Shown: positions 1 to 44,848 of the stretch, piece by piece | How positions within the stretch are numbered: the stretch's first letter is position 1 | How the letters are laid out: every line of letters starts with the position of its first letter | Assembly (NCBI GenBank): GCA_014534345.1 | Contig: JACVRR010000006.1 | Span: forward strand, 1 to 44,848 | Direction of reading: 5' to 3' | From: Thermoleophilia bacterium | Lineage (GTDB): Bacteria; Actinomycetota; Thermoleophilia; Gaiellales; Gaiellaceae | Length of the DNA stretch: 44,848 nucleotides | Made by a program: the position numbers and the translations under genes | The notes under the pieces: generated by a model | Told to the model about the DNA's origin: nothing | Seen by the model: the letters and a program-made list of their open reading frames with translations, nothing else | The model's database searches: none

Positions 1-359
<359 letters not shown>

Positions 360-657
360 GAAGGTGTTTCCGCCGAAGCGGAAAGCTTTCGTCACTTCGA
401 GCTTGCGCTCAAAGTCCGCCTCCGAAGAGGCGAGACAGGGTTGACTCGTCCAGGTCGCCGAAGCAAGCCGGACGAGGCTCGACGTAAACGCACGCTGCTG
501 AGTTTTCAAAGACCGCGCCACCGTCCGGCGGCGAAAGAAAAGCCTCCGACTCGCGCCGAAGGCCTCCTGAGTCGATCCCGATCGTAGCAGGGGTGGCTCG
601 GAAGGCGCTCCAGACTCGAGTGACAGGGACCTTTCAACCGCCACCCTCTCGGGCAGC
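360..657 (-). other. 16S precursor leader
   Basis: This stretch lies between the rRNA promoter and mature 16S and contains no convincing gene. On the transcript strand it holds a boxA-like element (501-514) and, just before the mature 5' end, a hairpin with a 7-bp stem closed by a C(UUCG)G tetraloop (367-384). Both fit a pre-rRNA leader that is read with antitermination and later trimmed. ORFs crossing it run through the rRNA and are spurious. Confidence 0.75.
501..514 (-). promoter_or_regulatory. boxA-like antitermination element
   Basis: The minus strand reads GGTCTTTGAAAACT, close to the boxA core (CTTTGAAAACT) found in Gram-positive rRNA leaders, where NusB-S10 binds and supports antitermination. 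It lies about 140 nt before 16S, a usual place for boxA. Confidence 0.65.
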
Positions 658-663
658 CGGAGT

Positions 664-691
664 AGTGTAGCAGCGCGCCTGCCCGTGTCAA
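664..691 (-). promoter_or_regulatory. rRNA operon promoter
   Basis: On the minus strand a perfect -35 hexamer TTGACA (686-691) is followed after 16 bp by TACACT (664-669), a good -10. Start of transcription is expected near 657, giving a leader of about 300 nt before 16S. This is the best sigma-70-type promoter I see in the window, as expected for an rRNA operon. Confidence 0.8.
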
Positions 692-700
692 GAAAGGAGA

Positions 701-722
701 AAACGGCTTGTTCAAGCCGTTT
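701..722 (-). terminator. Rho-independent terminator of the tyrS-like gene
   Basis: The inverted repeat AAACGGCTTG / CAAGCCGTTT is followed on the minus strand by a T-rich tail (TTTTCTCCTTTCTT). It overlaps the last codons and stop of the synthetase gene and lies directly upstream of the rRNA promoter, so it insulates the rRNA operon from read-through. Confidence 0.8.
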
Positions 723-1875
723 CCGCGACGCGAGCGAAGCGGCGCCGGCCGACCTGGAGCAGGGCTCCGGCGAGGCGCGCCCGCGGGAGGTCGAGGTCGT
801 GAACGACCTCGCCGTCGACGCGGACTGCGCCGTGCGCGAGGAGGCGCCGCGCCTCGCTCGTCGACGTGATCCCGAGCGCCGCGACGAGCAGCGCGGGCAG
901 ATGGACCGGATCGCCGGGCGGCAGCCCGATCTGCGGGGCGTCCTCGGGCGCCTCGCGCCCGCGGACGACGCGCGTGAAGCGCTGCTCCGCCCGCCGCGCG
1001 GCCTCCTCCCCGTGCGCGCGGGCGACGACGAACCGGGCCAGCGCGAGCTTCGAGTCGAGCGGGTCGGCGAGCGGATCCTCGTCCGACTCGAGTACCAGCC
1101 GGTAGTACTGCGGCAGCAGCTCGTCGGGGATGCGCATGGCCTTGCCGAATTGCTCGTCCGCTTCCTCCGCGAGCCCGATGTAGTTGCCCCGCGACGCGCT
1201 CATCAGGGAGCCGTCCCAGCTGAGCAGCAGCTCGACGGTGAGCGCGACCTGCGGCTGCAGCCCGTAAGCGTCCATCACGTCGCGGCCCATCAGCAGGTTG
1301 TAGAGCTGGTCGGTCCCACCGAGCTCGACGTCCGCCTCCACCGCCACGGAGTCGTACGCCTGCATCAGCGGGTAGAGCAGCTCCGAGACGGAGATCGGCG
1401 TCTGCTCGCGGAAGCGCTTCGCGAAGTCGTCGCGCTCGAGCAGACGCGCGACGGTCGCCGTGCGGGTCAGACGCAGGATCTCGGCGAACTCGAGCTTCGC
1501 GAGCCATTCGCTGTTGAAGCGGAGCTCCGTGCGCTCCGGGTCGAGGATGGTCGACGCGTGCTCGAAGTAGCGCCGCGCGTTGCGGTCGATCTCGTCCGGC
1601 GAGAGGATCGGCCGCGTTGCCGAGCGTCCGGATGGGTCGCCGATCCGGGTGGTGTAGTCGCCGACGATCAGCACGCCGACGTGCCCGGCCCGCTGGAACG
1701 CCGCCATCCGCTGGAGCGGGATCCCGTTGCCGAGCGTGACGTGCGGCGCGGTCACGTCGATCCCGAGCTTCACGCGCAGCGGCCGGCCCAGCGCGAGCTT
1801 CCGCTCGAGCTCGCCCGCGGGGAGCACATGCACGGCGTTGCGTGTGAGCTCCGCGAGCTGGTCGGCGACCGCCAT
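712..1875 (-). CDS. tyrS: Tyrosyl-tRNA synthetase homolog with altered signature motifs
   Basis: The 387-residue protein follows class Ic TyrRS throughout: an N-terminal Rossmann fold (LRVKLGIDVTAP), a middle block with YPLMQAYDSV and VELGGTDQLYN, and a C-terminal S4-like RNA-binding region (residues ~325-385). It would load tyrosine onto tRNA-Tyr. Oddly, the HIGH element (usually HLGH) reads TLGN at residues 47-50, and the KMSKS loop reads LMSAS at 224-228, although flanking residues (GNYIGL) are conserved and there is no frameshift. It may be a divergent active enzyme or a paralog with another role. The ATG start is preceded by TAGAAT six bases upstream (1882-1887), which overlaps the stop of the gene before it. 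Confidence 0.85.
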   Translation of the reverse strand: MAVADQLAELTRNAVHVLPAGELERKLALGRPLRVKLGIDVTAPHVTLGNGIPLQRMAAFQRAGHVGVLIVGDYTTRIGDPSGRSATRPILSPDEIDRNARRYFEHASTILDPERTELRFNSEWLAKLEFAEILRLTRTATVARLLERDDFAKRFREQTPISVSELLYPLMQAYDSVAVEADVELGGTDQLYNLLMGRDVMDAYGLQPQVALTVELLLSWDGSLMSASRGNYIGLAEEADEQFGKAMRIPDELLPQYYRLVLESDEDPLADPLDSKLALARFVVARAHGEEAARRAEQRFTRVVRGREAPEDAPQIGLPPGDPVHLPALLVAALGITSTSEARRLLAHGAVRVDGEVVHDLDLPRARLAGALLQVGRRRFARVAETA

Positions 1876-1884
1876 GCGGCGATT

Positions 1885-2478
1885 CTAGGGCCGCGAAGCC
1901 GGCGTGACGCGGGCGCCGACCGGCCTGCTGAGGAAGCGCGAGCCCGCCACGGCGTACCGCCACGGCCGGTCGGCGGCCCGGGAGATCCCCACGCGCCGAC
2001 CGGTCACGACGGGCGGCTCCGCCGTCCGCGCCAGCACCGCGAACGGCGGCTCGTCGAGCGGGGCGCCGTCGTGCGCGCCCGTCACGCCGAGCGCCTGGCA
2101 GAGGCGGCCGGGCCCCGAGCAGAGCAGCCGCAGGGCGTCGACCCGCCTGCGCGCCCGCATCACGTCGAGCCCGTCCGTCGGCTCGAGCGCGCGGACGAGC
2201 ACGGCGCTGGCGACGCCCTCGTCCTCGCACACGAAGTTGAGGCACCAGTGGATGCCGTACGAGCGGTACACGTACGCGCGGCCGGGAGGGCCGAACATCG
2301 ACACGTTGCGCGCCGTGCGCCCGCGGAACCCGTGTGCCGCAGGGTCGTCGTGGTCGTACGCCTCGACCTCGACGATCGGGCCGCCCACTCCGTCGACGAG
2401 CAGCGTCGCGCCGAGCAGCTCTGGCGCGACGTCGTGCACCGAGCGGGCGAAGAAGGCTCGGCGGAGCGGCGGTGCCAC
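1885..2478 (-). CDS. mpg: 3-methyladenine DNA glycosylase (AAG/MPG family)
   Basis: This 197-residue protein matches the AAG family, which removes alkylated purines to start base-excision repair. Visible family elements are [16 protein letters not shown] at the N terminus, IVEVEAY with the catalytic Glu, [25 protein letters not shown], and a late [14 protein letters not shown] block. Length is normal for the family. The start is GTG, with TAGCAT eight bases upstream (2487-2492), a probable leaderless promoter. The stop at 1885 lies 9 nt before the synthetase start. Confidence 0.93.
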
Positions 2479-2543
2479 GCGCGCGCATGCTACGGGGCTT
2501 CCCCGCGCCGACCGCGTGGCGTCGCCTGCACGCCGTCGGTGGG

Positions 2544-2903
2544 CTAGAACAGCTTCGGCGCGTCCTCGGGGCTCGCGCTCGCCTCCAGCAGGCGGCGCGC
2601 GCGCCGGCTGTACTCGCCGACGTCGAAGCGTCCGGTTTCGGCGTCCTCCACGATGCGCTGCGCGAGCTGGAGCGCCTCGGACAGGAGCGGTGCCACGCGA
2701 TCGGCCTTCACCCCCATGTCGAGGAGGATCGTCCGCTCGGTGCGCGAGGCGACGACCGGCTCGGCGATCCCCTCGACCCAGACCCGCGTCCGCCGGCCGC
2801 CGCCGCGCTCGTCGCCGCGCAACGGCTCCAGCGCGTAGATCTTGTCCGCGCGCGCGTACTTCCCGAAGCCGAGGAAGACCATCCTGGCCGGCCCGTCCGC
2901 CAC
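2544..2903 (-). CDS. RemA-like (DUF370) candidate protein
   Basis: This 119-residue protein begins with a segment like RemA/DUF370 proteins: a [20 protein letters not shown] strand pattern (compare RemA NIGFGN..SANRMI.I), then GRRTRVWVE and [10 protein letters not shown], where RemA has RTR.V and the HVILSA region. RemA is a DNA-binding matrix regulator in Bacillus. The last ~50 residues form a charged helix not found in RemA. The family match is from memory of the pattern and only moderate. The GTG start is preceded by CATAAT. No clear operon partner: 65 bp separate it from the glycosylase start. Confidence 0.45.
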
Positions 2904-2934
2904 GGGCGCCGATTATGACGCCTGCCGAACGGCG

Positions 2935-3456
2935 CTACTCGCCGGCCGCGACGGCAGGCGCCGGCTCCGGACGCAGCATCCGCCACGCCGTGATCGCGGC
3001 GAGCGCGACCCAGATCAGGTCGAAGCCGCCGAACACCGTGTCGAGGTTCTCGCGAAAGAGCGAGAACATGTCCCCGGAGAGGACGCCGACCTCTACGCCC
3101 TGCTCCTCGGCCACGTCCTGGATCGTCCACGCGAAGGAGAGGTACTTCCCGACGAGCACGCCGAGCAGCGCGCACGCGACGGCGACCGCCTGCAGCGTCG
3201 CGCCGCGCGTTCCCCGCGCGGCGAAGCCGACCGCCAGCCCGACCAGCAGACCGATGGCCCACGCGACGATCCCGACCTCGTACTCCGAGAAGCGCACGAT
3301 CGCGCCCCAGGCGACCCCGCCCGCGAGCGCCGCCATCAGGCCCGCGACGGTGGCGGGGAGGAGCACCGCGCCCTCCTCGCGCAGCGGTGCCGGATACGCG
3401 CCGGCGGGAACCCCCGCGTCCGGGCGCTCGGCGTCGTCGACGGACCTCGGCTCCAT
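2935..3456 (-). CDS. Small integral membrane protein, unknown function
   Basis: The protein (173 residues from the chosen ATG) has a short polar, acidic N terminus and about four hydrophobic helices: LPATVAGLMAALAGGVAWGA, VGIVAWAIGLLVGLAVGF, LQAVAVACALLGVLVG and FDLIWVALAAITAW. Between helices 3 and 4 lies a polar loop of about 35 residues. I do not recognise a family. A longer reading from 3555 would overlap the aminotransferase gene behind it, so the start at MEPRSVDD is preferred, with GGAG just upstream. Confidence 0.7.
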   Translation of the reverse strand: MEPRSVDDAERPDAGVPAGAYPAPLREEGAVLLPATVAGLMAALAGGVAWGAIVRFSEYEVGIVAWAIGLLVGLAVGFAARGTRGATLQAVAVACALLGVLVGKYLSFAWTIQDVAEEQGVEVGVLSGDMFSLFRENLDTVFGGFDLIWVALAAITAWRMLRPEPAPAVAAGE

Positions 3457-3523
3457 CTCCGGTCGCACGATGGCGGCGGACGTCCGGCGTGTCAACGGGC
3501 GGGCGACGGCAGGCCCGGCCGGC

Positions 3524-4654
3524 TTACGGGCCGAGCGCGCGGCGCAGCGCGTCAACGACGCGCTCCTGGTCGTCCCGCTCGATCCCCGCGTAGAACGGGA
3601 GCGCGAGCGTGCGGGCGCTCGCCTCCTCGGCGATCGGGCACAGTCCCTCGGCGAAGCCGAACCGCTCGCGCATGTACGGCTGCAGGTGGACGCAGGGGAT
3701 GTACTCCGCCGTCGCCACGCCCTCTCGCCGCAGCCGCTCCATGACGCGCGCGCGGTCGGTGCCCGGAGCGAGGGCGACGACGTACACGAACCAGGAGCGC
3801 CGGTGGTCGTCGTCGTCGGCGGCCGGCAGCCCGACTCCGACGTTGTCCAGCAGCTCGCCGTAGCGCTCGGCGGCCGTCCGGCGGAGCGCCAGCATGTCGT
3901 CGAGCTTCTCCAGCTGGGCGATTCCGACCGCGGCCTGGAGGTCGGTCCAGCGGTAGTTGAGCCCGAGGCGAACGTGATCGAACCAGGCGCCGCCGCCGTA
4001 CGAGCGTCCCTGGTTGCGCAGGCTCACGAGCAGCTCGCGCTCGTCCACCGAGTCGGTAACGACGACCCCTCCCTCGCCCGTCGCCAGCTGCTTGTTGGGG
4101 TAGAAGCCGAAGATCGCCGGAACGCCGTGGCCGCCGACCGGTCGGCCCTTGTACTCGGCGCCGAGCGCTTGCGCCGAGTCGTCGATCAGCCGCAGGCCGT
4201 GCCGCTCGCAGATCTCGCGCAGCGGGTCGAGCTCGCACGGGTAGCCGAAGATGTCGACGGCGACGACGGCGCGCGTGCGCGGCGTGATCGCCGCCTCCAC
4301 CGCAGCCGGATCGAGGTTCAACGTGCGCGGGTCAACCTCGGCGAACACGGGCGTCGCGCCCTGCACGACGAAGCAGTTCGCCGAGGCGACGAACGTGAAC
4401 GGCGACGTGATCACCTCGTCGCCGGGCCCGAAACCGGCCGCCAGGCAGAGGAGGTGCAGCCCCGCCGTGCCGCTCGAGAGGGCGACGGCGTAGCGCGCGC
4501 CGACCCGCTCGGCGAGAAGCTCCTCGAAGCGGTCGATCGTCGGCCCGAGCGACAGCCGGCCCGAGCGCAGCACCTCGAGGACGAGCTCCTCCTCGCGCTC
4601 GCCGAGGAGCGGGCGTGCGAGCGGAATCGTCCGCTCGGCCCGGACGTCCGTCAC
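3524..4654 (-). CDS. DegT/DnrJ/EryC1/StrS family PLP aminotransferase
   Basis: The 376-residue protein is a complete DegT-family sugar aminotransferase: PLARPLLGEREEELV N terminus, SSGTAGLHL, TSPFTFVASANC, the PLP phenol-contact Asp in DDSAQALGA, and the PLP lysine K188 in FYPNKQLATGEGG. These enzymes usually move an amino group onto a keto-sugar nucleotide for surface glycans or antibiotics. No sugar-nucleotide genes are next to it, so the substrate is open. The GTG start overlaps the ilvE stop (GTGA), implying translational coupling. A longer ORF to 5341 is antisense-frame noise. Confidence 0.92.
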   Translation of the reverse strand: MTDVRAERTIPLARPLLGEREEELVLEVLRSGRLSLGPTIDRFEELLAERVGARYAVALSSGTAGLHLLCLAAGFGPGDEVITSPFTFVASANCFVVQGATPVFAEVDPRTLNLDPAAVEAAITPRTRAVVAVDIFGYPCELDPLREICERHGLRLIDDSAQALGAEYKGRPVGGHGVPAIFGFYPNKQLATGEGGVVVTDSVDERELLVSLRNQGRSYGGGAWFDHVRLGLNYRWTDLQAAVGIAQLEKLDDMLALRRTAAERYGELLDNVGVGLPAADDDDHRRSWFVYVVALAPGTDRARVMERLRREGVATAEYIPCVHLQPYMRERFGFAEGLCPIAEEASARTLALPFYAGIERDDQERVVDALRRALGP

Positions 4655-5616
4655 GCGGGCGCCGGGGCCTGCTTCTCGGCTTCCCCGAGCGCGTTCGGTG
4701 CGGCCGAGAAGTCGACGTACTCGAGCCAGTGCGCCCACCGCTCGCTGCCGCCGCGCACCGTCTCGAGGTACGCCTTCTGGAGCTCGAGCGTGATCGGCCC
4801 AACCCCGATCTCCGCCTGGTCGACCGAGCGGACGGGCGTCACCTCGGCCGCGGTACCGGTCATGAAGACCTCGTCGGCCAGGTACAGGTCGGTGCGGATC
4901 AGGTTCCCCTCGCGCACCTCGTACCCGAGCGAGCGCGCGATCTCCATCACGCACTGGCGCGTGATCCCGGGCAGGATCGAGGTCGAGAGCGGCGGCGTCG
5001 TGATCAGGCCGTCCTTGACGACGAACACGTTCTCGCCCGAGCCGTCGGCGACGACCCCCTCCGCGGTGAGCAGGATCGCCTCGTCGTAGCCCGCCTGGTT
5101 CGCCTCGGTGACGGCGAGCATCGAGTTGAGATAGATGCCTGTCGCCTTGGCGGTGTGCGGGATGACGTTCGGGCCGATCCGCTGCCAGCTGGAGATCTTC
5201 GCCCTGATCCCCTCGCGCAGGCTTTCCTCGCCGAGATACGCCCCCCACGGCCAGCTCATGATCACGCAGTCGATCGGGTTGCCGGCAGCCGAGACGCCGA
5301 GCTCTCCGTACCCGTAGAAGCAGATCGGGCGCAGGTAGCACTCGGGCAGGCCGTTGACCGCGACCAGCTCCAGCGAGGCCGCGCGCAGCTCCTCGACGGA
5401 GTACGGCAGGTCCATGCCGAGCAGGCGAGCCGACTGGTGGAGCCGGACGAGATGGTCGGTCAGGCGGAAGACCGCGGGACCGCTCGCCGTCTCGTAGCAG
5501 CGGATCCCCTCGAACACGCCGGAGCCGTAGTGGAGCCCGTGGGCTCCGACGTGGATGCGGGCGTCCGCCCAGTCCACGAGCTCGCCGTTCATCCAGATCT
5601 TGTCGGTTTCCTGCAC
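4651..5616 (-). CDS. ilvE: Branched-chain amino acid aminotransferase
   Basis: The 321-residue protein has the fold-type IV signature: LHYGSGVFEGIRCY near residue 30, CYLRPICFYGYGELG, the PLP lysine K157 in HTAKATGIYLNS, and GSGENVFVVKDG and FMTGTAAEVTPV near the end. It interconverts Leu/Ile/Val and their 2-oxo acids with glutamate in the cytoplasm. The GTG start has a strong GGAGGAG site upstream. It is the first gene of a two-gene unit with the DegT aminotransferase; why they are coupled is unclear. A D-amino-acid aminotransferase is less likely given the length and motifs. Confidence 0.93.
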   Translation of the reverse strand: MQETDKIWMNGELVDWADARIHVGAHGLHYGSGVFEGIRCYETASGPAVFRLTDHLVRLHQSARLLGMDLPYSVEELRAASLELVAVNGLPECYLRPICFYGYGELGVSAAGNPIDCVIMSWPWGAYLGEESLREGIRAKISSWQRIGPNVIPHTAKATGIYLNSMLAVTEANQAGYDEAILLTAEGVVADGSGENVFVVKDGLITTPPLSTSILPGITRQCVMEIARSLGYEVREGNLIRTDLYLADEVFMTGTAAEVTPVRSVDQAEIGVGPITLELQKAYLETVRGGSERWAHWLEYVDFSAAPNALGEAEKQAPAPA

Positions 5617-5647
5617 TGCTCCTCCTTCTCCCGCGGCCGCCGAGATG

Positions 5648-6130
5648 TTATGCCCCGCCCTCGACGGCGTCCATCGGCTGCGCGCGTGACAGGCGGACGA
5701 GCTCGTCGGGAGCGAGGCCGGCGAGGTGGCGCTCGGAGCCGGCCCCGACCCAGACGCGCTCGTGGGCGAGGAGCGTGCGCTCGATCAGGACGCGCGCGAC
5801 CCGTGGCAGGGGGAAGGGCGCGACGGCGCCGGGCGCGAACCCGGTCGCCGCCTCGACGTCCGCTCGCCGCGCGACCCACGCGCGCGGCACGCCGAGCGCG
5901 GACGCGACCTTGCCGGCGTCGGCTCGGCGATCGCCGGGGACGAGCACGACGGCGATGCCGCCGTCGTAGCGGAAGACGACCGACTTCACGATCTGCGCCA
6001 GGTCGCAGCCGACGGCGGCGGCGGCGTCCTCCGCCGTCGGCGTCTCTTCGGCGAACTCCTCCAGCCGGGCCTCCGCGCCGGCCGCTCGCAGGAAGCCGGC
6101 GACTCGCTCGACCGGCTCTGGCCACTCCAC
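5648..6130 (-). CDS. YbaK/EbsC-type aminoacyl-tRNA editing protein
   Basis: The 160-residue single-domain protein resembles YbaK/ProX trans-editing enzymes, which hydrolyse mischarged tRNA such as Cys- or Ala-tRNA-Pro. The family lysine is in QIVKSVVF, followed by VVLVPGDRRAD, ATGFAPGAVAPFPL and WVGAGSERHLAGLAPDEL, all in family order. The exact tRNA substrate cannot be read from sequence. GTG start with TACGCT six bases upstream (6137-6142) suggests its own leaderless transcript. Confidence 0.87.
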   Translation of the reverse strand: MEWPEPVERVAGFLRAAGAEARLEEFAEETPTAEDAAAAVGCDLAQIVKSVVFRYDGGIAVVLVPGDRRADAGKVASALGVPRAWVARRADVEAATGFAPGAVAPFPLPRVARVLIERTLLAHERVWVGAGSERHLAGLAPDELVRLSRAQPMDAVEGGA

Positions 6131-6191
6131 GCGGGCAGCGTATCCCCGGCCGCCGGGCCGAACGCCGGCGAGCTCGACGCGGACGGCGGCG

Positions 6192-7769
6192 TCAGCCGAG
6201 CCGGATGAAGCGGGCGTCGTCGAACCCCTCGCCGCGGAAGCGCTCGACCAGTGCCGGGGGCGGCTCGGCGTCGAGCGTGAGCGCCATCAGCGCCTTCCCG
6301 CCGCGACGCGTGCGCGAGACCGCCATGTTCGCGATGTTGACGCCGGCCGAGCCGAACAGCGTCCCGACGTGGCCGATCACGCCCGGCACGTCGTCGTAGC
6401 GGAACAGCACCATCAGCGGCGCGAGCTCGATCTCGAGCTGGAAGCCGAGCGCGCTGACGAGCCAGTGGCGGTCGCGCCCGCCGATCGTCGTGCCGGCGAC
6501 CCGCGCCTCGTCGCCGTCGCGCACGACGGCGACGCGCACGAGCGAGGTGAAATCGCGCGCGGCGGGCCGCCGCTCCTCGCCCACCTCGATCCCGCGGTCG
6601 GCGGCGATCAGCGGGGCGTTGACGTAGTTCACCGGCTGCTCCGTCCGTCCCTGGAACGCGCCGTTCAGCGCAGCGACCGTGAGCAGCCGCGTGTCGTACT
6701 CCGCGACCGCCCCGTAGTACGTCAGCCGGATCGCGTCGGCGCGCCCGTCGGCGACCTCCATCGCCAGCCGCCCGAGCTTGGCGGCGAGCGGGACGAGCGG
6801 CCCGAGCACCTCGAGGTCCTCCGGGCCGATCGCGGGGATGTTGACCGCGTTCGTCACCAGCCCGCCCTCGAGCGCGGCGACCACCTGCTCGGCGACGATG
6901 ATGCCCGCCCGATCCTGCGCCTCCGCGGTCGAGGCGGCGAGGTGAGGCGTCGCCACGACGTTGTCCAGCTCCAGCAGCGGCCCGCGGTACGGCTCCCGCG
7001 CGAAGACGTCGAGCGCGGCGGCGGCCACCTTGCCCGAGCGCAGCGCGTCCGCGAGCGCCTCCTCGTCGACCAGCTCGCCGCGCGCGGCGTTCACGAGCCG
7101 CACGCCGTCACGCATGCGGGCGAACGCATCGCGTCCGATCAGCCCTCGCGTCTCGGCGGTGAGCGGGAGGTGCAGCGTGACGAAGTCCGCCTGCGCGTAC
7201 ACCTCCTCGGGCCGCTCCGCCGGCGTCACGCCCAGCTCGCGGAAGCGCTCGCGCGAGACGAACGGATCGTGGCCGACGACGTGCATGCCGAGCCCGACCG
7301 CGCGCCGCGCGACCTGCTGGCCGATCCGGCCGAGGCCGAGCACGCCGAGCGTCTTCTCCGCCAGCTCGACGCCCGCCCAGCGCGAGCGCTCCCAGCGTCC
7401 CTGCTTCAGCGCGGCGTGCGCCTGGGGGATGTTGCGCGCGAGCGCAACCAGCAGGCCGATCGTGTGCTCCGCCGCCGAGACGATGTTCGACTCGGGTGCG
7501 TTCGCGACGACGATCCCGCGCCTCGTCGCCGCGTCGACGTCGACGTTGTCGACCCCGACGCCCGCTCTCCCGATCGCCCGCAGCCGCCCCGCCCGCTCGA
7601 GCAACGAGGCGTCCAAGCGCGTCGCCGAGCGGACGACGATCGCGTCGTACTCGCCGATCCGCTCGACGAGGTCGCCGTCGGGGTCGACGTCGACGTCGAA
7701 GCGCTCGCGCAGCAGCGCGACGCCCGCTTCGGCGATCGGCTCGCGCACGAGGACGCGCGGGCGGCTCAT
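6192..7769 (-). CDS. serA: D-3-phosphoglycerate dehydrogenase
   Basis: At 525 residues this is the long SerA type: a catalytic/NAD domain (VLVREPIAEAGVALL, LGVLGLGRIGQQVARRA, VNAARGELVDEEAL, VVATPHLAASTAEA), then an allosteric substrate-binding domain and a C-terminal ACT domain (FRYDDVPGVIGHVGTLFGSA), where serine normally inhibits. It catalyses the first step of serine synthesis from 3-phosphoglycerate. The ATG at MSRPRVLV was chosen because homology begins there; the longer ORF adds unrelated residues. The class V aminotransferase upstream probably supplies the next step. A tandem repeat lies in between. Confidence 0.95.
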   Translation of the reverse strand: MSRPRVLVREPIAEAGVALLRERFDVDVDPDGDLVERIGEYDAIVVRSATRLDASLLERAGRLRAIGRAGVGVDNVDVDAATRRGIVVANAPESNIVSAAEHTIGLLVALARNIPQAHAALKQGRWERSRWAGVELAEKTLGVLGLGRIGQQVARRAVGLGMHVVGHDPFVSRERFRELGVTPAERPEEVYAQADFVTLHLPLTAETRGLIGRDAFARMRDGVRLVNAARGELVDEEALADALRSGKVAAAALDVFAREPYRGPLLELDNVVATPHLAASTAEAQDRAGIIVAEQVVAALEGGLVTNAVNIPAIGPEDLEVLGPLVPLAAKLGRLAMEVADGRADAIRLTYYGAVAEYDTRLLTVAALNGAFQGRTEQPVNYVNAPLIAADRGIEVGEERRPAARDFTSLVRVAVVRDGDEARVAGTTIGGRDRHWLVSALGFQLEIELAPLMVLFRYDDVPGVIGHVGTLFGSAGVNIANMAVSRTRRGGKALMALTLDAEPPPALVERFRGEGFDDARFIRLG

Positions 7770-7871
7770 CGAGCACGATCCAGGCAGCTGCGGCGGTGCA
7801 CCTGCCAGAAGACCGAAGCGCTCATCCCGGCGAAACCAGACCCGTAGGGTGTCACACGTGCGTGTGCTGCA

Positions 7872-8049
7872 ACGCGCTACGCGCCCTGGAATCACGCCGC
7901 AGCGTCACACGCTTCCCTCCCGCCGCCCGGCACCCGTGAAGCTGCCCATCGGTGCCTCATACGCGCTACGCGCCCTGGAATCACGCCGCAGCGTCACACG
8001 CTTCCCTCCCGCCGCCCGGCACCCGTGAAGCTGCCCATCGGTGCCTCAT
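7872..8049. repeat. Exact 89-bp tandem duplication (2 copies)
   Basis: Copies 7872-7960 and 7961-8049 are identical. Each includes the last 56 nt of the class V aminotransferase gene plus the following 33 nt. Because 89 is not a multiple of three and the stop codon lies within the gene-proximal copy, the protein is unaffected; the second copy merely repeats the gene's tail after the stop. Perfect identity suggests a recent event or an assembly effect. Confidence 0.95.
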
Positions 8050-9181
8050 ACACCTCTAGCGCCCGGCTGACCGCGCGGCCCCGATCGACCTCGGCACCCA
8101 GCTCGGCGAGCACGAGCTCGACCCCGGCCAGCGCGGTGGCGACGTCGAACACGTCGAACCAGCCGATGTGGCCGATGCGGAAGATCCTCCCCTTCAACTC
8201 GCCCTGGCCGCCGACGAGCTGGATCCCGAAGCGGTCTCGCAGCACGAGCAGCAGCTCGGCGGGATCGACCGGCTCGGGTGCGCGGATGGCGGTCACGACC
8301 GCCGAGCGGTCCTCGTCCGGCGAGAACAGCTCGAGCCCCATCGCCTTCGCGCCCTCACGGCACGCCCGACCGAGCCGGACGTGGCGCTCGAAAACCGCGT
8401 CGAGCCCCTCGTCGAGGATCAGCCCGAGCGCGACGTCGAGCGCGCGCACCAGCGAGACGGCCGGCGTGACCGGCGGGTCGAGCTTCTCCTGCGCGCGCCG
8501 CGTGCGTTCCCAGTCGAGCAGGTAGCGCGGCGAGGCCGACCCGCGGGCCGCCTTGAGCGCCGCGGGCGAGACGGCCACGAGCGACAACCCGGGCGGTGCC
8601 ATCAGCGCCTTCTGCGATCCGGACGCGACCACGTCGACTCCCCACTCGTCGGTCTCGAGCGGGACCGCGCCGAGGCTCGACACCGCGTCGACGACGACCA
8701 GCGCGCCCGCCTCGCGGGCCGGCGCCGCCAGCGCCGGCAGGTCGACGACGACTCCGGTGGAAGTCTCGGAGTGGGTGAGGAACACCGCGCGGGCGCCGCC
8801 GGCGTCCGCGAGCGCCAGGCGCAGGTCGGCCGGCTCGGGCGTCTCGCCCCAGGCGTAGCGGACGTGGACGAGGTCGCCGCCGTAGGCGTCGACGAGCTCG
8901 GCCCAGCGCTCGCCGAAGTAGCCCGCCGAGACCACGACCGCGCGGTCGCCCGGCGAAAGGACGTTCGCCACGGCGGATTCGAGCGCCCCCGTCCCCGGGG
9001 TGGTGAAGAGGAGCACGTCGCCCTCGGTGCGCGCGACGGCGGCCAGCCGCCCGAGGCAGCGGGCGTAGATCTCGCGGAAGTCGGGCCCGCGGTGGTGGAG
9101 GACCTGCTCCGAGAGCGCCGCGAGCACCGCCGGGGGCACGGGCGTCGGCCCCGGCGTCAGCAGGTAGCGCTTCTCGGGCAC
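7994..9181 (-). CDS. Class V aminotransferase, probable phosphoserine or serine-glyoxylate aminotransferase
   Basis: The 395-residue protein has the alanine/serine-glyoxylate aminotransferase layout: LTPGPTPVPPAVL, HHRGPDFREIY, FTTPGTGALESAV, VVDAVSSLGAVPLETDEWG, and the PLP lysine in SGSQKALMAPPGL. Its position directly before serA makes a role as the phosphoserine aminotransferase (SerC function) likely, as known for class V enzymes in several bacteria lacking classical SerC; photorespiratory-type serine-glyoxylate exchange is the alternative. GTG start, with TAGCCT eight bases upstream, whose TAG is the stop of the previous gene. The C-terminal ~18 residues are encoded inside the 89-bp repeat. 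Confidence 0.88.
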   Translation of the reverse strand: MPEKRYLLTPGPTPVPPAVLAALSEQVLHHRGPDFREIYARCLGRLAAVARTEGDVLLFTTPGTGALESAVANVLSPGDRAVVVSAGYFGERWAELVDAYGGDLVHVRYAWGETPEPADLRLALADAGGARAVFLTHSETSTGVVVDLPALAAPAREAGALVVVDAVSSLGAVPLETDEWGVDVVASGSQKALMAPPGLSLVAVSPAALKAARGSASPRYLLDWERTRRAQEKLDPPVTPAVSLVRALDVALGLILDEGLDAVFERHVRLGRACREGAKAMGLELFSPDEDRSAVVTAIRAPEPVDPAELLLVLRDRFGIQLVGGQGELKGRIFRIGHIGWFDVFDVATALAGVELVLAELGAEVDRGRAVSRALEVYEAPMGSFTGAGRREGSV

Positions 9182-9192
9182 TCGGCGTCAGG

Positions 9193-10122
9193 CTAGCGCG
9201 CGACGGTGACGACGTTCTCCAGCGGCTCGCCGCGGGCGAGGCGGAGGAGCTGCGCGACGACCAGCTCGCGCCGGCCGCGCTCGGTGCCCTCGGTGTGGCC
9301 CGACGAGTGCGGCGTCATCACGACGTTGTCGAGCTCCCCGAACGGGAATGCCGACGGCGCGGTCCGCTCTCCGCGGCGCTCGGGGTACCGCCACCACGTG
9401 TCGAGCGCGGCGCCGGCGATCCGGCGCTCCTTCAGCGCCTCGTAGAGCGCGCGCTCGTCGACGAGCCCGCCCCGGGCCGGGTTGAGCAGGTAGCCCTCGG
9501 CGCCGAGCAGGTCGAGCTCGCGGCGTCCGATTAGGCGCTCCGTCTCGCCGGTCAGCGGCAGCGCGAGGAGGACGACGTCCGCCTCCGACAGCAGACGGTC
9601 GAGCTCGTTCAGCCCGCCGAGCCAGCGGAGACCGTCCGCGGTTCGTCCCACCGGCGTCCGCGTCACGGCCGCCGCCTCCATGCCGAACGGCCGCACCAGC
9701 TCGACCGTGCGCCGCGCGATGTGCCCGTACCCGACCGCACCGAGCGTGCGTCCGCGGAGCTCGCGCTCGAGCGGCGGACGCAGCCACTCACCGTCGCGCA
9801 GGGCGCGGTCGTACGCGAGGAGGTGGCGCGTGAGGGTCAGCATCGTCAGCACGGCCCACTCGCCGATCGCGTCCTCGTGGGAGTAGGCGTTGCAGAGCGC
9901 GCACCCTGGCGGCAGCGCATCGCGCTCGATCGAGTCGGCGCCCGCCGACAGCGCCTGGACGAGCCTTAGCCGCCGCGCGCCTCGGGTGTCGTCGGCGGTC
10001 AGCCGGTTGCAGACGACTGCGTCGGCGTCGGCCAACTCGTCGACGAGCTCGACCTCGGGGACGTCGCGCAGACGCTCGTCGAGGTTCAGCCAGTCGCTGA
10101 ACAGAGCGACACGGACGCGCAC
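9193..10122 (-). CDS. D-isomer-specific 2-hydroxyacid dehydrogenase
   Basis: This 309-residue NAD(P)-dependent dehydrogenase has the Rossmann region LGAVGYGHIARRTVELV, the Arg-containing LLNPARGGLVDERALYEAL, and the catalytic His in NVVMTPHSSGHTEG. Residues before ~90 form the substrate-binding half. Substrate is not evident; glyoxylate/hydroxypyruvate reductase would fit the neighbouring serine genes. Unlike SerA it has no ACT domain. The GTG start at VRVALFSDW follows TAGCGT eight bases upstream (10131-10136); the ORF can extend to 10812 but that part has no homology and overlaps an opposite gene. Confidence 0.88.
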   Translation of the reverse strand: MRVRVALFSDWLNLDERLRDVPEVELVDELADADAVVCNRLTADDTRGARRLRLVQALSAGADSIERDALPPGCALCNAYSHEDAIGEWAVLTMLTLTRHLLAYDRALRDGEWLRPPLERELRGRTLGAVGYGHIARRTVELVRPFGMEAAAVTRTPVGRTADGLRWLGGLNELDRLLSEADVVLLALPLTGETERLIGRRELDLLGAEGYLLNPARGGLVDERALYEALKERRIAGAALDTWWRYPERRGERTAPSAFPFGELDNVVMTPHSSGHTEGTERGRRELVVAQLLRLARGEPLENVVTVAR

Positions 10123-10175
10123 GCAGCCGGACGCTACCTGGCTGCGGCGGCGACCGGCCGTCCGCCGCCGGCTTC

Positions 10176-10188
10176 TAGGGTCCGCGCC
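10176..10188 (+). promoter_or_regulatory. Leaderless start motif TAGGGTCCGCGCC
   Basis: TAGGGT (10176-10181) is followed by seven bases and then the ATG at 10189. The same 13-base layout and nearly the same sequence recur at 21106, 22071 and 38639 (minus). It most likely is a -10 element with transcription starting at the start codon. Confidence 0.6.
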
Positions 10189-10803
10189 ATGGAAGCGCTG
10201 CTCGCGTTCGCCGCCGCGCTCGTCACGCTGCGCCTCGCCGGGCGGCTCGCGACGCGCTGGCGGGAGCGCCGCTCGCCCCACCTCGCCGCCTGGTCGGCCG
10301 CCCTCGCCGCCTACGCGATCGCGTCCGGGGCGCTCGCAGCAGGCGCGGCAGCCGGGTGGAACGAGGCGGCGTTCCGCGTCTACTACCTGGGCGGGGGTCT
10401 CCTGACGGCGCCGCTGCTCGGGGCAGGCTCGCTGCTGCTCGCCGGCCGGCGGGCGGTCGTCCCGGTCGTGCTCGTGTACGCGGGGGTCGCGTCCGGCGTC
10501 GCGCTCGCCGAGCCGCTCGCGGCGCCCGTCTCGGGGACGGAGATCCCCGAGGCCCAGCGTCACTTCGACCTCTTTCCGGCGCGCGTGCTCGCGATCGCCG
10601 CGAACACGGCCGGCACGCTCGCGGTCGTGGTCGTGGCCGCGGCGACCATCCGCCGCCGGCCCGTCGGTAACGCCCTGATCCTCGCGGGCGTGAGCGTCGC
10701 AGCCGTGGGCAGCGCGCTCTTCGGTCTCGGCGTCGCGGGGACCGCCGCATCGCTCGCGATCGCCGCGATCCTGCTGTACGCCGGCTTCGTCGCGCGCCGC
10801 TGA
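10189..10803 (+). CDS. Integral membrane protein, unknown function
   Basis: The 204-residue protein consists of about six to seven hydrophobic helices with short loops; positively charged stretches (RWRERR, TIRRRPVG) mark cytoplasmic sides. One larger loop near residue 110-125 (SGTEIPEAQRHFDLFP) links helices. I recognise no family. It is divergent from the 2-hydroxyacid dehydrogenase (66 bp between starts) and has its own leaderless motif, so it seems to be a single-gene unit. Confidence 0.75.
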   Translation: MEALLAFAAALVTLRLAGRLATRWRERRSPHLAAWSAALAAYAIASGALAAGAAAGWNEAAFRVYYLGGGLLTAPLLGAGSLLLAGRRAVVPVVLVYAGVASGVALAEPLAAPVSGTEIPEAQRHFDLFPARVLAIAANTAGTLAVVVVAAATIRRRPVGNALILAGVSVAAVGSALFGLGVAGTAASLAIAAILLYAGFVARR

Positions 10804-11025
10804 CGTTGCCATCCCAGGCGCCGGCCGTTGTCCACACAGGCACGCAGGCTGACGCGGGAATCCGTCTTTTGCAGCAGCTTTCTACAGGGTTCGCGAGCGT
10901 GCCGTAAGCATCCCGTAAAGATTTCGTCCGCGGGGGAGCCCCGCTGGTACGGTCGCCGCCGCACAGAGACGTCAGCTCGTTCGATCCGAGCCGGTCACCC
11001 GTGGGCTCGTGTCGGACCCGCTGCC

Positions 11026-11031
11026 AGGAGG
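11026..11031 (+). promoter_or_regulatory. Ribosome binding site of the Rpf-like gene
   Basis: A perfect AGGAGG lies ten bases before the ATG at 11042 and decides between that ATG and an earlier one at 11009. The 11042 start also puts the signal peptide at residue 1. Confidence 0.8.
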
Positions 11032-11041
11032 TTCTCACCGG

Positions 11042-11716
11042 ATGCAGAGACTGTCGACCCTCGTCGCCGTTCTCGCGCTCTCGGCCGCAGCCGCCCCGGC
11101 GTTCCTGCTGGCCGCGGTCGCGGTCGAGGACGCGACGCCGGCGGCGGCCGAGACCGAGCCGACCCCGACGACCGCCGCCGTGACGGCAACCGCGACGGCC
11201 GCCTTTGCCGAGCGCGAGCGGCGCGTGAGGCCGAAGCCGCCGCGGCGGCGCCAGGCGAACAAGCTGCCCCGTGGCAGCCGGTACCTCGTCGCCCACATCC
11301 GCCGGCACCAGCGCGCCACCTGGAACTGGCAGCGCGTGATGGCCACGCGACTGACGCCGTCGGCCTTCGCCGTGCAGACTGCGCGGAGCAAGTCGTACCG
11401 CCGCTGGGTCCTCCGGTTGTGGAAGCGGCGCCATGCCCAGGCGCGCCGCCAGGCGCAGAACCCGCCGAACGAGTGGGCGTGGCGTTGCATCCAGCGGTAC
11501 GAAGGTGCCTGGAACGACCCGAACCCGCCCTACTGGGGCGGCCTGCAGATGGATTGGTCCTTCATGCGCGCGTACGGCGGGCACCTGCTGCGGCGGAAGG
11601 GCACCGCCGACCGCTGGACGCCGCTCGAGCAGATGTGGGTGGCCGAGCGCGCGCTTCGCGCGGGCCGGGGGTTCTACCCGTGGCCGAACACCGCGCGGCG
11701 CTGCGGCCTCTTGTAG
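11042..11716 (+). CDS. Secreted Rpf-like/transglycosylase-like protein
   Basis: The 224-residue product starts with a signal peptide (hydrophobic to ~residue 27), then a low-complexity Thr/Ala/Pro and Arg-rich linker, and ends with a resuscitation-promoting-factor-like fold at ~145-224. There the catalytic Glu is E154 in CIQRYEGAWND, followed by YWGGLQMDWSFMRAYGG and AERALRAG; C149 and C221 match the conserved Rpf disulfide. Rpf enzymes cleave peptidoglycan and help dormant actinobacteria regrow. It is exported and probably acts at the wall. A strong terminator follows directly, so it is monocistronic. The upstream 238 bp contain no gene. Confidence 0.88.
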   Translation: MQRLSTLVAVLALSAAAAPAFLLAAVAVEDATPAAAETEPTPTTAAVTATATAAFAERERRVRPKPPRRRQANKLPRGSRYLVAHIRRHQRATWNWQRVMATRLTPSAFAVQTARSKSYRRWVLRLWKRRHAQARRQAQNPPNEWAWRCIQRYEGAWNDPNPPYWGGLQMDWSFMRAYGGHLLRRKGTADRWTPLEQMWVAERALRAGRGFYPWPNTARRCGLL

Positions 11717-11744
11717 CGTGGGGGAACGAACGGTTCCCCCCACG
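11717..11744 (+). terminator. Terminator after the Rpf-like gene
   Basis: Starting at the base after the stop codon, CGTGGGGGAAC pairs with GTTCCCCC(C)ACG around a four-base loop (one bulged C). A pyrimidine stretch ending in TTTT follows about 15 nt later. It is a strong intrinsic-type terminator hairpin. Confidence 0.75.
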
Positions 11745-11795
11745 GGCCCCCCTCCCTTTTGCACCTCCTGGTGACGGACGCCTGCGTGCGCTCTC

Positions 11796-12171
11796 GCGGA
11801 GGCAAGCTCCGCTTCGCGCAAGGGACCGCCTCGCCGTTGCAGGGCACTCTTTGCCTTGCAGGCCTGCGCGGCGGGGGCCGCGCGCAGGCCAGGAACTCCT
11901 ACGAAGACTCCTGACGCCTCGCGCGCGGCCGGAATGGGGGCTCGTCCCTCGCCAGCATTCCGGCCGGCCGATGGCCTTGGGAAGGACCTCGTGGCTCTGA
12001 GCCACGAACCGCCGCTCACCAGCCACCGCCGTCCGCACTGTCAGGCGTCGCGGTCCTCAGCCGATCGATCGCCGCGTGATCCGTCCTCGCGCCCGCGAGA
12101 CAGCGCTCTCGCGGGCGCGACCTCTTGGCCGCGCGATTCTCGTCGCCGCGAAGCGCGGAGCGCTTCGCGGC
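11796..12171. repeat. Array of six hairpins in gene-free DNA
   Basis: This stretch has no convincing gene but contains six separate inverted repeats with perfect stems: 6 bp at 11796-11812, 10 bp at 11861-11890, 10 bp at 11927-11965, 8 bp at 11989-12007, 14 bp at 12087-12120 (loop CAGCGC) and 12 bp at 12045+100 to 12171 (12145-12171, loop GGA). Stem sequences differ from each other, so this is not a simple repeat family. It could be a structured RNA, a series of terminators, or protein-bound DNA. Function unknown. Confidence 0.8.
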
Positions 12172-12184
12172 TAGGCTTACGGTC
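12172..12184 (+). promoter_or_regulatory. Leaderless -10 (TAGGCT) before the 33-residue ORF
   Basis: TAGGCT at 12172-12177 stands seven bases before the GTG at 12185, the same layout as other putative leaderless genes here. It begins immediately after the last hairpin of the array. Confidence 0.45.
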
Positions 12185-12286
12185 GTGGGACGCGGATCTC
12201 GGTCGATCAGGCGCTGGCGGAACGACCGTCAGCGCAAGAAGAAGGAACGCCAGAAGCGGCGCGCCGCGGCGGCGCCCCGCCGGTAG
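12185..12286 (+). CDS. Tiny highly basic protein (33 residues)
   Basis: GTG-initiated ORF of 34 codons. The product starts MGRGSRSIRRWRNDRQRKKK and continues with an Arg/Lys-rich then Ala-rich tail; more than half the residues are basic. Such proteins may bind RNA, like small ribosomal proteins, but I cannot assign a family. Support comes from the TAGGCT element at leaderless spacing and from composition unlike random GC-rich frames. The ligase gene starts 26 bp downstream. It could be spurious. Confidence 0.5.
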   Translation: MGRGSRSIRRWRNDRQRKKKERQKRRAAAAPRR

Positions 12287-12312
12287 CCACCGCAACCGGC
12301 TACGACAGGCGC

Positions 12313-13371
12313 GTGAACCTGCCCGTCGGCCCTCCGCTGCCGCCCATGCTGGCTCGGCTCGCCCGCGAGCTGCCGACCGGTGACTTCTTCTTCGAGCCCA
12401 AGTGGGACGGCTTCCGCTGCCTGGCCTTCCGGGCCGGCGACGAGGTCGATCTCCGCTCACGGCACGACCGGCCGCTCGCGCGGTACTTCCCGGAGGTCGT
12501 CGAGGCGCTGCGGCGGCTGCCCGCCGCCCGCTTCGCGCTCGACGGCGAACTGGTCGTGCTCCGCAGGAGCGGCTTCGACTTTCCGTCGCTGATGGCGCGC
12601 CTCCACCCGGCGCCGACGCGGGTCGAGCGGCTCCGCCGCGAGACACCGGCCCTGCTGATCGCGTTCGACCTGCTCTCGCTCGGTGACGACGACCTCCGCG
12701 CGCGGCCCTTCGCCGAGCGGCGGCGCCTGCTCGAGGAGGTCGTCGCCCCGGACGCAAGCGGGGTCTTCCTCACGCCGCTGACGGCCGACCCGTCGATCGC
12801 GGCGACCTGGCTCGCCCGGTTCGCGGGGGCGGGGATCGACGGCGTCGTCGCGAAGGGGCGTGCCGCCGAGTACGTCCCCGGCTCGCGCACGATGGTCAAG
12901 GTGAAGCCGGAGCGGACGGCGGACTGCGTCGTCGCCGGCTTCCGCTGGCTCGTCCACCGCGCCCTTCCGAGCTCGCTCCTCCTGGGGCTGTACGACGAGG
13001 CGCGCTTGCACCACGTGGGCGTCGTCTCCTCGTTCACGGGACACCAGCGCGAGCGGCTGCTCGAGGTGCTGCGCCCGCTCGTCGTCGAGCTGGCGGGGCA
13101 TCCGTGGGAGCACGGTTTCCTCGTGGAGGGCGGCGCAACGGGCAGGCTCCTCGGGGCCGCCGGGCGCTGGACGCCCGACATGGTGCGGGACTGGGTGCCC
13201 GTCGCCCCCCGGCTCGTCTGCGAGGTCGCGTACGACCAGCTCGACGGTCGCCGCTTTCGTCACCCGGCGCGCTTTCGCCGCTGGCGTCCCGACCGCGAGC
13301 CCGCTTCCTGCGGCTTCGACCAGCTCCAGGTCGCCCCCGCGGACATCGGCCAGCTACTCGCCGCCGCGTGA
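12313..13371 (+). CDS. ATP-dependent DNA ligase (LigD ligase domain, stand-alone)
   Basis: The 352-residue enzyme has nucleotidyltransferase motif I FEPKWDGFR with K30 as the adenylated lysine, motif III (LLIAFDLLSL), motif IV DGVVAK, motif V MVKVKPERTADCVV, and an OB-fold C-terminal part. It seals nicks, probably in non-homologous end joining, since the LigD polymerase homolog follows 81 bp downstream. In mycobacteria these domains sit in one LigD polypeptide; here they are separate genes and no 3'-phosphoesterase domain or Ku gene is in view. GTG start; a weak TACGAC lies six bases upstream. Confidence 0.93.
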   Translation: MNLPVGPPLPPMLARLARELPTGDFFFEPKWDGFRCLAFRAGDEVDLRSRHDRPLARYFPEVVEALRRLPAARFALDGELVVLRRSGFDFPSLMARLHPAPTRVERLRRETPALLIAFDLLSLGDDDLRARPFAERRRLLEEVVAPDASGVFLTPLTADPSIAATWLARFAGAGIDGVVAKGRAAEYVPGSRTMVKVKPERTADCVVAGFRWLVHRALPSSLLLGLYDEARLHHVGVVSSFTGHQRERLLEVLRPLVVELAGHPWEHGFLVEGGATGRLLGAAGRWTPDMVRDWVPVAPRLVCEVAYDQLDGRRFRHPARFRRWRPDREPASCGFDQLQVAPADIGQLLAAA

Positions 13372-13452
13372 AGAGGCCGCCCGTCTCGTTCGGCCCTCGG
13401 ACGCCCGCTTCGCTCGCCGGCCGCACCGCCGCGGCTGGCGAGCGGCTGCGCC

Positions 13453-14286
13453 TTGACCCTCGTACGCGTCTCCAACGCCGGCAAGCCCCTCTGGCGGGAC
13501 GGGTTCACGAAGGGCGAGGCGGTCGCGTACTACGAGCGAGTCGCGCCCGTCCTGCTTCCGCATCTGGCCGGACGCCCGGTGACGCTGCGCCGGTTCCCGG
13601 ACGGCGTCGACGGTCTCAACTGGTACCAGTTCCAGTGGCCCCGTGGGCATCCGGACTGGCTACGGAGCGTCGTGCTGGGGCGCTTCGCCTACTGTCTGGT
13701 CGGGGACGTTCCGTCGCTTCTGTGGGCGGCCAACCTGGCGGCCGTCGAGCTGCATCCGCTGCTCGCGCCGGCCGAGCGGCCGGACGAGCCGTCGTTCGTC
13801 GTGCTCGATCTCGACCCGGGGCCGCCGGCGGGGCTGGCCGAGTGTCGGCGCGCGGCGCTGGCGGCCCGAGACGTCCTACGGAAGACGGGGCTGCAGTGCT
13901 TCGCGAAGACGTCGGGCTCGCTCGGCCTGCACCTCTACGTGCCGCTCGCGCCGGGGCACCGCTTCGCCGCGACGAAGGCGTTCGCGCGCACGCTCGTGGA
14001 GCGGCTGGCGTCCGAGCTGCCCGAGCTCGTCGTCGCGCGAACCGCCGTCGAGGGACGGCGCGGCAGGGTGCTCGTCGACTGGGTCCAGAACTCGCGCCGG
14101 CGGTCGACCGTCGCGGCGTACTCGCTGCGGGCCGGGCCGACGCCCACCGTCTCGACGCCGGTGACGTGGGACGAGGTCGAGGGTGGAGCGTCGCTCGTTT
14201 TCGGCCCAGCGGAGGTGCTCGCCCGGGTCGAACGGGTCGGCGACCTCTTCGCACCCGTGCTGCGAGACGACCAGCGGCTCCGCTAG
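13453..14286 (+). CDS. LigD-type polymerase/primase domain protein
   Basis: The 277-residue protein matches the archaeo-eukaryotic-primase-like polymerase domain of LigD: VRVSNAGKPLW start, two catalytic Asp in FVVLDLDPGP (D119, D121), KTSGSLGLHLYVPL with K152 and H160, and the third Asp in VLVDWVQN (D209). It adds nucleotides or ribonucleotides at broken ends before ligation. A TTG start is chosen because no ATG/GTG lies near the beginning of homology. It follows the ligase gene in the same direction and probably shares its transcript. An inverted repeat (GCTCGCCGGC...GCTGGCGAGC) lies just before the start. Confidence 0.92.
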   Translation: MTLVRVSNAGKPLWRDGFTKGEAVAYYERVAPVLLPHLAGRPVTLRRFPDGVDGLNWYQFQWPRGHPDWLRSVVLGRFAYCLVGDVPSLLWAANLAAVELHPLLAPAERPDEPSFVVLDLDPGPPAGLAECRRAALAARDVLRKTGLQCFAKTSGSLGLHLYVPLAPGHRFAATKAFARTLVERLASELPELVVARTAVEGRRGRVLVDWVQNSRRRSTVAAYSLRAGPTPTVSTPVTWDEVEGGASLVFGPAEVLARVERVGDLFAPVLRDDQRLR

Positions 14287-14343
14287 CCGGCCGGCGGCGG
14301 AAGCGGTGCGCGGGGGACCGCCGCCGTCCCCCGCACCCGGGAA

Positions 14344-14562
14344 TCAGCGCGCCTTCGCCCGCTCGCGCTCGTACCGCTCGCGCAGGTCGAACTGCGTGTC
14401 GGCCTCGCGGCGGGTGGGAGCGTCTGCGGCCGCGATGTCCACGCCGCCGGCGAACGCCGCCCGCGGCTCGCGGCGCCGGCGCGCGTTCAGCTCGGCGTAC
14501 GCGATCCCGCCGAGGACGAGGATCCCCACGATCGCACTGACGATCAGGTACCACGCTGGCAT
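14344..14562 (-). CDS. Small single-pass membrane protein (short paralog)
   Basis: The 72-residue protein has one N-terminal transmembrane helix (YLIVSAIVGILVLGGIAYA), an RRRR stop-transfer stretch, and a soluble tail with ADAPTRREAD. The same plan and the APTRREA motif occur in the 183-residue protein at 15568-16119, so it looks like a version lacking the large C-terminal domain. A GAGGAGG site precedes the ATG. Function unknown; conserved positions around APTRREA suggest a shared partner. Confidence 0.72.
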   Translation of the reverse strand: MPAWYLIVSAIVGILVLGGIAYAELNARRRREPRAAFAGGVDIAAADAPTRREADTQFDLRERYERERAKAR

Positions 14563-14717
14563 CCGGCAACCTCCTCGAGAGCTCGTCGTCTTGCACTGCT
14601 AACGGCGAAAGGCGCGATCCGGCTACGGCAGCCGCGTGCGAGTCGGAGGTCGTCGCGTCGAGCGTTCCGGTCGCCACGAGCCCGAGGGGCGGCGGGTAGC
14701 GCGAGGCGGCCCGCGCG

Positions 14718-15134
14718 CTACTCCCCGATCGCCTTCAGCAGCACGCGCTTGCGGCGCCGGCCGTCGAACTCGGCGTAGAACACCTGCTCCCACGGACCGA
14801 GATCGAGCTCGCCGTCGGTGATCGCGAGCACCACCTGGTGGCTCATCAGGTGCCGCTTGAGGTGTGCGTCCGCGTTGTCCTCGCCGTCGTTGTGCCGGTA
14901 CTGCTCGACCGGCTCGTGCGGCGCGAGCCGCTCGAGCCAGTCGTCGAAGTCCTGGATCAACCCCGACTCCGCGTCGTTGACGTACACCGCCGCCGTGATG
15001 TGCATCGGGTTGACGAGGCAGAGCCCGTGCCGGATCCCCGACCTGCGCACGAACTCCTCGACCTGCGGCGTGATGTTCAGGTAGTCACGCCGGTTCGGCG
15101 TCTCGAACCACAGGTACTCGGTCGCGTGGCGCAC
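14718..15134 (-). CDS. YjbQ family protein (UPF0047)
   Basis: The 138-residue protein has the YjbQ signature: [21 protein letters not shown], an internal [19 protein letters not shown], the downstream [25 protein letters not shown] and a C-terminal [13 protein letters not shown]. Family members have weak thiamine-phosphate synthase activity in enterics, but their real role is uncertain. Length is typical. GTG start, with TACTCT six bases upstream, so likely leaderless. It is placed between the short and long members of an unrelated small membrane protein family. Confidence 0.9.
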
Positions 15135-15190
15135 GCGCCGAGAGTACGCGCAGGCGAGGGGACCGACCCTCGGAAGCCGGTCCCCTTCTC

Positions 15191-15571
15191 CTAGGCCGAC
15201 AGCAGCCGCTCGAAGAACGAGCGGTAGCGCTGCAGGGCGATGCGCAGGTCCTCCGTCGACACGTCCTCACCGCGCGACCACTGCCCCTCGAGCTCCTCGC
15301 GCTCCTCGGCGAACGTCTCGGCGAGGCGCTGCATCAGCTCCGCGACGAGGGTGTCGGCCTGCTCGACCGACGTGCGCGGCTCGTCGACGAAGCCGACCTG
15401 GATCGCCTCCCAGCGCTCGCGGAAGCGCGCCGCGTCGTCGCCGCCGAGCAGCGGCTGGAGCGCCGTGTCTCCCTCGGCTGCGCCGCGTTCGCGTCCGAGC
15501 GGCTCGTCGGTGTCCGCATCGCGCGCGCCCCGCGCGATGCCGGCCGTGGTCGGGCGCTCCCCCGCGCTCAT
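15191..15571 (-). CDS. Soluble protein with domain shared by its neighbour
   Basis: The 126-residue protein has a disordered N terminus and, from ~residue 45, a helical domain: [27 protein letters not shown]... then a C-terminal ...[17 protein letters not shown]. This resembles the second half of the neighbouring 183-residue protein (EWEKTQARFVDDPQTAIHDADDL ... LRQALRHYRALFEELL), so the two are paralogous modules, one membrane-anchored and one not. The ATG overlaps the neighbour's stop (ATGA), indicating coupled translation. Function unknown. Confidence 0.8.
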
Positions 15572-16119
15572 CGCCCGGTCTCCGCCGGTTCACTCTCGAG
15601 CAGCTCCTCGAAGAGCGCGCGATAGTGCCTGAGCGCCTGCCGGAGCTCCTCGGTGTCCGCGTCGCCGTGCACGTTTCGGCGGGCGATCGAGTGCCCGGCG
15701 CGGTAGTGCTCGACCACGTCGGCGTGCTCGACGGACAGGTCCGCCGCTCGCTGCTCGAAGTCCTCCACCGGGTAGCCGCGCTCGCGCATCACCCGCTGGA
15801 TCAGGTCGTCCGCGTCGTGGATCGCAGTCTGCGGATCGTCGACGAACCGCGCCTGCGTCTTCTCCCACTCCCGCGCGTAGCCGTCGCGCGCCGCCGGCGA
15901 CAGCGGGCGGACGTCGAGCTCGTCGTGCCGCTTGCGCCGGTCGAGCAGCTCGCTCTCGGCCTCGCGCCGCGTGGGCGCCTCGGAGACGGCTCGGTCGTAC
16001 TCGGGGCCGAACGTCTCCTGCAGGTCCTTGCGCCTGCGCATGCCGAACGTCCCGTACGCGAGTGCGGCCAGGACGAGAAGGCCTCCGGCGGCGATCAGAA
16101 TCCAAGCCCAGGTAGGCAT
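15568..16119 (-). CDS. Membrane-anchored protein with C-terminal helical domain
   Basis: The 183-residue protein has one transmembrane helix at ~4-24 (AWILIAAGGLLVLAALAYG), then the SEAPTRREAES motif, then a helical domain ending in LRHYRALFEELLE. It is the full-length member of the local family; the 72-residue protein keeps only the anchor half and the 126-residue protein only the soluble half. It is first in a two-gene unit with the 126-residue protein. Function unknown. AGGAGG precedes the ATG. Confidence 0.8.
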   Translation of the reverse strand: MPTWAWILIAAGGLLVLAALAYGTFGMRRRKDLQETFGPEYDRAVSEAPTRREAESELLDRRKRHDELDVRPLSPAARDGYAREWEKTQARFVDDPQTAIHDADDLIQRVMRERGYPVEDFEQRAADLSVEHADVVEHYRAGHSIARRNVHGDADTEELRQALRHYRALFEELLESEPAETGR

Positions 16120-16180
16120 CAGGTCTCCTCCCTCGGAAGATCGTGCTCTCAGGGAGGTAACGCCCGACGCGCCGAGACGG

Positions 16181-17593
16181 CTACGCCCGGAGCTTCTCGC
16201 GCACCAGCTCGTTCACGACCTTGGGGTCCGCCTTGCCACGCGTCTCGCGCATCACCTGCCCGACGAAGAAGCCGAGCACGCCCTCCTTGCCTCCCCGGTA
16301 GCTGGCGACCTGCTTCGGGTTCTCGGCGAGCACCCGCTCCACCAGGGGAGCCAGCGCGTCCGTGTCACTGATCGCCGCCTCCGCGAGGTACGGCTCGGCG
16401 GCGAAGCCGGGCCGGCCGCTCTCCGCGACGGCCCGCAGGAACGTGTCGCGCGGGATGCGGTCGCGGGCCGCGATCAGCTTCGCGAACTCGTCGGCCTCGA
16501 CGGCCGCCGGGTCCACGCCGGCGGTCGCGAACTGGTTCATGAGCACGTTCGCCGTCGGCCGCGGCTCGCCCCCCGCGGCGACGACGGCCTCGAACAGCCG
16601 GTCGCGCCCGGAGGTCACGAGGCCCGTCGCCGCCTCGAAGTCGAGGTCGGCCCGCAGGCGCCCGACACGCGCGCCGGGGAGCTCGGGGAGCTGGCGCCGT
16701 ACCGGCTCCACCAGCTCCGGCGGAGGCGAGAGCGGGACGAGATCCGGTTCCGGGAAGTAGCGGTAGTCCTCCGCCTCCTCCTTCGTCCGCCGGGCCGTCA
16801 GCGCGCCCGTGTCGGCGTGGAAGTCGTACGTCTGCTGGACGACCTCGCCCCCGCTCTCCCAGACCTCGACCTGGCGGGCGAGCTCCGCCTCGATCCCGCG
16901 GGCGATGAAGCTGAAGGAGTTCATGTTCTTCAGCTCCGTGCGCGTCCGCAGCCCCGTGTCGCCGGCGCGGCGGACGGAGATGTTGGCGTCCGCGCGGAGC
17001 GTGCCCTTCTCCATCTCGGCGTCGGAGATGCCGAGCTCGACGATCGTCTGGCGCAGCAGCTGCAGGAAGCGGCGCGCGTCGTCGGCCGAGCGCAGGTCGG
17101 GGCGGGTCACGATCTCGACCAGCGGCGTGCCGGCGCGGTTGTAGTCGACCAGCGAGTAGTCGGCCCCGCCGATCCGCCCGCCGGCGCCCCCGACGTGGAC
17201 GATCTTGGCCGCGTCCTCCTCGAGGTGGGCGCGCACGATCCCCACCTCCAGCTCGCCCTCGGCCGTCGGCACGAGGAAGCGGCCGTCCCGGCAGAGCGGC
17301 TCGTCGTACTGGGAGATCTGGTAGCCCTTGGCCAGGTCCGGGTAGAAGTAGTTCTTCCGGTGGAAGACGGCGTGCGCGGCGATCTCGCACCCGAGCGCGA
17401 GGCCGAGCTTGACCGTCCACTCGACCGCGCGGGCGTTCGGTACGGGCAGCGTCCCGGGGTGGCCGAGGCAGACAGGGCACGTGAGCGTGTTCGGCTCGGC
17501 GCCGTACTCGACCGCGCAGGCGCAGAACATCTTCGTCCGCGTCTTCAGGTGGACGTGGATCTCGAGGCCGATGACCGGCTCCCAGCGATTCAC
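16181..17593 (-). CDS. gatB: Asp-tRNA(Asn)/Glu-tRNA(Gln) amidotransferase subunit B
   Basis: The 470-residue protein is a full GatB: EPVIGLEIHVHLKTRTKMFC with the Zn-binding Cys pairs (CACAVEYGAEP..CPVCLGHPG), YFYPDLAKGYQISQYD, the AGTPLVEIVTRPD kinase-like region, ENISVRR-type DANISVRR, and a C-terminal tRNA-binding YqeY-like tail (GFFVGQVMRETRGKADP). It phosphorylates and amidates mischarged Glu-tRNA(Gln) or Asp-tRNA(Asn) with ammonia from GatA. The GTG start overlaps the gatA stop (GTGA). Confidence 0.97.
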   Translation of the reverse strand: MNRWEPVIGLEIHVHLKTRTKMFCACAVEYGAEPNTLTCPVCLGHPGTLPVPNARAVEWTVKLGLALGCEIAAHAVFHRKNYFYPDLAKGYQISQYDEPLCRDGRFLVPTAEGELEVGIVRAHLEEDAAKIVHVGGAGGRIGGADYSLVDYNRAGTPLVEIVTRPDLRSADDARRFLQLLRQTIVELGISDAEMEKGTLRADANISVRRAGDTGLRTRTELKNMNSFSFIARGIEAELARQVEVWESGGEVVQQTYDFHADTGALTARRTKEEAEDYRYFPEPDLVPLSPPPELVEPVRRQLPELPGARVGRLRADLDFEAATGLVTSGRDRLFEAVVAAGGEPRPTANVLMNQFATAGVDPAAVEADEFAKLIAARDRIPRDTFLRAVAESGRPGFAAEPYLAEAAISDTDALAPLVERVLAENPKQVASYRGGKEGVLGFFVGQVMRETRGKADPKVVNELVREKLRA

Positions 17594-19011
17594 GTGGCGG
17601 CTCCGGCGAGCCGCGCTGGGACGGCGTCGAACGCGAGCGCCTGCTCGAGCGCGTGGCCGGCGCGGAAGAGCAGGTTCTCCGAGAACTGCGGCCCGATCAG
17701 CTGCAGGCCGACCGGCAGCGCGTCGGCCAGGCCGCAGGGGATCGATAGCCCCGGGAGGCCGGCCAGGTTGGAGGGGATCGTGAGCAGATCGGAGGCGTAC
17801 ATCGCGAGCGGGTTCTGCGTCTTCGCGCCGAGCGGGAACGCGACCGTCGGGGACGTCGCGCTGGCGATCAGGTCGAAGCACTCGAACACGGCCTCGTGCT
17901 CGCGGCGGATCAGCGTCCGCACCTTCTGTGCCTGCCCGTAGTAGGCCTCGTAGTAGCCGGCCGAGAGCGCGTACGTCCCGAGCATGATGCGCCGCTTCGG
18001 CTCGTCGCCGAAGCCGGCGTCGCGGGTGCGCTCGTACATCGCGTCCAGCTCCCACGCCTCGTCGACGCGGAGGCCGTAGCGGACGCCGTCGTAGCGGGCG
18101 AGGTTGGAGGACGCCTCGGCCGGCGCGATCAGGTAGTAGCAGGGGAGCCCGTACTCGACCGAGCGCGGGAGCTCGCACTCGGCCACCTCGGCCCCGAGCT
18201 CGCGGGCAAGGTCGAGCGCGCTCTCGACCGCGCGGGCGACACCGGGCTCGATCCCCTCGAGCTCGAGCATCTGGCGCGGAAGGCCGATCCGCACACGCCG
18301 CAGGTCCTCCCCCTCGGGCAGCTCGACCGGGCCGGGCAGGTCGACCGTCGTCGAGTCGCACGGGTCGCGGCCGGCGATCGTCCGGTAGAGCAGGGCGCAG
18401 TCGCGCACCGTCTTCGTCAGCGGCCCGATCTGGTCGAGGCTGGAGGCGAAGGCCAGGATCCCGTAGCGCGAGACCGTCCCGTAGGTCGGGCGCAGGCCGA
18501 CGACGCCGCACAGCGCGGCCGGCTGCTTGACCGAGCCGCCGGTGTCGGAGCCGAGCGCCCAGGGGGCGAGCCCAGCGGCGACGGCGGCGGCCGATCCGCC
18601 GGAGGATCCGCCCGGGACGCGCTCGGGGTCCCAGGGGTTGCGCGTCGGGCCGAACCCGGAGTTCTCGGTCGACGAGCCCATCGCGAACTCGTCCATGTTC
18701 GTCTTCCCGAGCAGCGGGAGCCCGGCCTCCCGGCAGCGGGTGGCGACGGTCGCGTCGAACACGGGCGTGTAGCCGCTGAGGATGCGCGAGCCGGCCGTCG
18801 TCTCGACGCCGCGCGTCGAGATCAGGTCCTTGAACGCGATGGGGACTCCCTCGCCGTCGAGCTCGGCGACCGTGCGCAGGTATGCATTCAGCTCGCCGTC
18901 GCGCTCCTCGATCGCGCCGAGGTAGGCCGCGTGGAGCTCCGCCGGGGAGACCTCACCCCGCTCGAGCAGCCCGCTCGCTTCCTCGGCGGTGAGCCGCAGC
19001 GTGTCGATCAC
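17590..19011 (-). CDS. gatA: Asp-tRNA(Asn)/Glu-tRNA(Gln) amidotransferase subunit A
   Basis: The 473-residue amidase-signature protein carries the Lys-Ser-Ser triad: K61 in IAFKDLIST, the cis-Ser in VPGGSSGGSAAAVAAG, and the nucleophile near S160 in GSDTGGSVKQPAA. It releases ammonia from glutamine for GatB. Gene order is gatC-gatA-gatB, with a 118-bp gap after gatC that contains a 7-bp stem (19039-19058). GTG start. A general amidase is unlikely given the gatB and gatC partners. Confidence 0.97.
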   Translation of the reverse strand: MIDTLRLTAEEASGLLERGEVSPAELHAAYLGAIEERDGELNAYLRTVAELDGEGVPIAFKDLISTRGVETTAGSRILSGYTPVFDATVATRCREAGLPLLGKTNMDEFAMGSSTENSGFGPTRNPWDPERVPGGSSGGSAAAVAAGLAPWALGSDTGGSVKQPAALCGVVGLRPTYGTVSRYGILAFASSLDQIGPLTKTVRDCALLYRTIAGRDPCDSTTVDLPGPVELPEGEDLRRVRIGLPRQMLELEGIEPGVARAVESALDLARELGAEVAECELPRSVEYGLPCYYLIAPAEASSNLARYDGVRYGLRVDEAWELDAMYERTRDAGFGDEPKRRIMLGTYALSAGYYEAYYGQAQKVRTLIRREHEAVFECFDLIASATSPTVAFPLGAKTQNPLAMYASDLLTIPSNLAGLPGLSIPCGLADALPVGLQLIGPQFSENLLFRAGHALEQALAFDAVPARLAGAAT

Positions 19012-19129
19012 CGACGCCTCAGCCCCGAACGCCCCCCAAGGGGTCCCCCGCGACCCCTGAGCGCAGCGTACCGAGCGAGCGCACGCAGTTCTGCGCCGGC
19101 TTCGTGCCGACTCTGCAGTGCCGCCGCAG

Positions 19130-19417
19130 TCACGCGCGCCTCGGGGGGACGCGGAACGCGCCCTGCTCGCGCGCCGGCGCGTTCGCGAGCGCGTCGTCGG
19201 CGGCGAGCGACGGGCGCGGCTCGTCGGCCCGCCACACGTTGACCAGGTCGAGCGGGTGGGCGGTCGGCTCGACGTCGGCGAGGTCGAGCTCGGCCACCTT
19301 TCCGACCGCGTCCAGGATCGCGCCCAGCTGCCTGGTGAAGCGCTCCACCTCCTCGTCGGTCAGCGCCAGCCGCGCCAGCTGCGCCACGTGCAGCACCTGC
19401 TCCCTCAAGATCGCCAT
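19130..19417 (-). CDS. gatC: Asp-tRNA(Asn)/Glu-tRNA(Gln) amidotransferase subunit C
   Basis: The 95-residue protein matches GatC: LREQVLHVAQLARLALTDEE at the N terminus, a middle VAELDLADVEPTAHPLD and the C-terminal RADEPRPSLAADDALANAP. GatC is the belt that stabilises GatA on GatB. The ATG follows a GGGAGG site; the ORF extends upstream through the cold-shock terminator but that part is not coding. It is the first gene of the gat unit. Confidence 0.95.
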   Translation of the reverse strand: MAILREQVLHVAQLARLALTDEEVERFTRQLGAILDAVGKVAELDLADVEPTAHPLDLVNVWRADEPRPSLAADDALANAPAREQGAFRVPPRRA

Positions 19418-19440
19418 CGGCGGAATCCTCCCAGAAAGGA

Positions 19441-19464
19441 CGAGGGGCCCCGCGGGGCCCCTCG
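19441..19464 (-). terminator. Terminator of the cold-shock gene
   Basis: CGAGGGGCCCC and GGGGCCCCTCG form a perfect 11-bp stem with a two-base centre, followed on the minus strand by TCCTTTCT. It lies 24 bp beyond the cold-shock stop and just before gatC, separating the two units. Confidence 0.85.
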
Positions 19465-19487
19465 GAACTCGTCGGACGAGAAAGGCC

Positions 19488-19688
19488 CTAGACCGGGACG
19501 ACGTTCGCCGCCTGGGCGCCCTTGGGCCCCTGGACGATCTCGAACTCAACCCGCTGACCCTCGTTCAGCGACTTGTAGCCCTCGGCCATGATCGCCTTCC
19601 AGTGCACGAAGACGTCCTCGCCGCCCTCGCGCTCGATGAAGCCGTACCCCTTCTCGTTCGAAAACCACTTGACGGTGCCCTGAGCCAA
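19488..19688 (-). CDS. Cold-shock domain protein
   Basis: This 66-residue protein is a complete CspA-type OB fold: [16 protein letters not shown] with RNP1, EDVFVHW (RNP2), and a [20 protein letters not shown] end. It binds single-stranded RNA/DNA and melts RNA structures, not only in the cold. It uses a TTG start with a near-perfect AAGGAGG site. It has its own promoter and terminator, so it is monocistronic. Confidence 0.97.
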
Positions 19689-19756
19689 CCGATCCTCCTT
19701 ACGAACACAAACGACGGCCCGGGCACCGAGCCGCCGAGCTGAACAGAAGCGGCCGA

Positions 19757-19786
19757 ACGATAGCCGTTATCCGCGCGGAAATGCAA
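19757..19786 (-). promoter_or_regulatory. Probable promoter of the cold-shock gene
   Basis: On the minus strand TTGCAT (19781-19786) and TATCGT (19757-19762) are 18 bp apart, giving a leader of roughly 60 nt before the TTG start. The -35 falls in the last codons of folD. Confidence 0.5.
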
Positions 19787-20621
19787 GGACGCCGCGCCGA
19801 TAGCGCGCCGCCCGAACCGCGTTCGCGAGCAGCAGCGCGATCGTCATCGGCCCGACGCCGCCCGGGACCGGCGTGAGCAGCCCGGCGACGCGGGCGACCT
19901 CCGGGTCGACGTCGCCCACGAGCCCCGCCTCCGTGCGCGTGATGCCGACGTCGACGACCGCCGCCCCGGGCTTGACCATCTCCGCGCGGATCATCCCCGC
20001 CTGCCCGGTCGCGGCGACGAGCACGTCGGCCGCGCGCGTCTCCGCGGCCAGGTCGGCGGTGCGCGAGTGGCACACCGTCACCGTCGCGTTCGCCTGCAGC
20101 AGCAGCATCGCGACCGGTTTGCCGACGATCAGGCTGCGGCCGACGACGACGGCGCGCCGCCCGGCGAGCCCTACGCCGTGCTCCTCGAGGAGCCGCATGA
20201 TCCCGAGCGGCGTCGCGCCCACGAGGGTCGGACGGCCCAGGAAGAGCTGCCCGGCGTTGACCGGGTGGAGCCCGTCGACGTCCTTCATCGGGTCGATCGC
20301 CCGCATGACGGTCGCCTCGTCGATGTGCGCGGGGAGCGGGGTCTGCACCAGGACGCCGTCGACCGCGTCGTCGTCGTTCAGCTCCGCGACGAGGTCGAGG
20401 ACGTCCTCCTCGGCGGCATCAGCCGGGAGCCGGTGGTCGATCGCCGCGATCCCGGCCTCCTCGGCCGCCCGGTGCTTGAGCCGGATGTAGACCTCCGACG
20501 CCGCGTCGTCGCCCACGAGGACGGTCGCCAGCGCCACCGAGCCGACCTCGGCGGCCTCGGCGGCGACGTCGCGGCGGATCCGCTCGGCGAGCGGCCTGCC
20601 CTCCATCAGCTCTGCCGTCAC
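19767..20621 (-). CDS. folD: Methylenetetrahydrofolate dehydrogenase/cyclohydrolase
   Basis: The 284-residue bifunctional enzyme has the catalytic-lysine helix YIRLKHRAAEEAGI, the DGVLVQTPLPAHID signature, PMKDVDGLHPVNAG, the NADP-binding VVVGRSLIVGKPVAMLL and the C-terminal PVPGGVGPMTIALLLAN. It converts 5,10-methylene-THF to 10-formyl-THF for purine and one-carbon metabolism. The GTG start is preceded by TAACGT seven bases upstream. The divergent SRPBCC gene begins 34 bp away, so their promoters overlap. Confidence 0.97.
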   Translation of the reverse strand: MTAELMEGRPLAERIRRDVAAEAAEVGSVALATVLVGDDAASEVYIRLKHRAAEEAGIAAIDHRLPADAAEEDVLDLVAELNDDDAVDGVLVQTPLPAHIDEATVMRAIDPMKDVDGLHPVNAGQLFLGRPTLVGATPLGIMRLLEEHGVGLAGRRAVVVGRSLIVGKPVAMLLLQANATVTVCHSRTADLAAETRAADVLVAATGQAGMIRAEMVKPGAAVVDVGITRTEAGLVGDVDPEVARVAGLLTPVPGGVGPMTIALLLANAVRAARYRRGVLAFPRG

Positions 20622-20655
20622 CCGGGGGACGTTACTGTCAGCGGCCGACGGCGCC

Positions 20656-21108
20656 GTGCGGGACTACGAGCTCGAACGCCGGCAGGTCCTGCCGCTCCCG
20701 CCGGCCGAGACGTTCGCCTTCTTCGCCGACCCCTGGAACCTCGAGGCGATCACGCCGCCGTGGCTGCGCTTCCGGATCCTCGACGCGCCCGTCGAGCTCC
20801 GCGAAGGCGCGCTCCTGCACTACCGGCTTCGCCTCTTCGGCCTGCCGGTCCGGTGGCGCACGGAGATCGCGCTCTGGCAGCCGCCGCGCGCGTTCGTCGA
20901 CCGCCAGCTGGCGGGCCCCTACCGCCTCTGGGTGCACACGCACCGGTTCACGGCCCGCGGCCGCGGCACGGAGGTCCACGACCACGTGCGCTACCGCGTC
21001 CCGGGCGGGGTGGTGGCGCCGCTCGCGCAGCGGCTGCTGGTCGCGCGTTGGCTCGACGCGATCTTCGACTTCCGCGCCGAGCGGCTGGCCGCGCTGCTCC
21101 GGTCGTAG
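20656..21108 (+). CDS. SRPBCC family (START/Bet v1-like) protein
   Basis: The 150-residue protein has the ligand-binding SRPBCC layout: PAETFAFFADPWNLEAITPPW at the start, a central ...HYRLRLFGLPVRWRTEI..., and FEDxxRxR-like HDHVRYRVPGG near the end before a long amphipathic C-terminal helix. Such proteins hold hydrophobic ligands or act as cyclases; the ligand is unknown. The GTG start is close to folD's start on the other strand. The stop codon TAG at 21106 forms the first three bases of the next gene's TAGGAT motif. Confidence 0.83.
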   Translation: MRDYELERRQVLPLPPAETFAFFADPWNLEAITPPWLRFRILDAPVELREGALLHYRLRLFGLPVRWRTEIALWQPPRAFVDRQLAGPYRLWVHTHRFTARGRGTEVHDHVRYRVPGGVVAPLAQRLLVARWLDAIFDFRAERLAALLRS

Positions 21109-21118
21109 GATCCGCCGA
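21106..21118 (+). promoter_or_regulatory. Leaderless start motif TAGGATCCGCCGA
   Basis: TAGGAT plus seven bases precedes the GTG at 21119. The first three bases are also the stop codon of the SRPBCC gene, so the -10 is built into the end of the upstream gene. Confidence 0.6.
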
Positions 21119-22087
21119 GTGCGGCCGCTTCCGCCCGCGTACACGCCGTTCCCGTGGGCGCCGTCGACGGAGGAGCTCGCCCGCCGCGCGGGGCTGACCC
21201 CGCAGCAGATCCTCCGCTTCGACGGCAACGTGCCGCCGTCCCCGGGCCCGTCCGCGCGGCCCGACACGGTGGCGGACGCGCTCGCGCGCGTCCACACGTA
21301 CCCGCACGGGGGCTACCCCGCGATCTACGAGGCGATCGCCGCCTACGCCGGGGTCGAGCCCGCGAACGTCGTGCTCGGCGCGGGAGCGGACGACCTGCTC
21401 CTGCTCTGCGCGCGCGCGTTCGCCGGCCCGGGCGACGTCGTCGCGGTCGCCCACGAGCCGACGTACCCGATCCTGCGGTTGGCCGCCTGGCTGACCGGCG
21501 CCGAGGTGGACGCGCGCGTGGAGGAGCCCGTGCTCACCTTCGTCTGCCGGCCGAACAACCCGTCCGGCGCGCTCGTCGACGTCCCGGACGCACGGCCGCT
21601 GGTCGTCGACGAGGCCTACTTCGAGTACGCGGGCGAGACGGCGGTCGGGTTGCTGGACGAGGGCGTGATCGTCGTCCGCACCTTCTCGAAGGCGTTCGCG
21701 CTCGCCGGTGCCCGGGTCGGGTACGCGCTCGCCGCAGCCGACGTGGCGGCCGCGCTGCGCGAGCGGCAGGCGCCGCTTCCGGTCTCCACGCTCTCGGTCG
21801 CGCTCGCCGTCGCGGCCTTGGCGAACCCGCCCGACGTCCGCCCGCTGCTCGCCGAGCGCAAGCGCGTCGCGGACGTCCTGCGCGGCCTCGGCCTCGAGCC
21901 GCTGCCCTCGCACGCCAACTTCGTGTTCGTCCCGCTGGCCGACCCCGGCGCGGTCGCAGACGGCCTTGTCCTCCGCGGCCTCGTCGTCCGGCCATTCGCG
22001 GACGGGATCCGGATCACCATCCGCGGCCGCGAGGACGACGACCGGCTGCTCGCCGCGCTCGCGAAGCTCGTAGGATCCGCGCCGTGA
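21119..22087 (+). CDS. Class I/II PLP aminotransferase, histidinol-phosphate aminotransferase-like
   Basis: The 322-residue protein has the HisC layout: RFDGNVPPSPGP, TYPHGGYPAIYEAIAAY, VVLGAGADDLLLLC, FVCRPNNPSGALVDV, VVDEAYFEYAG and the PLP lysine in RTFSKAFALAGARVGYA. HisC transfers an amino group from glutamate to imidazole-acetol phosphate; some relatives act on aromatic acids or on corrinoid precursors. No other his genes are near, so substrate is uncertain. GTG start; the TGA stop overlaps the amidohydrolase start (GTGA). Confidence 0.85.
   Translation: MRPLPPAYTPFPWAPSTEELARRAGLTPQQILRFDGNVPPSPGPSARPDTVADALARVHTYPHGGYPAIYEAIAAYAGVEPANVVLGAGADDLLLLCARAFAGPGDVVAVAHEPTYPILRLAAWLTGAEVDARVEEPVLTFVCRPNNPSGALVDVPDARPLVVDEAYFEYAGETAVGLLDEGVIVVRTFSKAFALAGARVGYALAAADVAAALRERQAPLPVSTLSVALAVAALANPPDVRPLLAERKRVADVLRGLGLEPLPSHANFVFVPLADPGAVADGLVLRGLVVRPFADGIRITIRGREDDDRLLAALAKLVGSAP
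22071..22083 (+). promoter_or_regulatory. Leaderless start motif TAGGATCCGCGCC
   Basis: TAGGAT plus seven bases precedes the amidohydrolase GTG at 22084, inside the last codons of the aminotransferase. It differs by one base from the motif at 10176. Confidence 0.6.
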
Positions 22088-23322
22088 GAACGCTCTTCCG
22101 GGGCGCGCACGTGTTCGACGGCACGGGAGCGCCGCTCGCCTCCGCCGATGTCGCGGTCGAGGGCGGCCGCATCGTCGAGGTCGGGCCGGACCTGGACGGC
22201 GACGAGGCGCTGGATCTGGACGGGCGGACGCTCCTCCCCGGCCTGTTCGACTGCCACACGCACGTGATGCTCGGCCACGTCGACATCTGGAGGATCATCC
22301 AGCAGCCGTTCTCGTACCGCTTCTACGACGCGATCCGCAACCTGCGCGCGACGCTCGACGCCGGCATCACGACCGTTCGGGACGCGGGCGGCGCCGATCT
22401 GGGGGTGAAGCGGGCGGTCGACGAGGGGATCGTTTCCGGGCCGCGCATCCAGATCTCGCTGCGGATGCTCAGCCAGACCGGCGGCCACGGCGACGGCTGG
22501 CTGGCCTCGGGCGACCGAATCCGCCTGTTCCCCGACTACCCGGGCTCTCCGAACGCGATCGTCGACGGGCCGCACGAGATGCGGCGCAAGGTCCGCGAGC
22601 TCGTCCGCGCGGGCGCCGAGGTGATCAAGGTCGCGACCTCGGGCGGCGTGCTCTCGCCGCGCGACCACCCGGACCAGCCCGGCTTCGACATGGAGGAGCT
22701 CGAGGTGCTGGTCGCCGAAGCGCGCGCCGCGGGGCTCGACGTAATGGCGCACGCGCAGTCGAACCTGGGGATCAAGAACGCGCTCCGCGCGGGGATCCGC
22801 TCGATCGACCACGGCATCTACCTGGACGACGAGGCGATCCAGCTGATGCTCGACACCGGCGCGTACCTGGTGGCAACGCTGGTCGCCCCGGTCGGCGTGG
22901 TCGAGGCGGCCGAGCGCGGCGCGAACATCCCCGAGGCGTCGCTGCAGAAGGCGCGCGAGGTGATCGCCGCGCACCAGGAGTCCTTCCGCGCGGCCTACGA
23001 GGCCGGCGTGAACATCGCGATGGGCACCGACAGCGCGGTGACCCCGCACGGCGAGAACCTCCGCGAGCTGGAGCTGATGGCCGACTGCGGGATGTCCGCC
23101 GAGGATGTGCTCGTCGCGACCACGCGGGCAGCCGCCGAGCTCATGCGGCTCGAGCACGAGCTGGGCACGATCGAGCCGGGCAAGCGCGCCGACCTGGTCG
23201 TCGTCGACGGCGACCCGTTCGACTTCGCAACGCTCCGCGAGCGGATCCTCGCCGTCTACAAGGACGGCGAGCTCGTCTCGCCGGCCGCTGCGGCCTCGCC
23301 GGCCGCCGTGCCTACGGGCTGA
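22084..23322 (+). CDS. Metal-dependent amidohydrolase
   Basis: The 412-residue protein is of the imidazolonepropionase/prolidase-like amidohydrolase group. It shows the metal HxH in LFDCHTHVM, a likely carbamylated Lys in EVIKVATSGGVLS, metal His residues in VMAHAQSN and IDHGIYLDD, and the catalytic Asp in MGTDSAVTPHGEN. Members cleave cyclic amides or N-acyl/Xaa-Pro dipeptides. Next to it, in opposite direction, is an M24 creatinase/prolidase-like gene, so both may act on peptides or amidines. The ORF could be read much further upstream in frame, but homology begins at this GTG. Confidence 0.88.
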   Translation: MRTLFRGAHVFDGTGAPLASADVAVEGGRIVEVGPDLDGDEALDLDGRTLLPGLFDCHTHVMLGHVDIWRIIQQPFSYRFYDAIRNLRATLDAGITTVRDAGGADLGVKRAVDEGIVSGPRIQISLRMLSQTGGHGDGWLASGDRIRLFPDYPGSPNAIVDGPHEMRRKVRELVRAGAEVIKVATSGGVLSPRDHPDQPGFDMEELEVLVAEARAAGLDVMAHAQSNLGIKNALRAGIRSIDHGIYLDDEAIQLMLDTGAYLVATLVAPVGVVEAAERGANIPEASLQKAREVIAAHQESFRAAYEAGVNIAMGTDSAVTPHGENLRELELMADCGMSAEDVLVATTRAAAELMRLEHELGTIEPGKRADLVVVDGDPFDFATLRERILAVYKDGELVSPAAAASPAAVPTG

Positions 23323-24772
23323 GCAGGCACCACTCCTTCGTCGCCGGTACCGTCCCGAGCTGGATCCCGCGCTCCTCGGCGACCAGGATCGTGTCGCCGT
23401 GGTTGAAGCCGAAGCCGTGCTCGGCGTCGTAGAGCCCGGGCTCGTTCGAGAAGTGCATTCCGGCGCGCAGGACGGTGAAGTCGCCGAGCGCGTGGTACGG
23501 CGGCTGGTGGCCCTCCGAGCCCATCCCGTGGCCCGGCCGGTGATAGACGAGGTGCGCGCAGCCGTTCTCGACCTGGTGTGCGTGGACGGCGCGCGCGACC
23601 GCGGCCCCGCTGTTCCCGGCGTACGACTCCTCGGCCTGGATCTCGAAGGCGCGCGTGTGCACCTCCCAGACGTGCTCCTGCCACTCGCTCCAGGGCGCGA
23701 CGAGGTAGGAGCGGTACAGCTCCCCGCCGCAGCCGCCGAGCTGCAGCAGGCCGGCGACCTGGATCGCGTCGCCGCGCTCGACGCGGCTCCAGAGCGTCTG
23801 GTTCGGGTGCGGGTAGGCGGTCGACACGCCCGAGCGGCAGGCGAGGACGAAGGTCAGCGGCGCGCCGTGCGGCTCGGCGGCCTGCGGGAGGTCGGCGAGC
23901 AGCCGGTGCATGCCCCACAGGCGCGCGGCGTTGGCGACCTCCCAGTCGATCGTCCCGGGGCCGCGCTCGAGCAGGTAGTCGCGCGCGAACGCGTGGATCT
24001 CGGACAGGTAGTCGAGCGCGCGCCGGGCGAGCCGCGTCTCGGCCTCGTCCTTGACCGCCCGGTGCCGGACGAGCAGGTCGTGGACGTCGACGAAGCGGGC
24101 GTCCGGCAGCGCGTCGGCCATCCGCCCGAACGGGCCGTGCTCGGGGCGGTGCGGTTCCGGCACGTCGCCGGCAAAGAAGTCGTAGCGCGGGCGCTTCGCG
24201 AACCCGGGCATCAAGCCGAGCTCGGCGAGGCCGCCGCTGTCGATCCCGATCGTCCGCCCGCCGTAGCCGAGGCGCGCGAGCGTCTCGCCCCACCAGCCGA
24301 ACACGTCGACGGTCCGCGCGCCGCCCAGCCCGCCCTCGCTCGGCGCGCCGCCCTCGGCGTGCGGGAAGTCGAAGTACGAGAAGGCCTCGGTGCACCACCA
24401 GCCGCGGACGAGCTCCGCGTCGAGCTGCGGGTGCAGCCAGACGCAGGCCTCGTCGTCGTCCATGGGCAGGAAGCAGGCGAACGGCCGCTCGGTCGTCGTG
24501 TGGAACAGGCCGGTCGCGTAGATCACGTTCCAGCGGCTGGTCAGGAAGAGCCCGCCGTCGACTCCCCGCTCGCGCGCGGCCTCCTTCAGGCGGCGCGCGT
24601 TGCGCTGGTACCACTCGAGAGGCAGCCGGTCGAAGCCGGCCGGCTCCGGGAGCTCACCGCGGCGCTCCCGCTCGGCCCGCAAGAGCTCGAAGCTCCCGCC
24701 GCCCTCCTCCGCGCGCGCCATCGCGCGCTCGTCCGGCCACGTCTCGCGCGGGCCCGTGACGCCGTGCGTCAT
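23312..24772 (-). CDS. M24 family (pita-bread) protein, creatinase-like, metal ligands lost
   Basis: The 486-residue protein has a creatinase-type N-terminal domain (YQRNARRLKEAARERGVDG) and a C-terminal M24 domain with YHRPGHGMGSEGH and MHFSNEPGLYDAEHG. Of the five metal ligands of aminopeptidase P, the His and the EPG Glu remain, but the first Asp aligns with Ala (IQVAGLLQL), the second with Glu (GGELYRSY) and the last Glu with Gly (FNHGDTILV). A metal-free hydrolase like creatinase is therefore more likely than a peptidase. It is coupled to the dienelactone hydrolase gene: its ATG shares one base with the stop (TGATG). It converges with the amidohydrolase, overlapping 11 bp. Confidence 0.85.
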   Translation of the reverse strand: MTHGVTGPRETWPDERAMARAEEGGGSFELLRAERERRGELPEPAGFDRLPLEWYQRNARRLKEAARERGVDGGLFLTSRWNVIYATGLFHTTTERPFACFLPMDDDEACVWLHPQLDAELVRGWWCTEAFSYFDFPHAEGGAPSEGGLGGARTVDVFGWWGETLARLGYGGRTIGIDSGGLAELGLMPGFAKRPRYDFFAGDVPEPHRPEHGPFGRMADALPDARFVDVHDLLVRHRAVKDEAETRLARRALDYLSEIHAFARDYLLERGPGTIDWEVANAARLWGMHRLLADLPQAAEPHGAPLTFVLACRSGVSTAYPHPNQTLWSRVERGDAIQVAGLLQLGGCGGELYRSYLVAPWSEWQEHVWEVHTRAFEIQAEESYAGNSGAAVARAVHAHQVENGCAHLVYHRPGHGMGSEGHQPPYHALGDFTVLRAGMHFSNEPGLYDAEHGFGFNHGDTILVAEERGIQLGTVPATKEWCLLSP

Positions 24773-25527
24773 CAGGCGCCGTATCGCTCGACGAACTGGA
24801 GCACGCGCCGCCATGCGTCGTCGGAGGCGTCGGCGAACTCGTCCTGCTTGCGGTCGAAGAAGCTGTGCGGGGCGCCGTCGTACGTGACGACGTCTTGCTC
24901 GACGCCGGCGCCGCGGAGCGCCTCTTCCAGCGCGGCGACGTCCTCGGGCGGGATGCCCGCGTCGGCGCCGCCCATCAGCGCGAGGATCGGCCCTTCGAGC
25001 TCCTCCGCGCGCTGGATCGGCCCCGGCGTGCCGTCGGCGCCGACGCCGGGACGGCCGTAGAAACCGACCGCGCCCGCGAGCCCGTGCCCGGCGGCCGTAG
25101 CCAGCCACGAGTGGCGGCCGCCGAAGCAGAACCCGACCGTGAAGATCGCGCGGCAGCCGAGCTCGCGCAGCCGCTCGACGGCGGCGCGGACGTCGGCCTG
25201 GACGCCGTCGGGGGTCGTCTGCTGCACGTGCGGCCGGTACTCGAAGTCGTCGCCGCGCTTTTTCGCGCCCGCCGTGCGCCCGAAGTAGTCGATCACGAGC
25301 GCCGCGATCCCCCGCTCCGCGAATCGGAGTGCCAGCTCCTCGTAGAAGCGATAGAGCCCGCGGACGTCCGGCAGGATCACGACACCGTTCGCGCTCGGCT
25401 CGTCCGGCGTCGCGAGGAACGCCGCGAGCCGGTTCCCGTCGGCGGCCTCGAGCACGAGCTCGTCGTGCGACACGGACGCGCCGCGGATCGCCGGGACCGG
25501 CGGCGCCGAGTCCAGGTCGAAGCACAT
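24772..25527 (-). CDS. Dienelactone hydrolase family alpha/beta hydrolase
   Basis: The 251-residue protein shows the DLH triad: nucleophile Cys in GFCFGGRHSW, the acid in LMGGADAGIPPEDV, and His in YDGAPHSFFDRK. The N terminus has ANGVVILPDVRGLYRFYEELALRFAERG, typical of the family. DLH opens dienelactone in chloroaromatic and muconate pathways, but many homologs have other ester substrates. Start ATG at MCFDLDS. It is cotranscribed with the creatinase-like gene. Confidence 0.9.
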   Translation of the reverse strand: MCFDLDSAPPVPAIRGASVSHDELVLEAADGNRLAAFLATPDEPSANGVVILPDVRGLYRFYEELALRFAERGIAALVIDYFGRTAGAKKRGDDFEYRPHVQQTTPDGVQADVRAAVERLRELGCRAIFTVGFCFGGRHSWLATAAGHGLAGAVGFYGRPGVGADGTPGPIQRAEELEGPILALMGGADAGIPPEDVAALEEALRGAGVEQDVVTYDGAPHSFFDRKQDEFADASDDAWRRVLQFVERYGA

Positions 25528-25616
25528 GCGGGCGCGACGATACCGCGCGCCCAGTGCAGCCGTTTGCAACCGCTGACCGCCGGGAACGCGGCACGCGGAA
25601 GCTGCGAAGGAGCGAC

Positions 25617-25817
25617 ATGGCAGAGAACGGAGAGGTCGAGCGGTACCGGCAGGCGCTCTACGACGCCTTCCAGCAGCTGGACTGGTGCATCGGCTACCTG
25701 CACGGGATCCGCAAGACGGAGATCGCGAGCGTGCTCGCGAAGAACCGCTCGTACATCGCATCGCAGGTCGAAGAGGGCGAGGACGAACAGCTTCCGACGG
25801 CCCAGACGACCGAGTAG
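25617..25817 (+). CDS. Small conserved-looking hypothetical protein (66 residues)
   Basis: ATG start with a good GAAGGAG site five bases upstream. The product is mostly helical and acidic: VERYRQALYDAFQQLDWCIGYL, then a IRKTEIASVLAKNRSYIASQ helix with HTH-like character, and a Glu-rich tail. Its clear ribosome site and its placement in a gap between two minus-strand genes support a real gene. I do not recognise the family; a link to the YjbQ-like or cell-division small proteins would be speculation. Confidence 0.7.
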   Translation: MAENGEVERYRQALYDAFQQLDWCIGYLHGIRKTEIASVLAKNRSYIASQVEEGEDEQLPTAQTTE

Positions 25818-25826
25818 CCGCGAGCG

Positions 25827-27041
25827 TCACGCCACCCAGACGCCGTGCGCGAACGCGACGCCGGCGAGCAGACCGAGCGCAGAGAACGCGCACAGCGTCG
25901 CCACGCGTACTCCGGGGCGCCCGCGGACGAGCAGGGCGAGCGCCAGGAAGAGCGGGAAGTCCGCGAGCAGGAAGCGCGGGAGGCTCTGCAGCGGGAACCA
26001 GGGCACCGGCGTCGCGAGGGCGACGGCGAGCAGCGTCGCCGAGTACAGCCCGAACGCGGCGCCCAGCCGCCGCCAGGCGACCCAGGTGAGTGCGAGTGCG
26101 GCGGCGAGCACCCCCAGGTGGAGTACGTTCCAGATCGGCACCTCCGCGTGGTGGCCCGACGCGGTGTCGAACTCCCGCGGCTCCGCGCCGGCCGCGCCGC
26201 GCATCCCCGCCGAGACGGCGTCCCACAGCCCTCCGAGCGGGCCGAGCGGCGAGGTCTCCCGGCCCCAGAACGCCTGCTGGTGCGCGAACGCGAGCGCGTC
26301 GCCGACGGCGAAGTGCAGGTACACGGCATAGGCGCCGGCTGCCGCCGGCAGGAGCGCGAGCGGCCATAGGCGGGCGGCGCGGGCGACCGACCAGGGGCGC
26401 GGCCAGAGCAGGAGGACGAGGGCGGGAAGCAGCGCCAGCCCGAGCGGCCGCGTCGCGACCGCGAGCGCGCCGAGGACGCCCGCGGCGACCGCCCTGCCGC
26501 GCAGGGCCGCCAGGAACGCACCCGCCGACAGTCCCAGGAAGAGGCCGTCCGCGTAGATCGCGACGAGGAAGAACGCGGTCGGGAAGCAGGCCAGCACGAA
26601 GAGCGCCGTCCGCGCGTCGCGCTCGCCGAGGACGGAGCGCGCGATCGCGAACACGGCGGCGGCGCCGAGCGCTGCCGCGACGACGGAGACGAGCACGCCC
26701 GCCGCGTCGTAGGACGGAATCACCGTCGCGACGGCCCGCACGAGCACGGGGTAGAGCGGGAAGAACACCGCCGACAGCGGCTCCTCGCTGCCGTCGGGCA
26801 GGCGCTGCGGCTCGTAGCCGCCCCGGGCGACCTGCAGGTACCAGTCGGAGTCCCACTTCGCGATCGTCGAACGCAGTTGCGCTCGCAGCGGCTCGCCGCC
26901 CGGCTGCCACACGAGGGCGACCAGCGTCCCGAGCCAGAACGCGAGCCGGATGGCCAGGAACGTCAGCGCCGGCGCGAACCACCGCTCCCGCGGCCCGACG
27001 GCCTCCGTCCGCTCGGGCGCCGCGAGCACGGCGGTGAGCAT
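25827..27041 (-). CDS. PIG-V-type mannosyltransferase, integral membrane
   Basis: The 404-residue polytopic protein has about ten transmembrane helices and the family motif KWDSDWYLQVARGGY in the first loop, where the conserved Asp residues act with a polyprenyl-phosphate-mannose donor. Further elements are AVFFPLYPVLVR, FPTAFFLVAIYADGLFLGLS and FPLQSLPRFLLADFPLFL. It would transfer mannose to lipid or protein outside the membrane. Acceptor unknown. ATG start at MLTAVLAAPERT; the ORF could extend upstream over the tRNA but that is not coding. Confidence 0.85.
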   Translation of the reverse strand: MLTAVLAAPERTEAVGPRERWFAPALTFLAIRLAFWLGTLVALVWQPGGEPLRAQLRSTIAKWDSDWYLQVARGGYEPQRLPDGSEEPLSAVFFPLYPVLVRAVATVIPSYDAAGVLVSVVAAALGAAAVFAIARSVLGERDARTALFVLACFPTAFFLVAIYADGLFLGLSAGAFLAALRGRAVAAGVLGALAVATRPLGLALLPALVLLLWPRPWSVARAARLWPLALLPAAAGAYAVYLHFAVGDALAFAHQQAFWGRETSPLGPLGGLWDAVSAGMRGAAGAEPREFDTASGHHAEVPIWNVLHLGVLAAALALTWVAWRRLGAAFGLYSATLLAVALATPVPWFPLQSLPRFLLADFPLFLALALLVRGRPGVRVATLCAFSALGLLAGVAFAHGVWVA

Positions 27042-27059
27042 AGGGGTCGCGCCGCGAGA

Positions 27060-27326
27060 CCGGGCCGGGCGGGACACGGCCGATTCGTTCTCGCGCTCGC
27101 TGGCCTGCTGGCCCTGGGCGCCGCCGGATACGCCGTCTACGAGACGACGGGCGGCGGCGACAACACGCAGGACGACACCTCGCCGGACGACGACGACACG
27201 CAGGTCGGTCCCCGCTCTGCGAGGTCGCGGCGACCCGGCCGAGCGAGGCTCAGGTCGCGGCGGTCGAGAACGAGGCCGTGGACCACTCCGACGGCGGTCC
27301 GCAGTGGAGCGGTCGAGCGAGTGACC
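27060..27326 (+). pseudogene. Possible broken small membrane/secreted protein gene
   Basis: Reading plus, one frame encodes a hydrophobic helix RFVLALAGLLALGAAGYAVY followed by an acidic GGGDNTQDDTSPDDDD tail; a second frame then gives the protein-like CEVAATRPSEAQVAAVENEA. No start codon lies in frame upstream of the helix. This looks like a short membrane-anchored protein interrupted by a frameshift and lacking its start, or a sequencing error. Otherwise the 292 bp between the mannosyltransferase and the tRNA are empty. Confidence 0.35.
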
Positions 27327-27333
27327 GGCGTAG

Positions 27334-27404
27334 AGGCGCGGACCGGATTCGAACCGGTGTACACGGCTTTGCAGGCCGCCGCCTAACCCCTCGGCCACCG
27401 CGCC
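27334..27404 (-). tRNA. tRNA-Cys (GCA)
   Basis: The 71-nt minus-strand cloverleaf has a 7-bp acceptor GGCGCGG/CCGCGCC, T arm CCGGTTCGAATCCGG, anticodon loop CTGCAAA with anticodon GCA (plus 27370-27372), and discriminator U, the identity base for tRNA-Cys. CCA is not encoded. Confidence 0.96.
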
Positions 27405-27592
27405 CGGGACCGCCTATGGTACCCCGCCGCCGCCCGTCCACCCCCGCGCGCGCCGAGCGTCCACACGAGGAGCGCGCCCCCGACGCCCCGCGCGAGCGGC
27501 GCGGGCGGCCGCGCGCACGCGTCCCGCCGCGCCCGCCGGGACCGCGGCGACCGCGACGGTGAACAGGGCGATGCCCGCGACCGCGAGCGCGG
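27405..27592 (-). other. Spacer with possible decayed small membrane ORF
   Basis: Directly after the M48 stop, a minus-strand frame gives a hydrophobic segment LTALAVAGIALFTVAVAAVP starting at a CTG that overlaps the stop (CTGA); later a different frame gives GGALLVWTLGA. A frameshifted two-helix protein is possible but there is no good start codon. Confidence 0.25.
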
Positions 27593-28592
27593 TCAGTGGA
27601 GCACGAGGAGCCCGAGCGCGACGAACAGCGGGAAGGCGACCGCAAAGGCGACGAGGCCCGGGAGCAGGCGGCTGCCGGAGCCGGCGACCGCGGCCGGGAG
27701 GGGGACGGGAGGCGCGTCGCCGCGACCGAGCTCGCGCGCGAGCGCGCTCAGCCGCTCGAGCCGCTTCTCGAGCGGCGGGTGCGTGAGCGAGCGCAGCTTC
27801 GTCGGCACGACGAAGAACGCGCTCATCCGCTCGACCCGGCGGAGATCGGCAGACGGGATGCGGGCGATCGAGCCCGCGATCTTCTGCAGCGCGCTCATCA
27901 GCTGCTCCGGCGCGCCGGTCAGGAGGACTGCGCCGCGATCGGCCGCGTACTCCCGGCAGCGCGAGACCACGAGCATCGACGCGAGCGCGAGCCCGTAGAG
28001 CAGGCAGCCGAGCAGCATGAACGGCAGCCCGAAGATCCAGACGCGGAGCCGCGCCGACGCGAGCGCCTCGCGCAGCGTGAGCGCGGGGAACGCCGCGAAC
28101 GTCATCACCGCTCCGTCGCGGTTCGCGATTGTGCGCGACCTCGTGCGCCAGCACCGCCTCGACCTCGGCCGCGTCCAGCTCGCGCACGAGGCCGTGCGTG
28201 ACCGCGACCGTCGAGCGCCGCGGGTTGCGGCCGGCGGCGAACGCGTTCGGGACGTCGCTGGCGACCGCGGCGAGACGCGGTGTCGGCAAGTCGGCGAGGG
28301 CGGCCAGCCGCTCGAGCGTCGCGTGCAGCTCCGGCGCCTCGTCCGGGACGAGGACGCGCGCGCCCGCGGCCCGCAGAGCGAGCGCGTCGAGCGAAACGTA
28401 GTGGGCGAGCAGCAGCAGGGCGCCGAGCCCGATCAGGAAGAGCGCGTAGCGCGCCTCGAGCAGGCCGTACGCCGTCAGCAGGACGGGGACGGCGAGCGCC
28501 GCCAGGTAGAGCAGCGCGAGCACCGCGCTCGCGATCGCCATCCGGACGGTGAGCGCGAGATCGCGGCCGCAGGGCTTCCGGCGCATCGCCAT
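27593..28592 (-). pseudogene. M48 (HtpX-like) metalloprotease, interrupted by a 1-bp frameshift
   Basis: The N-terminal half, ATG at MAMRRKPCGRDLALTVRM, has two membrane helices, AGRNPRRSTVAVTHGLV and the zinc motif HEVAH. Directly after it the frame breaks; the -1/+1 frame continues with RDGAVMTFAAFPALTL, SRCREYAADRGAVLL (third zinc ligand Glu) and SLTHPPLEKRLERL. Removing one base in 28124-28127 restores HNRNRDGAVMT, the family sequence. HtpX degrades misfolded membrane proteins. It is a recent pseudogene or a sequencing error; both halves keep all catalytic residues. Confidence 0.88.
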
Positions 28593-28633
28593 CGACCCAT
28601 CTTGACGCGGCGCGCGGCCGCACACCAGTCGCG

Positions 28634-29272
28634 CTAGCGGCCGTCCGGCCCGGCGCTCTCGACGCCCGCCAGCGCGAGCGTGATCCCCGCCTCGGGAACG
28701 CGCGTCACGGCGGGGTCGCGCGCGAACAGCTGCTCGCGCGTGAGCAGGAACAGCTCGGGAATGATCTCGGCGCGGATCTCGCCGCCGGCGTAGACGCGCA
28801 CGATCGCGCTCTGCGAGACGACGACCGCGATCGCCTTCGTCTCGCGTGTGATCGACGCCGCGGCCGCGTGCCGGGTGCCGAGGCCGGGCATGAAGTTCGC
28901 GGGCGCGGCCACGTCGACCTCGACGAAGCGGCAGGCCGCCACGAACGTGCCCATGTCGTCGACGACGAAGGCGCCGTCGAGCTGCGCGAGCTCCTTCACG
29001 TTCTCGCGGAACTCCGGCTTCGACACGTCGAGCAGCTCGCGCGGATGCCCGTGCAGCGGGTCGAGGAGCAGCGGTCGCGAGCGGGCGAGCACCTCGTCCG
29101 CGTCACCGACGACGAACATCGTTCCGATCTTGTGGCCCTCGCGGCCTTCCCGCGCCAGCTCGACGCCGAGCTCGACCACCTCGGCGAGGGCGTGGCGAGA
29201 GGCATCGGAGCAGCGCGTGACCTCGGCGACCGGACCGAACAGGACGTCGAGGTTCGGGACTGGAGCAGCCAT
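28634..29272 (-). CDS. Diadenylate cyclase (DisA_N domain, DacZ-like)
   Basis: The 212-residue protein is a stand-alone DAC domain: LDGAFVVDDMGTF contains the DGA motif (D99), and MPGLGTRHAAAASITRETKAIAVVVSQS the RH motif (R134-H135). The RHxAA form, instead of RHR, resembles archaeal DacZ. The N-terminal ~95 residues (HKIGTMFVVGDADEVL) are of DacZ type too. It would make c-di-AMP from two ATP. No transmembrane region or DisA DNA-binding part is present, so a soluble enzyme. It is divergent from an MFS transporter with a nucleotide-binding domain. Confidence 0.82.
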   Translation of the reverse strand: MAAPVPNLDVLFGPVAEVTRCSDASRHALAEVVELGVELAREGREGHKIGTMFVVGDADEVLARSRPLLLDPLHGHPRELLDVSKPEFRENVKELAQLDGAFVVDDMGTFVAACRFVEVDVAAPANFMPGLGTRHAAAASITRETKAIAVVVSQSAIVRVYAGGEIRAEIIPELFLLTREQLFARDPAVTRVPEAGITLALAGVESAGPDGR

Positions 29273-29297
29273 CAGCAGGAGTCAACGAACCGTAGCC

Positions 29298-29314
29298 GCG
29301 CGGGAATCCCGCGC
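29298..29314. promoter_or_regulatory. 17-bp palindrome between divergent genes
   Basis: GCGCGGGA A TCCCGCGC is a perfect 8-bp inverted repeat around one base, lying in the 50 bp between the starts of the diadenylate cyclase and the MFS-CNB transporter. Size and position suit a dimeric repressor's operator controlling both; a chance GC-rich palindrome cannot be excluded. Confidence 0.45.
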
Positions 29315-29322
29315 AGCGCCGT

Positions 29323-31035
29323 GTGTTTCAATCCGCACGCGTGAGCCCTGAGCGGAGCGGCGCGGGCGCGGTGGCGGCGGGCGGCCTCCGCGGCCACGCC
29401 GCCGAGGCGGCCGCGACCGTCGCCGCCGTCGCGGCGAACCGCCCGCTCGCGCGCGTGCAGCTCGCCTGGGCGGCGTCGAACGTCGGCAACTGGGCGTACT
29501 TCGTCGCCGTCGCGGTGTACGCGTACGCGCAGGGGGGCGCAGCCGCGGTCGGCGTGCTCGGCTTCCTCCGGCTGCTCGCGCCGGCGCTGACGGCGCCACT
29601 GCTTGCCTCCCTCGCCGACCGCTTCCGGCGCACCCGGGTGATGGTCGTGTCGGACGTCGTGGTCGCCGTCGCGCTGGCTGCGGCCGCGCTCTCGATCCTC
29701 ACCGGGCTTCCGGCGGTCGTCGTCTACGCGCTCGTGGTCGCCCTCGAGGTCGCGCACAGTCCCTTCCGGCCGGCCCAGGCCGCGCTCCTGCCGTCGCTCG
29801 CACGCGAGCCGCACGAGCTCGCCGCGGCGAACCTCGCCGCTTCGACGATCGAAAGCGTCGGCAGCTTCCTCGGGCCGGCTCTCGCCGGCCTCGCGCTCCT
29901 GCTCGCAGGGCCCGAGGTGACGATCGCCGCGACGGCCGCCCTGTTCCTCGGCTCCGCGCTGGTCGTCCGCGGAGTACCGGAAGGCGCGCGCGCGGAGAGA
30001 GCGGCCGGGCACGCCCGCCTGCGCCACGAGCTGGTCGCGGGCGGGCGGGCGATCGCCCGCGACCGCCGGACGCGGTTGCTGGTGGCTCTCTACGCCGCGC
30101 AAACGGTCGTCGGCGGGATCATCGCCGTACTCCTGGTCGTGCTCTCCTTCGAGCAGCTCGACCTCGGCGAGAGCGGCGTCGGCCTGCTGAACGCCGTGAT
30201 CGGCGCCGGCGGCGTCGTCGGCGCGCTGGCCACCCTCGTCCTCCTGCGCCGGCTGGCCGCGACGTTCACCGCCGGGCTGCTGCTCTGGGGCGTTCCGCTC
30301 GCCCTGCTGGCGCTGTCGCCGACGCTGGCCGTCGCGGCGGCGATGTTCGTGCTCGTCGGGATCGGCAACACGCTGGTGGACGTCGCCGGCATCACGCTCA
30401 TGCAGCGCGCCGTCCGGGAGGACGTGCTCGCCCGCGCATTCGGCGTCCTCGAGAGCATCTTGCTCGCCTCGCTCGGGTTCGGGCTGCTGGTTGCGCCGCT
30501 GCTCGACTCCCTGCTCGGCACGCGTGGCGCGCTCGCGGCGAGCGGCCTTCCGCTGGCCGTGCTCGCGGTCGTCTTCTCGCGCTCGGTGGCCGCGTTCGAG
30601 TCGGCGGCGCCGTCACGCGCGCGCGAGCTCGCGCTCCTGCGCGCGGTGCCGCCGTTCGCGCCGCTCCCGCCGGCCGCGCTGGAGACGCTGGCCGCCCGTC
30701 TCGGGCGCGAGACCTACCGGGCGGGCGCGGCGATCGTGCGCCAGGGCGAGGCCGGCGACCGGTTCTACGTCGTCGCGGAGGGCGAGCTGGACGTGCACGT
30801 GGACGGGCGCCCGGCACCGAGGCTGAAAACGGGCGACAGCTTCGGCGAGATCGCGCTCCTGCGCGACGTGCCGCGCACCGCGACCGTCGTCGCCGCGACG
30901 GACGTCGAGCTCTACGCGCTCGCGCGCGACGACTTCCTGGCCGCCGTGGCCGGGTACGCCGAGAGCGCGGAAGCCGCGAGCGCCGTCGTCGCGGCGCGCC
31001 TGGCGTCGCTTCGCCCGCTGGGCGTGTCGCGCTAG
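29323..31035 (+). CDS. MFS transporter fused to a cyclic-nucleotide-binding domain
   Basis: The 570-residue protein has twelve hydrophobic helices of an MFS-3-type exporter (e.g. LADRFRRTRVMVVSD between helices 2 and 3, VAHSPFRPAQAALLPSL) over residues ~45-430. A C-terminal CNB domain follows at ~445-555 with GRETYRAGAAIVRQGEAGDR and the phosphate-binding cassette FGEIALLRDVPRTATVVA, including the conserved Glu and Arg. Ligand binding inside the cell probably gates transport. The neighbour makes c-di-AMP, but CNB domains classically bind cAMP or cGMP. A GTG at 29341 is an alternative start; neither has a clear ribosome site. Confidence 0.88.
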   Translation: MFQSARVSPERSGAGAVAAGGLRGHAAEAAATVAAVAANRPLARVQLAWAASNVGNWAYFVAVAVYAYAQGGAAAVGVLGFLRLLAPALTAPLLASLADRFRRTRVMVVSDVVVAVALAAAALSILTGLPAVVVYALVVALEVAHSPFRPAQAALLPSLAREPHELAAANLAASTIESVGSFLGPALAGLALLLAGPEVTIAATAALFLGSALVVRGVPEGARAERAAGHARLRHELVAGGRAIARDRRTRLLVALYAAQTVVGGIIAVLLVVLSFEQLDLGESGVGLLNAVIGAGGVVGALATLVLLRRLAATFTAGLLLWGVPLALLALSPTLAVAAAMFVLVGIGNTLVDVAGITLMQRAVREDVLARAFGVLESILLASLGFGLLVAPLLDSLLGTRGALAASGLPLAVLAVVFSRSVAAFESAAPSRARELALLRAVPPFAPLPPAALETLAARLGRETYRAGAAIVRQGEAGDRFYVVAEGELDVHVDGRPAPRLKTGDSFGEIALLRDVPRTATVVAATDVELYALARDDFLAAVAGYAESAEAASAVVAARLASLRPLGVSR

Positions 31036-31188
31036 CTACCGACGGCGCCTGCCGAGCGTCTCGTCGTCGTCGGGCGACTCGTCGTAGGCGAAGACGTGGC
31101 CCTCGACCTCGTCCGCCGCCTCCTCGTTCATCCGTCCGCCCGGCTCCTGCTCCTGCTCCTGCTCGTCCTTGCGCTCGAACTCCGACAC
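31036..31188 (-). CDS. Small acidic protein (50 residues), unknown function
   Basis: GTG start with a strong GGGAGG site seven bases upstream. The product begins MSEFERKDEQEQEQEP and ends with DEVEGHVFAYDESPDDDE and an Arg tail; it is highly acidic and probably disordered. Its stop codon directly abuts the stop of the transporter gene (31035/31036), so the genes are tail to tail with no spacer. Ribosome site and codon use support a real gene. Confidence 0.65.
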   Translation of the reverse strand: MSEFERKDEQEQEQEPGGRMNEEAADEVEGHVFAYDESPDDDETLGRRRR

Positions 31189-31370
31189 GGTTGTCCTCCC
31201 AGGGACGAAGGTGGTCGTTCTCCAGACGGGTCCGCCGGGCGGATTCTTCCAGCGCGGCGGCGGTCTGTCGAGCGCATCACGCGATCCGCCCGCGTCGGCC
31301 GGCGGCGGGCGCTTGCCGCCGCCGCCGCGGGGAACTAGGGTCGCACGGCCCAGCGACCTGGAGGAGCGGG

Positions 31371-31691
31371 ATGGAGACGTACACGACCGGCGCGTGGACG
31401 GTGCGCGAGGGGGCCGAGGAAGCGTTCGTCGAGGACTGGCGCGCCTTCGCCGAGTGGGCGAGCGCGATGCCCGGCGCCGGCACGCTGCGGCTGACGCGCG
31501 ACCTCGCCGATCGCTCGCGCTTCGTCAGCTTCGCCCCGTGGGATGGGATCGAGGTCATGCGGGCCTGGAAGCAGACACCCGAGTTCGCGGAGCGGATCGC
31601 GCGCGTCGAGCGGCACACGACCGCCTTCAGGGCGGCCGAGGTGGAGCTGGTCGTCGCCGTGAAGGGCGCGGGCGACGACGTCGCGGCATAG
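31371..31691 (+). CDS. Antibiotic biosynthesis monooxygenase (ABM)-like domain protein
   Basis: The 106-residue protein has the ferredoxin-like ABM plan: GAWTVREGAEEAFVEDWRAF, a DRSRFVSFAPWDGIEVMRAW middle and ERIARVERHTTAFRAAEVEL end. Such dimers act as small cofactor-free monooxygenases or heme-related enzymes, and many are of unknown function. ATG with a perfect GGAGGAG site; TAGGGT about 34 bases upstream may be its -10. It converges with the LLM oxidoreductase gene. Confidence 0.75.
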   Translation: METYTTGAWTVREGAEEAFVEDWRAFAEWASAMPGAGTLRLTRDLADRSRFVSFAPWDGIEVMRAWKQTPEFAERIARVERHTTAFRAAEVELVVAVKGAGDDVAA

Positions 31692-31718
31692 AGGCGGCGG
31701 CGGCCGGGCGCGGACGCC

Positions 31719-32735
31719 TCAGGCGACGACGCGCGAGAAGCGGGGGATGATGTCCCGCCCGTAGGCCTCGAGCGTCTCTTCCTGGTTCTTCGTCATCAGG
31801 TAGACGTTGAACTGGTCGACGCCGATCGACTCCAGCTCGCGCAGCTTCGCGGTCGCCTGCTCCGGCGTCCCGAGCACGCAGAAGCGGTCGCAGATCTCGT
31901 CGCTCACGAACTCGCCGTGCCGCGCGCCGACGCGGCTGTGCTCGCCGTAGTCGTAGAACTTGCGCGCCTTGACGTAGTCGGTCAGCGCGGTGGGGATCTC
32001 GGACTCCCAGCCGTAGCGCTCGATCAGGTCCATGACGTGGTTGGAGACCATCGCCGGGAACCAGCGCACCTGCTCGCGCGCGTCGGCGAGGTCGTCGGAG
32101 ACGTGGCTCGGCGCCGAGACGATGCACTTCAGCTCGCCCGGGTCGCGGCCCGCCTCCTCGGCGGCGCGCCGGGCGGTGTCCATGATCCAGCGGATGATCT
32201 CAGGGTCGGCGAGCTGGATGATCACCCCGTCGCCGACCCGACCCGCGGCCGCCAGCGCCTTCGGCCCGTACCCGGCCATCCACATCGGGATCTCGCCGAG
32301 GTCGGTGCGCGCCCACTTCAGCTCCAGCTCCTTGCCGTTCCACTCCACCTTCCGCCCGTTCATCAGGTCGCGGATCGTGGCGCAGGCCCGCTCGTACTCG
32401 GCGACCGGGACGGGCTTCAGACCGACCACGCGGCGGGACGAGTCGCCGCGGCCGATGCCCATCACCATCCGCCCGTTCGAGATGTCGTGCATCGTCGCGT
32501 ACGCGCTCGCCGTCACGGTCGGCTCGCGGATCCCCGGATTGGTCACGAAGTGGCCGAGCTTCATCGTCGACGTGCGCTCGGCGGCCATCGTCAGCAGCGG
32601 ATACGAGTCCTGCCAGAGGACGTGCGAGTCGTACGTCCAGCCGTACTCGAACCCGTGTCGCTCGCCGAGCTGGATCAGCTCGAGGAAGCGCTGGTACGGC
32701 GGGTCGGGCAGGACGGTGACGCCGAAGCTGAGCAT
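31719..32735 (-). CDS. LLM-class, probably F420-dependent oxidoreductase
   Basis: The 338-residue (beta/alpha)8 protein matches the luciferase-like F420 family: FGVTVLPDPPYQRFLELIQL start, YGWTYDSHVLWQDSYPLL, LGHFVTNPGIREPTVTAS, NGRMVMGIGRGDSSRRVVGL and PMWMAGYGPKALAAAGRVGDG. Family members reduce or oxidise substrates with cofactor F420, or FMN in some. Similar proteins occur, as I recall, near dihydropyrimidinase genes, and one lies in this window at 42931. AGGAGG site before the ATG. It might perform a ring-redox step of pyrimidine-like compounds, but that is inference. Confidence 0.88.
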   Translation of the reverse strand: MLSFGVTVLPDPPYQRFLELIQLGERHGFEYGWTYDSHVLWQDSYPLLTMAAERTSTMKLGHFVTNPGIREPTVTASAYATMHDISNGRMVMGIGRGDSSRRVVGLKPVPVAEYERACATIRDLMNGRKVEWNGKELELKWARTDLGEIPMWMAGYGPKALAAAGRVGDGVIIQLADPEIIRWIMDTARRAAEEAGRDPGELKCIVSAPSHVSDDLADAREQVRWFPAMVSNHVMDLIERYGWESEIPTALTDYVKARKFYDYGEHSRVGARHGEFVSDEICDRFCVLGTPEQATAKLRELESIGVDQFNVYLMTKNQEETLEAYGRDIIPRFSRVVA

Positions 32736-32919
32736 CTGACCTCCTCGTCGGGCGCTGACCGAGCAGGGAAACGAGCATAACGCCTCGAATTCGCGCCCTC
32801 GATGAGCTCGACCACCGTCGTACTGGCGCTCGCCGCGGTGGCCGGGTCGCCTGCGCAGCTCGGGCTCGGAGGCCCCGTCCTCGCCAGCGCCGCCGGCGTC
32901 GCCCGACACGTCGCCACGG

Positions 32920-33942
32920 CTACCGCGCTGCGAGCGATCGCACGCACGCGTCCTCGGCCTCGTAGTCGAAGCGCAGGTAGCGCGCGCCGACCGGGAACGC
33001 CGCCTGCCACGGCCGGTCGCGCGTCGCCGCGACGAGGTACTCGACCGTTCGTTCGAGCCACTCGTCGTAGCGCGTGACCGGCCGGTAGCCGAGCTCGTGG
33101 TCGGCGGCCGTCATGTCGACGACGAGCGGCGCCGGGGCCGACCACGGCGTCCCGCCCACCTCCTCCCCGCCCGCCAGCAGCACCTCGACCCACTCGTGGT
33201 CGAGGATGCGCGCGACCGAGCGCCCGATCTCGAGCACCGTCGGCGGCTCGGGGTCGCCGCAGTTCACGGCGCGCGTGCCCGGTCGCTCCGCCGCGAGGCG
33301 GACGAGCTCGCCGAGGTTCGCGGACGAGGTGGTGTGGAAGCGGCTTGCGCCGCGGTACGCGAGGACGACGTACGGGCGCCGGTCGAGCGCGCGCTTGACG
33401 AAGAACCACTCGCGCGCCTGCCGGTCGCCGGGGCCGTGGATCGCGCACGGCCGGACGACCGTCGCCGGGAGTGCGTCCTGCTCGAGCAGCAGGCGCTCCA
33501 TCGCGGCCTTCTCGCGCGAGTACGTCGACTCGCCGGGCGGCGCGGTCGGCTGCGACTCCGGGATGGGGACCGGGTAGTCGGGAAAGTCGTCCGGCCCCTG
33601 CATGTCGTCGAGGACCCGGCCGTCCGTCCCCGCGTAGACGGAGGCGGTCGAGATCGCGACCAGCGAGCCGACGCGGCCCGCGAGCCCGAGCAGCTGCTCG
33701 GCGTCTGCGGGACGCATCGCGAGCACGTCGACCAGCACGTCCGCCCCGTCCGCGACCGCACGCTCGAGCGAGCCCGGCTCGCGGCGGTCGACCGGCGCGA
33801 AGCGCGCGCCTTCCAGCCCCGGCGCGTGCTCGCGCTCGCCGCGGCTGCCGAGGGTCACGTCCCAGCCGACGTCGCGCAGCCGCGGGACGACCGCCCTCCC
33901 GATCATCCCGGTGCCGCCGAGCACGAACGCCGTCCGGGCCAC
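32920..33942 (-). CDS. NAD-dependent epimerase/dehydratase (extended SDR)
   Basis: The 340-residue protein has the Rossmann motif FVLGGTGMIGRAVV and catalytic STASVYAG with YSREKAAME (YxxxK). The middle VRPCAIHGPGDRQAREWFFV and late VNCGDPEPPTVLEIG fit extended SDRs that bind nucleotide sugars or reduce such compounds. Substrate not clear; similar proteins are annotated as mRNA-binding/CSP41-like or reductases. GTG start. It is directly followed (9 bp) on its upstream side by the MFS transporter's stop. Confidence 0.85.
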   Translation of the reverse strand: MARTAFVLGGTGMIGRAVVPRLRDVGWDVTLGSRGEREHAPGLEGARFAPVDRREPGSLERAVADGADVLVDVLAMRPADAEQLLGLAGRVGSLVAISTASVYAGTDGRVLDDMQGPDDFPDYPVPIPESQPTAPPGESTYSREKAAMERLLLEQDALPATVVRPCAIHGPGDRQAREWFFVKRALDRRPYVVLAYRGASRFHTTSSANLGELVRLAAERPGTRAVNCGDPEPPTVLEIGRSVARILDHEWVEVLLAGGEEVGGTPWSAPAPLVVDMTAADHELGYRPVTRYDEWLERTVEYLVAATRDRPWQAAFPVGARYLRFDYEAEDACVRSLAAR

Positions 33943-33951
33943 GGCGGCACG

Positions 33952-35067
33952 CTAGCCGGCGAGCTGCGCCCGCCGCGGCAGCGCGAGCAGCGACGCCGCC
34001 CACAGGACGGCGACCGCCGCGAACCCGAGACGCCCGTCGCCGGGCAGGCCGAACGTCAGCCCGACGAGCGGCGTGCCGACCACGATCGCCAGCGCCGCCC
34101 AGACGTTGACGAGCCCGATCGCGGCGCCCGGCGCGTCCGGCCGCGCCCGCTGCGCGCCGGCGAACGCCGGGGCGAAGGCGAATCCGGCCGCCAGCCCGAG
34201 GATCGCGCAGGCGAGCGCCAGCACCGGCAGCGGGGCCGGCAGGGCGAGCACCGCGGTGGCGCCCGCGCCGGCCGCGAGGCTCCAGCCGACAATCGCCCGC
34301 GCGTGCCGCGCGTGGCGGCGCACGAGCCAGCCGCCGAGCGGCCGGGTGACGAGGCCGGCCGCGAGCGTGAAGGCACCCAGGGCGCCGGCGGTCTCGCTCG
34401 CCGCGCCGGCCCGCTCGAGCAGCGTTACGACCCAGTTCGCGACCACCGTGCTCAACCCGAAGGACGCCGTGTGAATAGCGGCGAAGCGGTAGAGGACGCG
34501 GTCGCCGAGGACCGACCGTAGCGAGGCGCGCGCGCGGGCGACCCGCCCGGTCGCGGGCGCGAGGAGGAGCGCGACCAGCATCGCGAGCGCGAGCGCGGCT
34601 GCGCTGAGGAAGGGCGCGCGCCAGCCGGCGACGTTCTCGAGCAGCGGGACGATCGCGAGCGCGAACCCGCCGCCGCCCACGCCCGCGCCGCCGTACAGCC
34701 CCTGCGCGGTCGCCGTGCCGCCCGCCGCCCGCACGTAGTCGGAGCCGGCGACGAACCCGAGCCCCGTCCCGACGCCCGCCAGCGCGCGCGCGACCAGCCC
34801 GAGCGCTAGCTCGGGTGCGAGAGCAGCGAGGCCGTTGGCGACCGCGAGGACCGCCACCGCCAGGATCCCGGTCTCGCGCGGCCCGAAGCGGTCGACGGCC
34901 ATCCCCGCCGGCACCTGCATCGCCATGTGGACGACGAACAGCGCGGTGGTCAGCAGCCCGACCGCGGCCAGCCCGACCGCGTAGGCGTGCGCCAGCGGCT
35001 CAGCGATCGCGCCGACGTTCGCGATGTTCCAGCCGACAGCGAGGCCCAGCCCGACGCCGACGGCCAC
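33952..35067 (-). CDS. MFS transporter
   Basis: The 371-residue protein has about twelve hydrophobic helices and a MFS loop signature between helices 2 and 3, MAVDRFGPRETGILAVAV. The second loop repeat is RPLGGWLVRRHARHARAIV. It probably exports or takes up a small solute; substrate unknown. The GTG with GGGAGGG close upstream marks the start: the frame runs further to 36078 but there overlaps the regulator gene. It lies 29 bp after the BTAD regulator and probably shares its transcript, as does the epimerase. Confidence 0.88.
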   Translation of the reverse strand: MAVGVGLGLAVGWNIANVGAIAEPLAHAYAVGLAAVGLLTTALFVVHMAMQVPAGMAVDRFGPRETGILAVAVLAVANGLAALAPELALGLVARALAGVGTGLGFVAGSDYVRAAGGTATAQGLYGGAGVGGGGFALAIVPLLENVAGWRAPFLSAAALALAMLVALLLAPATGRVARARASLRSVLGDRVLYRFAAIHTASFGLSTVVANWVVTLLERAGAASETAGALGAFTLAAGLVTRPLGGWLVRRHARHARAIVGWSLAAGAGATAVLALPAPLPVLALACAILGLAAGFAFAPAFAGAQRARPDAPGAAIGLVNVWAALAIVVGTPLVGLTFGLPGDGRLGFAAVAVLWAASLLALPRRAQLAG

Positions 35068-35096
35068 GGCCCTCCCGGCGGCGCCGCGACGCGAGG

Positions 35097-36881
35097 CTAC
35101 GGGACCGCCACCCAGACGGCGCCGTGCCCGGCCGCGAGCGCGATCGCCGCCCGGCCGAGCTCCGCGCGCGCGACGACGACGTTCCGGACGGGGTCGATCC
35201 GACTGACAGCTCCCTCGCGCCCGAGCGCCCACACGGCTCGACGGTCGACCGCGACGTCGATCACGCCACCCGGCACGCGGACGGCAGCCGAGGCGACCTC
35301 GTCGGTGGGGTCGATCCGCCACAGCTGCTCGCCGCGCTCCAGCGCGACCCAGACCGCGCGCGCATCGGCCGCGATCGCGAGCGGGGGAGCCGGCACCGGG
35401 ATCCGGGCGAGAACCTCCCCGGTGGCGGCGTCGAGCCGAGCGACGCGGCCGAGGCGCTCGTGCTGGGGATAGCGCGTCACCGGGTTCGTCACCCATACCG
35501 ACCCGCCGGCGACGGCGACGCTCCGCTCGGCGTCGCCCTCGAGGAACGAGCCGCGTCCCGGGATGCCGATCGGGCGCAGCTCCCCGGTCGCCACGTCGAA
35601 GCGCGTGATGCCGGAGAGCGCGCGCTCCGCGAGCCAGACCGAGTCGTCGTCGGCGGCGACGGCGTCGACGCGGGGCTCGCCCGGCTCGAGCGCGTAGACG
35701 CGATCGGTCCGCAACCGCGCGAACTTCCGCCCGACGCCGTCCACGGCCCAGATCGCCTCCCCGCTCGCGGCGAGCCGCGTCGCACTGACGGCGCTGCCCA
35801 CGGCCGCCGGCTCGCGAGCCGCGGGCCGCACGACGACGAGCGTCCTCCGCCGCGGGATCGCCACGTACACGGCGCGGCGTGCCGCCACGACGTCCGTCGG
35901 GACCGCGTCCAGCGCGATCGCTTCGGTGAGCCGAACGCTGTCGGCGTCGACGACCGCGAGCGACCGGGCCGGAACGCCCGCGACGCCGCGCGGCCGGAGC
36001 GCGAGGGCGCCCACCGCGAGCGCGAGAGCCGCCACGAGCGCCGCGGCGGGAAGCGCCGCCCGGCGCCGCGACGACCACGGGCGCTCGGGCACGGGGCGCG
36101 TCGTCGCCGCCGCGCGAGGCGGCGCGCTCGGCGCGAGCCCGGGATCGTGCTCGAGGATCGCCCGCTCGAGGCGGCGGAGCTCCGGCCCGGGCTCGAGCCC
36201 GAGCTCGTCTCCGAGCCGCCGGCGGTACTCCTGGTACACCGCAAGGGCGTCGGCGTGCCGCCCGGCGCGGTAGAGCGCGCGCATCAGCAGCGCGCGCGGG
36301 CCCTCGCGGTGGGGGTGCTCGGCGACCAGCCGGTCGAGGTCGGCCAGCACGTCCGCGTGCCGCCCCTCCTCCAGGTCCGCCTCGATGCGCGCCTCGAGCA
36401 GCTGCGTGCGGAGCTCCACGAGCCGGGCGATCTCCGCCTGCGCGAAGTCCTCGTACGCGAGGTCAGCGAGGGGCGCGCCGCGGAACAGCGAGAGCGCCTC
36501 GCGGAACGTGTGCCCCGCCGTGCCGGGCTTGCCGGACGCGAGCTCCTCGCGCCCGCGCTCGAGCAGCGCGGCGGCGCGGTCGCGGTCGAGCTCGCCGTCC
36601 CCCACGCGCAGCACGTAGCCGGCGGGGACGGTCTCGAGGCGTCCGCCGGCGCCGTCGGCGGAGAGGCTCTTCCGCAGGCGCGATATGTGGATCTGCAGCG
36701 TCTTCGCCGCGTTCGCGGGCGGCTCGTCGCTCCACAGCTCGTCGATCAACCGGTCGGGGGAGACCGGCTCGTTCGCGTGGAGCAGCAGGAGCGCGAGGAG
36801 CGCCCGCGGCTTGCGGCCGCTCGGGGCCAGCGAGCGCCCGCCGTTCTCGACCTCCAGTGGTCCCAGGATGCGGAAGTGCAC
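35097..36881 (-). CDS. SARP/BTAD regulator with membrane anchor and propeller
   Basis: The 594-residue protein begins with an OmpR-type winged helix (FRILGPLEVENGGRSLAP, KPRALLALLLLHANEPVSPD, TLQIHISRLRKSL), then a BTAD helical repeat domain (~95-245: ALLMRALYRAGRHADALAVY, LGLEPGPELRRLERAIL). After a Pro-rich linker one transmembrane helix follows (~276-296). The last ~300 residues contain repeated short blocks such as VWLAE, VWVTNP, VWVALERGEQLWRIDP and VWALGR, a beta-propeller. The propeller should lie outside, so it may sense a signal and control DNA directly. GTG start; TAGCGT at 36895-36900 could be its -10. First of three minus-strand genes. Confidence 0.87.
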   Translation of the reverse strand: MHFRILGPLEVENGGRSLAPSGRKPRALLALLLLHANEPVSPDRLIDELWSDEPPANAAKTLQIHISRLRKSLSADGAGGRLETVPAGYVLRVGDGELDRDRAAALLERGREELASGKPGTAGHTFREALSLFRGAPLADLAYEDFAQAEIARLVELRTQLLEARIEADLEEGRHADVLADLDRLVAEHPHREGPRALLMRALYRAGRHADALAVYQEYRRRLGDELGLEPGPELRRLERAILEHDPGLAPSAPPRAAATTRPVPERPWSSRRRAALPAAALVAALALAVGALALRPRGVAGVPARSLAVVDADSVRLTEAIALDAVPTDVVAARRAVYVAIPRRRTLVVVRPAAREPAAVGSAVSATRLAASGEAIWAVDGVGRKFARLRTDRVYALEPGEPRVDAVAADDDSVWLAERALSGITRFDVATGELRPIGIPGRGSFLEGDAERSVAVAGGSVWVTNPVTRYPQHERLGRVARLDAATGEVLARIPVPAPPLAIAADARAVWVALERGEQLWRIDPTDEVASAAVRVPGGVIDVAVDRRAVWALGREGAVSRIDPVRNVVVARAELGRAAIALAAGHGAVWVAVP

Positions 36882-36919
36882 GCGCTCCCGCCCGACGCTA
36901 CCACGGTCCGCGGCGGCCG

Positions 36920-36969
36920 GAAACCGGGGTGAAACCGCGGGGACGCCGCCCGAAGCCGGCGCGAAAGCG
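36920..36969. promoter_or_regulatory. Five heptamer direct repeats, candidate SARP operator
   Basis: GAAACCG occurs exactly at 36920 and 36931, with variants GACGCCG (36942), GAAGCCG (36952) and GAAAGCG (36963). Spacing is 11, 11, 10 and 11 bp, i.e. one helical turn, the known pattern of SARP binding sites. It stands 38 bp upstream of the regulator's start and 62 bp upstream of the divergent small gene, so autoregulation and control of both sides is plausible. Confidence 0.65.
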
Positions 36970-37031
36970 GCGTCTCGCACGCTCCGGGGGATGCGGCCGC
37001 ACCGGGCGGCCGGGACAGGAGGGAGACGGAG

Positions 37032-37325
37032 ATGTGTGTGAGGTACACCACGATCACGGCGGCACTCGCGGCGGCGCTCCTCGCGCCGGCGGCGCAGGCG
37101 AACCACCAGTTCGGCGACGCACTGCTCGACGCCGACGGAGCCCGCGCCGGCGCGGTGCCGACCACGGTCCCGACGGAGCCGGTCGCGCGCGTCGAGCCGA
37201 CCGGGTTCGACTGGGGAGACGCGGCGGTCGGGGCGGCCCTCGCGGCGACGCTCGCCCTGCTGCTGCTCGCGCTCGCGGTCCGCGTCCGCAGGTCGGGCGC
37301 GACGGTCCCGCGGGCCGCGGCGTAG
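37032..37325 (+). CDS. Small exported membrane protein
   Basis: The 97-residue protein has a signal peptide (TITAALAAALLAPAAQA, cleavage near residue 23), a short exported segment with ANHQFGDALLDADG, and a C-terminal membrane helix (AVGAALAATLALLLLALAV) followed by RVRRSG, so the tail lies inside. A GFDWGDAAVGA segment precedes the helix. GGAGGGAGACGGAG gives a strong ribosome site. It is divergent from the BTAD regulator and shares the heptamer-containing intergenic region; it may be a target of it. Family not recognised. Confidence 0.72.
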   Translation: MCVRYTTITAALAAALLAPAAQANHQFGDALLDADGARAGAVPTTVPTEPVARVEPTGFDWGDAAVGAALAATLALLLLALAVRVRRSGATVPRAAA

Positions 37326-37381
37326 GACGTGCCGGCCGGAGGGGCGGCGTGCACCGCCGCCCCCCCGGCGATCGCTGCCGG

Positions 37382-38626
37382 TCAGGCGCGCGCTGCGACC
37401 CAGTCCAGCGCCTTGGACGCCAACCGGTCGAGCGCGCGCACCGACAGCTCGATGTGCTCGGGCTTCGTGTCCTCGAGCTTCGTGTGCGAGAGGCCGCGCA
37501 GGCTCTGGACGAACAGCATCACCGTCGGGACGCCGGCGCGGGCGACCTCGGCCGCGTCGTGCAAGGGGCCGCTCGGCAGGCGGTGCGACTCCCCGGCGAC
37601 CTCGCGGACCGACTCGTCCGCCAGCTCCACCAGCTCTTCCTCGAACAGGATGGGGCCGATGTGCCAGATGCGATCCCAGGACACGTCGATCCGCTCCTCC
37701 TCGGCGAAGCGCGCGGCCGCGTCCCTGGCCTCCTCGAGCATCCGCGCGAGCGTGGCGGCCTCCATGTGCCGCTGATCGAGGAGCTGCTCGGCGGTCTCGA
37801 CCACGGAAGTCATGATCCCCGGCCGGGTGACGATCCCGCCCGAGGTACAGACGGCGCCGCCACCCGCGCGGCGCGCGATCTCGCGGATCTCGAGCGCCAG
37901 CTTCGCTGCGCCGGCGAGCGCATCGCGCCGCTCCCCCATGGGGGTCGAGCCCGCGTGGGCCGCCTGCCCCTTCCAGGTGATCAGATGCCGCTCGACCCCG
38001 AACGTCCCGATCACCGCGCCGAGCGGGAGGCCGAGCGACTCGAGCACGGGCCCCTGCTCGATGTGCAGCTCCAGGTAGGCGGCGGCGCTCTCGAGCTGGC
38101 GGCCGGACTCCGTCGCCCGGTCGAGGTCGACGCCGTGCTCGCGCAGCGCGTCAGGGAGGGCGACGCCGTCGCCGTCGACGCGCCGCCGGAGGTCGTCCTG
38201 GTCGGCCATCGTCCGGGAGCACGCGCTGGAGCCGAACAGGCTGCGCCCGAAGCGCGCTCCCTCCTCGTCGGCCCAGTCGACCAGCCGGACGGTGACGGGC
38301 GGCTCGCCCTCCTCGGCGATCCGGCGCAGCACCTCGGCCGCCGCGAGCAGGTTCAGGCAGCCGTCCAGCCAGCCGCCGTTCGGGACGGAGTCGACGTGCC
38401 CGCCGAGCAGCAGCGCGCGCTCGGAGCGACCGCGCAGCGTCCACCACTGGTTCCCCGCCTCGTCGACCTCGTGCTCGACGGGCAGCTCGGCCACCTTGCC
38501 GCGCAGCCACTCGCGCGCCCGCGCCCACGTCTCCGTCCAGGCGACCCGCTGCGCGCCGTGCTCGTCACCCGTCAGCTCCTGCAGCTCGCGTAGCTCCGAC
38601 ACGGTGCGCGGCGGCTGCAGCGGCAT
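37382..38626 (-). CDS. M20 family N-carbamoyl-amino-acid / ureidopropionate / allantoate amidohydrolase
   Basis: The 414-residue protein matches the HyuC/AllC group: LLLGGHVDSVPNGGWLDG with ligands H77, D79 and D88, WADEEGARFGRSLFGS (Glu pair), LELHIEQGPVLES, the lid WKGQAAHAGSTPMGERRDAL and the last His in SLRGLSHTKLEDT. These two-metal enzymes release ammonia and CO2 from N-carbamoyl compounds. With the dihydropyrimidinase at 42931 it would complete ring breakdown to a beta-amino acid, though allantoate remains possible. The start ATG has TAGGGT seven bases upstream. Confidence 0.9.
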   Translation of the reverse strand: MPLQPPRTVSELRELQELTGDEHGAQRVAWTETWARAREWLRGKVAELPVEHEVDEAGNQWWTLRGRSERALLLGGHVDSVPNGGWLDGCLNLLAAAEVLRRIAEEGEPPVTVRLVDWADEEGARFGRSLFGSSACSRTMADQDDLRRRVDGDGVALPDALREHGVDLDRATESGRQLESAAAYLELHIEQGPVLESLGLPLGAVIGTFGVERHLITWKGQAAHAGSTPMGERRDALAGAAKLALEIREIARRAGGGAVCTSGGIVTRPGIMTSVVETAEQLLDQRHMEAATLARMLEEARDAAARFAEEERIDVSWDRIWHIGPILFEEELVELADESVREVAGESHRLPSGPLHDAAEVARAGVPTVMLFVQSLRGLSHTKLEDTKPEHIELSVRALDRLASKALDWVAARA

Positions 38627-38639
38627 CGCGCGGACCCTA
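38627..38639 (-). promoter_or_regulatory. Leaderless start motif TAGGGTCCGCGCG
   Basis: On the minus strand TAGGGT and seven further bases precede the ATG at 38626. It differs from the 10176 motif only in the last base before the start codon. Confidence 0.6.
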
Positions 38640-38664
38640 ACCGGGCCGCGCCCGCGGCCGGGCG

Positions 38665-39021
38665 TCAGCGGCGCTCGACGCGCTCGCAGTCGACGCCGAC
38701 GAAGTCGTCCGCGTCCGCGAGCACCGCGTCGCGACCGGGACCGCAGCCGACCACGTCCGAGCCGCCCCCGCGGGCGTCGACCCGGTCGTCCCCCGGACCT
38801 GCGAGCAGGCGGTCGGCGCCCGGCCCGCCGTGGAGGACGTCCGCTCCCGCACCGCCGCAGACGAGGTCGCGGCCGCTCCCCGCGCGCAGGCGGTCGCCGC
38901 GAGCGGTCCCTGGCCGGGTGCACACGGGCTGCCAGTCGGGCGCCGCGCCGCGCCGCGTCAAGCGCCGGCTCGACGATCCGTCGGCGGCGTAGCGGCGCGC
39001 TCGCCGCGTCTCGCCGGTCAC
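38665..39021 (-). CDS. Ca-binding-repeat (RTX-like) protein, likely 5'-truncated remnant
   Basis: The 118-residue protein has GxGxD-type repeats (GSGRDLVCGGAGADVLHGG, PGDDRVDARGGGSD) and Cys pairs, ending with VGVDCERVERR. Its first ~35 residues, RRYAADGSSSRRLTRRGAAPDWQP, look like the last blade of a TolB/PD40 propeller (DG..RRLTR....PDWQP). There is no signal peptide. It is therefore probably the tail of a larger secreted protein whose 5' part has been lost. However, a GTG with TACGCT six bases upstream could still drive it. Confidence 0.6.
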   Translation of the reverse strand: MTGETRRARRYAADGSSSRRLTRRGAAPDWQPVCTRPGTARGDRLRAGSGRDLVCGGAGADVLHGGPGADRLLAGPGDDRVDARGGGSDVVGCGPGRDAVLADADDFVGVDCERVERR

Positions 39022-39114
39022 GAATCAAGCGTACGGCGACGCTGTTAGGGAAGCGTGAGCCGGCCGGGTCGCACGGCGGACGGACGCAGCGTGCAGTGTG
39101 GTAAGAGGTACGCG

Positions 39115-40002
39115 ATGGCGACCGCGGCCGCCGCCGACCAGCGACGCGCCCCGTTCGCGGCAGGCGTCACCAGGGCGACGAGCGTGGTCGCGACGTTCCT
39201 GGGAGTCCTCGCGGGTCTCTGGGCGCTCTGGGAGGCGTTCAAGTGGGTCGGCGAGGCGACCGGCTTCCGCCTCGGCCGGTTCGCGGTGAACGACCGCACG
39301 TTCCCACACCTGCACGACATCATCGGGGCGCTGTTCGAGCCGTCCCGCCGGAACGGTCCGCTCCTGCTCGAGGTCCTCGTCGACGCCGCGCTCTACACCG
39401 CGCGGGAAGCGGTCGTCGGCTTCGCGATGGGCGCCGTGGTCGGCTTCGCGATCGGCGTGGTGCTGTCGCACTCGGCGCTCCTGCAGCGCGGCTTCCTCCC
39501 GTACATCGTCGCCTCGCAGACGATCCCGATCCTCGCGATCGCCCCGATGGTCGTCGTCTGGCTCGGCTCGCGCGGCATCGCCGGCTGGATGTCGGTGGCG
39601 GTCATCGCCGCCTACCTGACGTTCTTCCCGGTCGCGATCAGCACGCTGCGCGGCCTCCAGTCGGCGGACGCGCGAGCCCTCGAGCTGATGGAGTCGTATG
39701 CGGCGGGCCGGTGGGCCGTCCTCTGGAAGGTGCGCGTTCCCGCCTCGCTGCCGTTCCTCTTCGCCGCCTTCAAGATCTCGGCAACCGCGAGCGTCGTCGG
39801 CGCGATCATCGGCGAGCTGCCGGCGGGTGTGCCGGACGGGCTCGGGACGGCGATCCTCAACTTCAACCAGTACTACTCCCTCGCGCCGACCCGCTTGTGG
39901 GCGACGAACGTGATCGCCGCACTCGTCGGCATCGCGTTCTTCCTCGCCGTCGTCGTGGCGGAGCGGCTGGTCGTGCGCCGCGCGCCCGAGCACTACGCAT
40001 GA
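39115..40002 (+). CDS. ABC transporter permease (NMT1/THI5-type importer)
   Basis: The 295-residue protein has six membrane helices and the SsuC/ThiX-type EAA loop ELMESYAAGRWAVLWKVRVPASLPFLF, where the ATPase docks. A long periplasmic loop with LHDIIGALFEPSRRNGP follows helix 1. Start ATG with AAGAGG upstream (an earlier in-frame GTG at 39055 is less likely). It heads a plus-strand unit with the ATPase (ATGA overlap), second permease, binding protein and dihydropyrimidinase. Confidence 0.9.
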   Translation: MATAAAADQRRAPFAAGVTRATSVVATFLGVLAGLWALWEAFKWVGEATGFRLGRFAVNDRTFPHLHDIIGALFEPSRRNGPLLLEVLVDAALYTAREAVVGFAMGAVVGFAIGVVLSHSALLQRGFLPYIVASQTIPILAIAPMVVVWLGSRGIAGWMSVAVIAAYLTFFPVAISTLRGLQSADARALELMESYAAGRWAVLWKVRVPASLPFLFAAFKISATASVVGAIIGELPAGVPDGLGTAILNFNQYYSLAPTRLWATNVIAALVGIAFFLAVVVAERLVVRRAPEHYA

Positions 40003-40820
40003 GCGAGCGCTCGGTCGTCTCCCTGCGCGACGTCACGAAGGTCTTCCCGCGCGGAGAGGTGCGCGCACTGGAGAACATCGACCTCGAGATCCGCCCGGGC
40101 GAGTTCGTCTCGCTGATCGGCCCCTCCGGCTGCGGCAAGTCGACGCTGCTCCGCGTCGTCGGCGACCTCGTCGAGCCGACGGCGGGCGCCGTCGTGGTCA
40201 ACGGCAAGCCGGCCCACCAGGCGCGGCTCGACCGCGATTACGGGATCGTGTTCCAGGACGCCGTCCTGTTCGACTGGCGCACGGTGGCGAGGAACATCGC
40301 GCTGCCCCTGGAGATGCTCGGCTGGAACCGGCACCGCCGCGCCGAGCGGGTTCGCGAGATGCTCGACCTCGTCGAGCTGGACGGGTTCGGCGAGCACCAT
40401 CCGTGGCAGCTCTCCGGCGGGATGCAGCAGCGCGTCTCGATCGCACGCGCACTCGCCTTCGACCCGCCGCTGCTGTTGATGGACGAGCCGTTCGGGGCGC
40501 TGGACGAGATGACCCGCGAGCGGCTCAACCTCGAGCTACTGAGAATCTGGGAGGCGAGCGGCAGCACGGTGATCTTCGTCACCCACTCGATCGCAGAGGC
40601 GGTCTTTCTCTCGACCCGCGTGGTTGTCATGTCGCCGCGGCCCGGGCGGATCGCGGGCATCGTCGAGATCGACCTGCCGTATCCCCGGACCGCCGAGACG
40701 CGGGAGCAGCCGCGGTACTCCGACCACGTCCGCGACGTCCGCAAACTGCTGCGCACGCGAGCCGGCCTCGGCAGCGCCGACGCGGCCGCCGAGCCGGCGC
40801 CGGAGGAGGACGTCTACTGA
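39999..40820 (+). CDS. ABC transporter ATP-binding protein
   Basis: The 273-residue ATPase has Walker A GPSGCGKSTLL, Q-loop IVFQDAVLFDW, signature LSGGMQQRVSIARAL, Walker B LLLMDEPFGALDE and the switch His in IFVTHSIAEAVFLS. It belongs with the nitrate/sulfonate/taurine/pyrimidine importers. It powers the importer formed by the two neighbouring permeases. The start overlaps the permease stop (ATGA). Confidence 0.96.
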   Translation: MSERSVVSLRDVTKVFPRGEVRALENIDLEIRPGEFVSLIGPSGCGKSTLLRVVGDLVEPTAGAVVVNGKPAHQARLDRDYGIVFQDAVLFDWRTVARNIALPLEMLGWNRHRRAERVREMLDLVELDGFGEHHPWQLSGGMQQRVSIARALAFDPPLLLMDEPFGALDEMTRERLNLELLRIWEASGSTVIFVTHSIAEAVFLSTRVVVMSPRPGRIAGIVEIDLPYPRTAETREQPRYSDHVRDVRKLLRTRAGLGSADAAAEPAPEEDVY

Positions 40821-40831
40821 GCACGCGGCCG

Positions 40832-41665
40832 GTGGAGCCTCAGGCGGGCGCGATCCTCGTCGAGCCGCCGGAGCGGACCCTCGGGCGCCGGCTGCGCGGA
40901 CGCGCGGCGGACTGGGGCCCCGCGCTCGGCGTCTTCGTGCTCGGCCTCGCGCTCTGGGAAGGGCTCGTGCAGGGGTTGGACGTCGAGCGCTTCCTCCTGC
41001 CGCCGCCCTCCGAGATCCTCGAGACGCTGCGCGAGAACTGGGGTCCGCTCTCGGGCGCCGCTTGGTTCACGTTCCAGGAGGCGCTCGGTGGATTCGCGAT
41101 CGGCTCGGCCGCGGGCATCGCAGTCGCGCTCGTCCTCGCTCGCTGGCGGCGCGTCGGGCGCGCGATCATGCCCTACGCGATCGCGGCGAACGCCGTCCCG
41201 ATCATCGCGTTCGCACCGATCACGAACAACTGGTTCGGAGTCACGAACAAGTCGTCGAAGATGGCGATCGCGGCCGTGCTGGTCTTCTTCCCGGTGCTGG
41301 TCAACACGCTCCGCGGCCTGACATCCGTGCGGCCTGCTTCGATCGAGCTCATGCGCTCCTACGCGGCCGGCGAGCTCGACGTCTTCCGGCGGGTGCGGAT
41401 CCCGAACGCCCTTCCCTTCGTGTTCACCGGGTTGAAGGTGGCGACCGTACTCGCGATGATCGGCGCCATCGTGGGCGACTACTTCGGAGGCTCGCAGGAC
41501 TCGCTCGGAATCCAGATCCGCCGCTCGGCCGGCATCTTCGCGTTCACGCACGCCTGGGCGGCGATCGTGCTCGCCAGCGCGCTCGGGATCGCGTTCTACG
41601 CCGCGGTCGCGGTCGCCGAGCGGCTGACGATGCGACGGTACCCCTCGGCTCGCAGGGCCGACTAG
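40832..41665 (+). CDS. ABC transporter permease, second subunit
   Basis: The protein (277 residues from this GTG) has six helices and the EAA loop ELMRSYAAGELDVFRRVRIPNALPFVFTGLKVA. It pairs with the first permease in a heterodimer. Start is uncertain: a GGAGGAGG site at 40802-40809 sits eight bases before a CTG (40817) that overlaps the ATPase stop as CTGA, like the ATGA/GTGA junctions elsewhere; the GTG given here has no ribosome site of its own. The true start may therefore be CTG (282 residues). Confidence 0.88.
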   Translation: MEPQAGAILVEPPERTLGRRLRGRAADWGPALGVFVLGLALWEGLVQGLDVERFLLPPPSEILETLRENWGPLSGAAWFTFQEALGGFAIGSAAGIAVALVLARWRRVGRAIMPYAIAANAVPIIAFAPITNNWFGVTNKSSKMAIAAVLVFFPVLVNTLRGLTSVRPASIELMRSYAAGELDVFRRVRIPNALPFVFTGLKVATVLAMIGAIVGDYFGGSQDSLGIQIRRSAGIFAFTHAWAAIVLASALGIAFYAAVAVAERLTMRRYPSARRAD

Positions 41666-41714
41666 GGGCGACAGGGCAAGCGAGCCAGTTCACCGAGAGA
41701 AAGGGGAAGTGCGG

Positions 41715-42851
41715 ATGCAGGGTCGGAGGTCATGGTGGACGACCGCGCTACTGGTCGTCGCAGCGCTCGTCCTCCTCGCCGGCTGCGGGGGGGACGACAA
41801 CGGCGAGGCGGGCGAGGACGGCGACACCGCGCCGCAGCAGCGTGACAGGGTCACGCTCCAGCTCAAGTGGGTCACCCAGGCGCAGTTCGCGGGCTACTAC
41901 GCCGCGGAGGAGCAGGGGTACTACGAAGACGAGGGGCTCGACGTCACGATCCGCCCCGGCGGACCGGACATCGTCCCCGAGCAGGTCGTGCTGGGCGGCC
42001 AAGCGGAGTTCGGCATCAACTGGCTCGACAACACGCTGGCCACCCGCGACGAAGGCGGCCAGATCGTCAACGTCGCGCAGGTCTTCGCGCGCTCCGGCAT
42101 GACGGAGATCGTCTGGGCCGACAGCGACATCCAGGACATCACCGACCTCAGGGGCAAGAAGGTCGGCGTCTGGCTCGGCGGCAACGAGCACAAGCTCTTC
42201 GCCGCGCTGAACAAGAACGGCCTCGACCCGCAGAAGGACGTCGAGATCGTCGCCCAGCCGTTCGACATGAACCTCTTCATCAACCGCGAGATCGACGCCG
42301 CGGCCGCGATGACGTACAACGAGCTCGCGCAGGTGCTCGAGACGAAGAACCCCGAGACGGACGAGCTCTTCCAGCTCGAGGATCTTCGCGTGTTCAAGAT
42401 GTCGGACCTCGGCACCGGGGCCCTCGAGGACGGGATCTTCGTCCGCGAGGATTGGATAGCCGACGAGACCAACCAGGACATCGCCCGGCGGTTCGTGAAG
42501 GCGAGCCTGAAGGGCTGGGTCTACTGCCGCGACAACCCCGACGACTGCGTCGACTACGTCCTCGCCGCGGGGCCGACCCTGGGCGAGGGCCACCAGCGCT
42601 GGATGATGAACGAGATCAACGCGCTCATCTGGCCGAACGAGACGGGCATCGGGATCATGGACGAGGACGACTTCGGCAACACGGCGGAGATCGCCGAGAG
42701 CTACGGCGTGATCAAGAACCCGGCCTCCGACGAGGCGTACCGCACCGACATCGCCGAGGCCGCCGTCGAGGAGCTGCGCGACGAGGACGTCGACGTCAAC
42801 GGCGAGGACTGGGAGAAGCCGGACGTGGAGGTCACCGAGGGCGGCGAGTAG
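41715..42851 (+). CDS. ABC transporter substrate-binding lipoprotein, NMT1/THI5-like
   Basis: The 378-residue lipoprotein has a signal peptide with lipobox LLAGC (Cys at ~24), an acidic linker, and the THI5/NMT1 fold: LKWVTQAQFAGYYAAEEQGYYEDEGL, GGQAEFGINWLDNTLATRD, VGVWLGGNEHKLFAAL and a periplasmic C terminus. Related proteins bind pyrimidine precursors of thiamine (ThiY) or sulfonates. Downstream dihydropyrimidinase points to a pyrimidine- or hydantoin-like ligand. The ATG is chosen for an AAGGGG site eight bases upstream. A hairpin follows the gene. Confidence 0.9.
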   Translation: MQGRRSWWTTALLVVAALVLLAGCGGDDNGEAGEDGDTAPQQRDRVTLQLKWVTQAQFAGYYAAEEQGYYEDEGLDVTIRPGGPDIVPEQVVLGGQAEFGINWLDNTLATRDEGGQIVNVAQVFARSGMTEIVWADSDIQDITDLRGKKVGVWLGGNEHKLFAALNKNGLDPQKDVEIVAQPFDMNLFINREIDAAAAMTYNELAQVLETKNPETDELFQLEDLRVFKMSDLGTGALEDGIFVREDWIADETNQDIARRFVKASLKGWVYCRDNPDDCVDYVLAAGPTLGEGHQRWMMNEINALIWPNETGIGIMDEDDFGNTAEIAESYGVIKNPASDEAYRTDIAEAAVEELRDEDVDVNGEDWEKPDVEVTEGGE

Positions 42852-42870
42852 CACCGCAGAGAAGCTCAAC

Positions 42871-42905
42871 CGTGGCCGCCGGGAGGGATACTCTCGGCGG
42901 CCACG
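42871..42905 (+). terminator. Intercistronic hairpin between binding protein and dihydropyrimidinase
   Basis: CGTGGCCGCCG and CGGCGGCCACG form a perfect 11-bp stem with a 13-base loop, followed by TGTTT. It could stop part of the transcripts or stabilise the binding-protein mRNA while allowing lower expression of the enzyme 26 bp further on. Confidence 0.6.
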
Positions 42906-42930
42906 TGTTTCCCGCGAGGAGGACGGCGCG

Positions 42931-44340
42931 ATGTCGGTACTGATCAAGGGCGGCCGCGTGATCACCGCGGCCGACGACTACGTCGGGGACGTGTTCGTCG
43001 AGGACGAGCGGATCTCCGTGATCGGCGAGTCGCTCGACGTCGGCGCCGACCGGGTGATCGACGCGAGCGGCAAGTACGTGCTGCCGGGGTGCGTCGACCC
43101 GCACACGCACCTCGACATGCCCTTCGGCGGCACGGTCACGATCGACGACGTCGAGTCGGGCCACGTCTCGGCCGCGTTCGGCGGCACGACGTGCCACGTC
43201 GACTTCGTCATCCAGCCGCAGGGGCAGTCGTTCGCGCAGGCGCTCGAGACGTGGCACGCCAAGGCGAACGGCAAGGCGCTGATCGACTACGGCTACCACA
43301 TGGCCGTGACCGACGTGCGCGAGGGCGGCTCGCTGGAGGAGCTCGCGTCGCTGCCCGAGCAGGGCGTGACCTCCTACAAGCTGTTCATGGCCTACAAGGG
43401 CGCGCTCATGGTCGACGACGAGACGCTCTTCCGCACCATGCAGGTGGCGGCGGAGACGGGCGCCCTCGTCATGGTCCACGCGGAGAACGGCGACGCGATC
43501 GCCGTCCTCATCGAGCAGGCGCTGGCCGCCGGCCACAGCGAGCCGCACTGGCACGCGCTGACGCGACCGCCCGAGACCGAGGGAGAGGCGACCAACCGCG
43601 CCATCCAGCTCGCCCGGGTGGCCGGCGCGCCGCTGTACGTCGTCCACGTGTCGTGCAAGGAGGCCGTCGAGCCGATCGCTGCCGCACGCGAGAAGGGCTG
43701 GGACATCTGGGGCGAGACGTGCACGCAGTACTTCTTCGTCGACTACTCGTTCCTCGAGCGGCCTGACTTCGAGGGGGCGAAGTACGTGTACACGCCGCCG
43801 CCGCGCCCGAAGGAGCACCAGGACGTGCTGTGGGCGGCGGTGAAGAACGACGTGCTCTCGGCGATCTCGACCGACCACTGCTCGTTCAGCTGGGACGGGC
43901 AGAAGACGCTCGGCCGGGACGACTTCTCGAAGATCCCGAACGGGGGGCCCGGGCTCGAGAACCGGCTGCACATGATCCACGAGTTCGGCGTGCGCGCCGG
44001 GCGGATCTCGCTCAACCGCATGGTCGAGCTGCTGGCGACCAACCCGGCGAAGCTGTTCGGGCTCTACCCGCGCAAGGGCACGGTCGCAGTCGGGAGCGAC
44101 GCCGACCTGGTCGTCTTCGACCCCGACAAGCGGCTGACCATCTCCGCCTCGACGCACCGCTCCAAGGCCGACTACAACCTGTTCGAGGGGACCGAGGTGA
44201 CCGGCGCGCCCGAGGTCGTCCTGCGTCGCGGCGAGGTCCTGGTCGAGAACGACGAGCTCGTCGGACGGATCGGGTCGGGGCAGTTCGTCCGCCGGGCGCG
44301 GTTCCGCGAGGAGCTGAAGGCACCGACCGCCGTGGCGTAG
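42931..44340 (+). CDS. hydA: Dihydropyrimidinase / hydantoinase
   Basis: The 469-residue amidohydrolase has all metal ligands: DPHTHLDM (H58, H60), the carbamylated lysine K150 in SYKLFMAYKG, HAENGD (H183), VVHVSCKEA (H239) and the catalytic Asp in ISTDHCSFS (D315). The sequence NRLHMIHEFGVRAGR is typical of the dihydropyrimidinase group. It opens dihydrouracil, dihydrothymine or hydantoins to N-carbamoyl amino acids, which the M20 enzyme at 37382 could then hydrolyse. GAGGAGG before the ATG. Confidence 0.94.
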   Translation: MSVLIKGGRVITAADDYVGDVFVEDERISVIGESLDVGADRVIDASGKYVLPGCVDPHTHLDMPFGGTVTIDDVESGHVSAAFGGTTCHVDFVIQPQGQSFAQALETWHAKANGKALIDYGYHMAVTDVREGGSLEELASLPEQGVTSYKLFMAYKGALMVDDETLFRTMQVAAETGALVMVHAENGDAIAVLIEQALAAGHSEPHWHALTRPPETEGEATNRAIQLARVAGAPLYVVHVSCKEAVEPIAAAREKGWDIWGETCTQYFFVDYSFLERPDFEGAKYVYTPPPRPKEHQDVLWAAVKNDVLSAISTDHCSFSWDGQKTLGRDDFSKIPNGGPGLENRLHMIHEFGVRAGRISLNRMVELLATNPAKLFGLYPRKGTVAVGSDADLVVFDPDKRLTISASTHRSKADYNLFEGTEVTGAPEVVLRRGEVLVENDELVGRIGSGQFVRRARFREELKAPTAVA

Positions 44341-44346
44341 GCGCGC

Positions 44347-44382
44347 CCGCGCCGCGCCCCAGGGTGGCGGGACGCGGCGCGG
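44347..44382. terminator. Hairpin between convergent genes
   Basis: CCGCGCCGCG pairs with CGCGGCGCGG in a perfect 10-bp stem with a 16-base loop, in the 54 bp between convergent dihydropyrimidinase and FHA genes. There is no T tract, so a bidirectional terminator is likely but not certain. Confidence 0.5.
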
Positions 44383-44394
44383 CGGGCCGGGCGC

Positions 44395-44847
44395 CTAGCG
44401 CAGCTCGACGGTCAGCGCCGACTGACCGAGCGTGATCACGTCGCCATCGGCGAGCGCCTTCGGACCGTCGAGCCGCGCGCCGTTCACGTACGTCCCGTTG
44501 GTCGAGCCGAGGTCGGCGATCTCGATCGTCCCGTTCGCCGGGCGGACGAGGGCGTGGCGACCGGAGACTTGGGGGTCGGCGAGCGTGATGTCGGCTCCGC
44601 CCCCCTCGCGACCGATCAGGGTGGTCCCGTCGACAGCGAAGCGCCGTCCGGCAAGCTCGCCGCTGGTGACGACCAGCGTCGGCTTCGCGCCCGCGAGGGA
44701 CGGCGTGTCGGCGATCACGGTTCCCGAGCCGATCCTCGGACCGGGATCGAAGGTCGTCGACTCGGTGTCCCGGGGCGGCGGCGCGGCCGCTCCAGCGGTC
44801 GGCGTCGGGTCGCGCTCGTACGGCGGCGCGTAGCGCTCGCTCGGCAC
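44395..44847 (-). CDS. FHA domain protein (possibly truncated by window edge)
   Basis: The visible 150 residues have a Pro/Thr-rich disordered start and a C-terminal FHA domain (~residues 70-148) with TTLIGREGG, DPQVSGRHALVR and DLGSTNGTYVNG, holding the phosphothreonine-binding Arg, Ser, His and Asn. FHA domains bind pThr partners, commonly within Ser/Thr-kinase signalling. The frame starts with a GTG at the very end of the window, so the real start may lie outside. Confidence 0.88.
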   Translation of the reverse strand: MPSERYAPPYERDPTPTAGAAAPPPRDTESTTFDPGPRIGSGTVIADTPSLAGAKPTLVVTSGELAGRRFAVDGTTLIGREGGGADITLADPQVSGRHALVRPANGTIEIADLGSTNGTYVNGARLDGPKALADGDVITLGQSALTVELR

Positions 44848-44848
44848 C

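Follow-up and report, generated by a model that had tools for sequence, protein, structure and literature searches.

The window analyzed here is a stretch of 44,848 nt; its positions 1-359 belong to a 16S rRNA gene truncated at the contig start. Between a weakly Rpf-like gene, which has a relative in 66 of the 103 genomes of the family, and a DNA ligase gene, the window contains a block of hairpins (11716-12177) followed by a micro-ORF (Table 1). The LigD-type ligase and primase-polymerase domains encoded downstream are split over two adjacent genes (12313-14286). A first-pass annotation of this DNA had reported the hairpins, a 33-codon ORF and an unusual packing of stems. The coordinates agree with the sequence, and the packing is real and far above chance: the segment 11717-12184 holds six perfect stems that are 8 bp or longer (loops of 3-12 nt), compared to 0.2 in dinucleotide shuffles, with none of 300 shuffles equaling the count, and three stems of at least 10 bp where 0.01 are expected from such shuffles. 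Its hairpin density is the highest among same-size intervals of the 44.8-kb window, and this density comparison with shuffles ruled out chance hairpins. The hairpin H1, described below, was not one of the two that the first-pass annotation had singled out.

Table 1. Features of the hairpin block and its neighborhood in the window.
Feature	Position	Strand	Remarks
Secreted, weakly transglycosylase/Rpf-like gene	11009-11716	+	PF06737 at E 0.054, below cut-off; repeat starts directly after its stop
Module T	11716-11759	+	Terminator-like hairpin GTGGGGGAACGAACGGTTCCCCCCAC (11717-11744), then tract GGGCCCCCCTCCCTTTT; directly 3' of the stop codon
Module A	11761-11971	+	Module of the dispersed repeat; holds H1-H3
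H1	11787-11820	+	TGCGC-TCTC-GCGGAG-GCAAG-CTCCGC-TTC-GCGCA; conserved internal loop flanked by two covarying helices
H2	11861-11890	+	Hairpin GGCCTGCGCGGCGGGGGCCGCGCGCAGGCC; kept in paralogues, same core in relative G001
H3	11926-11966	+	Hairpin CGGCCGGAATG...CATTCCGGCCG; G001 version CGGGCGGAA...TTCCGCCCG
Center hairpin	11989-12007	+	TCGTGGCTC-T-GAGCCACGA; copies C145 and C68 have it at this same place, between A and B
Module B remnant	12023-12056	+	Covers model positions 80-113 of 118, the others being deleted from the window copy; weak alone (E 0.006)
Module D	12060-12177	+	Two hairpins, 12087-12120 (14-bp perfect stem, loop 6) and 12145-12171 (12-bp stem, loop 3); contigs C129 and C154 have further copies, whose stem changes are compensated
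-10-like box of the micro-ORF	12172-12177	+	TAGGCT, 7 nt before GTG; relatives have TAGAGT, TATAGAGT
Conserved basic microprotein, 33 aa	12185-12286	+	MGRGSRSIRRWRNDRQRKKKERQKRRAAAAPRR; GTG to TAG; part of the locus, not of the repeat
ATP-dependent DNA ligase, LigD-type ligase domain	12313-13371	+	Downstream context
LigD primase-polymerase domain	13453-14286		Downstream context

Comparison of the block with the rest of its assembly revealed that 11716-12177, instead of being a single RNA gene, belongs to a dispersed non-coding repeat, of which it forms a mosaic copy. Many diverged copies lie at unrelated sites of the source genome, which is 69% complete. BLAST recovered further copies of 11715-11992 at 86-93% identity, the left and right halves of a full copy had 29 and 41 own-genome matches, respectively, and a covariance model of the core (11780-11892) gave 25 own-genome matches at E 0.005 or better. 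Profiles of five modules hit the fetched genome pieces 51 (T), 25 (A), 21 (B), 31 (E) and three (D) times. Five full copies (C147, C135, C40, C68 and C145; about 527 bp in the first three) share the module order T-A-B-E, and T appears again at their far end in inverse orientation, since module E contains a reversed T and, by eye, an H1-like hairpin; the two ends of the element are thus inverted hairpin repeats. The remaining copies are left-only, right-only or, in C120, tandem. Several copies lie at contig ends (C54, C65, C90 and C169), so the true copy number is probably higher. Module D ends at a -10-like box and GTG start both in the window and in C129. Two full or near-full copies have a tRNA-Ser gene about 5 nt upstream (L049:904-992 and L054:1197-1287), and a tRNA-Ser-like gene in G016 is followed by T alone (L260).

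Analysis of base pairing revealed compensatory changes in H1, both among paralogous copies and across genera, as the first-pass annotation had expected of a structured RNA. In 19 left-half copies, the helix GC-NNNN-GCAAG-NNNN-GC occurs with four or more distinct stems, most of which are complementary. The paralogous copies contained 34 double-changed cells, compared to 15.3 ± 2.7 in shuffles (a count reached by none of 500), and sliding the partners destroyed pairing in their alignment; the core alone likewise showed compensatory changes. Because kinship of copies alone can exceed shuffles, cross-genus evidence weighs more. An alignment of 18 H1 sequences from the source genome and nine relatives (A5) gave 41 double-changed cells compared to 14.4 ± 2.4, with far lower values for slid-partner versions, these pair counts being inflated by preselection of the rows for H1 shape. 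Nine of the 11 pairs changed on both sides, and the loop strands TCNC and TYC, with their flanking C and G, were unchanged and 17 nt apart in every row, giving the consensus [4-5 bp]-TCNC-[6-7 bp]-loop-[6-7 bp]-TYC-[4-5 bp]. The compensatory changes in paralogues and across genera indicate that at least H1 is under structural constraint. Helix mismatches (13 G-U and 20 A-C) showed no strand bias and thus favor neither strand, so that both RNA and single-stranded DNA are possible levels of action. Consistent pairing of the spacer and tail around H1 was also considered, and was present in single sequences only (e.g. L207).

These results bear on the proposal that the interval is a structured RNA or a protein-organized DNA site. 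Structural constraint holds for H1; a single ncRNA gene between the rpf and ligase genes does not fit a block that is a dispersed mosaic and is absent from the orthologous interval in two relatives. Hairpin loss, which the same annotation had named as counting against its RNA, is also seen, in that modules are lost and reshuffled between copies. Rfam 15, scanned over the whole window and by E-value over the interval, had no family that matched the repeat, and 6S RNA, for which the genome was searched, was rejected as its identity.

The front end of the repeat, a two-hairpin unit of T and H1, recurs in about ten genera of the family, and T with the same layout is likewise found in about 10. Exact hairpin patterns of the own-genome copies occurred in none of 102 family genomes and none of 398 class genomes, as for a genus-private repeat. 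This reading was overturned by matches to the covariance model in relatives, weak ones to the core in 17 other genomes, indicating that exact sequence patterns were too strict. The common layout in relatives is T with a CCCCCTYCTT-like tract and then H1, which begins about 63 nt from the start of T. Among the 22 units measured in other genomes, this distance was always 58-70 nt, and in eight of them T starts 3-6 nt past the stop of a long coding frame. Since the H1 sequences were partly shape-selected, loci fetched solely by BLAST to T provided an independent check. Six of nine such loci had H1 just downstream at 33-46 bits (L032, L034, L040, L042, L043 and L046, with L032 being close to the G016 members of the model), L038 had a weak H1 match downstream of T, and L037 is cut by a contig end. 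In G001, from a second genus, the layout extends to T-H1-H2-H3 with compensated changes in H1 and H3, and in G016 the right end of the elements bears T-H1 in inverse orientation. Taken by itself, T resembles the ordinary terminators of the family.

Most of the genomes compared are draft assemblies. The 400 kb of G017 searched contained no R2 covariance match above 22.5 bits, the viral contigs searched gave no matches, and reference genomes gave three scattered single matches in Proteobacteria-type records, which we read as chance. A further hairpin resembling H1 was observed at L272, L273, L204-L206, L208, L210, L211 and L242; one strand reads CCTTTCGC-GGA-GCCCGGC-TCC-GCCGGGC-GGGA-GCGAAAGG, and the conserved flanks end in GGCGGCCAGGGACGTGAG. 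This hairpin apparently lies just upstream of GTG starts in several genomes, had no Rfam match in the loci tested, and is perhaps a conserved leader or another repeat family.

Empty sites and direct repeats both point to insertion. In G025 and G126, the upstream gene and the micro-ORF are separated by 12 and 14 nt, respectively, without hairpins, compared to 468 nt here; the upstream gene common to all three ends FYPWPNTAR-C-LI, and G025 also shares the gene preceding it. The block was therefore, as judged from these flanks, most probably inserted between the two flanking genes in the window. Elsewhere, T-H1 units lie between long direct repeats. In G019 (L198), a 127-bp unit stands between two exact 65-bp copies of the front of a tRNA-Pro gene, the gene downstream of the unit being intact; in G094 (L043), 70-bp repeats with at most 10 mismatches span the front of a metH-like gene, which reads as a methionine-synthase gene; and in G088 (L040), the 45-bp repeats are of tRNA-like sequence. 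Their scores of 130, 105 and 55, respectively, compare to a maximum of 36 in 758 comparisons of left and right flanks from different loci. A 22-bp repeat in G026, with a score of 29, falls inside this null distribution. Such 45-70 bp repeats of the target appear to be the mark of insertion, and diverged direct repeats are hard to explain as assembly duplicates. Around the own-genome copies, including the window copy, neither direct repeats nor short target duplications were found, and these copies may be old.

The micro-ORF, whose GTG starts 13 nt past the last stem, appears from its conservation to be a genuine gene for a basic microprotein, independent of the repeat. Homologues of about 30-50 amino acids with a conserved N-terminal part (consensus MGRGSRPI-RWRNDRQRKKKER-KR) occur once per genome in 23 of about 103 family genomes and in two genomes of another family (loci L002-L016 and L159-L161). 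Most have a TAGAGT-like box a few nucleotides before the start codon, which suggests leaderless transcription. Since the DNA upstream of most homologues differs from the hairpin repeat, the pairing of the two in the window looks accidental, and the earlier idea that the ORF product binds the RNA is unsupported, with the ORF conserved in about 25 genomes behind mostly other upstream DNA. For this unannotated microprotein family, searches of Pfam and NCBIfam at E up to 10 gave nothing relevant, and a PDB search gave no match. Ribosomal protein bTHX was considered and set aside; no curated profile matched, and the MGRGDR..RW start is a mere resemblance. From its charge, our guess would be a nucleic-acid-binding or ribosome-associated protein. 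In several relatives the micro-ORF is followed by a gene that reads as VOC/glyoxalase-like, and in G025 (L161:1-180) the DNA just past it reads as resembling the end of an integrase-type insertion sequence.

Taken together, we consider it quite probable that a mobile, non-coding, dispersed repeat gave rise to the block as one of its mosaic copies; the best reading of this repeat is a mobile, structured, terminator-bearing element, MITE/BIME-like in kind. We propose that an enzyme acting in trans would recognize the ends in their folded form, either single-stranded DNA or RNA, and would insert the unit while duplicating a long and variable stretch of the target. Since T can terminate transcription, the host would tolerate insertion beside a stop codon. 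In the window, the inserted block would also provide the DNA immediately upstream of the -10-like box of the micro-ORF. No transposase or reverse transcriptase was linked to the repeat among the genes and loci examined. The source genome has three Y1_Tnp (RAYT-like) genes, none of which is flanked by T, A, B or E. One of them (L127:1256-2030) lies between GGTGTCAGACACC palindromes unrelated to the repeat, a separate REP-like candidate. A more far-reaching version strikes us as quite improbable. In it, the T-H1 units would be a family-wide class of tiny, structured, non-autonomous elements that a host-encoded enzyme moves by way of a folded intermediate, either RNA or single-stranded DNA, producing target duplications of long and variable extent; they would be the bacterial equivalent of SINEs and would place terminators at gene ends.

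Other explanations differ in what maintains or moves the repeat. T-H1 could chiefly be a functional RNA, such as a small RNA or a signal for 3'-end processing or termination, which host selection keeps at gene ends and which is copied through duplication of a useful regulatory part rather than selfish spread. The covariation of helices around a conserved internal loop, the position of T 3-6 nt past stop codons in several units and the nearly constant spacing from T to H1 would all be expected of such an RNA, and we regard this as a tenable, though less probable, explanation: a strong terminator-like hairpin precedes H1, three units stand between duplicated gene fronts, no Rfam family matches, and the helix mismatches, 13 G-U versus 20 A-C, lack the G-U strand bias that would indicate selection on RNA from this strand. 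That the block is merely a cluster of tandem terminators or chance palindromes in a 74% G+C genome, meaning nothing further, is hardly credible, even though hairpin clusters after stop codons have been proposed as terminators (PMC8355165), given the density far above shuffles, the same-sequence modules at many unrelated sites and the specific internal loop kept across genera.

Two further explanations accept mobility and assign the repeat to a known mover. In the first, the repeat would be a REP/BIME family mobilized by a RAYT, or a terminal inverted repeat (TIR) family mobilized by a RAYT relative that is associated with TIRs. The repeat is palindromic, intergenic and mosaic with complementary mutations, as REPs are (PMC2817692), long TIRs flank some RAYT genes and form repeat families (PMC3733652), and the genome has its three Y1_Tnp genes. 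However, these genes are not flanked by the repeat, one having its own unrelated GGTGTCAGACACC palindrome, the units are far longer than the 20-40 bp of REPs, and T does not fit the published TIR motif GGGGWSAS, making this assignment unlikely. In the second, the repeat would be a non-autonomous offshoot of an IS1634/IS1549-type DDE insertion sequence. Target duplications made by such elements are long and variable, which would account for direct repeats of 45-70 bp, and possibly for the 22-bp one, as direct repeats of 8-514 bp have been reported at the insertion sites of IS1549 and IS1634 (PMC2266710); we nevertheless consider this origin doubtful, since no insertion sequence with T-H1 ends was seen among the loci examined.

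The preferred reading, a mobile structured repeat, has several implications. If the repeat is both mobile and terminating, it would be an example, from an uncultured lineage, of a selfish hairpin that seeds gene ends with terminators, and it may account for assembly breaks at such sites in the lineage. Handles in the search for the enzyme are the layout of two hairpins, the conserved internal loop and the length of the target duplications. We did not find the repeat described in the open-access papers searched, and the family is apparently undescribed, being new in sequence and layout and of a kind already known.

Among known systems, MITEs share with the repeat a short, non-coding, dispersed nature, several copies, empty sites in relatives and terminal inverted repeats (T at both ends of full copies, T-H1 in G016). 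In contrast to MITEs, the ends of the repeat carry hairpins with a conserved internal loop, its target duplications, where seen, are 45-70 bp long, and no parent transposon was present among the loci examined. REP/BIME and RAYT-linked TIR repeats are similarly palindromic, mosaic and intergenic, often at gene 3' ends, with compensated stems (PMC2817692, PMC3733652), whereas the unit here consists of two hairpins over about 130 bp, within elements of up to about 527 bp, differs in sequence, has no recognized short GTAG/CGTC-tagged palindrome and, for the three Y1_Tnp genes, does not enclose a RAYT gene between two inverse copies. IS1549 and IS1634 resemble the T-H1 units in their long direct repeats of variable length (PMC2266710), but no transposase is encoded in the repeat, nor were IS1634 ends recognized. 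Finally, T resembles intrinsic terminators in its G+C-rich hairpin and pyrimidine tract, often just past stop codons, and differs from them in traveling with a second conserved hairpin, H1, at a nearly fixed distance.

What the first reader, a model, noticed from the sequence alone, without database searches (positions are those of the whole stretch)
36920..36969. Five heptamers at helical spacing: candidate operator of the adjacent BTAD regulator
GAAACCG twice exactly and three one- or two-base variants lie at 11, 11, 10 and 11 bp steps. SARP proteins are known to bind heptamer direct repeats with 11-bp periodicity. The array is in the divergent promoter region of the very SARP-type gene in this window and of a small exported protein, suggesting self-control and a paired target.
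Basis: partly seen in the sequence, partly recalled or inferred. Interest (0 to 1): 0.65.

Follow-up and report, generated by a model that had tools for sequence, protein, structure and literature searches.

The report
Self-operator of a membrane-anchored SARP regulator
A row of five near-identical 7-letter DNA words, one per helical turn, sits in front of a gene for a membrane-anchored regulator and is very probably the site where that regulator controls its own gene; more than a hundred related regulators carry their own, differently spelled, version of the array, and the spelling follows the amino acids of the regulator's DNA-reading helix.

Summary
The array is real: five heptamers at 36920-36969, steps 11, 11, 10, 11, the best such chain in the 44.8-kb window and matched by 0 of 1000 shuffles of the intergenic region. 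Read in the sense of the BTAD/SARP-type gene (GTG start 36881, minus strand) it is CGGTTTC repeated, 19 bp (8+11) upstream of an extended -10-like GTGGTAGCGT. The only close ortholog (55% identical) carries CGGTTTC-N4-CGGTTTC 8 bp from the same motif; the exact double heptamer occurs once in each of the two genomes. Across 148 related regulator genes the 110 bp upstream show a large 11-bp repeat excess (z=36), absent from control regions. Repeats differ between paralogs, and the eight DNA-binding-domain columns most informative about the repeat letters all lie in the recognition helix or its approach (partial Mantel p=0.0005). So each regulator most likely binds its own promoter. The protein is an unusual SARP: DNA-binding domain, BTAD, one predicted membrane helix, then a YVTN-type beta-propeller. 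Whether the divergent small exported protein is a co-target is unproven. New variant of a known kind; binding and direction of control remain to be tested.

The parts
36920..36969 (-). Array of five heptamers, consensus CGGTTTC in regulator sense (CGCTTTC, CGGCTTC, CGGCGTC, CGGTTTC, CGGTTTC from distal to proximal), steps 11, 10, 11, 11: proposed self-operator
36909..36915 (-). Sixth in-phase slot (CGCCGCG), 8 bp from the -10, degenerate (2/7 matches): the RNA-polymerase-proximal SARP position is vacant here but filled in the ortholog
   Evidence: by inspection
36895..36900 (-). Putative -10 element TAGCGT preceded by GTGG; the same GTGSTANNNTCG motif stands upstream of many relatives
   Evidence: a strict sigma-70 consensus scan finds nothing
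35097..36881 (-). Regulator gene (GTG start), 594 aa: Trans_reg_C DNA-binding domain (23-90), BTAD (98-243), predicted membrane helix (about 275-297), YVTN-type beta-propeller (about 303-594)
36663..36716 (-). Recognition helix and approach, residues 56-73 (ANAAKTLQIHISRLRKSL); R68 aligns with AfsR R92, I64 with AfsR T88
37032..37325 (+). Divergent small exported protein (97 aa): signal-peptide-like start, C-terminal GFDWGDAAVGA motif + transmembrane stretch + Arg
36994..37012 (+). Hairpin/palindrome CGGCCGC-ACCGG-GCGGCCG in the leader of the exported gene, ending 19 nt before its start codon

Best explanation
The array is the operator through which the adjacent SARP-type regulator controls its own promoter. 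Monomers of the regulator would bind successive heptamers side by side on one face of the DNA, one per helical turn, just upstream of a -10 element (TAGCGT) that has no good -35, and would recruit RNA polymerase as AfsR does: a positive feedback loop. The regulator is tethered to the membrane by one helix; its extracytoplasmic beta-propeller would sense an external condition and set whether the cytoplasmic SARP domain can act. The exported protein encoded on the other side of the array is a likely but unproven partner in the loop. Shown by computation: array, conservation, 11-bp periodicity across the family, helix-operator covariation, phase to the -10 motif, domain architecture. Inferred: binding itself, activation rather than repression, signal sensing, control of the exported gene.
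For: Array rank 1 in window, 0/1000 shuffles. Closest ortholog L010 has CGGTTTC-AAGA-CGGTTTC-8 bp-TAGCGT; exact doublet occurs once per genome, each time here. 148 family upstream regions: 381 heptamer pairs at lag 11 against 35.8 expected, z=36; lag 22 z=13; three control regions z -1.1, -2.5, -1.3. 41% of SARP upstreams have 3 or more lag-11 pairs against 3.9% of 110-bp windows in 110 kb of the same genomes. 80% of upstreams have a modelled array above the 95th percentile of control. Distance from last heptamer to TAnnnT is 7-9 modulo 11 in 31 of 46 loci (12.5 expected if uniform), window 19. Columns 60, 65, 64, 57, 63, 68, 61, 67 are the top eight of 94 by mutual information with the repeat letters; partial correlation of operator similarity with recognition-helix similarity 0.35, p=0.0005, with the rest of the domain -0.02. 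SARP domain matches AfsR (E 1.9e-43; 42% identity in Foldseek). SARP operators as 11-bp direct repeats 8 bp from -10: PMC10936776; PimR with three heptamers, 10-bp and 11-bp steps: PMC5930380.
Against: Only one close ortholog is held, from a 69%-complete genome. The family code predicts the CGGT half of the window's heptamer but not its TTC half (own operator ranked 59 of 80). The last heptamer lies 19, not 8, bp from the -10; the proximal slot is degenerate. The -10 is assigned by motif, not by a mapped start site, and a strict sigma-70 scan finds no promoter. Loci are not phylogenetically independent. About 20% of relatives have no clear array.
Confidence: 0.85

Rival explanations
1. The array is bound by the regulator but serves mainly the divergent exported-protein gene; it represses or does not affect the regulator's own gene.
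For: The array lies between the two genes; exported genes stand divergently at 54 of 149 loci under strict criteria.
Against: Repeats are direct and point to the regulator's -10; their phase to TAnnnT on that side clusters at 8+11n. No TAnnnT is seen on the exported side in the window (by inspection). Arrays also occur at loci where no divergent exported gene passed the criteria.
Confidence: 0.08
2. The array is the target of another SARP paralog of the same genome, not of the adjacent regulator.
For: Nine BTAD matches in the genome; SARP cascades are known in Streptomyces (PMC10972967).
Against: Paralogs in this genome have different repeats in front of their own genes (L004 CGCTTAC, L008 TGGAGCG, L002 CGGTTGG); the letters follow the adjacent gene's recognition helix across the family; the ortholog retains the same heptamer.
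Confidence: 0.05
3. The periodicity is a by-product of GC-rich sequence, hairpins or overlapping coding constraint.
For: 79% GC; p = 0.04 only for the best pair alone.
Against: Shuffles, neighbouring control regions and genome background all lack the signal; coding sequence gives lags such as 3, 9, 12, 27 and 33, not 11.
Confidence: 0.02

Closest known systems
AfsR and the afs box of afsS (Streptomyces coelicolor)
   Same: OmpR-type DNA-binding domain + BTAD; 11-bp direct repeats upstream of a weak promoter; 3' repeat 8 bp from -10 (PMC10936776); R92 equivalent (R68) kept
   Different: AfsR carries NOD and TPR domains and acts on another gene (afsS); here a membrane helix and beta-propeller follow, the operator is in the regulator's own promoter and has five units; base-contacting T88 is I64
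PimR operator of pimM (Streptomyces natalensis)
   Same: Three heptamers CGGCAAG with 4-bp spacers plus a doublet with a 10-bp step; main operator does not overlap -35 (PMC5930380): the best match in layout, including the 10-bp step
   Different: PimR is a SARP-LAL, acts on pimM, other heptamer
ToxR/CadC-type one-component membrane regulators
   Same: OmpR-type DNA-binding domain, one membrane helix, sensor outside (established knowledge; likeness of layout only)
   Different: No BTAD and no SARP heptamer arrays; sensor fold different
EmbR (Mycobacterium tuberculosis)
   Same: DNA-binding domain + BTAD fold (PDB 2fez)
   Different: Ends in an FHA domain; no membrane helix or propeller (established knowledge)

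Membership tests
SARP family | N-terminal OmpR-type winged-helix domain | tested here: met
   Pfam Trans_reg_C 47.2 bits over cut-off 26.2; AfsR alignment
SARP family | Bacterial transcriptional activator domain directly after it | tested here: met
   Pfam BTAD E 1e-42, 146.4 bits; Foldseek to AfsR TMt 0.87-0.89
SARP family | Operator of heptamer direct repeats at 11-bp steps | tested here: met
SARP family | 3' repeat 8 bp from the -10 element | tested here: inconclusive
   19 bp (8+11) in the window, 8 bp in the ortholog; family phase 7-9 mod 11 in 31/46; -10 not mapped
SARP family | Binds the repeats and activates transcription | not testable with these tools
   needs gel shift and reporter
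Known SARP size classes (small, medium, large, SARP-LAL) | SARP domain alone, or followed by NB-ARC, TPR or LAL-type C-terminal domains | tested here: not met
   Followed by a predicted membrane helix and beta-propeller; the 2024 review PMC10972967 does not mention membrane SARPs (0 hits for 'membrane')
Antibiotic cluster regulator | Sits in or controls a secondary-metabolite cluster | tested here: not met
   Neighbours examined are epimerase, MFS, M20 hydrolase, NMT1-type ABC transporter, amidohydrolase and luciferase-like monooxygenase; no dedicated cluster search was run

The most novel reading that the evidence does not exclude
A large family of membrane-tethered SARP sensors in Gaiellaceae-like actinobacteria in which each paralog has a private, co-evolved operator confined to its own promoter, forming many insulated self-switches, often paired with a small exported protein that carries a shared leader hairpin and an undescribed C-terminal anchor; the natural set of more than 100 regulator-operator pairs amounts to a readable SARP recognition code.
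Probability: 0.4. Interest if true: 0.75.

Novelty: new variant of a known kind. Interest (0 to 1): 0.62.

Why it matters
How SARPs choose their sites is poorly understood because few regulator-operator pairs are known. Here most regulator genes carry their own presumed operator next door, so over 100 pairs come for free, and simple rules already show (residue K60 with CGG; N60 with CGCTGA or CGCTTA; H60 with CTCAA; Y65 with A, and N64 or A/R65 with C, at the seventh letter). It also extends SARPs from antibiotic-cluster activators to membrane-anchored sensors in a largely uncultured soil lineage.

Tried and rejected
Other targets in the genome: exact or one-mismatch doublets occur only at this array and at one site inside a coding region; two-mismatch sites are mostly coding, so no regulon was found (genome 69% complete). 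No second copy stands before the catabolic genes of the window, so control of the hydantoin/pyrimidine-like cluster is not supported. A consensus sigma-70 scan found nothing. The idea that GFDWxDAGIGA-tailed proteins occur only beside SARP genes failed: about 12 of 15 fetched loci not used as seeds have no SARP gene within 1.5 kb. Rfam has no match to the leader hairpin. Predicting the window's full heptamer from the family code worked only for its CGGT half.

Full report
OBSERVATION. The five heptamers are exactly where stated. Allowing any five-unit chain with 10-12 bp steps, the site is the best in the 44,848-bp window, and none of 1000 dinucleotide shuffles of the 150-bp intergenic region equals it. 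In regulator sense the units are CGCTTTC, CGGCTTC, CGGCGTC, CGGTTTC, CGGTTTC.

THE GENE. The minus-strand gene begins at GTG 36881 and encodes 594 aa: Trans_reg_C and BTAD, then a low-confidence linker with a predicted helix (280-293) inside a hydrophobic stretch preceded by Arg-rich sequence, then about 28 strands forming a beta-propeller (AlphaFold on 13 aligned relatives, mean pLDDT 86.5). Foldseek matches the first part to AfsR and EmbR and the second to YVTN/WD-type propellers; the sequence search gives AfsR at 1.9e-43 and an archaeal surface-layer YVTN protein at 1.2e-5. The membrane helix and its topology (propeller outside) are inferred from the sequence and the positive-inside rule; no dedicated predictor was run.

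ORTHOLOG. In 103 genomes of the same family only one close ortholog exists (55% identity). Its promoter reads CGGTTTC-AAGA-CGGTTTC-GCAGGTGC-TAGCGT, that is the same heptamer, the 11-bp step, and 8 bp to the same -10 motif. The exact doublet occurs once in each genome, at this place only.

FAMILY. Genomes of the family hold up to a dozen SARP-type genes. I fetched 168 upstream regions, 149 after removing redundancy and distant taxa. Heptamer pairs matching at 6 or more of 7 peak sharply at lag 11 (381 against 35.8; z=36) and 22 (z=13) in the last 110 bp; regions further upstream or in the gene show no lag-11 excess. Against sliding windows over 110 kb of these genomes the enrichment is ten-fold. 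A simple array model finds arrays in 119 of 149 upstreams, with consensus near CGGTAAAG/CGCTTAAG and many local spellings, several with a single 10-bp step as in the window. Paralogs in the window's own genome have different spellings. A small set of twelve SARP genes from other actinobacteria also shows lag-11 excess (z=7.3), though lag 16 is as high there.

CODE. With arrays chosen without use of the proteins, residue columns of the DNA-binding domain were ranked by mutual information with the repeat letters: the top eight of 94 are all in residues 57-68. Residue 60 dominates (K with G at letter 3; N, T, H, Q mostly with C); residues 64/65 go with letter 7. In a partial Mantel test operator similarity follows recognition-helix similarity (0.35, p=0.0005) and not the rest of the domain (-0.02); the helix columns were the ones picked on nearly the same loci, so this second test is confirmatory of the ranking, not independent of it. 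AfsR contacts specific bases through R92 and T88 of this helix (PMC10936776), which align with R68 and I64. For the window the code gives CGGT correctly but not TTC; its TTTC spelling is shared with L010 and partly with L024.

GEOMETRY. The distance from the last heptamer to the TAnnnT element is 7-9 modulo 11 bp in 31 of 46 loci, the SARP 8-bp rule plus whole turns; the window has 19. This favours activation from one face of the helix, but -10 elements are assigned by motif.

EXPORTED NEIGHBOUR. The + strand gene at 37032 encodes a 97-aa protein with signal-peptide-like start and a GFDWGDAAVGA-transmembrane-Arg tail. Divergent exported genes stand at 54 of 149 loci under strict criteria. The tail is a recurrent motif without a Pfam or above-threshold NCBIfam match, often beside SARP genes but not confined to them. 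The leader carries a hairpin or palindrome; 11 of 54 such leaders have one with 6 or more pairs, all ending 17-21 nt before the start codon, 0.55 expected. A covariance model finds two further strong cases, both beside SARP genes. The stems were chosen for perfect pairing, so covariation does not separate an RNA hairpin from a DNA palindrome.

VERDICT. Self-operator: very likely. Positive feedback: probable, inferred. Paired control of the exported gene: open. As a SARP it meets the domain and operator criteria but fits none of the size classes described in PMC10972967.

Noticed in passing
window 36994-37012; also L016, L036, L073, L102, L105, L123, L140, L157, G000:C91:4963-5005: Leader hairpin/palindrome NNNCGC-A...G-GCGNNN ending 17-21 nt before the start codon of the exported gene next to SARP regulators; no Rfam match. 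Could be an RNA element or a protein-binding palindrome.
   Followed up: partly
window 37185-37307 and about 55 places in related genomes: C-terminal motif GFDWxDAGIGA + transmembrane stretch + Arg in small exported, often internally repetitive proteins: looks like an undescribed surface-anchoring or sorting signal; only a sub-threshold NCBIfam hit (GVDTG_CTERM, E 0.05).
   Followed up: partly
L072, L100, L131, L144, L037 (upstream of MDYRILGPLEAL-type regulators): Arrays with two interleaved spellings: outer CGGTAACG units flank inner CCCACG-like units with a fixed 11, 11, 10, 11 layout, as if two protomer types or a degenerate centre were involved.
   Followed up: no
window 31722-44340: The regulator lies among genes for a luciferase-like monooxygenase, M20 hydrolase, NMT1-type ABC transporter and hydantoinase-like amidohydrolase; a gene that reads like a luciferase-like monooxygenase is also near the ortholog in G046:C339. 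No array stands before these genes.
   Followed up: partly
L045, L048 (Nonomuraea), upstream of SARP genes: Repeats with a lag-16 excess as well as lag 11 in the distant-taxon set, a possible different operator layout.
   Followed up: no
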